Source: a virus. From it: DNA of 36,468 nucleotides. A program made the position numbers and the translations under genes. This document shows, piece after piece, positions 1 through 36,468 of the stretch. The stretch spans positions 1 through 36,468 of the IMG/VR virus record IMGVR_UViG_3300042923_000714; one strand, 5' to 3'. The notes beneath the pieces were generated by a model. The model did no database searches, had not been told where the DNA came from, and saw only the letters and a program-made list of their open reading frames with translations. The stretch's first letter is position 1. Every line of letters begins with the position of its first letter.

Positions 1-100
1 CAAGCATTTGCATGAGTTCATGGCCAATGAGAATTTCGCCAGTTTTACATTTATGTATGTATTCTAGTAAGAACGAGTGTGTTCCATTGTGATCAAACAT
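1..100 (-). CDS. 5' fragment of terminase large subunit (duplicate across the circular join)
   Basis: These bases encode the first 33 codons of the large terminase, starting with ATG at 98-100 and running off the left edge. The full gene is at 34717-36441, and this fragment is the same DNA seen again because of the end repeat. It is not a second gene. The ribosome binding site AAGAGGTTGATATCTT precedes the ATG, and the stop of the small terminase gene lies just upstream. Confidence 0.95.
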   Translation of the reverse strand, partial: MFDHNGTHSFLLEYIHKCKTGEILIGHELMQML

Positions 101-127
101 AAGATATCAACCTCTTATTCATAATCG
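1..127. repeat. Terminal direct repeat, left copy
   Basis: This block is identical to 36342-36468. It covers the first codons of the large terminase gene and the last codons of the small terminase gene. The same continuous gene arrangement reads through both copies, so the window is a circular molecule opened at an arbitrary point, with a unit length of 36,341 bp. A repeat of exactly 127 bp is also a common k-mer size of short-read assemblers, so it is most simply an assembly overlap and not a biological terminal redundancy. Confidence 0.97.
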
Positions 128-441
128 CCAAGCTCTTCTTCATCTTCAATCGTTGCTTTTAGTCTTATAGAATTAAGCTTGTTTATAATACTTGCATAAC
201 TCTCAGACAATCTTGCATATTCTTTTACAGCCGGCACCTGCTTTTGTATCTCTGGATGCTGTGGATGCACCTTGATTGCCCCAGATAATTCAATTGTCTG
301 TTCAAGGTTATAACACATAGAATGTAAAAAAGCCGCCTTTTGGATTAATCCTTCAGCTGCTTTCCTTGTTTCATCATCTTTTTCTGAAAACAAATCGTTC
401 CATCTTGCAAGTTCTGCCTGGTATTCAGCACTCTTTTTCAT
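115..441 (-). CDS. Terminase small subunit, P27-like
   Basis: The small terminase recognises phage DNA and delivers it to the large subunit for packaging into the prohead. The 108-residue product is highly charged and helical, and its C-terminal part (LSESYASIINKLNSI) resembles P27-family small terminases. Its position directly upstream of the large terminase, with the stop codon inside that gene's ribosome binding region, is the strongest evidence. I chose ATG at 441 because a GGAGG lies 11 nt upstream; an in-frame ATG at 459 has no ribosome binding site and would add six residues. A second protein with a small-terminase look is encoded at 1825-2283, so which one packages is open. The acidic tail EDEEELGDYE may contact the large subunit (inference). 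Confidence 0.7.
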   Translation of the reverse strand: MKKSAEYQAELARWNDLFSEKDDETRKAAEGLIQKAAFLHSMCYNLEQTIELSGAIKVHPQHPEIQKQVPAVKEYARLSESYASIINKLNSIRLKATIEDEEELGDYE

Positions 442-459
442 TTTTCTCAAAACCTCCAT

Positions 460-549
460 GGAATTTCAAAATTTTCACTGTGCGTGCAAGTTACGTCTTT
501 TATACGGTCTAGCGCCCGCACTCACTTTCGGTGTATAGGGGGGGCTTTT
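460..549. other. GC-rich noncoding gap between HNH and small terminase genes; possible cos region
   Basis: This gap is unusually GC-rich for this AT-rich genome. On the minus strand it reads a run of seven C, then GTGAGTGCGGGCGCTAGACC, then GCACGCACAGTG. In HK97-type phages with an HNH gene beside the terminase genes, the cohesive-end site usually lies in this gap. I see no ORF with a ribosome binding site here. Assignment as cos is by position and composition only; no nick site can be read from the sequence. Confidence 0.4.
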
Positions 550-1233
550 CTATGGTCCATACTCATCGAACCATCTTTTTATATAGTTACTCCATTCATC
601 TTTGCGAAACTTTCTCTCTTCATCAAGCTCAAGCCTACTACTACATAGCTCAATGCTCACATCACAGAATATAAGTTCAGCTCCTAAGTCATCAGCAAGC
701 TTCTCTCTTTTATGTTTGTCTGCATACCCACCAATGATCCATGCATTGTTCCATTTACCAAACCTTGTCTTTATATTATCTAACAACAGATTATGAACGC
801 TTCTTACATTAACCAGAAGATTGTCTGGCTTATCGTATGAAGGCAACATAGATACTGCTGCATATAATCTATCCATATCAACTATTAAATCGCCTCTGCT
901 CATGTATTCTTGCACATACGTCTTCTTACCTGACAAAGGAGCTCCAAATACTATATAGACGTTACGTCCAGCTTTATAACCAAATCTATTATGTATTTTA
1001 TTGTGGCATTCATGATGTACCAGCATGACATTGTCAGGGTTAAGAGATATTGTTATATCATGTACGTTCTCAGGAGTAAGTTCTTTTATATGATGAACTG
1101 TTAACTCTCCTGGTCTTGCTACTATTTCACCACAATGTTCACACCGTAAGCCCCTTGCAGCTATAATATATATCCTAAACTTAATCCACGCCTCAGATGC
1201 ATAGAAACTTTTTAGTATTGCGTATCTAGCCAC
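550..1233 (-). CDS. HNH endonuclease fused to a P-loop kinase-like domain
   Basis: The 227-residue protein has two domains. Residues about 28-85 are an HNH nuclease: CEHC zinc pair (31-34), HH (47-48) and a closing HNKIH (77-81). Residues about 92-227 begin with a Walker A motif GAPLSGKKT (97-105), followed by VDMDRLY and an Arg/Glu-rich lid, as in AAA_33 or polynucleotide-kinase-like P-loop proteins. HNH proteins beside terminases support cos cleavage in HK97-type phages (established knowledge); the kinase-like half is unusual. I chose GTG at 1233, which overlaps the upstream metallopeptidase gene by 8 bp and has AGGAGAGGCGG upstream. An in-frame ATG at 1311 would force an 86-bp overlap. End healing of DNA by the P-loop half is inference. 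Confidence 0.8.
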   Translation of the reverse strand: MARYAILKSFYASEAWIKFRIYIIAARGLRCEHCGEIVARPGELTVHHIKELTPENVHDITISLNPDNVMLVHHECHNKIHNRFGYKAGRNVYIVFGAPLSGKKTYVQEYMSRGDLIVDMDRLYAAVSMLPSYDKPDNLLVNVRSVHNLLLDNIKTRFGKWNNAWIIGGYADKHKREKLADDLGAELIFCDVSIELCSSRLELDEERKFRKDEWSNYIKRWFDEYGP

Positions 1234-1816
1234 TGTCTGCCGCCTCTCCTTCTTTATGATTGCAAAGTATATCTGGAACATCCTGATGTCCATCGCTCCA
1301 TCTAATACCATACTTTCTTATCATGCTTTCAAAGTCCTCTACATCATGATCTTCTATCTTAAAGCCTCTTGGTCCAACTCCGATATGTTTTAATTCATGA
1401 AGCATCAGTAACTTCTTATGGTTGTCTGTCATATGCTCTATGTTGGGTTCGTAAAAGGTTATTAAGAAATCAAAAGGAAGATATGCTGTAAATGTGCTCT
1501 TAACTATTCTACAATCAGCATTAACTGTTTTGCCCTTATCTTTCTTTTGTTCATAGCCTCTGATGTAGCCTATTCTAATTTCATAGGCTTTAATGAAGTG
1601 CAGCTCAGGAATAGCTTCTATTACTCTTTTACCTAATACCTCTAAGTCCTCAGCTATTTCATAATCTATTAAACACAACTCTTCTCTTAATGCTTTAATT
1701 AGAAGAGTCTTTTCAGCAGTTCTTTCAGCGTTATATATCTGATACAACTTACTTAGTGCAGCACACGGTTCATCGCAATCACTTTCACATTTATCACAAA
1801 TCTCATTATCTGGCAT
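1226..1816 (-). CDS. Putative phage metallopeptidase
   Basis: The 196-residue protein carries the zinc-protease signature HELKH (140-144), with a third likely ligand in HDVEDF near residue 157, as in the putative phage metallopeptidase family. A cysteine cluster at the N-terminus (CDKCESDCDEPC, residues 7-18) could bind another metal ion. It sits in the packaging entry operon between the HTH terminase-like gene and the HNH gene, overlapping the latter by 8 bp. Substrate and role in the phage cycle are unknown. Members of this family are common next to terminase genes in Firmicutes phages. The ATG at 1816 has a GTGGTGATTT-type ribosome site. Confidence 0.75.
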   Translation of the reverse strand: MPDNEICDKCESDCDEPCAALSKLYQIYNAERTAEKTLLIKALREELCLIDYEIAEDLEVLGKRVIEAIPELHFIKAYEIRIGYIRGYEQKKDKGKTVNADCRIVKSTFTAYLPFDFLITFYEPNIEHMTDNHKKLLMLHELKHIGVGPRGFKIEDHDVEDFESMIRKYGIRWSDGHQDVPDILCNHKEGEAADSG

Positions 1817-1824
1817 ATTTTAAA

Positions 1825-2283
1825 TCACCACTCTTTTGATTCCATCTCTTTTTCCTTCAAAGCCAATTCTTTCTTTTTTATTTCCATGGCTAAAGGATTA
1901 TCTGACCACTCTTTTCTATTTCTGTTATATAACCATACTTTTGCCGCTCCGACATCAGGAGCAATCTCTTTTGTTATTCTTTTTGTCACTTGTAACTCTT
2001 TTTGTTTGGTTTTTGGGTCAAATACCATTTCCTCTATGAGTTCTGTAGACGTGTATCCAAGCGCTCTCCTGAGGAAAGCATTCTCTACTTTTATGTCAAT
2101 AATTTGTTTATTTTCTTTCAAAGTGCTAAGTAATGCTAAGTGTTGCTTCTTGTAGTTTCTAAAAGCAGCATAAGAAACACCTAGTTTTTGGGCTATTTTG
2201 CTTTCCGTCATACCCTCTCTAGCCCACGCTGAGACCTCTAATAATCTAGGTTCTACGTGTGTTTCATATTTTCTTTCTGACAT
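1825..2283 (-). CDS. HTH DNA-binding protein resembling phage terminase small subunits
   Basis: Residues about 20-50 form a helix-turn-helix (EGMTESKIAQKLGVSYAAFR), and the C-terminal half has the pattern of APDVGAAKVWLYNRNRKEWSD seen in a group of phage small terminases. The last 20 residues are a charged helix of K/E repeats. A P27-like small terminase is also encoded at 115-441, so this protein may be a second packaging recognition factor or a regulator with the same fold. The ATG at 2283 is preferred because TAGGTG lies 6 nt upstream; an alternative GTG three codons earlier cannot be excluded. Confidence 0.6.
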   Translation of the reverse strand: MSERKYETHVEPRLLEVSAWAREGMTESKIAQKLGVSYAAFRNYKKQHLALLSTLKENKQIIDIKVENAFLRRALGYTSTELIEEMVFDPKTKQKELQVTKRITKEIAPDVGAAKVWLYNRNRKEWSDNPLAMEIKKKELALKEKEMESKEW

Positions 2284-2426
2284 CACCTTCACCTACTTTT
2301 TATTTTGTATCTGAACGCACCTTAACACAAATTCTGGCGCATACATTATTTTCTTCTAAGCCTTGCTACTGCTTGTTTTTATAAATATTTATTTTTTTAT
2401 GAACATATTTTAATTATGGTGCATTA

Positions 2427-2975
2427 TTAGTAAATTTTTAAACGCTTAATTGCTTGGTTTGCTGTCTCTTGATTTATGCCTATATATCTTAATGTTACGC
2501 TTGGATCTGAATGATTAAATATTTCCATAAGAGTTGCAATATCCTTGAACGCTTTATAAAAATGATATCCGAAAGTTTTTCTAAGTGTGTGAGTTCCAAT
2601 GTTTTCTAAACCAAATTCTTTAGCAGCTTTATTTAAAAGCCTATAAGCAGTTGACCTGTTCATAGGCTTATTCGAGTTTTTTCTTGATTTTATTAAGTAT
2701 TCATTTGGATCTTTATCTTTGCAAAACTCTTTAAGTGCTTTTTTTAATATTGGATTTATCTCGATGGCAGATTGTTTCTTAGTCTTTTTTTCTCTAATGT
2801 TAATGGTGCTTCTGTTTTTCACATCTGAAACTCTCATTTTTAATATATCTGAGATTCTTCTTCCAGTGTAAATACCCACCATGAACATTATGTAGTCTCT
2901 AGAGTTTTGTTCTTCAAAGTAATGTGCCATTGACCTTACCATCTCTGGATCTCTAATAGGCTCCACAAAATTCAA
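2427..2975 (-). CDS. Minimal tyrosine recombinase (catalytic domain only)
   Basis: At 182 residues this protein is essentially just the catalytic domain of a tyrosine recombinase. The active-site set is present: Arg in TGRRISDI (39-40), HTLR (129-132), His in FNHSDPS (155) and the nucleophile Tyr in LRYIGI (164). There is no N-terminal core-binding domain, against 300-400 residues for normal integrases. Such short integrase-like proteins recur upstream of terminases in Clostridia phages; their job is not settled. It starts with TTG at 2975, overlapping the stop of the cysteine-rich ORF upstream, with GGCGGGTG as ribosome site. It is separate from the lysogeny integrase at 14938-16014. Confidence 0.85.
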   Translation of the reverse strand: MNFVEPIRDPEMVRSMAHYFEEQNSRDYIMFMVGIYTGRRISDILKMRVSDVKNRSTINIREKKTKKQSAIEINPILKKALKEFCKDKDPNEYLIKSRKNSNKPMNRSTAYRLLNKAAKEFGLENIGTHTLRKTFGYHFYKAFKDIATLMEIFNHSDPSVTLRYIGINQETANQAIKRLKIY

Positions 2976-3130
2976 TTGCTTTCACCCGCCTTTAAACAAA
3001 AGGGCATCATACATATGAATTTACAATCTAGCCATTTACCACACCAGCACCCATTGCATTTATGAGCAGATTTCTCCTTGTTGAGTTCTGCATCACTTTT
3101 TGGTTTTATTTTGACAGTTTTATTATTCAT
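2972..3130 (-). CDS. Small cysteine-rich protein (52 aa)
   Basis: This short ORF encodes a lysine-rich N-terminus followed by a dense cysteine cluster, CNGCWCGKWLDCKFIC and a further Cys, suggesting a small metal-binding knuckle. It is the first gene after the terminator-like hairpin at 3143-3172 and overlaps the minimal recombinase start by 3 bp, so the two are probably co-translated. A GGGTGATTTT sequence precedes the ATG. I do not recognise the family. Confidence 0.6.
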   Translation of the reverse strand: MNNKTVKIKPKSDAELNKEKSAHKCNGCWCGKWLDCKFICMMPFCLKAGESN

Positions 3131-3142
3131 AAAATCACCCAA

Positions 3143-3172
3143 ACAAAAAGCCCAGGCGCTTAACCTGAGCTT
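3143..3172 (-). terminator. Rho-independent terminator or attenuator
   Basis: On the minus strand a 9-bp stem AAGCTCAGG / CCTGGGCTT (one G-T pair) closes a 7-nt loop and is followed by TTTTTGTTT. It lies after the sigma-like regulator gene and before the first gene of the packaging operon, dividing early from late transcription unless it is overcome by antitermination. Confidence 0.8.
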
Positions 3173-3189
3173 AATTTATATTTCTTTCT

Positions 3190-3216
3190 ATTTTATAGAT
3201 TAAATCTTTTTGTCAA
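3190..3216 (-). promoter_or_regulatory. Candidate promoter upstream of the late region
   Basis: On the minus strand a perfect -35 TTGACA (3216-3211) is followed after a short 15-nt spacer by TAAAAT (3195-3190). It lies directly after the stop of the sigma-like gene and about 20 bp before the terminator hairpin, which would make a short attenuated leader transcript. The non-optimal spacer fits a promoter needing an activator, but this is inference. Confidence 0.4.
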
Positions 3217-3221
3217 TATTG

Positions 3222-3656
3222 TCAGTATACAAAAAGTATACTCTTGTATTTAGCAGATATTTTTTTAATAGTTACTTCTGCATATTTTAATTCTTTAGCA
3301 ATCTCTGGCAACGACATACCTTCAATATCTCTCAAATATACAACCTTATAATCTAAGCTATCAAGCTGTAAAACCTTTGCATAAGTCTCTACTTTTAAGT
3401 CTTTTAAGTTTTGTAGAGTGCCCACCTCTTGTTCAATTATGCTTTCATACTTTTTTTTGTATATATAAATTCTATCGAAACTCATTGCATTTCCATTACC
3501 ATGCGGTTGACCATCATAATTTATTGCGCTAATCTCATGTGGAGCATCTTTATGAAGTAATCGCTTATAATATTTTAATTGATTTGTTGCTACTTCTAAG
3601 TAATTTTCATGCATTTCAATCTGCAGATTAAGGTCCTTAAAAGATTTAAAATCCAA
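3222..3656 (-). CDS. Sigma-70 region-4-like / ArpU-type late transcription regulator
   Basis: The C-terminal 40 residues (VVYLRDIEGMSLPEIAKELKYAEVTIKKI) form a sigma-region-4-like helix-turn-helix, while the N-terminal hundred residues are a charged helical region. The 144-residue size and the place at the end of the early operon, just upstream of the packaging genes, match ArpU/RinA-type late activators of Firmicutes phages (established family behaviour). It probably switches on the late operon from the promoter-terminator pair immediately downstream (inference). It starts with TTG at 3656, after a GGAGGTAGGAG ribosome site. Confidence 0.75.
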   Translation of the reverse strand: MDFKSFKDLNLQIEMHENYLEVATNQLKYYKRLLHKDAPHEISAINYDGQPHGNGNAMSFDRIYIYKKKYESIIEQEVGTLQNLKDLKVETYAKVLQLDSLDYKVVYLRDIEGMSLPEIAKELKYAEVTIKKISAKYKSILFVY

Positions 3657-3685
3657 CTACTCCTACCTCCTTTTGTGCCCAAGCA

Positions 3686-4039
3686 TTAAGCTATTTCATA
3701 TTCTGACACTATGTAATCATATTTGTTTCCTGAGCCTTTGGTTAAAACGTAGATTGGTTTTCCATCCTCTATGGCCCATCTGTATTCTTCCATACAACCT
3801 TTAGATTGCTGCCAGTTTTCACAGAGTATAATTGCATCACATGCGTTGTATAAGTGTCTGCATTTCTCCATTGCCACTTTATCATCCAGTACAGGCATTA
3901 TCGATATTGGATTAACTAATTTAATGTCTTGATGAATTAATAACCCAAATTCAATAACCTTAGCACTAATTAAATTCTTCTTTAAATCTCCAAAAGTTGT
4001 AAATGGATGACTTAAATAATATAGTTTCTTTTTATCCAT
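3686..4039 (-). CDS. DUF4406 / nucleoside 2-deoxyribosyltransferase-like protein
   Basis: The 117-residue protein has a Rossmann-like fold pattern: YYLSHPF at the start, NPIS in the middle, then ACDAIILCENWQQSKGCMEEY with the conserved Ser and Glu, and GKPIYVL at the end. This matches DUF4406/DUF1937 proteins related to nucleoside deoxyribosyltransferases, which act on nucleosides or nucleotides. With MazG-like protein and SSB next door, a role in nucleotide pool handling during phage replication is reasonable but unproven. The start at 4039 has AAAGGAGCAGG upstream. Confidence 0.65.
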   Translation of the reverse strand: MDKKKLYYLSHPFTTFGDLKKNLISAKVIEFGLLIHQDIKLVNPISIMPVLDDKVAMEKCRHLYNACDAIILCENWQQSKGCMEEYRWAIEDGKPIYVLTKGSGNKYDYIVSEYEIA

Positions 4040-4068
4040 TGCCCTGCTCCTTTATATTTTATTTTGCA

Positions 4069-4278
4069 CTATGGCCTTTTTAAGAACGCAATACAGATAT
4101 TAAGTCCTTCTCGACCTCCACAACTGCCCATGTTAAATTTCAACCTTTTACATTCTCTGCATTCGGCGGCTAACTTTACATATTCAATATCTTTTAATAT
4201 CGTAATAGCAAATTTGCTCTTAAGAGGCTTTATTTCTTTAACTTTCTCTTTTTTCTTTTCAGCTGTAACATTAGACAT
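4069..4278 (-). CDS. Hypothetical protein (69 aa) with CxxC cluster
   Basis: The product has a lysine-rich N-terminus and a cysteine cluster in its C-terminal half (CRECKRLKFNMGSC), which suggests a small metal-binding site. It has a clear AGGAGGGATG ribosome site and sits between the SSB and DUF4406-like genes in the same operon. I cannot assign a function. Confidence 0.6.
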   Translation of the reverse strand: MSNVTAEKKKEKVKEIKPLKSKFAITILKDIEYVKLAAECRECKRLKFNMGSCGGREGLNICIAFLKRP

Positions 4279-4292
4279 TTATTTCATCCCTC

Positions 4293-4679
4293 CTAGAATG
4301 GAAGGTCGTCTTCTTCCTCCGCAGGGTGAAAGTCTGACTGACCTTGTTGTACTTGTCCATCTTTTGCCTTGTCTAAAAAATGTACTTCATCCGCTGTAAC
4401 CTCAGTGGCAAAATGTCGCTTACCTTCTTGATCATCCCAACTTCTTGTTTGAATTCTTCCTGATATAGCAACTAATCTACCTTTTCCAATATACTTACCA
4501 CAATTTTCTGCTGGCTTACCCCATACTACTATTGGTATGAAATCTGCATCAGGCTGTCCTTCTTTTTTGAACATTCTATTTACTGCTATTGTAAACTTCG
4601 CTACAGGCGTTTGATTGTTTGCGGTGTATCTTACTTCTGGGTCCTTGGTTAAACGACCCACTAGGGCTACTTTATTCAT
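4293..4679 (-). CDS. ssb: Single-stranded DNA-binding protein
   Basis: The 128-residue protein follows the bacterial SSB pattern throughout: it starts MNKVALVGRLTKDPE, has the OB-fold core with WGKPAENCGKYIGKG and ISGRIQTRSW, and ends in the acidic tip EEEDDLPF that docks partner proteins. It coats single-stranded DNA during phage replication. The linker is shorter than in host SSBs (usually 160-180 residues), typical of phage versions. The start overlaps the MazG-like gene by 4 bp, with GGAGGAAAAAC upstream. Confidence 0.95.
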   Translation of the reverse strand: MNKVALVGRLTKDPEVRYTANNQTPVAKFTIAVNRMFKKEGQPDADFIPIVVWGKPAENCGKYIGKGRLVAISGRIQTRSWDDQEGKRHFATEVTADEVHFLDKAKDGQVQQGQSDFHPAEEEDDLPF

Positions 4680-5038
4680 ATTGTTTTTCCTCCATGCTTA
4701 TAGGATCTTGTTTTGTTGTATGAATGTTTTATTCTTATTGCTGCATCTATGTCAATTTCTTTCTTGCCGCAATAATCAAGTATTCTTATAATGCAATCAG
4801 CAAGCTCTATGCCAATCCCCTCTGGCTTAACTCCTTCTTTCCAGCCCTCAACTTGTTTGCCTGTTATTTTATCAATATAATATACCTCTGTCGGACTTTT
4901 CCCAGCTCTGTATTCTTCCAAAGCTTCAGATAATTCACTATGGCAAAGAGCGATAATATCCCCAAAGCTTCTTTCATCATCCCACCATCCATGCTCTACA
5001 GCATTTTGATGGATTTGTTCACTTAACTTATTTAACAT
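4676..5038 (-). CDS. MazG-like nucleotide pyrophosphohydrolase
   Basis: Two acidic helices carry the metal-binding signature of all-alpha NTP pyrophosphatases: HSELSEALEEYR (residues about 33-44) and GIELADCIIRILDY (about 75-88). These enzymes hydrolyse (d)NTPs to monophosphates and pyrophosphate. At 120 residues it is a single-domain phage form. In phages they are thought to adjust nucleotide pools or blunt host alarmone signalling; which applies here is unknown. It is translationally coupled to ssb. A TAGGAGGGAAATCG site precedes the ATG. Confidence 0.8.
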   Translation of the reverse strand: MLNKLSEQIHQNAVEHGWWDDERSFGDIIALCHSELSEALEEYRAGKSPTEVYYIDKITGKQVEGWKEGVKPEGIGIELADCIIRILDYCGKKEIDIDAAIRIKHSYNKTRSYKHGGKTI

Positions 5039-5071
5039 CGATTTCCCTCCTAATATTACTTGATATGCGTA

Positions 5072-5626
5072 CTAAATATTTTCCCAATCCGTCTTTTCAA
5101 GTATTTCAAAAAGTCTTTCTACTTGTGGACTTCTCCATGCCGTCATAGCATACGAATGTGCTGTTTTATTATAATGATGGTTATTGCTTTTGATGTGTTG
5201 TTTGCACTCTCTTAAAGTTAAAAACATAGTATTTTGAACTATTTCTTCTCTATTTCTGTAATTGCAAATTGAGTATCTATTTGAAGCATATTCCTCTAAA
5301 AAATCTTTAATTTCAGATATATCGCTGATGCAGTATTCATTTTCATCTTCACAGACTATCTCGAGAAATCCACGATCAAATTCACATTTTATAACCACAT
5401 CAATATTCTCTTTAATCCAATCAACTATGGCTTCTAACTCACCCTCAAATACATTTTCACTAGCTTCTATGTCAAAAATGCACAAGCCGTCAACGTTATC
5501 ATCAACCCAATAATCCTTTACTTCTTGCATAACAACCCAAAATCTTGGATTGGCTTGACATACAGTATCTTGGGTTAACATCTCACGTTGTAATTCTTTT
5601 AAAAATTCTCTATCTTTCGTTTCCAT
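5072..5626 (-). CDS. Hypothetical acidic protein (184 aa)
   Basis: I do not recognise this protein. It is acidic in its first 120 residues, with a helix-strand pattern (WVVMQEVKDYWVDDNVDG, EAIVDWIKENIDV), and has a more basic C-terminal part with QHIKSNNHHYNKTAHSYAMTAWRSP. A GGGAGGGTAAT ribosome site precedes the ATG at 5626. It lies in the early operon between the methyltransferase region and mazG/ssb, so a replication-linked accessory role is likely only by context. Confidence 0.65.
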   Translation of the reverse strand: METKDREFLKELQREMLTQDTVCQANPRFWVVMQEVKDYWVDDNVDGLCIFDIEASENVFEGELEAIVDWIKENIDVVIKCEFDRGFLEIVCEDENEYCISDISEIKDFLEEYASNRYSICNYRNREEIVQNTMFLTLRECKQHIKSNNHHYNKTAHSYAMTAWRSPQVERLFEILEKTDWENI

Positions 5627-5675
5627 ATTACCCTCCCTTTATTTAACATTTTATTTATATAGAATGCGTCTTAGA

Positions 5676-5810
5676 TTATACCCATGCAACAAAGGATGTT
5701 ATATCTCCATGTTCTTTGCATATAAAGGCGACCTCGCCCTTTTCCCCATTTTTAACAGTTACTACTTTTACGAATTTACGGCATATACCACACACGGCTA
5801 TCCTTTTCAA
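5676..5810 (-). CDS. Small zinc-ribbon-like protein (44 aa)
   Basis: This short ORF starts with TTG at 5810, eight bases after an AAGGGAG ribosome site. It encodes CGIC near residue 7 and CKEH near residue 31, a spacing that fits a four-ligand zinc ribbon. It fits neatly into the gap between the methyltransferase and the 184-residue protein, which supports it being real. Function unknown. Confidence 0.55.
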   Translation of the reverse strand: MKRIAVCGICRKFVKVVTVKNGEKGEVAFICKEHGDITSFVAWV

Positions 5811-5843
5811 TTAACAAGCTCCCTTCTAATCACGAAATGTGTA

Positions 5844-7502
5844 TTAACTCAACTCTTTGTTTTCTTCATTAATCTGTACCATTTCAACTTGTAATAGATT
5901 TTTTAATATGCCAGATAATACTGTTGATACAATGCTATTTCCAGCCTGTTTATATAACTGTGAGTTGCTTACTCCTACATCAACCGCCTTTTGAAAATCC
6001 TCATCCTCAAATCCCATCAATCTCCAACATTCTTTAGGTGTCAATTTACGAATCCTATAATCATGTGTCAAAGTAGCTTGATTGCAAGATGTTTCAAGTG
6101 TCTGTGCTATTTCATGCCCCACTCTACCTCTGCGAGTATCACTGTTAGGAAATTGAATATTGATACTATCTCCAATTGTAGCTTCGGCATATCCTTTTTT
6201 AGTGGCTTCTTTAACCATCACCTTAGGCTCCATCAAAAGATTATCTTTCAAGACAGTTGTAAGTGTATTACTTATACCATCTAATCTCGGCTGCAACTCA
6301 GTCATGTCGTGTCTGCTTTCTTTAATTTCACCTGCTTCATACTTTTTTCTAACTTCTTTGCCATATTCGGTTCTGACAGGTCTTAATACATTTGGTTCTT
6401 GAATCATCACTTTTGGTTGCCTATTACCGCCTTGCATTGTATTAAGTGTTGGCGATAAGCCTTCATCAGAATAAACTCTCCTTACTTGCTCATTGCCTTT
6501 TATATCAAGTTCACCTATTTGCAGTATTCCGTGTCTATCCTGTGATGTGAGGGTAAACATTGGATCACCATCTTCTTTAAATCTTCTGCCATTTTGCCTT
6601 TTCTCTACTCGATCCGGTGTTATACACGGTATTGCTACTTTTGGGCAATTCCCATGTCCTGCGGTATGCGTTGGAGCAATGCCCTCAATATCAACAATTA
6701 CACCATCTTGGCTAGAATTTATTCTGCCGAGAGTCAGTATCTTTTGACCTTCACCTTTGTTTGTTGTAATTGTGTTAGCAACATTTGAAGTGTTCACATT
6801 TCCATTCATACCCCTACCACTTGGATTAGTATTTAATTTAGATATCTCGCCATCCCTAAATTGATTTAAAAGTTTTTCTGTCTTTTCTTGAGATATATAA
6901 TACCTCTCATCAACTTTGTCCTCTAGCAAGTCTTTAAGCCTCAATCCATTATCAAAACCTACTGGGAATTTAAAAGTATCCGTGTCAATATCTATTCTGA
7001 TGCTTACTATAAAAACTCTTTCTCTGTTCTGCGGTATTCCATAATCCTTTGCGTTTAGCACTTTCCAATAGTTGTTGTATCCAAGCTTCTCTATGTCTTT
7101 CAATATCTGCTCAAACTCTGCTTTAAATTGTTTTCCAGTAAGGTTTTTAACATTTTCAATGATTGAGTATTTGGGCTTAGTTTCTCTAAGTATTCTTAAT
7201 CCCTCATAGTAAAGACCAGACCTTGTTTCGCCCTCAACTATTCCTAATTGCTTTCCAGCCACGCTTATATCCGTACAAGGGAAACCCCAAACTAGCAGGT
7301 CCGCATAAGGTAAGTTTTTACCCCAAACCTTTTTTATATCTCCGAGGTTTTTATTAGGGTTTACATTATGTACAGCACAATAGCTCTGTACTGCATATTT
7401 ATCTATCTCGCAAAAATCAACTAATTCATATGGTATTTGTAAATTTTTTAATGCTATTTCAGGACTTCCAATCCCACTAAATAAAGTTCTAACTTTTAAC
7501 AT
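5844..7502 (-). CDS. DNA (cytosine-5-)-methyltransferase
   Basis: This 552-residue enzyme transfers a methyl group from AdoMet to cytosine C5 in DNA. The motifs are complete and in order: LFSGIGSPEIAL (motif I, residues 7-18), GFPCTDIS with catalytic Cys76 (IV), ENV at 116-118 (VI), PQNRERVFIVSIR (VIII), LTPKECWRLMGF (IX) and QAGNSIV (X). The stretch between VIII and IX is very long (about 300 residues), so the target recognition domain is enlarged, as in several phage enzymes. No restriction endonuclease is nearby, so it probably protects phage DNA from host restriction (inference). I chose the ATG at 7502, 7 nt after GGGGG, over the ATG six bases upstream. Confidence 0.95.
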   Translation of the reverse strand: MLKVRTLFSGIGSPEIALKNLQIPYELVDFCEIDKYAVQSYCAVHNVNPNKNLGDIKKVWGKNLPYADLLVWGFPCTDISVAGKQLGIVEGETRSGLYYEGLRILRETKPKYSIIENVKNLTGKQFKAEFEQILKDIEKLGYNNYWKVLNAKDYGIPQNRERVFIVSIRIDIDTDTFKFPVGFDNGLRLKDLLEDKVDERYYISQEKTEKLLNQFRDGEISKLNTNPSGRGMNGNVNTSNVANTITTNKGEGQKILTLGRINSSQDGVIVDIEGIAPTHTAGHGNCPKVAIPCITPDRVEKRQNGRRFKEDGDPMFTLTSQDRHGILQIGELDIKGNEQVRRVYSDEGLSPTLNTMQGGNRQPKVMIQEPNVLRPVRTEYGKEVRKKYEAGEIKESRHDMTELQPRLDGISNTLTTVLKDNLLMEPKVMVKEATKKGYAEATIGDSINIQFPNSDTRRGRVGHEIAQTLETSCNQATLTHDYRIRKLTPKECWRLMGFEDEDFQKAVDVGVSNSQLYKQAGNSIVSTVLSGILKNLLQVEMVQINEENKELS

Positions 7503-7546
7503 TTTCATTCCCCCTTTTAGTAGCGCATTTTATTAATTATCTAAAT

Positions 7547-7720
7547 CTAAGCTTCCATCCTAAATATCGCTGCACTATGCTTCATGTATTGGTCTTTGGG
7601 TTTGCCCTTCATGCGTCTTACAGCATCACTTACATATGCAACATAGTCTCTATCTTTATTTCTGCCCTTTCTTATGGCATCATTGCGTTTTTTAAACTCT
7701 TCTGGAGATAACCTTTCCAT
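7547..7720 (-). CDS. Small basic protein (57 aa)
   Basis: The ORF encodes a charged, mainly helical protein (MERLSPEEFKKRNDAIRKGR then YVSDAVRRMKGKP). It begins 7 bases after the stop region of the helicase loader, with GAGGTG as ribosome site, so it is in the same operon. I do not recognise the family; the Lys/Arg content suggests nucleic acid or protein contacts only loosely. Confidence 0.6.
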   Translation of the reverse strand: MERLSPEEFKKRNDAIRKGRNKDRDYVAYVSDAVRRMKGKPKDQYMKHSAAIFRMEA

Positions 7721-7724
7721 AAAA

Positions 7725-8492
7725 TCACCTCAACCTGAAATTTAAGTCTTCACCGGTCAGCTCTATTACTCGACCTTTACACATTTCTATGATTCTGCTA
7801 CCTATAGCTTCATCAAAGCTTAATAGCTTGTCTGTTGTAAACTCACTAGATATAATCATTGGTAGCTGCTTTAAATATCTATAATTTACTATCTCGTAAA
7901 CTAAATTATTATCTGCATCTCCTTGCTTCTTTCCTTTGTATAGATCATCTATCAGCAATACTGGAGCTGACTTATATTTGTTCATCTCTCTAGTGTAATC
8001 TTCCTGATCCATTACATTTTGTTTTAGTTTCATAATTGCTTCACGATATTGCATATACCTTACTCCAACATTCTGTTTCATTAACTCATTAACAATTGCT
8101 ATACTAAGATGAGTTTTACCGCTGCCTACTTGTCCCAGAAAACAGATTGAGTTATAAGGTGTGCTTCGTATTGAATCAAATACTTCTATATACTCTTTAG
8201 CAACCTTCTTGGCTTCTTGCTGCCTTTTATTATTTATATTGTAGTTGTCTAATGTCTTTTTTAGAAAAGCCTCTGATATACCACACTTATCTAATATTTC
8301 TTTATATATCTTACCTTCAAGACACTTACACTTTTTGGCTGTATTAGTTTCTATGTCAACAATCCAACCATTACCACTCTTACATATGTTGCAATCATAT
8401 TTAATCAGGCAGGTTTGAATCTGTGCATTTTGGTGCGAGGAATTTGCTCTTGTCGAGTTTATAATTTTGTTTAGCCTGTCCTGTATTTCCAT
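7725..8492 (-). CDS. DnaC-like helicase loader, AAA+ ATPase
   Basis: The protein loads the host replicative helicase onto phage DNA. It has a zinc-binding N-terminus (CNIC at 34-37, CKC at 55-57), then an AAA+ core with Walker A GQVGSGKT (120-127) and Walker B VLLIDDL (178-184). Its 255 residues match the DnaC/DnaI family. The ATG at 8492 lies inside the end of the upstream initiator gene in another frame, a 92-bp overlap. It is supported by an AAGGAGAAGACAG ribosome site and by the zinc motif beginning soon after. Initiator and loader form the replication pair. Confidence 0.9.
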   Translation of the reverse strand: MEIQDRLNKIINSTRANSSHQNAQIQTCLIKYDCNICKSGNGWIVDIETNTAKKCKCLEGKIYKEILDKCGISEAFLKKTLDNYNINNKRQQEAKKVAKEYIEVFDSIRSTPYNSICFLGQVGSGKTHLSIAIVNELMKQNVGVRYMQYREAIMKLKQNVMDQEDYTREMNKYKSAPVLLIDDLYKGKKQGDADNNLVYEIVNYRYLKQLPMIISSEFTTDKLLSFDEAIGSRIIEMCKGRVIELTGEDLNFRLR

Positions 8493-9129
8493 CTGTCTTC
8501 TCCTTATCAGCTTTTAGCCAGTTATTTAATGTGAGGTACAATGATTTATAATTTTTAAGTTTTGCATAGTTGGTTGCATAATCAATTTTAGATTTTACAG
8601 TTATTTCACCATATTCTAGAACTAACTTTGCATACTCTTCTTCTGAAATCGATAAATGTTGACAGGTTATATATATATTCTTTACCTTCTTACCTTCTTT
8701 ACTTTCTTCTCTAGGTGTTAGCTGTTTGTTAGGTCTTTGTTGGCTCTTTGTTAGGTCTTTGTTAGTAGCTTTGTTAGGCTTTTCGTCTTCACACTGGTAA
8801 AGCTCCCAATTCAGTATAGTTATGAGCCTTCCAGTCTTTGTTGATATGTTTGTTAGAAATTCAAGTTTTTCAAAACGTTCTATGGCAGTTCTTATATTTT
8901 GCCTTGTTACCCCTTGACCGCAACATTTAGCTATTGAATCTAAGCTAGTTATGAATTGTCCTGGTTGACATTCAAAGGGTTTTCCTTGCCATTCCCATTT
9001 CTTATTTCTGAAATTTGCCATGGCTATTAGTGTAATTAGTATAGATTTTTGTTCCGGAGAGCTATTCAACCAAATAGGTTTAAGGAATAACTCACGCCAT
9101 AATTTAAAATATCCTACTGGTTGTATCAA
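8401..9129 (-). CDS. Phage replication initiator (RepO/DnaD-like)
   Basis: The N-terminal 110 residues have the phage replisome organiser pattern (GYFKLWRELFLKPIW, ITLIAMANF, a winged-helix stretch with VTRQNIRTAIERFEKL). The middle is a Lys/Gln-rich linker, and the C-terminal part (YAKLKNYKSLYLTLNNWLKADK) resembles the DnaD-type tail that contacts helicase or loader. The 242-residue protein presumably binds the phage origin, often located inside such genes. It starts with TTG at 9129 behind AAGAAGGTGATTTA. The partner DnaC-like gene overlaps its 3' end by 92 bp. Confidence 0.8.
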   Translation of the reverse strand: MIQPVGYFKLWRELFLKPIWLNSSPEQKSILITLIAMANFRNKKWEWQGKPFECQPGQFITSLDSIAKCCGQGVTRQNIRTAIERFEKLEFLTNISTKTGRLITILNWELYQCEDEKPNKATNKDLTKSQQRPNKQLTPREESKEGKKVKNIYITCQHLSISEEEYAKLVLEYGEITVKSKIDYATNYAKLKNYKSLYLTLNNWLKADKEKTDGNTGQAKQNYKLDKSKFLAPKCTDSNLPD

Positions 9130-9236
9130 TAAATCACCTTCTTAACCGATATACTATGTTTCATATACTTATGAACCTCGCTAATTTGCGTTTTCTCTAT
9201 ATTTGTGATATTTTTAAGTTGAATATTTTTTTATTT

Positions 9237-9260
9237 GAGCCGTTGCGAGGCTCTTTTTTT
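9237..9260 (+). terminator. Hairpin with terminator shape on the plus strand
   Basis: GAGCC-GTTGCGA-GGCTC is followed by seven T on the plus strand, an apparent intrinsic terminator facing away from the genes around it, which are all on minus. On the minus strand the hairpin directly follows the stop of the 45-residue ORF but lacks a T-run. It could block antisense transcription entering the early operon, or act as an mRNA 3' or processing structure. Confidence 0.5.
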
Positions 9261-9396
9261 ATTTCTTCTCTTTGTCCATTCTTATAACTGCGTTTAATAA
9301 GACTATGCCTATTTCTGAAATTTCATCTTCTGTCAGATATATAGCGAGTTCGTTTGTTAATTTAATTATTTCTCTTGCTTTAACAAGGTTGCTCAT
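9259..9396 (-). CDS. Small hypothetical protein (45 aa)
   Basis: This ORF has a strong AGGAGGTGTACGTT ribosome site. The product is a compact helical protein with LTEDEISEIGIVLLNAVIRM in its second half. It is one of four tiny genes between the 123-residue membrane protein and the replication initiator, each with a good ribosome site. No function can be assigned. Confidence 0.6.
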   Translation of the reverse strand: MSNLVKAREIIKLTNELAIYLTEDEISEIGIVLLNAVIRMDKEKK

Positions 9397-9408
9397 AACG
9401 TACACCTC

Positions 9409-9540
9409 CTAAGAATTTTTATTATCTTTCCAATAAGCTACAGCAACCAATATGCCAGGACTCATAGTCTCGATTTTTTGTCTGTTAACATATACAAGTA
9501 CAGCCTTTCCTTTCTTTTTACGTTTGTTTTTCCTAGCCAC
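9409..9540 (-). CDS. Small basic protein (43 aa)
   Basis: The ORF starts with GTG at 9540 behind AAAGGAGTGGAGG. The N-terminus is very basic (ARKNKRKKKGK), followed by a mixed hydrophobic stretch VLVYVNRQKIETMSPGILVAVAYW. Nucleic acid or membrane contact is possible. The gene lies in the run of tiny early genes. Function unknown. Confidence 0.55.
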   Translation of the reverse strand: MARKNKRKKKGKAVLVYVNRQKIETMSPGILVAVAYWKDNKNS

Positions 9541-9553
9541 GACCTCCACTCCT

Positions 9554-9652
9554 TTAACTAAATATCCTTATCCATATCCAAACCCACATACTAATTGCTA
9601 AAGTAAGAGCTGAGCCATAAAATAAAACATTTTCAATATTGCGTGTTGGCAT
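9554..9652 (-). CDS. Single-span membrane micropeptide (32 aa)
   Basis: An AGGAGGCTGAGGATA site precedes this ORF. The product is a micropeptide with one predicted transmembrane segment in its C-terminal half (LFYGSALTLAISMWVWIWI). It follows the gene for a 123-residue anchored protein and may act with it at the membrane (inference). Its small size makes the call depend on the ribosome site and tight packing. Confidence 0.5.
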   Translation of the reverse strand: MPTRNIENVLFYGSALTLAISMWVWIWIRIFS

Positions 9653-9665
9653 TATCCTCAGCCTC

Positions 9666-10037
9666 CTATAAATCAAAGTCACTAGGTATCCAGTAGCCAT
9701 ACTGCATCAGCTCATCACCCTCAACCCAGCCATCAACAATTCGTATTCCATCAAAACTTATGGGTTTATGTTTTAAACTGCCTTTTTCTGTATACTCCAG
9801 AACTTGTCCATCCAAACAATATTCAGATACATATATTGGGTTAATCCATCCAGCATCAGTGTATTGGATGATGGTGTAATTACCTTTTATTACTTCTGGA
9901 CCCTTCTCAATCATTACCGCCTGAATCTTTGATTTCTCAACTTTAACTTGTAGCATTGCTATAGTTCCCAAAAGTACTACTATTGCCATCATCAGACAAA
10001 TAATTATTACCTTTTGTCTAGATATGTATTTATTCAT
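9666..10037 (-). CDS. Membrane-anchored hypothetical protein (123 aa)
   Basis: The N-terminus has a basic start (MNKYISRQK) followed by one hydrophobic span (IIICLMMAIVVLLGTIAML, about residues 11-29). This looks like an uncleaved signal anchor leaving about 90 residues outside. The exterior part is beta-rich with several aromatic residues. I do not recognise the family. A strong AAGGAGGTCAAATT site precedes the ATG. It is expressed with the early genes, so a membrane role early in infection, such as exclusion, is possible but unproven. Confidence 0.65.
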   Translation of the reverse strand: MNKYISRQKVIIICLMMAIVVLLGTIAMLQVKVEKSKIQAVMIEKGPEVIKGNYTIIQYTDAGWINPIYVSEYCLDGQVLEYTEKGSLKHKPISFDGIRIVDGWVEGDELMQYGYWIPSDFDL

Positions 10038-10063
10038 AATTTGACCTCCTTCAATTCTTTTTT

Positions 10064-11062
10064 TTATTGTGCATGGTGTTTTCTATATGCTTCTTGTTTA
10101 CGCTGCTCTGTTACAGTCGCATATATTTGCGTTGTAGCAGGATCCTCGTGTCCAAGTAGTGCTTGTACATCTGCAAGGTTTGCGCCATTGTCCAATGCCA
10201 AGGTTGCGAATGTATGTCGCATGATATGAGGATGTATGTTTTTCTTAATGCTGGTTCGTGCTGCTATTTGCTTGAAAGACCTTTGTATAGCTCTATTCCC
10301 TAACCTGGTATATGGTTTACGCTCTGTAACAAAGAGTGCTTCACAATCATCTGTACGACTCAACAAGTACTTTTTAAGATGGTAGAAGGCTTTGTAACTA
10401 AAGCAGACTATCCTTTCTTTGTTACCTTTACCAATAACTCTAGCTGTCATGTTCTGCCAGTCTATATCATCCTTACTCATTCCTGATATTTCTGACAGTC
10501 TACTACCGGTAGCATAAAAGGTTTCTACTAATGCTCTTTCTCTTGGAGTTTTGCAAGCTTCTCTAAGTGTTTCAAATTCTTCTACTGAAAGAGCCTTCAC
10601 TATGCGCTTTTCTTGTTTCATTTGGTTTATCTTTCGCATAGGTGACTTAATTACATAATCTTGATTCTCTAACCAACCAAAGAAACTACGTAGTATTGAA
10701 ATCTCTGTTTGTATGGTTGAAGCCTTTAGGTCCTTGCCTCTTGAGAACTCCGCCAAATACAGCCTAATGTCCATTGCTGTAATATCCTCTACATTCTTTG
10801 GCATAAACATTGCAAATCTTTTCAAGTGCTGCGCATATCCTTTTAAGGTCAACATGGAAAGTCCGTCTAATTTCTTCGATGCCAGGTATATTAAGACTCT
10901 CTCTCTCATGTTTGCCATTACTGTTAGGGCTCTTTCTGCAGTCGTTACTTCATAGTCGTTTAATATTAGTTCTAATGTGTTTCTTAAGTTGCCTTGGTCA
11001 ATTGTGGGCTGATCTACCATAACCTTGGTTAATATTTTTATAATGACTTCTTCTTTATGCAT
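10064..11062 (-). CDS. XerC/XerD-like tyrosine recombinase
   Basis: This is a 332-residue recombinase with a SAM-like core-binding domain (about 55-145) and a catalytic domain with Arg188 in TGSRLSEI, HPHIMRH (His279, Arg282), LGHED (His305) and Tyr314 in TTQIYATV. It resembles Xer recombinases more than the AP2-domain integrase at 14938-16014. It sits in the early operon far from attP, so it may resolve multimers or act at another site. ATG 11062 is chosen for its AAAAGGAGTGGTACTAAT leader. An in-frame start at 11104 would add 14 residues without a ribosome site. The function is recombination; the site is unknown. Confidence 0.85.
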   Translation of the reverse strand: MHKEEVIIKILTKVMVDQPTIDQGNLRNTLELILNDYEVTTAERALTVMANMRERVLIYLASKKLDGLSMLTLKGYAQHLKRFAMFMPKNVEDITAMDIRLYLAEFSRGKDLKASTIQTEISILRSFFGWLENQDYVIKSPMRKINQMKQEKRIVKALSVEEFETLREACKTPRERALVETFYATGSRLSEISGMSKDDIDWQNMTARVIGKGNKERIVCFSYKAFYHLKKYLLSRTDDCEALFVTERKPYTRLGNRAIQRSFKQIAARTSIKKNIHPHIMRHTFATLALDNGANLADVQALLGHEDPATTQIYATVTEQRKQEAYRKHHAQ

Positions 11063-11087
11063 ATTAGTACCACTCCTTTTAATTTTG

Positions 11088-11126
11088 TAGGAGTTGAAAA
11101 GCACTTAATATGTGTAGAAACTCCTA
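11088..11126. repeat. Inverted repeat upstream of the XerC/D-like gene
   Basis: The perfect 8-bp arms TAGGAGTT (11088-11095) and AACTCCTA (11119-11126) are separated by 23 bp. A partial direct repeat, TGTAGAAACTC and TGTAAAAACTC, continues on the right. The arrangement lies in the leader of the recombinase gene and could be a recombinase or regulator binding site or an RNA hairpin exposing or hiding the ribosome site. Confidence 0.45.
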
Positions 11127-11153
11127 AATATAATTTGTAAAAACTCTTTACTG

Positions 11154-11285
11154 TTATAATCCCAAACTATCACTAGCCTTTTGAAACTCCTTAGAAAGCC
11201 TTCTCCATTTATTTCTGCATGGTTTTGAAGTACGGTCCTTCCAAAATATATTGATGCATTTTAACCAGAATTTTATCTTTCTCAT
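11154..11285 (-). CDS. Small basic protein (43 aa)
   Basis: An AAGGGATGG site lies upstream of the ATG. The product is rich in Lys, Arg and Trp (MRKIKFWLKCINIFWKDR). It fills the gap between the zinc-ribbon protein and the recombinase leader. Family unknown. Confidence 0.5.
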   Translation of the reverse strand: MRKIKFWLKCINIFWKDRTSKPCRNKWRRLSKEFQKASDSLGL

Positions 11286-11315
11286 GATGATCCATCCCTT
11301 CGCTATTTTATTGTA

Positions 11316-11900
11316 CTACGCAGTAACTTTTTTAAGTTTGGATGTATAATTCACATCGTACTCAATTTCCACAATAAATTCCGCATCACATACATAACAA
11401 GTCATTTTATGTTCTCCTGGTTCATGCATATCGTCACTTGAGCATTCCGAAGCGCATATTGGACAGATAATTTTACTCGTATTCCAGCAGTCATCTTCAG
11501 AATGTCCTCTTTTTTTCGCTTCTCTTAACGCTTCCTCTTTTTGCTCTTCATGTTCTCTTTCAGCACAAGGTTTGCATTGAAAACCGTCTCGATTCCCCCA
11601 AGGTGTTTCAGTAAGTTCTTTTCTATGAGTTCCACATGTAATGCAGCGGTCATGTTCATCGCAAACAATATAAGAATATGGCTCGTTGTTCTTTAAGCAT
11701 TTATTGCATCCACAAACCCAATACCATCCATCCTCAAACCTTTCAGCATATAAGCCTCGTATAGGTGGATCTAGTCTAATTTCAGGCAATTCACTTTTGT
11801 AAAAACTGTCATTCCAAATATTTGTATGACCAGAGCGTGTCCGCTGTTTCCACTCTTTTGGTATTTCAGAAATAAATATTTTTGCATCTTTCAATTCCAT
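11316..11900 (-). CDS. Multi-zinc-finger hypothetical protein (194 aa)
   Basis: The protein has at least three cysteine pairs or clusters: CGCNKC near residue 63, CDEHDRCITC followed by CKPC, and CPIC / CYVC in the C-terminal third. This pattern fits tandem zinc ribbons. The middle is a charged helix (EREHEEQKEEALREAKKRG). Its start has AAGGAGGATG upstream. It forms a pair with the cysteine-rich protein encoded just upstream. The fold is seen; the function is not known. Such proteins are common in early operons of Clostridia phages. Confidence 0.65.
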   Translation of the reverse strand: MELKDAKIFISEIPKEWKQRTRSGHTNIWNDSFYKSELPEIRLDPPIRGLYAERFEDGWYWVCGCNKCLKNNEPYSYIVCDEHDRCITCGTHRKELTETPWGNRDGFQCKPCAEREHEEQKEEALREAKKRGHSEDDCWNTSKIICPICASECSSDDMHEPGEHKMTCYVCDAEFIVEIEYDVNYTSKLKKVTA

Positions 11901-11944
11901 TAATTATTCATCCTCCTTATTTCGCAATATAATCAAATTGTGAC

Positions 11945-12337
11945 TTACTCTTCGTATTTTTTACCACAAGTAGGGCAGTAGGTGTGTAGTATTAACTGTT
12001 GTTTTTTTCTCTTGCCATCTTGATATTCAAAGATACTGTAAGTTCTGCCTGATATCATTTCATAATTAACAATTGAACCTTCTTTTCCTAACGTTTCTGA
12101 TACCTTTTGATTTATTTGTTTTCTGCAATCGCACATTGATATTTTCTGTTTTGCTATAAATCTATTAGGATAAAACTGACACTCTGTATTTAAGTCATTG
12201 CCTCCAAATAGAGTTTTGCATCTTTCATTATGTTTACAGTCCCCACAAACAACCCCATCATCAAGAAGCATATTGTATCGAGCTTCAAAATCTTTTGTTC
12301 CTTCTTTATAGCCTTTAACTCTGTTTTTACTTTTCAT
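11945..12337 (-). CDS. Cysteine-rich hypothetical protein (130 aa)
   Basis: The product has a CGDCKHNERC cluster near residue 32, further Cys residues in CQFYP and CDC, and a final CPTCGKKY zinc knuckle. The arrangement suggests two or more metal sites. A strong AAGGAGGGGCAACA site precedes the ATG. It lies directly upstream of the other zinc-ribbon gene and may be related in function. I cannot name the family. Confidence 0.6.
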   Translation of the reverse strand: MKSKNRVKGYKEGTKDFEARYNMLLDDGVVCGDCKHNERCKTLFGGNDLNTECQFYPNRFIAKQKISMCDCRKQINQKVSETLGKEGSIVNYEMISGRTYSIFEYQDGKRKKQQLILHTYCPTCGKKYEE

Positions 12338-12377
12338 TGTTGCCCCTCCTTATTTCGTAATTATTCAAACGATGTAA

Positions 12378-12560
12378 CTATGTACCATGTGAATAAAATG
12401 ATTTTATATCTGCTATTGGAATTAATTCTTCTCGAAATGATACTTTAAATCTTTTGTCATAACGCTGTAGACATATTCTGCCATCATTGAGTAATGCTAT
12501 ATTTATCACCTTTGAAAAACTGAAGGATTCGCCAGTTTTAAAATAAACAACAACTACCAT
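12378..12560 (-). CDS. Hypothetical protein (60 aa)
   Basis: The ORF has an AAAGGATGTGAATT ribosome site. The product is a small beta-rich protein (MVVVVYFKTGESFSFSKV, then ICLQRYDKRFKVSF and ELIPIADIKSF), reading like a tiny barrel or sandwich. Function unknown. It is part of the early transcript downstream of the antirepressor gene. Confidence 0.6.
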   Translation of the reverse strand: MVVVVYFKTGESFSFSKVINIALLNDGRICLQRYDKRFKVSFREELIPIADIKSFYSHGT

Positions 12561-12574
12561 AATTCACATCCTTT

Positions 12575-12739
12575 CTATTCAACATCGCCACGCCATCTAT
12601 GCCCTACTGGCAATAGCCTGTCCAACCTCCGAGTAAACTTTATGTAATGACATTTTGGTATCTCAATTATCAAAGGCATTAAGAAGATTAGCACCCTACC
12701 CCATTTAGAAGTTATTGAAACAGTTACAAAATTCCTCAT
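12575..12739 (-). CDS. Hypothetical protein (54 aa), weak call
   Basis: The open frame runs from ATG 12739 immediately after the stop of the small basic ORF and ends just before the next gene. It has a hydrophobic middle (VLIFLMPLIIEI) and an Arg-rich C-terminal half. No good ribosome site is visible, so translation would rely on coupling to the upstream ORF. It may be chance, but it fits the gap exactly. Confidence 0.4.
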   Translation of the reverse strand: MRNFVTVSITSKWGRVLIFLMPLIIEIPKCHYIKFTRRLDRLLPVGHRWRGDVE

Positions 12740-12741
12740 GG

Positions 12742-12873
12742 CTACTTATTGAACTTTGGTAGATGCTGATGGCTTGATTCGTAGCTGTGGATCTTCATCT
12801 TGTCTTTACCTGCCGCTCTTCTGTTTTGTCTTGCCATTTCTCTGCGTTGTTTTCTCCCTGCTGATTTTTTCAT
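12742..12873 (-). CDS. Small very basic protein (43 aa)
   Basis: A GTGAGGAATAGTAA leader precedes the ATG at 12873. The product is packed with Lys and Arg (MKKSAGRKQRREMARQNRR), which suggests nucleic acid binding. It lies between the two-span membrane protein and the next small ORF in the early operon. Function unknown. Confidence 0.5.
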   Translation of the reverse strand: MKKSAGRKQRREMARQNRRAAGKDKMKIHSYESSHQHLPKFNK

Positions 12874-12917
12874 TTACTATTCCTCACTTTCAAATTTTAA
12901 TTATTCGTGTTGTTACC

Positions 12918-13091
12918 TTATCTGGAAAAGAACCCTCCTGAGAAAAGAATCAATAAAATTATTATTGTTGAAGTTAAAGACCACCCAAAACTGTGATTTC
13001 CTTCCTTCGGTTGTCCATCTTTTACTAGAGAATGCCCTAAGCCCATCATTAATAAAATTAAATAAATTACCTGTGGTATACCTAAATACAT
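12918..13091 (-). CDS. Small two-span membrane protein (57 aa)
   Basis: Two hydrophobic spans are visible: GIPQVIYLILLMMGLGHSL and TSTIIILLILFSGGFF, joined by a polar loop with HxxF. This is a recurring layout in early genes of Firmicutes phages. ATG 13091 is chosen because GCGAGG lies 9 nt upstream; a TTG at 13112 in the same frame would overlap that site. Role unknown; exclusion or host membrane alteration is possible. Confidence 0.65.
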   Translation of the reverse strand: MYLGIPQVIYLILLMMGLGHSLVKDGQPKEGNHSFGWSLTSTIIILLILFSGGFFSR

Positions 13092-13119
13092 ACTAGATTT
13101 CCTCGCTTTCAATTTATAT

Positions 13120-13836
13120 TTAAGCTGGCATATTGAATTTCTTGATGATGTAGTCTATTTTAATATTGTGTGTCCTGCATAATGCTACTGCTGTGCTGAT
13201 GCAAGCTGATACTTCATCATCGTGGATCATGTCTAGCTTTTTATGTACTTTCTTTCCAGTGTCATTAATTTTTTTAGTCATTCTGCTTTGAATGTTAATG
13301 CCATGATTGTAAAGAAGTTCTTTTTTATAGTCATGCCATGCAGCTTCAAATCCTATTTTGTTTCCATATGCTTGTACTAAGGCATTTATAACTTTTCTAT
13401 CCGCCCATTTAACTTGCTGCTGTGCCAAAAGTTTATTTTCGGTATCAAGCAACTCTACTGTACTTTGTAGAGATATAAGTTTTACATTTGCTATTCTCAT
13501 TGCTCTAGCCATAACTGCTTCAGGACTGTTCCATGCTTTCTCTATTTGCAAGAAGTATTGTCTAGCTTCTTTGCCTTTATCAGTTCTTTGAAGCATTGCT
13601 ATTTCTTTTGCCATATCTATTGTAAGTTGATGATCTTGCTTGTTTTGTCCACCATGAAATTCGCTTTCCATATTTGGAAGGCAAGTTATAAAATCTGCTC
13701 CTTCTATAAATCCATACTCTGTCATTCTTTTAAACCATGTTGTATAATTGCTTTCCACTTCTAAGAATCCATGTAATTCTCTACCAGAAGTTGTTTGCTT
13801 GTCATTATTGTAATTTACTATTATTAATTGATTCAT
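13120..13836 (-). CDS. Phage antirepressor, AntA-type
   Basis: The N-terminal 100 residues match the AntA/AntB antirepressor domain: TSGRELHGFLEVESNYTTWF, then GADFITC and the DHQLTIDMAKEIAML stretch. A coiled helix follows, and a C-terminal domain has the pattern ADRKVINALVQAYG, reminiscent of ORF6C-type regions. Antirepressors inactivate the CI-type repressor and favour lytic growth. At 238 residues it is a typical length. ATG 13836 is used, with AAAGGAG ten bases upstream; the open frame extends 33 codons further into the Cro gene without a ribosome site. It follows a cluster of GTCG repeats that may be an operator. Confidence 0.85.
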   Translation of the reverse strand: MNQLIIVNYNNDKQTTSGRELHGFLEVESNYTTWFKRMTEYGFIEGADFITCLPNMESEFHGGQNKQDHQLTIDMAKEIAMLQRTDKGKEARQYFLQIEKAWNSPEAVMARAMRIANVKLISLQSTVELLDTENKLLAQQQVKWADRKVINALVQAYGNKIGFEAAWHDYKKELLYNHGINIQSRMTKKINDTGKKVHKKLDMIHDDEVSACISTAVALCRTHNIKIDYIIKKFNMPA

Positions 13837-13856
13837 CCATATTTCTCCTTTAATTT

Positions 13857-13880
13857 GTCGTTTATTGTCGCATAAAGTCG
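13857..13880. promoter_or_regulatory. Operator-like cluster of GTCG repeats
   Basis: GTCG occurs at 13857, 13867 and 13877, exactly 10 bp apart, about one helical turn, between the Cro-like gene and the antirepressor gene. Two more copies lie in the cI-cro gap at 14154 and 14182. The regular phasing suggests binding by a phage repressor on one DNA face. Confidence 0.45.
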
Positions 13881-13895
13881 AATAATAAATTGAGT

Positions 13896-14129
13896 TTACG
13901 AAACTTTTGTTGTACGAAAAATATCTGTATTGCATCCAAGAGCATCACATATTGAATTAATTTCAGTCATTGAATAATCAGAACGACCATTATTTCTTGT
14001 GCTTACTGTTGGCACAGTAGAGCCAATTATTGCAGCTACTTGCTTTAGGGTTATTCTGTTTTCTTTGAGGAATCCTTGAAATCTTGTATAAGGTGGATGC
14101 ACTAAATCTTTTATTCTTTTCTTCGCCAT
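13896..14129 (-). CDS. Cro-like HTH repressor
   Basis: This small DNA-binding protein of 77 residues has an XRE/Cro-type helix-turn-helix (ITLKQVAAIIGSTVPTVSTRNNG, then MTEINSICDALGC). It is transcribed away from the CI-like gene, the classic lytic partner arrangement. ATG 14129 follows AGGAGGTG at a good distance; an earlier in-frame GTG lies inside that site. Its promoter at 14172-14200 is near consensus. The recognition helix sequence is unusual, so target operators cannot be predicted. Confidence 0.8.
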   Translation of the reverse strand: MAKKRIKDLVHPPYTRFQGFLKENRITLKQVAAIIGSTVPTVSTRNNGRSDYSMTEINSICDALGCNTDIFRTTKVS

Positions 14130-14171
14130 GTTTTTCACCTCCTGTCAATTAGTGTCGTTTACTACACTTTT

Positions 14172-14200
14172 ACAATATCATGTCGAAATGTAGTTGTCAA
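14172..14200 (-). promoter_or_regulatory. Promoter of the lytic (cro) operon
   Basis: On the minus strand a perfect TTGACA (14200-14195) is separated by 17 nt from TATTGT (14177-14172), leading to the Cro-like gene at 14129. One GTCG motif (14182-14185) lies in the spacer and another (14154-14157) just downstream, so repressor binding would block RNA polymerase here. Confidence 0.75.
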
Positions 14201-14230
14201 CAACTTTTTAATAGATTTATGAATTAATTA

Positions 14231-14258
14231 TTGATTTTACGAAACAATATAGTATAAT
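14231..14258 (+). promoter_or_regulatory. Promoter of the cI repressor gene
   Basis: TTGATT (14231-14236) and a perfect TATAAT (14253-14258) are separated by 16 nt, pointing to the repressor start at 14282. The spacer contains TTTACGAAAC, which also occurs at the end of the Cro gene (13898-13907), a possible shared operator element. Confidence 0.7.
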
Positions 14259-14281
14259 TGATATTATGAAGGGGTGATAAC

Positions 14282-14932
14282 GTGACTAATAAACCTTATA
14301 TTGACGTTAATGAATTTTCAAAAAGGTTATACGATTTAAGGAAAGAAAATAAAATGACAATGGAAGAGCTTGCAACTATATTGGATGAAAGGTATAAGTA
14401 TAAAATTAATAAGAGCCTTATATCTAAATATGAGAAGGCTGTACACGAACCGAATTTCTATTTCATCGACTTAACGGCTAGTATATTTCATGTTTCTTCT
14501 GACTATATGATGGGAAGAAGTAACAATAAGTATGGTGAATCTGTAACTTACAAGAAAATACCTATTATCGGAACTATAGCTGCAGGGATCCCCATACAAG
14601 CACAGGAGGATATATTAGGATGGGAATATGTTGAGCCAGGCGATAAATCTTCATTTTGTTTAAGGGTTAAAGGTGACTCTATGATCGGTGCTAGGATATT
14701 TAATGGAGATATAGTTTTTGTAAGCAAGCAAGAAGAAGTTGAAAATGGAGAAATTGCAGCCATACAAATTGATGGAGAAGAAGCTACGCTAAAAAGATTT
14801 TATCGTGAATATGGGAAAGTAAGGCTACACTCAGAGAATCCTACTATACCTGATATGATATTCGTTACCAAAGATGCCAAAGAAATACGTGTACTGGGTA
14901 AAGTGTCTCATGTAAAATTTGAAGCGAGGTAA
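14282..14932 (+). CDS. CI-like repressor, LexA-type self-cleaving
   Basis: The 216-residue protein maintains lysogeny. Residues about 10-75 are an XRE helix-turn-helix (MTMEELATILDER, NKSLISKYEKAVHEPN). Residues about 90-215 are a peptidase S24/LexA domain with the Ala101-Gly102 cleavage bond in IAAG, the nucleophile Ser133 in KGDSMIG and the general base Lys171 in ATLKRF. It should therefore self-cleave on RecA activation, linking induction to DNA damage. It starts with GTG 14282 behind GAAGGGGTGATAAC. The integrase gene starts 5 bp after its stop, so both are likely on one transcript. Confidence 0.92.
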   Translation: MTNKPYIDVNEFSKRLYDLRKENKMTMEELATILDERYKYKINKSLISKYEKAVHEPNFYFIDLTASIFHVSSDYMMGRSNNKYGESVTYKKIPIIGTIAAGIPIQAQEDILGWEYVEPGDKSSFCLRVKGDSMIGARIFNGDIVFVSKQEEVENGEIAAIQIDGEEATLKRFYREYGKVRLHSENPTIPDMIFVTKDAKEIRVLGKVSHVKFEAR

Positions 14933-14937
14933 ATATT

Positions 14938-16014
14938 ATGGCGAGTATAAAAAAGAATAAGAACGGAACATACTCTGCTACTGTATATGTTGGCAGAGAT
15001 GCCAATGAAAAGATGATTAGAAAATTTGTTACTCGAGATGGGCTAAAAGAATGCAAAGCAGCAGTTAGAGAGCTAGAGCAAGAAATTGAGGATAATGATA
15101 TATCTAATGTAGCAAACATGAAGATGTCAGCTTATATGGATAAATGGATAGAGCTAAATAAGAGCAATCTTGCATCTACTACAATCAAGTGCTATAACAC
15201 ATATATCAACACCCACTTTAAGCCTTATTTTGGGCATATGAAAGTTGATAAAATTACAGATATGCAAATTAAGCAATATATTACAGATAAATCAAAAGAC
15301 TTATCCTCGTGCACCGTTCGCAAGCATTATTTTACGCTCTCAAAAATGATGTATGACGCATTAAGGAGTAAGTCCCCTTGTATTGATATTAAGGCGCCCA
15401 AAAATAGCGAGTACAAGCCTGTAGTGCCAAACGAGAAGGAATTTAAATTAATATGGGATACATTTAAAGAAATGAGTTTAGAAGATGAGTTGATTATATT
15501 ATTAGCAGGTTGGTGTGGTCTTAGAAGGGGCGAGATATTTGCATTAAAGCAGGATGATATTGACCAAGAAGCAGGAACTATAAGAGTTGATGAAGCCGTT
15601 GCATTAAATGAGGATAATTACAAGTTTGATTTTAAAGCCCCTAAATCAGAAAATGGAATTAGAACCATCGCTGCTCCTGATTACTTAATGAAGTTGATAG
15701 AAACTGTACTAATAAACAGAACTAAAGATACAAAAACAATAAACCCAAGTTTAACAACTTATAACCCACATTCTTTTACTAAAAAGTATTTTAAGATAAT
15801 AAACGCAGAAGGTAGTAATTTGCCTAAGACACGATTTCATGATTTAAGACATTACCATGCTACATTGCTATATAAAAACAATGTTCCTGACCATTACGCA
15901 GCCGAGAGATTGGGACATGACATAATGGTATTAAAGAAGATTTATCAGCACTTAGGCATTGAAGTTAAAAAAGAATATGACGATAAAATAAGAAGTATTT
16001 TTGATAAAAAATAA
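14938..16014 (+). CDS. int: Phage integrase (tyrosine recombinase)
   Basis: The enzyme integrates the phage at the attP next to it. The 358 residues comprise an AP2-like arm-binding domain (1-50; KKNKNGTYSATVYVGRD), a SAM-like core-binding domain (about 62-145) and a catalytic domain with Arg196 in GLRRGEI, His301 and Arg304 in HDLRH, His327 in LGHD and Tyr336 in KKIYQHLG. Its 3' end is 168 bp from the tRNA-Trp attP core, and AAAAAACGCACA repeats flank that core as likely arm sites. It shares a transcript with cI. The ATG has GAAGCGAGG upstream. Confidence 0.95.
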   Translation: MASIKKNKNGTYSATVYVGRDANEKMIRKFVTRDGLKECKAAVRELEQEIEDNDISNVANMKMSAYMDKWIELNKSNLASTTIKCYNTYINTHFKPYFGHMKVDKITDMQIKQYITDKSKDLSSCTVRKHYFTLSKMMYDALRSKSPCIDIKAPKNSEYKPVVPNEKEFKLIWDTFKEMSLEDELIILLAGWCGLRRGEIFALKQDDIDQEAGTIRVDEAVALNEDNYKFDFKAPKSENGIRTIAAPDYLMKLIETVLINRTKDTKTINPSLTTYNPHSFTKKYFKIINAEGSNLPKTRFHDLRHYHATLLYKNNVPDHYAAERLGHDIMVLKKIYQHLGIEVKKEYDDKIRSIFDKK

Positions 16015-16029
16015 TCATGTTTGATACTG

Positions 16030-16053
16030 AAAAAACGCACAAAAAAACGCACA
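16030..16053 (+). repeat. Integrase arm-site-like direct repeats, left
   Basis: Two tandem copies of AAAAAACGCACA (16030-16041 and 16042-16053) lie between the integrase stop and the attP core. The same motif recurs in the same orientation on the other side of the core at 16250. The layout matches arm sites bound by the N-terminal domain of AP2-type integrases. Confidence 0.65.
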
Positions 16054-16181
16054 AAAAATTATAACATCAAATAACTAGTTATTCATAATCTTAAAAGTTG
16101 ATTTCATTAAACTTTTTTGTCTGTGCAACTATCTTTAATCTCCAATAGCTTGACAACTTTTTTATAAGTTTCGTTTCAATA

Positions 16182-16227
16182 GTCTCCAAAACCGTTGGCC
16201 TAGGTTCGAGTCCTAGTACCCCTGCCA
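16182..16227 (+). other. attP core: 3' half of a tRNA-Trp gene
   Basis: The segment reads from the anticodon loop CTCCAAA (anticodon CCA, Trp) through the T-arm CTAGG-TTCGAGT-CCTAG to the acceptor strand TACCCCT, the discriminator G and CCA. The 5' half of the tRNA is absent, so it is not a tRNA gene by itself. On integration the segment would restore the 3' end of the host tRNA-Trp gene. The exact left boundary of identity cannot be fixed without the host sequence. Confidence 0.88.
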
Positions 16228-16249
16228 TATCCAAGCCATTACAAAATAT

Positions 16250-16272
16250 AAAAAACGCACAAAAACCGCACA
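16250..16272 (+). repeat. Integrase arm-site-like direct repeats, right
   Basis: One exact copy of AAAAAACGCACA (16250-16261) and one variant, AAAAACCGCACA (16261-16272), lie just beyond the attP core, in the same orientation as the left pair. Together they bracket the core at distances of about 130 and 23 bp. Confidence 0.6.
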
Positions 16273-16286
16273 AAATTAAAAGTTTA

Positions 16287-16316
16287 GGAATACTATATAA
16301 TTAGTATTCCTTTTTT
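16287..16316 (+). terminator. Terminator downstream of integrase and attP
   Basis: GGAATACTA and TAGTATTCC form a 9-bp stem around a 6-nt loop and are followed by TTTTTT on plus. It would end the cI-int transcript, or, after integration, transcripts of the reconstituted tRNA-Trp on one junction. The minus side also ends in AT-rich sequence, so it may also serve the small gene at 16301. Confidence 0.8.
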
Positions 16317-16474
16317 ATATTTTGCGTAATCAATTCTTTTCTGGTATTACATAGCGAGCATTTTACGTTTACCAAATCATTTAGAAACTTAAGATCAATA
16401 TCTGCTTTATCCAATTCATTAATCAGTAAGTTATACTTTTCTACATATTCATCCATCAACTCTTTAGTGCTCAT
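16301..16474 (-). CDS. Small hypothetical protein (57 aa) next to attP
   Basis: The product is a helical protein with an acidic middle (LINELDKADIDLKFLNDLV) and a CSLC pair near the C-terminus. ATG 16474 is chosen because AAAGGTGG lies 8 nt upstream; an in-frame GTG at 16486 would sit inside that ribosome site. Its stop lies in the terminator hairpin. It faces the small HTH gene at 16615 across a shared upstream region. Function unknown; its place beside attP suggests it is expressed from the prophage (inference). Confidence 0.55.
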   Translation of the reverse strand: MSTKELMDEYVEKYNLLINELDKADIDLKFLNDLVNVKCSLCNTRKELITQNIKKEY

Positions 16475-16614
16475 TTGAAATACCACCTTTCATATTAAAA
16501 AAATTGCTAGTTACCATATAAGAATACAACGTATTTCGTTTAAAAACAACATAATGCGTATTTTTTCAACATTATATTATATAATTGTTGTAACTTATAT
16601 GGGGGTGCTTTGAA

Positions 16615-16833
16615 TTGATAAAAATACATTTATCTACCATTTTGGGTAGCAAAAAATGGAGTCAAGCTCAATTAGCTCGTGTGACAGAAATAAGATACAA
16701 CACAATAAACGACTTATACCACGAAATGTCCGATAGTATAAAATTCGAACATATAGAGTTGATTTGTGAGGCATTAGATTGTGAACTTACAGATTTAATT
16801 GAATATATTCCAAAGAAAAAACTGCCTACTTAA
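16615..16833 (+). CDS. Small Cro/CI-type HTH regulator (72 aa)
   Basis: The 72-residue protein is a bare helix-turn-helix of the XRE/Cro type (SQAQLARVTEIRYNTINDLYH, then IELICEALDCELTDLIEYIPK), like small YozG-type regulators. It starts with TTG 16615 behind GGGGGTG. A TATAAT at 16580-16585 may be its -10 box; no clear -35 is seen. It is transcribed against the phage late genes and ends in a bidirectional terminator. As the only plus-strand gene outside the lysogeny module, it probably regulates neighbouring cargo genes or host genes during lysogeny. Confidence 0.8.
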   Translation: MIKIHLSTILGSKKWSQAQLARVTEIRYNTINDLYHEMSDSIKFEHIELICEALDCELTDLIEYIPKKKLPT

Positions 16834-16850
16834 ATTGTAGACAGTTTTTT
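16821..16850. terminator. Bidirectional terminator between HTH and SHOCT genes
   Basis: ACTGCCTAC and GTAGACAGT pair with one C/A mismatch around a 6-nt loop. The stem is flanked by a run of A on the left and TTTTTT on the right, so it can end the converging transcripts of the HTH gene (plus) and the SHOCT gene (minus). Confidence 0.8.
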
Positions 16851-16851
16851 A

Positions 16852-17457
16852 TTATATTCTTGACAATAAATCAGTTTTCTTTTGTTGGAATTCCTCTTCT
16901 GTTAATATTCCTTGGTCTTTTAACTCAGAAAACTTTCTAATCTGATCTGGAATATCACTTGTAACCGCAGCTTCTGTAATAGGGTTCAAAGCTGCATACT
17001 GCTGTCTTACTTTCATGATTGCACTTGCTAATGGTCCGGCATTTTTATTTGTGAATACAATTGTGTTTTCAATACCACTATCCGTATATGTAAGAACAAG
17101 GTAACTTAGTTTTTCGACTTTCTTTTTCTTCATCCCGAATGCAAATACGCCAAACACTAATAACCTTCCTAAAGTAACATCTTTACTGATTTGCTCTTCT
17201 GTCTTAAATTCAGCCTTTATAATGTTTTCAACTGGAATATGCAAATTAAAGAATGTCAATGTTACTTCAAAGAATATGCCAGCACTATTTACGACCATTA
17301 ATCCATCGACTTCATTTCTAATATCTGGATGTCCACCTAAGTATTTAACAGTATCTACTCCCACTGCTGGGCCACCGTTTTTTTGTTTTTCTTTAAACTC
17401 TGATTTTTTATTTTTAATTTGTTCTCTTTGTTGTTTTGCATTATCGAATAACCCCAT
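16852..17457 (-). CDS. SHOCT-domain protein with PH-like region
   Basis: The C-terminal 32 residues (RKFSELKDQGILTEEEFQQKK) are a SHOCT motif, a short oligomerisation or membrane-association module. The middle (about 40-145) is beta-rich with a hydrophobic segment LGRLLVFGVFAFGM, similar to PH-like domains that accompany SHOCT. The basic N-terminus contains KQQREQIKNKKSEFKEKQK. It has its own promoter and terminators on both sides, and lies between the lysis genes and attP, where lysogenic conversion genes are often found. Function is unknown. The ATG at 17457 has GGAGGTTCAAT upstream. Confidence 0.75.
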   Translation of the reverse strand: MGLFDNAKQQREQIKNKKSEFKEKQKNGGPAVGVDTVKYLGGHPDIRNEVDGLMVVNSAGIFFEVTLTFFNLHIPVENIIKAEFKTEEQISKDVTLGRLLVFGVFAFGMKKKKVEKLSYLVLTYTDSGIENTIVFTNKNAGPLASAIMKVRQQYAALNPITEAAVTSDIPDQIRKFSELKDQGILTEEEFQQKKTDLLSRI

Positions 17458-17486
17458 ATTGAACCTCCTTCAATTTATAATAATTA

Positions 17487-17515
17487 ATGATAGTATTCTA
17501 TGTTTAATATGTAAA
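17487..17515 (-). promoter_or_regulatory. Promoter of the SHOCT gene
   Basis: On the minus strand TTTACA (17515-17510) is followed after 17 nt by TATCAT (17492-17487), leading to ATG 17457. This lets the gene be expressed without the late phage transcript, as expected for a moron or conversion gene. Confidence 0.55.
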
Positions 17516-17551
17516 TCCTTCTAATAATTCCATATTATACTATTACATCAA

Positions 17552-17585
17552 AAAATAAAAAAAGGTGCAACCCGAAGGCTACACC
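17552..17585 (-). terminator. Terminator of the late operon
   Basis: On minus, GGTGTAGCC-TTCG-GGTTGCACC forms a 9-bp stem with a stable TTCG loop, followed by seven T. It overlaps the stop codon of the lysin gene and ends the late (structural plus lysis) transcript. Confidence 0.92.
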
Positions 17586-19030
17586 ATTAACCAAAATGCT
17601 ATTCCATTATCAACTGCTCTATTTTCTAAAGGATCATTCAAAGGCTTTCCATCAGGTCCAATTGCTATGGATGAACCACCACCGTCAACATTCATGAAAT
17701 TCTTAAGTTTAAGTTTAATTCCAAGAACGGCAAGTGCATTGATTGTCATTCCAATGTACCCTAGGAGAAGTTTCCTTCCTTGTACACATATTATATATAT
17801 ATATTCGTCATCTTCGCCTATAGCCATTCTAGGATGCATGGAGCCTATAAAAGAAAAATCTTTTTCCAAACCCTTCTTATCAATAACCTTAATACCATTG
17901 ATAATTAAGCTAGGGCTTGCCCCCAATGCATCATTCTCCACTGGCTCTCCAGGACGAACATACTTAAAGCTAGGCTTGCCATTTTTATCTACTACAAAAG
18001 AGAAATCAGAGAATACTCCATCAGTAATCTTTTTGCCAGAATTAAAGAACTTGCTTAAACTCACACCGTTTGACATGCCATATAAGCCGCCATTAATCAT
18101 GATAGTGGGCTTTACTCTTGCAAACATACTTTTGACCGTTTCCTTGGCTCCTACGCTGTCCACAACATCACATTTAAGGATGCTTGTCTTTCTTATTTTT
18201 ATTATACGGATATATTTATTATACTGTAGCACTTGATATGGTATTGGTTTTGCAATTGCTAATCTTGCCCTAGTCATTGCACCAACTATACCATCAGATG
18301 ATAAGCCGTTAAGCTTTTGGAACTCAATAACACATTTCTTTGTGCCTGGTCCAAATATACCATCAGTGGCCATAACATAACCTAGATTCTTAAGCTTCTG
18401 CTGCAGGTCCTTTACATCATCACCCTTGCATCCTTGCTTTAATATTCTTTCTGTAGGCTTTGCTTTAGGTTGCAGTTTCAAGTATGTTACTATAGACCCA
18501 GCAATTGCTTTTGCTTCAGCTTTTAAGTAATCATTGTTACTCAGCATTAATACGTCAAATGAATTTGAAAGAAAACCACCTTCAGTGATTATAGCATCAG
18601 TATCATTGTCCCAAATGAGCCTTATCATGTAATACCAATCAGAGCCACGCTCATTTAATTTTGTGAATGCTCTGCGAGTGGGCATACCTATTGCAGCTAA
18701 CCTTTTTAAAATATCGCTTGCAAGTAAATCATCTTGCGTATCATAATGTGCGTGAATAACCTCTGCACCTCTTGCTGATGCTATAGCAGCATAATTGTGA
18801 TGTACCGATACGCACAAATCAGGATTATAGTTCTTCACTATAGCTACTCTATTATCTGCAGACAAGGTTATGTCTGTAGTTCTAGAAAACTTGACTTCAC
18901 AATCAAAGGGTTTCAATTCATCTCCTATTAACAAGCCGACAATAAGATTAATATCTTTTTCAACTAATCCATTTGCCTTTGCTCCTGGATCACTGCCGCC
19001 ATGACCAATATCTATCATTATCTTATTCAT
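17579..19030 (-). CDS. Endolysin: amidase_3 + PG-binding + phosphodiester-glycosidase-like domain
   Basis: This 483-residue lysin has three domains. Residues 1-185 are a zinc N-acetylmuramoyl-L-alanine amidase (amidase_3) with His10 in IGHGG, Glu24, His78 and Glu150 in TEGGF. Residues 196-258 are a peptidoglycan-binding domain (GDDVKDLQQKLKNLGY, DGIFGPGT). Residues 268-483 match the phosphodiester glycosidase (NAGPA-like) family: NGGLYG (313), HPRMAIG (399) and NVDGGGSS (447-454). The first domain cuts the peptide off the glycan. The last could trim a sugar phosphodiester, perhaps in wall polymers (inference). ATG 19030, after GGAGGTGTAATA, is preferred to an upstream in-frame start. Confidence 0.92.
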   Translation of the reverse strand: MNKIMIDIGHGGSDPGAKANGLVEKDINLIVGLLIGDELKPFDCEVKFSRTTDITLSADNRVAIVKNYNPDLCVSVHHNYAAIASARGAEVIHAHYDTQDDLLASDILKRLAAIGMPTRRAFTKLNERGSDWYYMIRLIWDNDTDAIITEGGFLSNSFDVLMLSNNDYLKAEAKAIAGSIVTYLKLQPKAKPTERILKQGCKGDDVKDLQQKLKNLGYVMATDGIFGPGTKKCVIEFQKLNGLSSDGIVGAMTRARLAIAKPIPYQVLQYNKYIRIIKIRKTSILKCDVVDSVGAKETVKSMFARVKPTIMINGGLYGMSNGVSLSKFFNSGKKITDGVFSDFSFVVDKNGKPSFKYVRPGEPVENDALGASPSLIINGIKVIDKKGLEKDFSFIGSMHPRMAIGEDDEYIYIICVQGRKLLLGYIGMTINALAVLGIKLKLKNFMNVDGGGSSIAIGPDGKPLNDPLENRAVDNGIAFWLMV

Positions 19031-19068
19031 TATTACACCTCCATAGAAGAGAAGGAGCAAGCTTTCGC

Positions 19069-19311
19069 CTACCCCTTAATTTCTTCTGATACATTTTTTA
19101 CGCCACTGTATAACCCACTTGCAGAAAGCCCAATGAATATACCCTGTATAATTCCTGCTTTTAGATCCCCAGGATTTAAGAATATAATTCCTGCGCCTAA
19201 ACCTAAGATTAAATTAACTATAGGGATGAGTTTTGAATTAAATCCCGTTTTCTTAATAACTTCACTTAAACCCACTACCAATGCTATTAAACCAATTCCT
19301 GCGTATTCCAT
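19069..19311 (-). CDS. Putative holin (80 aa)
   Basis: The 80-residue protein has two hydrophobic spans (GIGLIALVVGLSEVI and LIPIVNLILGLGAGIIFL) and a glycine-rich C-terminal helix (GIIQGIFIGLSASGLY), typical of Firmicutes phage holins located between BhlA and lysin. It would permeabilise the membrane and release the lysin. ATG 19311 has AGGGGG upstream; the open frame extends 19 codons further without a ribosome site. Confidence 0.75.
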   Translation of the reverse strand: MEYAGIGLIALVVGLSEVIKKTGFNSKLIPIVNLILGLGAGIIFLNPGDLKAGIIQGIFIGLSASGLYSGVKNVSEEIKG

Positions 19312-19322
19312 GTTTATTCCCC

Positions 19323-19610
19323 CTATTTTCTTTCTTTTAATACTGTTACATCGGTTTGTACTATGCACATACTCGTATTAATACTTTCAACACTTTTCAT
19401 TATTTCATTTAGCACTGAATCTGATTTACTTATGTGTTCCATTAACGCAACTTCTCTTTTTCTTGATTCTTCTATTAGAGCTGCTTCACGTAATCTTGAA
19501 TCAGTTTTATCCTTTTTGTTTTCGGCCATTACATACATAAGCAACCACACAAACAAAGCAGGTATAACCCCAGCACTCATAATGAGTTGAACTACCATTT
19601 CTCCTGTCAT
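19323..19610 (-). CDS. BhlA/UviB-type holin-like protein
   Basis: The 95-residue protein has one N-terminal membrane span (MSAGVIPALFVWLLMYVM) and a long charged helix with a coiled-coil pattern, the layout of BhlA/UviB proteins associated with bacteriocin and phage lysis. It lies directly upstream of the putative holin and lysin. The ATG has TTTAGGGGTGATTAA upstream. Confidence 0.85.
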   Translation of the reverse strand: MTGEMVVQLIMSAGVIPALFVWLLMYVMAENKKDKTDSRLREAALIEESRKREVALMEHISKSDSVLNEIMKSVESINTSMCIVQTDVTVLKERK

Positions 19611-19644
19611 TTAATCACCCCTAAATTAAATTCTATTTATGTCA

Positions 19645-19677
19645 TAACAAAAGGAGCCTACCTAAGTAAGCTCCTTT
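19645..19677 (-). terminator. Terminator-like hairpin before the holin genes
   Basis: On minus, AAAGGAGC-TTAC-TTAG-GTA-GGCTCCTTT forms a stem with one mismatch, followed by TTTTGTTAT. It contains the stop of the 28-residue ORF. It would attenuate transcription into the lysis genes. Confidence 0.65.
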
Positions 19678-19748
19678 ATTTGTTTTGGTGGTTTTGGTTT
19701 TGTCTGTAAAACTTCTGGTCCCTTCGGCAATTCTATATAATTATTCAC
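19662..19748 (-). CDS. Small proline/lysine-rich ORF (28 aa)
   Basis: A strong GGAGGTCAAGG leader precedes GTG 19748. The product is MNNYIELPKGPEVL followed by QTKPKPPKQIKELT. It is too short to identify. The ribosome site and its place at the head of the lysis cassette support translation; it may be a leader peptide whose translation affects the hairpin that overlaps its stop. Confidence 0.45.
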   Translation of the reverse strand: MNNYIELPKGPEVLQTKPKPPKQIKELT

Positions 19749-19776
19749 CCTTGACCTCCGCACTGTATTTTACAAT

Positions 19777-19805
19777 ATTATCTTATATTCATCATAAAAT
19801 TACAA
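19777..19805 (-). promoter_or_regulatory. Candidate promoter of the lysis cassette
   Basis: On minus TTGTAA (19805-19800) and GATAAT (19782-19777) are 17 nt apart, about 30 bp before the small GTG ORF. The match is moderate. Confidence 0.35.
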
Positions 19806-19873
19806 TGTTTTAGTTACGCAATATTTTCCAGTTGTTTATAAATAACCCGAATTCTAATTTGTATTATATTTCA

Positions 19874-20407
19874 TTAGTCTATCCTTTTTCCAAAACCAAT
19901 TCCACCAATGGCAAAGTAAGATTCATCATGAATTTTAATCATTTCAGACAGTCTCCCATTAATTATAACATCGTCTTTTAAATCCAAAATCCAATTTTGT
20001 ACACCATCGCAAATATCTTTACAAAATATATCTACTTTCAATTGTAAAAATGACACTCCATTTACATTAAAAAAATTGTTATGATTGGTATTTGTACTAA
20101 ATATAAAATACTCCAATACCTTTCTGCATTGTTGCTCTGAAATATCATCAGTACCTTCATGTAAAAATGAGCACCTTAATGCATAACAATCTTCGGCTGT
20201 AAGAAATGTATGTTTCTCATCGATTATTTGTACTATATACTTTTTGCTTATGTACTTGTTAAACCATTCTATGTATCTGATTTTCGAACTCTTATTCGGA
20301 TATTGAATTTTACCACATATATCTGGCAAGGTGAGAGACACTATCAATGCAGCATACCAATTCTTAGTGTCAATACATTGATATACTGAGTTTATTAGAT
20401 GCTTCAT
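19874..20407 (-). CDS. Hypothetical protein with a HEPN-like Rx4H motif
   Basis: The 177-residue protein is mainly helical and carries RCSFLH (an Rx4H motif, residues about 75-80) inside the conserved-looking stretch AEDCYALRCSFLHEGTDD. Rx4-6H is the catalytic signature of HEPN ribonucleases in toxins and abortive infection systems (established knowledge). The N-terminal half (ALIVSLTLPDICGKIQYP) also looks like a family core. It sits alone between the tail fibre genes and the lysis genes, with its own apparent promoter, an AGGAGGTTAACACT ribosome site and no tail homology. It is a candidate moron gene. RNase activity is inferred from one motif only. Confidence 0.6.
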   Translation of the reverse strand: MKHLINSVYQCIDTKNWYAALIVSLTLPDICGKIQYPNKSSKIRYIEWFNKYISKKYIVQIIDEKHTFLTAEDCYALRCSFLHEGTDDISEQQCRKVLEYFIFSTNTNHNNFFNVNGVSFLQLKVDIFCKDICDGVQNWILDLKDDVIINGRLSEMIKIHDESYFAIGGIGFGKRID

Positions 20408-20502
20408 AGTGTTAACCTCCTTTTTTATTTCAGTATATCAAATTTGTCAGGAAATCAATAGCTATAACCTATGCGGTTGTTGTTTTAATCACAACCTATC
20501 AT

Positions 20503-20531
20503 TGTATAATATAGCTCTCGGTATATCTCAA
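20503..20531 (-). promoter_or_regulatory. Candidate promoter of the HEPN-like gene
   Basis: On minus TTGAGA (20531-20526) is followed after 17 nt by TATACA (20508-20503), about 95 bp before the ATG at 20407. The 180-bp gap 20408-20587 holds no other ORF; it also contains a GGTTGT...ACAACC inverted repeat at about 20475-20496. Confidence 0.4.
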
Positions 20532-20587
20532 GTTAGTAGGATTGGTAAGGTTGGCATCAGTGATATCCAAAAGAACTAATTATCCAA

Positions 20588-20722
20588 TTATGATTTAGCA
20601 GGATATACAAATCCTGTTATTTGTTCATATTCTATTTCGGTTATTGCTTTACCTACTACGTTCCAAACTCTATCAATAGACCACAATCCATTATCATAGT
20701 AGTATTTGATTTTATCATACAT
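20588..20722 (-). CDS. xkdX: XkdX-family protein (44 aa)
   Basis: The 44-residue product has the XkdX pattern: a tyrosine-rich start (MYDKIKYYYDNGLWSIDRVW), then VGKAITEIEYEQITG. These tiny proteins close the tail fibre gene cluster in PBSX-like elements. Its ATG shares one base with the stop of the preceding gene (TAATG), so it is translationally coupled. Confidence 0.8.
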   Translation of the reverse strand: MYDKIKYYYDNGLWSIDRVWNVVGKAITEIEYEQITGFVYPAKS

Positions 20723-20994
20723 TACAAATCAACTCCTGTCATAATAGCTAGATAATCAATATCTGCTCTGTTTCTTATTTCAAGTGGTTGCTCTCTAGGT
20801 TGATTATTAAGTGCATCTATTTCATTCTGTGACATACCTTCTACCCATTCTTCACTTGTCCATTTTGCTTTATAAAAACCTTTTATTGCTGTATTGGGTC
20901 TAGTTGTAATACAATCTAAAGGTATTTCTTCATCTTGTTTCAAAATTACATCTTCAATAAAATACCCATTTTCATCTATTCTTGCCACTATCAT
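20722..20994 (-). CDS. Tail-fibre-associated hypothetical protein (90 aa)
   Basis: This small acidic protein lies between the fibre gene and xkdX, the usual slot of tail fibre accessory genes. It ends IDYLAIMTGVDL, and its middle (AKWTSEEWVEGMSQNEIDAL) is a short motif frequent in phage tail-region proteins. ATG 20994 is chosen because GGAGG lies about 8 nt upstream; the ATG at 21000 is directly after that site. Confidence 0.65.
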   Translation of the reverse strand: MIVARIDENGYFIEDVILKQDEEIPLDCITTRPNTAIKGFYKAKWTSEEWVEGMSQNEIDALNNQPREQPLEIRNRADIDYLAIMTGVDL

Positions 20995-21005
20995 TCTCAT
21001 ACCTC

Positions 21006-22031
21006 CTAAAGTTCTGCTTTATATATCATTGTAAAACTTAGAGAAGCCCCTGGAACATTAGCCGTAAGTCCACTAGGCAATGAATTTCTAATTACTATAT
21101 TCCCGCTTGAATTAAGTAAGAATCCGTGTACATCATCGTATGGGGACACATTGCCTTTTAACACCTTGGCGAAAACGCTGGCATTAAGAGCAGGCCTGAA
21201 ACCAGCAGGCATATTGGCTATTATAGTGTTGACTGCTATCGTACCTGTACCAAGTGCTAATCCTTTAACAAACACAATGCCCAAATCATTTTTTTCATAA
21301 ATAATTGTTCCAACCCATCCATTCTGTAGAGTTGCACTCCCTCCTGACCATGTTTTAGTTGCTTTTAGTGCTAATTGAGTCGCATTATCAGCCGTATGCG
21401 CATCAAGTGTCTCTTTTAAAGCTACTTCTTTTGAGTCTACCTTCAGCACTCCTGTACCTTTTGGTATAAGATTTATATCGATGTTTGCATCTGTTCCCAT
21501 AGCCATTGCATTAACAGGATATCCGGTATTTGCATTTGTTATGTTTAGATAATTTACTGGAGTTGAATATCCTGTGAAGCCCAAAAGCTTTTTATCATTC
21601 AAATCTCTTATGGCATCACCTAAAGCTATTTTGGGTTGTGTCATAAATGCGCCTGGAGTAATCAATTTGTAATAAGTACCGTCATATACAACTATTAATA
21701 TCTTGTTTGCTACGATATATCCTGCTTGTAATAAGGAGGATATATCTCTGATCAAACTTTTTGCTCCGAGATTATTAATATTAAGTGTGCTTTGTCCTGT
21801 ATTTTCCAATGTAAACTTTACAATCAGAGGGAAGCCTATTAATTGACTCAAGTTTGTTATTCCAGGAATGTTGATTGTATAAGCTAATCCAGTTCCTGCT
21901 GTATCTACTAATTGAAACTTATCATACATAGCTGCATCAATTTTATCCATGTTTTCATTTATAATAGCAATGTCTGCTGTTTCTGTATCTAGTGGTTTTT
22001 TTAGCCCTAGATTTGCTGTTAAATTTGGCAA
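21006..22031 (-). CDS. Tail fibre protein
   Basis: The 341-residue protein starts with the fibre-typical N-terminus (NLGLKKPLDTETADIAIINENMDKID), has repeated beta-rich segments (INIPGITNLSQL, NINNLGAKSL), and a C-terminal region similar to phage receptor-binding tips (GTIAVNTIIANMPAGFRPAL). It probably binds the host surface. It starts with TTG 22031 behind AGAGAGGTGATATAAA, 2 bp from the upstream gene. Fibre tips evolve fast, so the exact receptor cannot be told. Confidence 0.8.
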   Translation of the reverse strand: MPNLTANLGLKKPLDTETADIAIINENMDKIDAAMYDKFQLVDTAGTGLAYTINIPGITNLSQLIGFPLIVKFTLENTGQSTLNINNLGAKSLIRDISSLLQAGYIVANKILIVVYDGTYYKLITPGAFMTQPKIALGDAIRDLNDKKLLGFTGYSTPVNYLNITNANTGYPVNAMAMGTDANIDINLIPKGTGVLKVDSKEVALKETLDAHTADNATQLALKATKTWSGGSATLQNGWVGTIIYEKNDLGIVFVKGLALGTGTIAVNTIIANMPAGFRPALNASVFAKVLKGNVSPYDDVHGFLLNSSGNIVIRNSLPSGLTANVPGASLSFTMIYKAEL

Positions 22032-22032
22032 T

Positions 22033-22578
22033 TTATATCACCTCTCTTGTTTTTAATTGACCCCATGTACTTGTTTTAACAGCTCCCCACGTTATGTTTT
22101 TTACTTCTTCCCATAATGTATAAGTAAATTCATATAGAACTGTTAGATGAGCTGGTTTAATATTTTCTATGGCTGTCTTAAGATCATCTAAATTTGGAGG
22201 TATTCCTCTAACTCCAATAAACTTAACAGTAAAGCTATAGCTTGGATTATCTTCTATAACATCAACTTCACCATTGCTAAAGCTTTCAGAGACATTTTTT
22301 ATAAGGTTTACAGTTATTGTCCCTTGCCCTCTAAGTTTACTTGTTATCCTCGTACGTCTGAATTCAATATCATAGCTATTGTTAACTTGTATTCCAAATT
22401 CCTTTTCCCAACGCTCAAGTGTAAAATCAGAAGTATCAATAAAAAACTGATCCAGTACATTGTTAAGTTTTGTATCGAATCCATCTAGTTCCAAGGCATT
22501 AGCATTATTAAGATTGTCAATGACTTTGCTAGCCTTATAATACTCTGGCATATAAGAAAGGAGTATAACCTTATCCAA
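22033..22578 (-). CDS. Baseplate protein, XkdU/YmfQ-like (DUF2313)
   Basis: The 181-residue protein has the DUF2313 pattern: LLSYMPEYYKASKVIDNL at the start, FTLERWEKEFGI in the middle, and RRTRITSKLRGQGT, then LKTAIENIKPAHLTVLYEFTY at the end. It links the baseplate wedge to the fibre network. It starts with TTG 22578 and overlaps the BaseplateJ gene by 8 bp, behind AGGGGGTG. Confidence 0.85.
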   Translation of the reverse strand: MDKVILLSYMPEYYKASKVIDNLNNANALELDGFDTKLNNVLDQFFIDTSDFTLERWEKEFGIQVNNSYDIEFRRTRITSKLRGQGTITVNLIKNVSESFSNGEVDVIEDNPSYSFTVKFIGVRGIPPNLDDLKTAIENIKPAHLTVLYEFTYTLWEEVKNITWGAVKTSTWGQLKTREVI

Positions 22579-23614
22579 CGGTTACACCCCCTAATACTGC
22601 AATCTCTGTATCGGCTATAGCTATATTTGCAGTTCCAGTGTTTACAAGTAAATTGCTATAGTCCAAAACTCCTTGGCTGTCAAAGATTATACTTCCTATT
22701 TTCGCATAGCTTACATAAGTATCAACAAAAGCTATTCCTGCAAAGTGCGCTGTTAAGTTATTCTCTATGGTTTCTGTTACTTCTGCTATCGTATAATTAT
22801 CATCGTCTATAACTAGCGTTACTGTAACCGCAATCACCTTTTCTGTGGCACTAAGAATTGTAACAGTTGCACCAATAGGTCTATTTTCTTCAATGTATGC
22901 AGTTACTTCATCAATCAAAGTAGTATCAGCAGCTCTTTTATTTGCGTTAATAATCAATATTTCTACAGTGCCAGCTCCATTGGCCAAGGGGAATACTCTC
23001 GCATCTCCTACACCTACAACTTCTTTTGCCCAGTTTAAATAATGATATTTGTTTCCAGATGTTGCAGGAGTTTGTATCACTGTATAATATCTTTCTCTCA
23101 AACTGACATCACTTTCAGCCTCATATCCATTGGTAAATGCTTGGGCATTGATTACTGTTTGCAGCCCATCTAATGTTTTTGGGAAGTATTTTATTGAACC
23201 AATTGGCACATTTCCAATAGTTCCATATTGCTCACATTCTACAATTACATCTATGGATCCACCAACCGGTATAGTCAGATTTTCTTTAAATACAAAGTTT
23301 ACATTATCGCTTGCTACCATCTCCCCAGCAACAACTAATGCTCCTACAACTCCAATGATTGTTACAATTCCATTGCTTTTAGTAGCTCCTTTTCGATAAA
23401 CGCCTCTTTCAGCCGCTAATCTATCTAGATATACTTTTTCAGCAGTATCTGCGAAACCATTATCCAAAATTATATCGCTTTTACTATCTAGTTTTTCAAG
23501 CTCTATAGCCACTGGCTTTGTTGCATCATAAAAGAAGCTTCCTTCAGTCTTGTCAAATTCATTTGAAATATTCGTAAGCATTCTAGCTTGAATAGTATCT
23601 TTATTATCTGCCAT
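22571..23614 (-). CDS. Baseplate J-like protein (XkdT)
   Basis: The 347-residue wedge protein resembles phage P2 gpJ/XkdT. Typical features are the helical start (DTIQARMLTNISNEFDKTEG), LDRLAAERGVYRKGATKS, the beta domain with VAGEMVASDN, and ANKRAADTTLIDEVTAYIEENRPIGATV. It forms the baseplate wedge with the gp25-like protein encoded just upstream; start and stop overlap by one base (TAATG). Ribosome site CAGGAGGTG. Confidence 0.92.
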   Translation of the reverse strand: MADNKDTIQARMLTNISNEFDKTEGSFFYDATKPVAIELEKLDSKSDIILDNGFADTAEKVYLDRLAAERGVYRKGATKSNGIVTIIGVVGALVVAGEMVASDNVNFVFKENLTIPVGGSIDVIVECEQYGTIGNVPIGSIKYFPKTLDGLQTVINAQAFTNGYEAESDVSLRERYYTVIQTPATSGNKYHYLNWAKEVVGVGDARVFPLANGAGTVEILIINANKRAADTTLIDEVTAYIEENRPIGATVTILSATEKVIAVTVTLVIDDDNYTIAEVTETIENNLTAHFAGIAFVDTYVSYAKIGSIIFDSQGVLDYSNLLVNTGTANIAIADTEIAVLGGVTVG

Positions 23615-24030
23615 TAGAAAATCACCTCCTGTGCAGTAGTCCCATAAATGCTGTTGACTGTGAACTCAGCTGTTAAAGCTCGTTTTTCTCTTGTAAAAGT
23701 AATACTTCCGACGCTAACAATCTCAGTGTTCTTTAAAAGTGCTTCTGTAATTTCCCTTTGAAGCTCTGCTTGTATAAATACCTGAGGGTAATCACTCATA
23801 ATAAGTTCCATTGCTGTGATGCCATAGGTATCATAGATTGAAAACTTGAACTTCTCTGTTTTCAAAACCTTTTCTATCCAAACTTTTAGAGCATTTAAAC
23901 CTTCAATGGTTTGTAGTTTTCCGTCTTGAGTTGTAAAATCTCCTACTGTAAAATCAAATAAAAAAGACTTACCCATTACGACAATCTCTGTGGTATCAGC
24001 TTGTAATTGCGGTGAAAACTCAGGAAACAT
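23614..24030 (-). CDS. Baseplate protein, XkdS-like (DUF2634, gp25-related)
   Basis: The 138-residue protein has the DUF2634 pattern: KSFLFDFTVGDF, then NALKVWIEKVLKTEKFKFSIYDTYG and a final beta strand EFTVNSIYGTT. It is the gp25-like wedge subunit that starts sheath assembly. It overlaps both neighbours by one base, so translation is coupled. Confidence 0.88.
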   Translation of the reverse strand: MFPEFSPQLQADTTEIVVMGKSFLFDFTVGDFTTQDGKLQTIEGLNALKVWIEKVLKTEKFKFSIYDTYGITAMELIMSDYPQVFIQAELQREITEALLKNTEIVSVGSITFTREKRALTAEFTVNSIYGTTAQEVIF

Positions 24031-24419
24031 TATATCACCACCTTATCTATAATAAAAAATGTTTGTCCATCTGATGTAGGTAAACAAAGCACCTTGTCAC
24101 CTTTTTTAAGTATTTCTTTAAATGTTATTTCTACATTGTAATCCTCTTTGCTATCTATAGTAATAGAGCTTATACTATCTCCCCTGGTGTCTGTTGCACT
24201 TGCTCCAACACTATACCCTTCTGTATTTACATCTGCTTTTCTTATATAATCTTTGATTAAATTGCTGCATAAATAGCACTGTTTTTCGGTTAGTATAACT
24301 TTATCACCTAATATAGCAATATTAATAGGATCTATACTTATAACATTCCCTAACAGTGGGCCCAATGGAATTTTCACATCCCTTTTTTTAAGTTGTTTTG
24401 CTATTTCTACATCCCACAT
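24030..24419 (-). CDS. Baseplate spike-like protein, XkdR-like (DUF2577)
   Basis: The 129-residue protein matches the DUF2577 family in size and position between the XkdQ- and XkdS-like genes. It has an OB-like beta pattern (PLLGNVISIDPINIAILGDKVILTEKQCYL) and a later KKGDKVLCLPTSDGQTFFIIDKV. In PBSX-type tails this protein acts at the spike or hub. ATG 24419 with a GGAGTGGTGAT leader is preferred to an in-frame start ten codons upstream. Confidence 0.8.
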   Translation of the reverse strand: MWDVEIAKQLKKRDVKIPLGPLLGNVISIDPINIAILGDKVILTEKQCYLCSNLIKDYIRKADVNTEGYSVGASATDTRGDSISSITIDSKEDYNVEITFKEILKKGDKVLCLPTSDGQTFFIIDKVVI

Positions 24420-24420
24420 A

Positions 24421-25320
24421 TCACCACTCCAAACTAATTGATACAGCATGTTTGTTGTTGCTTAAGCTGTGACTTGCTGACTTTATCCTGTACCAACCCT
24501 TTAATTTGTTATCAAGATTTAATTCAATAAGTCTATTGGCTTTTATAGTTTCAGCATCTTTTATTCCAATTAAGGGGATGCTGGTATCTTTAAATATCTT
24601 ATTTTTAGTCTTTAATAGATTCGCTGCTATATTTTTTGCTTGAGCTATATCCTTTTCATCAATGCTTTCTATTTCTTGAAGCAATCCATATTTAGATTGG
24701 TTAGTTGTATCCTGAGCTGTAGCAATTGTTGAATTGTTATTTTCTCCACTGCTCACTACAAGTATTTTATTTTTCATTTCTTCAATGCTGCTATTGATAG
24801 TAATATCTTTGCTTATAAGAATTTTAGGGGTTATTTTCATATCTGTAAGTTTAGATACAACCAATGTATCAACTCGCATTTCTCTGAAATACTTTATCCC
24901 TTGGTCCTTCTCTGATTGCGCTAGAATATCATCAATAATACTTGCTATACTTTCATCTTTATATATCTTAATAATTTTAGTTGGTATATTTACTATTGAA
25001 TTTTTAATAGCGTATTCATTTAGTAAAGAACTTATAGCATTACTTGCACTCGTATTAAATTGCTTAATAACTTCATTTTTAAGATAAAAACTATAATCAA
25101 AACAAGTATAACTATAAGTAAATTTACTCTCTGTTTTTTTTACTATAATTGCCCTGATGTATTCCTTGCTGTTAATAAACAAACTTGTTATAGAGCCTTC
25201 TGCGAGGTCGTATAAGCTGTCAAAACTCAACTCCACACCTAAGGTGTCTATATCACTATCCCAACTTAAATTATTGCTTTTAGGAAGGATATCAATGCCA
25301 TTAGCTGTAAGCCTATACAT
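24421..25320 (-). CDS. Baseplate hub protein, XkdQ-like
   Basis: The 299-residue protein resembles the phage late control D / gp27-type hub proteins (XkdQ). It has the DTLGVELSFDSLYDL strand pattern at residues about 20-45, a middle domain with SIASIIDDILAQ, and a final KLKGWYRIKSASHSLSNNKHAVSISLEW strand typical of hubs. ATG 25320 follows GGAGGGATTACA; the longer open frame overlaps the XkdP-like gene too far. Confidence 0.85.
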   Translation of the reverse strand: MYRLTANGIDILPKSNNLSWDSDIDTLGVELSFDSLYDLAEGSITSLFINSKEYIRAIIVKKTESKFTYSYTCFDYSFYLKNEVIKQFNTSASNAISSLLNEYAIKNSIVNIPTKIIKIYKDESIASIIDDILAQSEKDQGIKYFREMRVDTLVVSKLTDMKITPKILISKDITINSSIEEMKNKILVVSSGENNNSTIATAQDTTNQSKYGLLQEIESIDEKDIAQAKNIAANLLKTKNKIFKDTSIPLIGIKDAETIKANRLIELNLDNKLKGWYRIKSASHSLSNNKHAVSISLEW

Positions 25321-25741
25321 TGTAATCCCTCCATTCTTTAAATGATATAGAGTATTGATAATCCCCCACTTTATTATCATGCCATTCAAAGGTCTCTACT
25401 GAAAATGTACTGTTGATGTTGAATGAATCGCCACCTCTTACTATAACAACTCTTAGAGGTTTCTTATTGATCATTGCTGCATTGATAAGTTGAATATATA
25501 AATCAGGGTTAATATTCTTTACTCTTTGAAATGGGTAATTTTTACCCTTGCCTGGTAGAAAACTTTCTAATGTAAATTCAAGCAGCCCCACATCGCCAAT
25601 CAAATTGTATTTTCCATCTGAAAAGCTTTCAAATTCTTCATTGGAACTGCTTTTGGAAAAGGAGGGCATTTCTTCAGGTATAATTGGTAATTGCAATACT
25701 GTTTTTCTATCCATATCACTTATATATATATCGTATTTCAT
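25313..25741 (-). CDS. XkdP-like tail protein without LysM domain
   Basis: The 142-residue protein matches the N-terminal part of XkdP-type proteins (YDIYISDMDRKTVLQLPIIPEEMPSFS, GLLEFTLESFLPGKGKNYPF, WHDNKVGDYQYSISFKEW). The usual C-terminal LysM domain that binds peptidoglycan is absent, so the protein is about 90 residues shorter than PBSX XkdP. It lies between the tape measure and hub genes, where it normally stabilises the tail tip. Confidence 0.82.
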   Translation of the reverse strand: MKYDIYISDMDRKTVLQLPIIPEEMPSFSKSSSNEEFESFSDGKYNLIGDVGLLEFTLESFLPGKGKNYPFQRVKNINPDLYIQLINAAMINKKPLRVVIVRGGDSFNINSTFSVETFEWHDNKVGDYQYSISFKEWRDYNV

Positions 25742-25752
25742 GTTTGCCCTCC

Positions 25753-27405
25753 TTACATATTAGCTTCTAATACAGTAACAACTCTTTTTGCTATGAATTC
25801 ACCAGCTTGGTTAAAAAATTCTTCTGTGCCTACATTACCATTAAAGTAAAAGTTGAATATATTCCCTCCGCTTTTACTCAGGATTTTCTTAGATTTATCC
25901 GCTGGAATAACTCTGCTGCCATTAGGCAAATCAACTATCTCTCCACCGCGCTCATTTATTCTTGCAGCTCCACCTTTAAAGTATTGTGTGCCTGTTGCAA
26001 AGGATGGCAACTCTGGTATTTTAAAACCAATCTCAGGTATTTTTATACCAGGTATTAAGTTCGCTGCTTTTATTAAGAGGTTAAAAGGAGTTAATAAACC
26101 TTTAATCCACATGTTCGCACCTTTGATAACAAAATTAATTAAGCCTCTAAATCCATTCTTAACACCAGCCCATAGACCTGCAAAGAAATCTCCCATAGGT
26201 GCAAATGCAGTTTTAATACCTTCCCATAGCGACAATGCTTTAACTTTAATAGTGTCCCAGTTTTTCCACAACAACACACCTATCGCTATCAATGCGCCTA
26301 TTCCTAATGCTACCTGCATCATTGGGTTAGCTAACATACTAGCATTTAATAGCCACTGCATAATAGTCGTAGTTTGAGTAATCTTATTTAATGCTTCAAA
26401 CGCTGCGGCTACTTTAGTAACAACTTGAAAGGCAATAAACGTACCCAGAAGGCCACTAGCTACAGGCATTAACCAATTCATATTATCTTTTACCCATGAT
26501 ATTGAATTGCTCAAATATTCAAAGCCTGTTTTTCCAAGGTTAATTACTTTCTTCATTATCTCATCTATATTTACTCCATCCATGAAAGCTAGCCATTTAG
26601 CAAACAACTTTTCTAGTGGAGGTATAGCATATGCCATAACTTTGGCACCCATATCTTTTATTTTAATTGTCAACGTTCTTAAGCTATTAGCAAAACCAGT
26701 GTTGGTCTTTGTATAGTCACCTTGAGCATCTTTTGATTTTTCAAGCAAGTAGTTATATCTCAGAGTTTGCTTTTCAGCCTCAGACATTTCCTTCCAAGAT
26801 TTCTTTATGCCCTTTTGCAATGCGTATGCTTCCATGCTAGCCACATTCATGTTGATACCCAAGCCTAGCATTGGTTCAGTCTGACCTACCATTGCCGACT
26901 TAATCTTTTCAAAAGCCTCTGCAGGATCTAAGTTATAAAACGATGCAAAATCACCAGCTAAACCAGCTAAACCAGTGCTCATATCTGCCAACTTATTTCC
27001 ACTTATTCCTGATGATTTCATCATGGCTCCTAACGTACCACTAAACTGCTTTGCTTGAAGCTCAGACATACCAAATTGTTTTCCGGCACCTTTGGCAAAG
27101 TCATTTATTTTACTTGTCATAGTGCCAAATGTAGTGTCAACAACGTTCTGAACTTCATTCAAATTACTAGCAAGCATTAAACTATCCTTAGCAAATTTTG
27201 CTATACCCAGGGCTGCTATAGTTCCACCTATCTTCAATGCAACTCCACCAAAAGCACCAGATATAGATTTTCTCATTCGCTTGGCTTGATTCTCTGCTTG
27301 TTTAATTTGTCTTTGAAATTGCTTAGTATTATTAGTTGTCTTATCTATGGTCTTACTAAAATTGTCTTTAAGGTTTAGTATTGTGTTAATTGTTTTACTG
27401 GCCAC
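25753..27405 (-). CDS. Tape measure protein
   Basis: The 550-residue protein has an N-terminal coiled coil (NLKDNFSKTIDKTTNNTKQF to QAENQAKRMRK), a helical middle with hydrophobic spans (LLGTFIAFQVV, ALGIGALIAIGVLLW), and a C-terminal tail tip part. It sets tail length; at about 0.15 nm per residue this suggests a tail near 80 nm (rule of thumb). It starts with GTG 27405 right after the frameshift product of the chaperone gene. It is short for a contractile phage. Confidence 0.92.
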   Translation of the reverse strand: MASKTINTILNLKDNFSKTIDKTTNNTKQFQRQIKQAENQAKRMRKSISGAFGGVALKIGGTIAALGIAKFAKDSLMLASNLNEVQNVVDTTFGTMTSKINDFAKGAGKQFGMSELQAKQFSGTLGAMMKSSGISGNKLADMSTGLAGLAGDFASFYNLDPAEAFEKIKSAMVGQTEPMLGLGINMNVASMEAYALQKGIKKSWKEMSEAEKQTLRYNYLLEKSKDAQGDYTKTNTGFANSLRTLTIKIKDMGAKVMAYAIPPLEKLFAKWLAFMDGVNIDEIMKKVINLGKTGFEYLSNSISWVKDNMNWLMPVASGLLGTFIAFQVVTKVAAAFEALNKITQTTTIMQWLLNASMLANPMMQVALGIGALIAIGVLLWKNWDTIKVKALSLWEGIKTAFAPMGDFFAGLWAGVKNGFRGLINFVIKGANMWIKGLLTPFNLLIKAANLIPGIKIPEIGFKIPELPSFATGTQYFKGGAARINERGGEIVDLPNGSRVIPADKSKKILSKSGGNIFNFYFNGNVGTEEFFNQAGEFIAKRVVTVLEANM

Positions 27406-27414
27406 TTACTCACC

Positions 27415-27588
27415 TCATTTTTCACCGAATAAAGATTTATATTTTTGAATTTCCTCTTTATAAAATTCTTCTCTCGCACAATGCAGAAATACTTTTTCAT
27501 AGTAGTTGGATTTGACTAAGTCATCAAGCTTATGACCTCTTACAACATAAAAAGCATACATGTTGAAATCTGAATCGTGCGCTATTAG
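27415..27588 (-). CDS. -1 frameshift extension of the tail assembly chaperone
   Basis: This frame lacks its own ribosome site and joins the XkdN-like gene through the slip site at 27588-27594. The 57 residues added (LIAHDSDFNMYAFYVVRGHK, then DLVKSNYYEKVFLHCAREEFYKE) give the long form that, in lambda gpGT and related systems, binds the tape measure protein. Its stop overlaps the ribosome site of the tape measure gene. Confidence 0.85.
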   Translation of the reverse strand, partial: LIAHDSDFNMYAFYVVRGHKLDDLVKSNYYEKVFLHCAREEFYKEEIQKYKSLFGEK

Positions 27589-27977
27589 TTTTTTATTGTT
27601 TCAACCTTGTCTGCCATATCAATAAGGTCCATCAGTTGTTCTCCAATTTCCATTATGTCAGCCAAGTTAAACAACTTTTCAATTGTATCAAATGGGTCTA
27701 CTACTTCCAATTCTTTCTGTAACTCAGAGTCATGGAGCATGTTGCATGTATGGTATATTAGCTTCTTATATCCACCAACAATTTTGCTCACTACTTGCAT
27801 GTCTCCCATTTCGTCCATGACATCAAGTATCAAATTATCTTTTGGCTTTTGAAATGTCAAAGTAGCATCCATAGACGTTACATATATTTCTGTTACTTTG
27901 AATTGATCTGCTTCCTTTTGTATCTTCTTAGCTATCAGGTCCTTAAAGGTCGCTTTTTTAGCTTTTTCTTTACTCAT
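27585..27977 (-). CDS. xkdN: Tail assembly chaperone, XkdN-like (short form)
   Basis: The 130-residue short form resembles XkdN-type chaperones: a basic start (KEKAKKATFKDLIAKKIQKE), a beta part (FKVTEIYVTSMDATLTFQKP) and a helical end (LFNLADIMEIGEQLMDLID). It coats the tape measure protein before the tube assembles. ATG 27977 follows GGAGGGAAAT and is chosen over the open frame's upstream start. It ends at a TAA directly after the slip heptamer. A terminator hairpin upstream (27997-28028) would lower its level relative to the tube gene. Confidence 0.85.
   Translation of the reverse strand: MSKEKAKKATFKDLIAKKIQKEADQFKVTEIYVTSMDATLTFQKPKDNLILDVMDEMGDMQVVSKIVGGYKKLIYHTCNMLHDSELQKELEVVDPFDTIEKLFNLADIMEIGEQLMDLIDMADKVETIKN
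27588..27594 (-). promoter_or_regulatory. -1 ribosomal frameshift site A AAA AAC
   Basis: The minus-strand frame reads ATA AAA AAC TAA, so the heptamer A AAA AAC sits directly before the stop codon. After a -1 slip the next codons are CTA ATA GCG and the new frame stays open for 57 codons to a TGA at 27417-27415. This is a classical X XXY YYZ site. Confidence 0.9.
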
Positions 27978-27996
27978 ATTTCCCTCCATAATTAGA

Positions 27997-28028
27997 AGAA
28001 AAAGCACTCATTTAAGAGTGCTTTTTCT
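27997..28028. terminator. Hairpin between tube and chaperone genes
   Basis: AGAAAAAGCACTC and GAGTGCTTTTTCT form a 13-bp perfect stem around a 6-nt loop. On minus the second arm gives a T-run (CTTTTTC), so it can act as a partial terminator after the highly expressed sheath and tube genes. Confidence 0.85.
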
Positions 28029-28030
28029 AT

Positions 28031-28450
28031 TTATATTGTTTCTAATACTTCATAATCACTGAATTTTAATGGTATTTCTTCATCAATCGGAGTTTTACTT
28101 TCAAATTTGGCAAGAAAAAATTCAGTGATAACTACATTTCTTACTGCAGCTCTTTCGGATTTGCCAGTAGCCTGATCTGTAAGCTTAGTAATAATTTTAA
28201 TTTCTGGTAAATTCCCAGTCTTATAACCATCAGCTAAAAGCTTGATAACTGTACTATCTGTTTTTCCCCAAGACATGGACCCTTCACCATTCCATCCAGT
28301 GTATAGGCTATGAGTTGCATTGTCTCCACAAAAGTTTACATCCTCAAAGTTGCCAGTAACTTTTAATTCAATGTTTTTCAAAGTCGCCATCAACTTACCA
28401 TTAAGCCACACATTACCACTATTACCTTTTAAAATTTTATTTACATCCAC
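28031..28450 (-). CDS. xkdM: Tail tube protein, XkdM-like
   Basis: The 139-residue protein matches XkdM-type tube proteins: VNKILKGNSGNVWLNGKLMA, then KVTGNFEDVNFCGDNATHSLYTGW and the closing FLAKFESKTPIDEEIPLKFSD. It forms the inner tube through which DNA passes. It starts with GTG 28450 after GGGGGTGAAGCAAA, 13 bp from the sheath gene. Its stop lies next to the terminator-like hairpin. Confidence 0.92.
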   Translation of the reverse strand: MDVNKILKGNSGNVWLNGKLMATLKNIELKVTGNFEDVNFCGDNATHSLYTGWNGEGSMSWGKTDSTVIKLLADGYKTGNLPEIKIITKLTDQATGKSERAAVRNVVITEFFLAKFESKTPIDEEIPLKFSDYEVLETI

Positions 28451-28463
28451 TTTGCTTCACCCC

Positions 28464-29549
28464 CTAAAATAGTGAGATATTGAATTTGAGATTTTCCATT
28501 GCACCAAGTATTTTAATATCTCCACCTAAGAATACTGATCTCTTGAAGGAATTGTTTTTAACTACTGTATCTGTCCAAGTCTCAGCTTCAGATTTTCCTA
28601 CTCCAAGCCAAGCTTGTCTTTGTGCTTCAATATTCACATCAGCTTTATTAGTGTAGTTATTGTCTAGTACATAGTCTTCTGCAAGCTGTTTGAAGTAGGT
28701 ATTTATGGCACTAATCAACAACACTTGATTGTCATAGTTGTTTTTATAATTTCCTAGATATTCATTCTTGAATACATCAGAAACGTCATCTTGTATCAAG
28801 TCCATTACTTCTACAATATCAATAAACTTCATGTCCTCAGTATTGTTTATGCCATCTGTAGTAGTCATTGAGTTGATACCAAGTGCTATCTTAACAGTAT
28901 CAACATCGTTGATAAGTATAAGTTTGCCACTTGCTACTGCAGCGGCATTGTCTGCAACCTCTTTTACCCTGCTCAGATTAGAGCACTTGAAATATGTTGA
29001 GCCTCTGCTGACATTACAGCTGGCAAGTATACCAATAAGACTTGGGCAGTATTGCTCCCCTGTAACCTCACCTCTCGCATCAACAAAGGTCACATTATCA
29101 TTTTGAAAGTTAATTATATGCTTGCAGTCAGTTACAGCAGTCTGGAATGTTACGGCTTTGTATGTTTTTCTTAAGAGTTCCTTAGCTTTGATCCAACTAG
29201 CCAATGCAGTAAAGTCACCTGCAGTACCATCGGCTATAGTTATCCATCCAGTGTTTATGTTACTCTCTATTATGGCCAGTGCTGTACCAATTGCTGCTAT
29301 AGTATCTATTCTTACTACAATAACCTTGTTCAGTGCAAAACTAAGAGTATCCTTTATATACTGATAATTGTCAGCTGTATATAGGGCTTCATCAGTTTCA
29401 GCACCAGGAATGCTCTTATACTCTTTGTAACTGAAAGTATCATCTGTATCGTCTTTAACTATAAGTATTGCTATACCTCTAGCACTTCTTGCTATCAAGG
29501 TACCAGCTAACTGTTTAAAGATTATCTCAATGATTGGTAATGTGATCAT
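28464..29549 (-). CDS. xkdK: Tail sheath protein, XkdK-like
   Basis: The 361-residue protein resembles XkdK-type sheaths: IIFKQLAGTLIARSARGIAILI, the ALGINSMTTTD stretch before the C-terminal domain, and INTYFKQLAEDYVLDNNY, ending GDIKILGAMENLKFNISLF. The sheath contracts to drive the tube through the envelope, so this is a myovirus. Ribosome site AGAAGGAGTGATAGC. It is slightly shorter than PBSX XkdK. Confidence 0.93.
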   Translation of the reverse strand: MITLPIIEIIFKQLAGTLIARSARGIAILIVKDDTDDTFSYKEYKSIPGAETDEALYTADNYQYIKDTLSFALNKVIVVRIDTIAAIGTALAIIESNINTGWITIADGTAGDFTALASWIKAKELLRKTYKAVTFQTAVTDCKHIINFQNDNVTFVDARGEVTGEQYCPSLIGILASCNVSRGSTYFKCSNLSRVKEVADNAAAVASGKLILINDVDTVKIALGINSMTTTDGINNTEDMKFIDIVEVMDLIQDDVSDVFKNEYLGNYKNNYDNQVLLISAINTYFKQLAEDYVLDNNYTNKADVNIEAQRQAWLGVGKSEAETWTDTVVKNNSFKRSVFLGGDIKILGAMENLKFNISLF

Positions 29550-29553
29550 GCTA

Positions 29554-30027
29554 TCACTCCTTCTCTAATTTTAATTCTAAACCTTCCATTGGCTCAATTA
29601 ATTCGCCAATAGGATTAGTAGTTTCTTCTGGTAATAATTCAATGGTATATAAATCAAAGCTGCAAACAAGTATTGTATCAGTTACTTCACTTTCTACAGA
29701 TTCTATAGGAATGTAAAAGCCTTCTTTGATTTTGAGACCCTTAATAAAAGCATTCTCTAGTAGCTCCTGCATTCCAACGTTGTCTATTTTATACTTGTTT
29801 CGGTCTTTTGCAAAAAAATAAATCCTACAAGTAAGGCTCTTTTCCCTGCAATTTGCATTGAACATGCCATTCGTAGAATTTTCAATTGCCACCTTTATAG
29901 ATGGTCTAATGATAGGCTCCGATACATCTTCGGCAATAAGTAATTTATCAGGATTATATTCTGTTCCTGCTAATGCCGCTTTAATCCTGTCATTTATAGC
30001 CTTGTTAATTTCTATTAGAGTAATCAT
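29554..30027 (-). CDS. Tail terminator-like protein (DUF6838-type)
   Basis: The 157-residue protein is in the slot of tail completion/terminator proteins, directly before the sheath gene. The pattern LIEINKAINDRIKAAL at the start and the beta strands RPSIKVAIENSTNG and CRIYFFAKDRNKY fit that family. It probably joins head to tail. Its C-terminus is acidic and low in complexity. A TAGGAGGTATAT site precedes the ATG. Confidence 0.7.
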   Translation of the reverse strand: MITLIEINKAINDRIKAALAGTEYNPDKLLIAEDVSEPIIRPSIKVAIENSTNGMFNANCREKSLTCRIYFFAKDRNKYKIDNVGMQELLENAFIKGLKIKEGFYIPIESVESEVTDTILVCSFDLYTIELLPEETTNPIGELIEPMEGLELKLEKE

Positions 30028-30036
30028 ATATACCTC

Positions 30037-30468
30037 CTAGAGCCCATTGTCTAATGTTTCATCAAGGAATTTTTGTAAATCATTATAATGTGTTGCGGGA
30101 AATTCTTTTGCTGCATCCTCAAAAAAGTGCTCACCCTTTACAAAGCCTAATTCTTTACCATCCTTAGAAACTAACTTATGGCCATATTCTAGAAGATGTA
30201 TATGATAAGCTGGCTTGCCGCCATATACTCTTATACTTAATCCACCGTTGCCCTTAAAAGTATATACCTTCCCGCTTTTTATACCTTTAAAAAGGTTTCC
30301 TTTGTCCTTTTTAACTCGCTGCTTAGCTATACCAAGTGTGAGTTTTCTTAGTTTTTTGCCTTCTTCTTTTAAGAACTTTTTTGATTCTTTTGGCATTGTT
30401 TTATGAGCCAGTTTCAAAAGATTCTTTTCAAAGCTTGTCAATTCAGAAATATCAAAACCATCAACCAT
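30037..30468 (-). CDS. HK97 gp10-like head-tail protein
   Basis: The 143-residue protein matches HK97 gp10-type proteins: a basic helical N-terminus (ESKKFLKEEGKKLRKLTLGIAKQRVKKDKG), the beta part SIRVYGGKPAYHIHLLEYGHKL and the GEHFFEDAAKEF end. It takes part in head-tail joining. The ATG overlaps the preceding stop (TAATG). Confidence 0.88.
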   Translation of the reverse strand: MVDGFDISELTSFEKNLLKLAHKTMPKESKKFLKEEGKKLRKLTLGIAKQRVKKDKGNLFKGIKSGKVYTFKGNGGLSIRVYGGKPAYHIHLLEYGHKLVSKDGKELGFVKGEHFFEDAAKEFPATHYNDLQKFLDETLDNGL

Positions 30469-30803
30469 TACTCGATCACCTGCTCAACAAACAATTCAAG
30501 ACTTTCATTTTTGAAATATGGGTTTAGTATAAATTTTATATCAAATCGTTGTCCCTTGAACATGATATACATGTCCTGCTTTATATCACTCGAATATCTT
30601 ATTATTACCTTATGGGTAACATTAGATAATATCGTGTCTGCTGCTTGCTTTTGAAGGCTTCCTGTTTGTGGCACCATTGCAGCCCATATTGTTCTTAATT
30701 TTTCATAAGAGTAATCAGTCTCCCCTAGTGCATTTTCAAACTCAACCTTACCCCATATATCAATTCTATGTCTAAAGTCAGCCGGATTTATGATATTATT
30801 CAA
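30468..30803 (-). CDS. Head-tail adaptor (head closure) protein
   Basis: The 111-residue protein follows the SPP1 gp16/HK97 adaptor pattern: FRHRIDIWGKVEFENALGET, then LRTIWAAMVPQTG and a final beta strand. It plugs the connector after packaging. It begins with TTG 30803 behind GGGAGGTGTGG. Confidence 0.88.
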   Translation of the reverse strand: MNNIINPADFRHRIDIWGKVEFENALGETDYSYEKLRTIWAAMVPQTGSLQKQAADTILSNVTHKVIIRYSSDIKQDMYIMFKGQRFDIKFILNPYFKNESLELFVEQVIE

Positions 30804-30817
30804 CGTACCACACCTCC

Positions 30818-31108
30818 CTATATTGCTGCTGGCAACGCCTTTGCATGTAGTTGTGTGAGTAAGTTTGTAAGTCCATAATTGTTTTCTCCAACAGTGCCTA
30901 TCATAGCTGGATTTTCAAACCACTGCACTAATAAAATAGATGCAGCCATCTTAGCTACAGCATCCACTGGTTCCGTCCCCCAATCCTTACCTGTACCTGT
31001 CTTAATGTATTCATCGATTGCAGGAAGGAGTATAGCCAATTGCGGGTAATCAGACGCATTTTCAAGCCTCAGCATAGCTGCAGCCTCTTGTGATGTTAGT
31101 ATACTCAC
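30818..31108 (-). CDS. Head-tail connector, gp6-like
   Basis: The 96-residue protein has the helical gp6 pattern (SQEAAAMLRLENASDYPQLA, ILLPAIDEYIKTGTGKDW, AKMAASILLVQWFENP). It forms the ring that sits on the portal. It starts with GTG 31108 behind AGGCGGTGATTTAA. Confidence 0.9.
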   Translation of the reverse strand: MSILTSQEAAAMLRLENASDYPQLAILLPAIDEYIKTGTGKDWGTEPVDAVAKMAASILLVQWFENPAMIGTVGENNYGLTNLLTQLHAKALPAAI

Positions 31109-31121
31109 TTAAATCACCGCC

Positions 31122-31481
31122 TTACTGGCTAGTTGCTTCTTGGTTTTCTTTGTTTTCTTCAACCTCTGTTTTATCTTTGTCTAATTCTAATTCATTCGAT
31201 GTATCTGTTGAGTTAGTTTTTGTTTCTTCACTTGTTTCAACAGTTTTATCAATTTCCTCAGAGTCGACACCTTCTGTATCAACTACAAATTCGCAACTAT
31301 AAGGCATTAGCACTATCTTTACACCGCTTTTTTCTTCTTCAAATCTTATTTTCCCAGACAACTGCTCATGTTCGATATCTGTCAACTTTTTTAAAGCTCT
31401 AAACACAATTATTGTTTCTTTATCATTTACAACTTTTTCTAGTTGTTGAACTTTACTATTTGCTTTTCTGTTTTTAGGCAT
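31122..31481 (-). CDS. Hypothetical head-region protein with acidic tail (119 aa)
   Basis: The N-terminal 75 residues have a mixed alpha/beta pattern (IIVFRALKKLTDIEHEQLSG, VKIVLMPYSCEFVV). The last 45 are low-complexity and rich in Glu, Asp, Ser and Thr. It sits between the capsid gene and the connector genes, where fibre or decoration proteins are often found. I do not recognise it. It starts after ATGGAGGTAAAGTA. Confidence 0.6.
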   Translation of the reverse strand: MPKNRKANSKVQQLEKVVNDKETIIVFRALKKLTDIEHEQLSGKIRFEEEKSGVKIVLMPYSCEFVVDTEGVDSEEIDKTVETSEETKTNSTDTSNELELDKDKTEVEENKENQEATSQ

Positions 31482-31533
31482 TACTTTACCTCCATCTAAA
31501 AATATTTTATATAACTATTTTATTAGATCTAAT

Positions 31534-31558
31534 TAAAAGAGGGGCAATAAGCCCCCCT
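31534..31558 (-). terminator. Terminator-like hairpin after the capsid gene
   Basis: On minus, AGGGGGGC-TTATT-GCCCCTCT forms an 8-bp stem (one G-T) followed by TTTAATT, 7 bp after the capsid stop. It would raise capsid mRNA relative to downstream genes or protect its 3' end. Confidence 0.8.
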
Positions 31559-31565
31559 ATGTTTA

Positions 31566-32834
31566 TTATGTTGCTGCTACTTTCTTGATTCTTACAAATC
31601 CCTTGTAAGCTGCTACGTTACCACCAGCCCAAACACTACCACGGTATGCTATTTGTCCTGACTTAAATTTGAAATCTCTGCTCTCTTCTATAGTCAATGG
31701 TGAGAAGATTGGCATTTCATAACTCATTAGATTTCCATAAGCCATACAGTACGTGCCAGCAACAGTTGCAACAGCAGATAATGCAGGACATACGCTGTTC
31801 AATATATACTGTACGCTGAAACTACCTTTAGATGAGATTGTTCCTGTATTGCCATTAATAGCGATTTCATAAAGTTTTTCGCCATCCAAAGTTCTTATTG
31901 CTGAAAACGCTGCAAGGTCAGCCTTGGAAAGTATCAATACAGCTGTTCCTTCAACATCTTCATCTCCACCATAGCCAAATACAATTTTATCTAAAGTATC
32001 TTCATCTATCTCAGAGATACTTATGTCAGATGCCAAAGGAATGACATTAACAGGAGCATTTTTTATTCCCACAAATGCATTAGCACCACCGGCACCAGCA
32101 AATATCATTTTTGCAATTTTCTTTCTAATAGCCAAACGAACATTTTTAGCAACTAAAGCTTGATAATTAATGTTTGGTAATTTAGTTGCCTCATCAGTAA
32201 TTTCAGTGTATGCAGTTATTTTTGCTTTACCAATCTCAACATAGTCTGTTACTGGGTCAGTCTCTACATAATCCCCAGTCTCAGTTGTGTAACCGCCTTC
32301 ACCATAAGAAACTTCAAAACCTTTGGTATAACTTTCACCGCCTTGTAGAGGAACCGCATTAACCCTATCAATTAAACTTGATACTTCATTAAAAGCTTCA
32401 TTTAAGTTGTTAGCGTACTTTTTCTGAATTATCAAGTCTCCACTTGCTACTGTAACGGCTCTTTCTTCGGCTGTTTCTTCTATTGATACCACAATAGCTT
32501 TACCAGCTTTTAAATCGGCACCTCTAGTTTCAAACTTTTTAGTAATTTCTTCGCTGCGTTGCTCTGATTGTTTGCCGTCAAAACCATAAGTACTTATTGG
32601 TTTTAATTGACCAACAGGGAGAGTCTGTGACCTTTGCTCAAGTGTTTCTTCTCCCAATTCATCAGGAAGAGCATCAATCATTCCTCGAAGTTCAACGATT
32701 TCTGCATTTAATGCTTCTAGATCGGCATTAATTGATCTAAGTTCTTTTATGTCCTCAGTTGCATTGACTTTTGTACCCAGTTCTTGCTTTCTCGCTTCTT
32801 TCTTTGCTAAAATTGCTAATAGTTTCTTTTTCAT
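31566..32834 (-). CDS. Major capsid protein, HK97 fold
   Basis: The 422-residue protein has an N-terminal coiled-coil scaffold (delta) domain (MKKKLLAILAKKEARKQELG to LRGMIDALPDELG, residues 1-60) and then the HK97 core. Hallmarks are the strand region TKGFEVSYGEGG, AKITAYTEITDEAT, the long helix KNVRLAIRKKIAKMIFAG and the C-terminal GQIAYRGSVWAGG. The delta domain would be removed by the protease encoded just upstream. Start ATG 32834 with TTAGGGTGAAATAAT. Confidence 0.95.
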   Translation of the reverse strand: MKKKLLAILAKKEARKQELGTKVNATEDIKELRSINADLEALNAEIVELRGMIDALPDELGEETLEQRSQTLPVGQLKPISTYGFDGKQSEQRSEEITKKFETRGADLKAGKAIVVSIEETAEERAVTVASGDLIIQKKYANNLNEAFNEVSSLIDRVNAVPLQGGESYTKGFEVSYGEGGYTTETGDYVETDPVTDYVEIGKAKITAYTEITDEATKLPNINYQALVAKNVRLAIRKKIAKMIFAGAGGANAFVGIKNAPVNVIPLASDISISEIDEDTLDKIVFGYGGDEDVEGTAVLILSKADLAAFSAIRTLDGEKLYEIAINGNTGTISSKGSFSVQYILNSVCPALSAVATVAGTYCMAYGNLMSYEMPIFSPLTIEESRDFKFKSGQIAYRGSVWAGGNVAAYKGFVRIKKVAAT

Positions 32835-32845
32835 ATTATTTCACC

Positions 32846-33457
32846 CTAACCTTTCATTAATAGTTGTGATTTGTATTTTTCAATTTCTAACTGCAGGGTT
32901 TTCTCACTCTCCAGTGACCTCTTATGTTTCTCCAAATCACTCAAAGCCCTAGCATATATTGAAGTTGTATCGTAAAACGGTGTATCCACAACCGAGACAT
33001 CGAACAACTTATCAATCTGTGTAACTCTCCTGGTATCAGTGTCATAGTTCCATTCATCTTTTGCAGTACTAAAAGCAAAAGACATTTTATCAAGCAATCC
33101 CGCTTGAATAGACTTATATAAATCTCTATTGCTCTGTGTATCAATTAACTCAGCGCGAATAAAAAGACCCTTGTCATCAACAGTTAATGTTAAACTGTTA
33201 TTGCGGGTCCTTGCCATTATGAATACTTCATCATTATGGTTATATCTCATTGGGACATCCTTCATGTCAGCTCCAACAAATGCATTGCGGTCAATTATTT
33301 CAGTAAAACCCCAATGTGTTGCAGGAGTATCGAAAACAACTGCATAACCTTCTACAACCATTTTTTCTGTATCGCCTTCTTGGGGTGCTGCTCTCAATTC
33401 TCCGAGTCTAGTTTCCCTTTTATCTTCGAATTTCTTTTTATCCTTCTCCTTGTCCAA
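32846..33457 (-). CDS. Prohead protease, HK97-type
   Basis: The 203-residue serine protease matures the capsid. The pattern EGYAVVFDTPATHWGFTEII with FVGADMKDVPMRYNHNDEVF (His as catalytic base) and MSFAFSTAKDEW (Ser) fits peptidase U35. The N- and C-terminal ends are charged helices. I chose TTG 33457, which has CAGGGGG 8 nt upstream and overlaps the portal gene by 20 bp; an ATG at 33505 in the same frame would overlap it by 68 bp. Confidence 0.92.
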   Translation of the reverse strand: MDKEKDKKKFEDKRETRLGELRAAPQEGDTEKMVVEGYAVVFDTPATHWGFTEIIDRNAFVGADMKDVPMRYNHNDEVFIMARTRNNSLTLTVDDKGLFIRAELIDTQSNRDLYKSIQAGLLDKMSFAFSTAKDEWNYDTDTRRVTQIDKLFDVSVVDTPFYDTTSIYARALSDLEKHKRSLESEKTLQLEIEKYKSQLLMKG

Positions 33458-34703
33458 TGCTATTACCCCCTGTTTTTGATTTATTGATTTGATATTCGTT
33501 AGCAAATGTTACATCAATGTAATTAAGCGACATTGTTCTCCTAGTGCCGCTGCCATCCTCTAATGGTGGATAACCTAATATGGCCAGCTTTTGGTCATCA
33601 GATAACAATCCTTGTTCTCCTGCGGTCTTTAGTAACTCAAGCTTAGTTTTTGTGCTTAAGTACATCATATCTTTTTGATAAAATACAATTTCATTTCCAA
33701 AGTCTAGTTCACGCTGTGTAAAAATAGTCTTGGAGAATGCCTGTCCAAAGCTGATAATTATTGGTTCTAATGTTTTTTCATAAAATGCTTGATACTGCTC
33801 ATCGGTGAAGTCACCTTTAAGAATGGGAGCAGAGACACCGTAATAATTAAGAATTTTGCTTTGTAAGAACTCCAAAGTTTCTTTATCAATTAATTTAGGA
33901 TCCACTGATAAATTTACATAATCACCTTTAAGGTCCATAGGTAAAATTCCAGACTTGCCTGTTGACATAGCCTTCTCAAATCTAGCACGTTCAGCTTGTT
34001 GTTTGTCATCATCGAGCATAGTGTTAATTTTAAGTATGCCACGTATTGAAAGACTGGTTTTAATAGCCTTTTCTAGTCCTTGCAGTACTGTATCATTTAT
34101 TTCAAGTACCTTTAATAGTGCCGCATTGTCTGGCTGACCATTTACACCTCCACCCATAATGTCATTAACAGAGTATTTCTTTCTCAGATGTATAATGTCA
34201 TTGTATGGCAATGTATATCTATCACTATTAGCAAATCCTAGTTCGATAAATAACTTACCGCTTGGATCCTGTAAGAAAACCACTTCAGTTGGGTTAAGAG
34301 GATAAAATGCAGTATATTCTCTGATGAGCTCACCATTGTTACCAGTTTTGTTCTCATATGTCGGATAAATAAAAGCATTATAGTTCATCAAAAGCAACCA
34401 AATTATTTTTTCGATAAAATCTCTTGTTGTCATTAGTTCATTTGGTGCAAATTTAAACAGCCTATTAAGGCTGCTTTTTACATTTACCTGCATTCCTTTA
34501 CTATCTGTCCTAATATGCTTTGGTTGAAGCTTGCTGCACTCAGTAGCTATTACATCAACGCACATCTGCACAACATCAGATGCATAAATATTTGTCCCAA
34601 ATTGAGAAAACACTGGACTATATCCATCTAGGAACTTAGCATACTGTTTTTGTGTAGTGTCCCTGTTCGGAAACACATTCTTAATAAAGTCTTTTAAGGC
34701 CAA
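33438..34703 (-). CDS. Portal protein, HK97 family
   Basis: The 421-residue portal forms the DNA entry ring at one capsid vertex. Recognisable parts are VVQMCVDVIATECSKLQPKH, NELMTTRDFIEKIIWLLLMN, YTLPYNDIIHLRKKY, and the LEFLQSKILNYYGVSAPILKG stretch. The start is uncertain. TTG 34703 (MALKDFIKNVF) lies 8 nt after AAAGGGG, while the ATG at 34709 is only 2 nt from it. The gene follows terL closely. Confidence 0.93.
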   Translation of the reverse strand: MALKDFIKNVFPNRDTTQKQYAKFLDGYSPVFSQFGTNIYASDVVQMCVDVIATECSKLQPKHIRTDSKGMQVNVKSSLNRLFKFAPNELMTTRDFIEKIIWLLLMNYNAFIYPTYENKTGNNGELIREYTAFYPLNPTEVVFLQDPSGKLFIELGFANSDRYTLPYNDIIHLRKKYSVNDIMGGGVNGQPDNAALLKVLEINDTVLQGLEKAIKTSLSIRGILKINTMLDDDKQQAERARFEKAMSTGKSGILPMDLKGDYVNLSVDPKLIDKETLEFLQSKILNYYGVSAPILKGDFTDEQYQAFYEKTLEPIIISFGQAFSKTIFTQRELDFGNEIVFYQKDMMYLSTKTKLELLKTAGEQGLLSDDQKLAILGYPPLEDGSGTRRTMSLNYIDVTFANEYQINKSKTGGNSIGQGEG

Positions 34704-34716
34704 TACCATCACCCCT

Positions 34717-36441
34717 TTATGCTGTCCTTTTTACTAGTTCAAGGAATTCTGTTCTATTATCGATATAGATTCTATATAAAATTATCATTGTTACGGCACC
34801 ATCAATTTTGTTGTCATCTTTGCCTTGTACCTTAATTGGCATAATCTCAGCTTTTGAATTCATATTCATTGCTGTATTTTCTAAACACATCTTATCGATA
34901 GGATCATTGTTATAATTTATTAGTTTGCTTTTTAAATCCTGTTCAACTAGACTCATTGGCTGCGACATACTTCCAAATTCTTGAGCTACTCTCTGACAAT
35001 CAAATCCATAGGTTTCCATTTCTTTGACCCAGTATACAGCTGACCATTTGTCGTAACCAACCTTGAAAAACCTTATCCCATATTCTTTAAATAGCTTTAC
35101 AAACCAAGCTGTAACATGTCTGAAATCATTTTCATTACCATCTGATACAACAACTCGTCCTTCTTTTATCCATTCCTCATATTTCTTGCGTTCTTTTTCA
35201 GATAATCCATCAAGCTTAGATTGAGGTATAAAATATTTTTGCAGTATATATTTTTTACTGCTACCTGGCTTCATAAGTAATGCTTTTGCACTTGCAAGGT
35301 CACCAGTTTTAGATAAATCCACAGCACCAATTGCAAAGCAGTTACGGAACTCATCAATATCAAAGGTTTCCTCATTAATAATGTCATCTGGTGTCAGCCA
35401 TGCCGTAGCATTGTTTTGCTTTATATTGAAATCCTTAGAAAGAACAAACACACGCATTTTCTTACTTGACTTTGCTTCATCAATCATCTTTCGTAAGAAA
35501 CTCCACTTTTTTATAGTACCTATTCCTGGATTACTCTTGGTCCATGTTTTTTCATCTTGCCATATTTCTGTTTCACTATCCTGAGTATAAAGCCATATTA
35601 ACCAACGTGGGCGTTCCAGTTCTCCCGCTAAAACTTGTCTAGCTTCTTTCAGCCTGTCATCAAGGTACCCATCATTTATAACACCTTCTGTTGTAAGTTC
35701 GTAATATAAAGGCTCATCTTGCGTTGACAATGCCTGTCTAATTGGCATGACGGAAGAATTATCTTTCATCTCATGGACTTCATCTACTGAGCCAACCCCT
35801 ATATTACGACCTTCTTTTGCGCCTGTCTTTGCAGATATCTTTCTAATGCTACCTTTGTTTTTATAGGAGAACTTTCCAGTATGTTTTGGTTTCTTCGGAT
35901 TACCAAAGTATATACCCTTTATATTTTTTCTTGTTACCTTTGCAAGTCTTGGACTAGCCTCACGCATTGCATCAATAGCTTGAAACATTAAATCAGCTTG
36001 CTCATAATCATTACTTGAGCAAAGTATTTTTAATCCTAAAGGGCCACAAAAATAATCAGCTAAGTTAATAGCTGATATAAAAGGTGTTTTTCCATTTTTC
36101 CTACCAACCATATACAACGAGTCTTGGTAAAGTCTAATATCTCGACCTACCTCTTCATCATATATTTTGAAGCTATACATTGCTTCAATATAAGCTTTTT
36201 GAAATAACATTAATATAAATGGCTTTCCTGCAAAAGGAGCTTCATAATGCTTGCACTCTGTTTCAATAAGCTTGATTCTTTTGTGAGCATCCTCCATCTC
36301 GAATTTAATATCATGATTTTCAAAATGACCCAGGAGGATATCAAGCATTTGCATGAGTTCATGGCCAATGAGAATTTCGCCAGTTTTACATTTATGTATG
36401 TATTCTAGTAAGAACGAGTGTGTTCCATTGTGATCAAACAT
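34717..36441 (-). CDS. terL: Terminase large subunit
   Basis: The 574-residue packaging motor has an N-terminal ATPase with Walker A GRKNGKT (113-119) and Walker B-like VGSVDEVHEM (Asp220, Glu221), and a C-terminal RNase H-like nuclease with IGAVDLSKTGD and a late DGAVTMI. It is the HK97-type (Terminase_1) large subunit. The ATG 36441 has AAGAGGTTGATATCTT upstream. In the circular molecule this start corresponds to position 100, so the gene crosses the join and is intact. Together with the HNH protein it suggests cos packaging, but this is inferred. Confidence 0.96.
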   Translation of the reverse strand: MFDHNGTHSFLLEYIHKCKTGEILIGHELMQMLDILLGHFENHDIKFEMEDAHKRIKLIETECKHYEAPFAGKPFILMLFQKAYIEAMYSFKIYDEEVGRDIRLYQDSLYMVGRKNGKTPFISAINLADYFCGPLGLKILCSSNDYEQADLMFQAIDAMREASPRLAKVTRKNIKGIYFGNPKKPKHTGKFSYKNKGSIRKISAKTGAKEGRNIGVGSVDEVHEMKDNSSVMPIRQALSTQDEPLYYELTTEGVINDGYLDDRLKEARQVLAGELERPRWLIWLYTQDSETEIWQDEKTWTKSNPGIGTIKKWSFLRKMIDEAKSSKKMRVFVLSKDFNIKQNNATAWLTPDDIINEETFDIDEFRNCFAIGAVDLSKTGDLASAKALLMKPGSSKKYILQKYFIPQSKLDGLSEKERKKYEEWIKEGRVVVSDGNENDFRHVTAWFVKLFKEYGIRFFKVGYDKWSAVYWVKEMETYGFDCQRVAQEFGSMSQPMSLVEQDLKSKLINYNNDPIDKMCLENTAMNMNSKAEIMPIKVQGKDDNKIDGAVTMIILYRIYIDNRTEFLELVKRTA

Positions 36442-36468
36442 AAGATATCAACCTCTTATTCATAATCG
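36342..36468. repeat. Terminal direct repeat, right copy
   Basis: These 127 bp are identical to 1-127. They hold the start of the large terminase gene (ATG at 36439-36441) and the last few codons of the small terminase gene (stop at 36456-36458). Removing one copy gives the 36,341-bp circle. Confidence 0.97.

Follow-up and report, generated by a model that had tools for sequence, protein, structure and literature searches.

A probable programmed -1 frameshift in an XkdN-like tail assembly chaperone gene, and a downstream RNA stem that is long-range in one phage clade

Genes for tail assembly chaperones are known to frameshift in tailed phages, among which the phenomenon is widely conserved (PMC5009743; PMC10274946). 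In phage lambda, the G/GT gene lies between the genes for the tail tube and the tape measure protein and gives a short zero-frame product and, rarely, a -1 fusion formed near the end of the gene (PMC5009743). For two chaperone genes of another cluster, with similarity to that of HK97, one study measured frameshifting at 6 and 7% (PMC3711429). The locus described here lies in a window of 36,468 nt (by which we mean the whole stretch of DNA analysed, IMG/VR record IMGVR_UViG_3300042923_000714, positions 1 to 36,468). Judging from sequence, it is very probably a further frameshifting chaperone gene, in the XkdN group, from which a programmed -1 frameshift of the lambda G/GT type makes two tail assembly chaperones.

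With lambda, the locus shares the position of the gene, the short zero-frame product and a -1 fusion, which is here predicted. It differs in that it belongs to a contractile-tail phage and has an XkdN-type G, the slip site A AAA AAC, a stop directly after the heptamer and a strong positioned stem; the function of T, the -1 extension, is presumptive. The likeness to the XkdN/YqbN family of PBSX-like contractile phages (PF08890, phrog_389) lies in gene position, a weak profile match, the resemblance of the G model to YqbN and a cassette of heptamer, stop and stem, whereas the window's protein falls below the family cut-off, in the sister family phrog_4976, and its stem is long-range, the two arms in PF08890 loci being mostly 4-46 nt apart. 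The tail chaperone gp13 of HK97, a long-tailed non-contractile phage, appears from the model to have a fold related to that of the G part, though the sequence identity in the structural alignment is low (14%). Frameshift sites of the dnaX / IS911 type, too, combine an A-rich heptamer with a stem a few nucleotides downstream, the stimulator in IS911 being a branched structure (PMC5009743); unlike them, the present locus has no consistent Shine-Dalgarno stimulator, its heptamer ends in C, and its stem lies inside the T coding sequence, closing over 81 nt in the window's clade.

In the window the genes follow one another as sheath - tube - G - T - tape measure, the 5' neighbours of G being the tail tube (PF09393) and sheath (PF17482) genes, so that two overlapping ORFs sit between the tube and tape measure genes (Table 1). 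The minus strand, read 5' to 3' at the end of G, is GTT GAA ACA ATA AAA AAC TAA TAG CGC ACG, with an in-phase slippery sequence near the end of the first ORF, and the zero-frame product ends in DKVETIKN*. A first-pass annotation had claimed that the XkdN-like frame ends in ATA AAA AAC TAA, with the slip heptamer immediately before the stop; our reading of the minus strand agrees, and the coordinates hold. The same annotation had the -1 frame continue for 57 codons up to the ribosome site of the tape measure gene, which is likewise what we find: the open -1 frame spans 27600-27415, and its TGA (27417-27415) overlaps that site, GAGGTGAG, upstream of the tape measure start GTG at 27405. It had also held that the -1 frame has neither a start nor a ribosome site of its own; the latter is indeed absent, but an in-frame ATG is present at 27561-27559 (the M of FNMYAFY), with no Shine-Dalgarno-like sequence before it.

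Table 1. Coordinates of the features at the G-T locus (positions in the window)
Feature	Position	Strand	Basis
G ribosome binding site GGAGG	27983..27987	-	sequence
G, XkdN-like tail assembly chaperone, zero frame, 130 aa	27585..27977	-	ORF, phrog_4976, fold model
Slippery heptamer A AAA AAC	27588..27594	-	sequence and conservation
Zero-frame stop TAA	27587-27585	-	directly 3' of heptamer
T, -1 extension (KK + 57 codons + TGA)	27415..27594	-	ORF, conserved domain, dN/dS
Putative stem, 5' arm (first pair 7 nt after heptamer)	27569..27581	-	folding, covariation, synonymous-codon samples
Putative stem, 3' arm (within T coding sequence)	27475..27487	-	folding, covariation
Tape measure protein gene, next downstream of T	25753..27405	-	profile match

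The G ORF matches phrog_4976, a family of tail assembly chaperones, with an E-value of 5e-23, and the XkdN-like phrog_389 more weakly (6e-6). A PF08890 search of the window gave no match, G scoring 12.6 bits against a gathering cut-off of 27. A Foldseek search with the predicted G structure (pLDDT 76) placed three solved proteins at the top: YqbN (3klu), the tail assembly chaperone of HK97 (2ob9) and 3fgx. Their match probabilities are high (0.94-1.00) and their E-values weak (0.04-0.3); as modelled, the G part shares the chaperone fold of YqbN and the HK97 protein. The T part (27418-27594, minus strand) is modelled as a confident all-helical domain (pLDDT 88), and neither sequence nor fold comparisons of this domain with Pfam, PHROGs and the PDB gave anything significant.

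Is the slip site more than a chance string in A-rich DNA? The heptamer alone is not rare, A AAA AAC occurring 17 times in the window against 18.3 expected. What goes beyond chance at the end of G, and carries the case, is that the heptamer is in phase, abuts the stop and is conserved. Searches that used the fusion of the window, or alignments of T or the entire fusion, retrieved viral contigs of the same arrangement, and collapsing at 95% left 42 distinct related loci, one of them a prophage of Clostridium sulfidigenes. An in-phase A AAA AAN stands at the end of G in all 42 (38 AAC, 3 AAG and 1 AAA), including each of the 32 loci that were retrieved by peptide patterns confined to G and hence were not chosen for their slip site. 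The codons at the site are constant (ATA in 29/29, AAA in 42/42, AAC in 38/38), while other conserved columns are mixed and AAC makes up only 28% of the Asn codons in the same loci. Two considerations count less favourably: in E. coli, slippage is weaker on A AAA AAC than on A AAA AAG (PMC5009743), and an upstream Shine-Dalgarno stimulator, an optional element of some bacterial cases, has no consistent place in these loci (mean z about -0.5).

The frame downstream of the heptamer is conserved as a protein. No stop interrupts the -1 frame in any of the 42 loci over the stretch tested. Within the window's clade, purifying selection on this frame is evident from a dN/dS of 0.23, the values for the two remaining frames being 0.84 and 0.95. 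Between the window and its nearest relative, T differs by 11 synonymous and 7 nonsynonymous codons. T is a conserved domain, the conserved part of which starts at the junction, KKLI.

A further element, missed by the earlier reading, is a predicted RNA stem that begins 6-8 nt after the heptamer; stimulatory structures usually start 5-8 nt downstream (PMC4066793). Folding of 60 nt downstream of the heptamer showed little in the window's clade, the stem emerging only at about 110 nt because its partner strand is distant. At this length the folded structures are unusually stable: relative to samples in which the T protein was kept and only synonymous codons were changed, the mean z over the 42 loci is -2.6, as against -0.44 for an upstream control region. 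When a 5' arm of 16 nt was set at varied distances from the heptamer and its best stem scored, the arm at +5 gave a mean z of -2.91, with 76% of the loci in the best 5%, and arms from +13 onwards gave means between -0.55 and +0.09. The arms in the window would pair with one mismatch across 81 nt at -16.8 kcal/mol (sample mean, -9.1), and none of 150 synonymous-codon samples forms as strong a stem. RNAalifold recovers the same long-range stem unprompted, its 13 pairs being formed in 88% of cells as compared to 21-55% for slid controls. Five pairs are changed on both sides, and none of 500 shuffles attains the covariation score; since these shuffles keep relatedness, the synonymous-codon test carries more weight. 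The evidence for the proposed stem is comparative: the window by itself gives a modest z of -1.5 when its entire fold is set against plain shuffles. Rfam identified no known element at the locus, with one chance match far below the cut-off. Selection acts on the stem at the canonical distance from the slip site.

The position of the 5' strand and that of its partner behave differently across lineages. The 5' strand stays at an about constant distance from the heptamer. By the duplex scan, the arms are separated by 74-83 nt in the clade of the window and by 73-78 nt in the C. difficile/Terrisporobacter group; the remaining lineages have gaps of 4-57 nt, with the exception of L061, which has no convincing stem. 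The stem is not universal, there being little or none in L059-L061, L083 and L103.

To place the locus in the wider family, we turn to bona fide PF08890 members. A search of 291 Clostridia genomes with this profile found matches in 38. The XkdN loci read numbered 32, of which two came from a genus search. The gene order and the -1 cassette are the same as in the window: in 31 of the 32 the heptamer is followed by a T ORF in the -1 frame, and at the remaining one (L102) A AAA AAC is present and the contig ends there. Non-conservation of the heptamer and the -1 frame in related phages had been named beforehand as an outcome that would refute a frameshift; the 42 loci and the Clostridia XkdN loci show the opposite, and in both sets variation of the heptamer is confined to the A AAA AAN grammar. 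In the XkdN prophage set the stem takes the same position, with a mean z of -2.2 at +5. The same arrangement is found in isolated phages of Lactobacillus, Streptococcus, Geobacillus/Thermus, Brevibacillus, Psychrobacillus, Terrisporobacter, Fusobacterium, Monoglobales and C. difficile. Taking these lineages together, we lean, by a modest degree, towards the view that the XkdN superfamily has one cassette (A AAA AAN, stop, a spacer of 6-8 nt and a stem), in which the 5' strand stayed fixed while its partner changed place in evolution, forming a local hairpin in some lineages and lying about 80 nt off within T in others, the latter being a long-range structural stimulator of a kind not yet described in phage tail genes.

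Several other explanations of the split arrangement have to be weighed. T could be a separate small protein, translated from a start of its own or through re-initiation behind the G stop, rather than part of a fusion, as might be suggested by the ATG, which lies 33 nt 3' of the slip site, and by the short separate ORF that annotators often call there. This ATG, however, lacks a ribosome site and is not kept in all relatives, the conservation of T extends back to the junction, and neither the fixed AAA AAC codons nor the placement of the stem relative to the heptamer would be explained; we consider a separate T very unlikely. Still less probable appears slippage of RNA polymerase on the A run, whereby some mRNAs would carry an extra A and be read in-frame as G-T. 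The run of six A could be cited in its favor, along with longer runs in two relatives (A7 in L053, A9 in L100), but six A are short for polymerase slippage; nearly all relatives keep the run unlengthened, fixed at A AAA AAC and in phase with the ribosome, and a stem 6-8 nt downstream is a ribosomal signature, not one of the polymerase. As to a sequencing or assembly error, or the decay of a gene, that split one ORF in two, breaks of one base are a common type of error, and phage EJ-1 has both parts in one frame; yet the same break at the same heptamer recurs in dozens of independently sequenced loci, isolates included, and both frames are under selection. Such an origin, already refuted by the conservation, has a negligible probability.

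A different kind of doubt accepts the frameshift and takes the stem to be a by-product of coding constraint that has no role. Such a reading would fit with the three invariant pairs, with the conserved residues that both arms encode (HD.D and LHCAR) and with the lack of a clear stem in a few loci. Against it, the signal holds relative to samples that preserve the protein, and does so at one distance only, and other lineages have the 5' arm in the same position with very different partners, at gaps from 4 to about 80 nt; we deem it unlikely that the stem is a mere by-product.

The programmed -1 frameshift could, then, be pictured as follows. The majority of ribosomes would stop at the TAA and release G, of 130 aa, and a minority, having moved one base backwards at A AAA AAC and paired anew with AAA AAA, would continue into the T domain, yielding a G-T fusion of 187 aa. 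The stem, with its 5' strand placed after a 6-nt spacer, would probably hold the ribosome at the slip site and so promote slippage; the 3' strand that closes it in the window's clade lies within the T coding sequence, after a gap of 81 nt. That the ribosome slips at A AAA AAC we infer, the fusion protein being a prediction from the sequence. By analogy with lambda, G and G-T would bind the tape measure protein and T would recruit the tube protein, and, given these roles, the ratio of G to G-T would matter for tail assembly. The earlier proposal that the two products mirror the lambda G/GT chaperones thus gains support from the heptamer, the -1 domain, the gene order, the fold and the stem.

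What appears to be new is the family-wide XkdN cassette and the long-range stem in the window's clade, which we have not found described. The literature searched for XkdN together with frameshift holds no description of a family-wide cassette, the older key papers being outside that search; a C. difficile phage paper that names XkdN contains 'frameshift' only in its reference list. T, which as the latter part of the chaperone ought to connect the tube with the tape measure, is lacking or wrongly called in all XkdN-type records of split arrangement that were examined, those of C. difficile phages and Firmicutes prophages included: among 15 GenBank/RefSeq relatives with the split arrangement, none has the joined G-T gene annotated, T being absent or given as a short hypothetical protein. 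A fixed heptamer with a movable stem offers a simple handle on how phages tune the G : G-T ratio.

Some observations in individual records may be added. The XkdN-like chaperone is labelled 'portal protein' in OR492275, MW512571 and MZ983385 (L011, L074 and L119), apparently a misannotation that is spreading. In Streptococcus phage EJ-1 (L109, NC_005294), the G and T parts form a single open frame at 559-1155, and in Javan336 (L112), closely related to EJ-1, the two are split and A AAA AAC is present; the single frame of EJ-1 is either a natural in-frame fusion or a sequencing error. At the XkdN locus L100 (G170:C33), nine A stand at the site (AAAAAAAAATAG) with the T ORF in the -1 frame, and transcriptional slippage is conceivable there.

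Elsewhere in the window, a 13-bp terminator-like hairpin (AGAAAAAGCACTC/GAGTGCTTTTTCT) lies at 27997-28028, between the tail tube stop and the G start, and hairpins are found in the same gap in many relatives; it could lower the expression of the chaperone and the tape measure protein relative to that of the tube protein. Judged by eye only, three ORFs resemble tyrosine recombinases (2427-2975, 10064-11104 and 14938-16014), the last of them beside a repressor-like ORF at 14282-14932, and the presence of these recombinase-like and repressor-like ORFs suggests that the phage is temperate.
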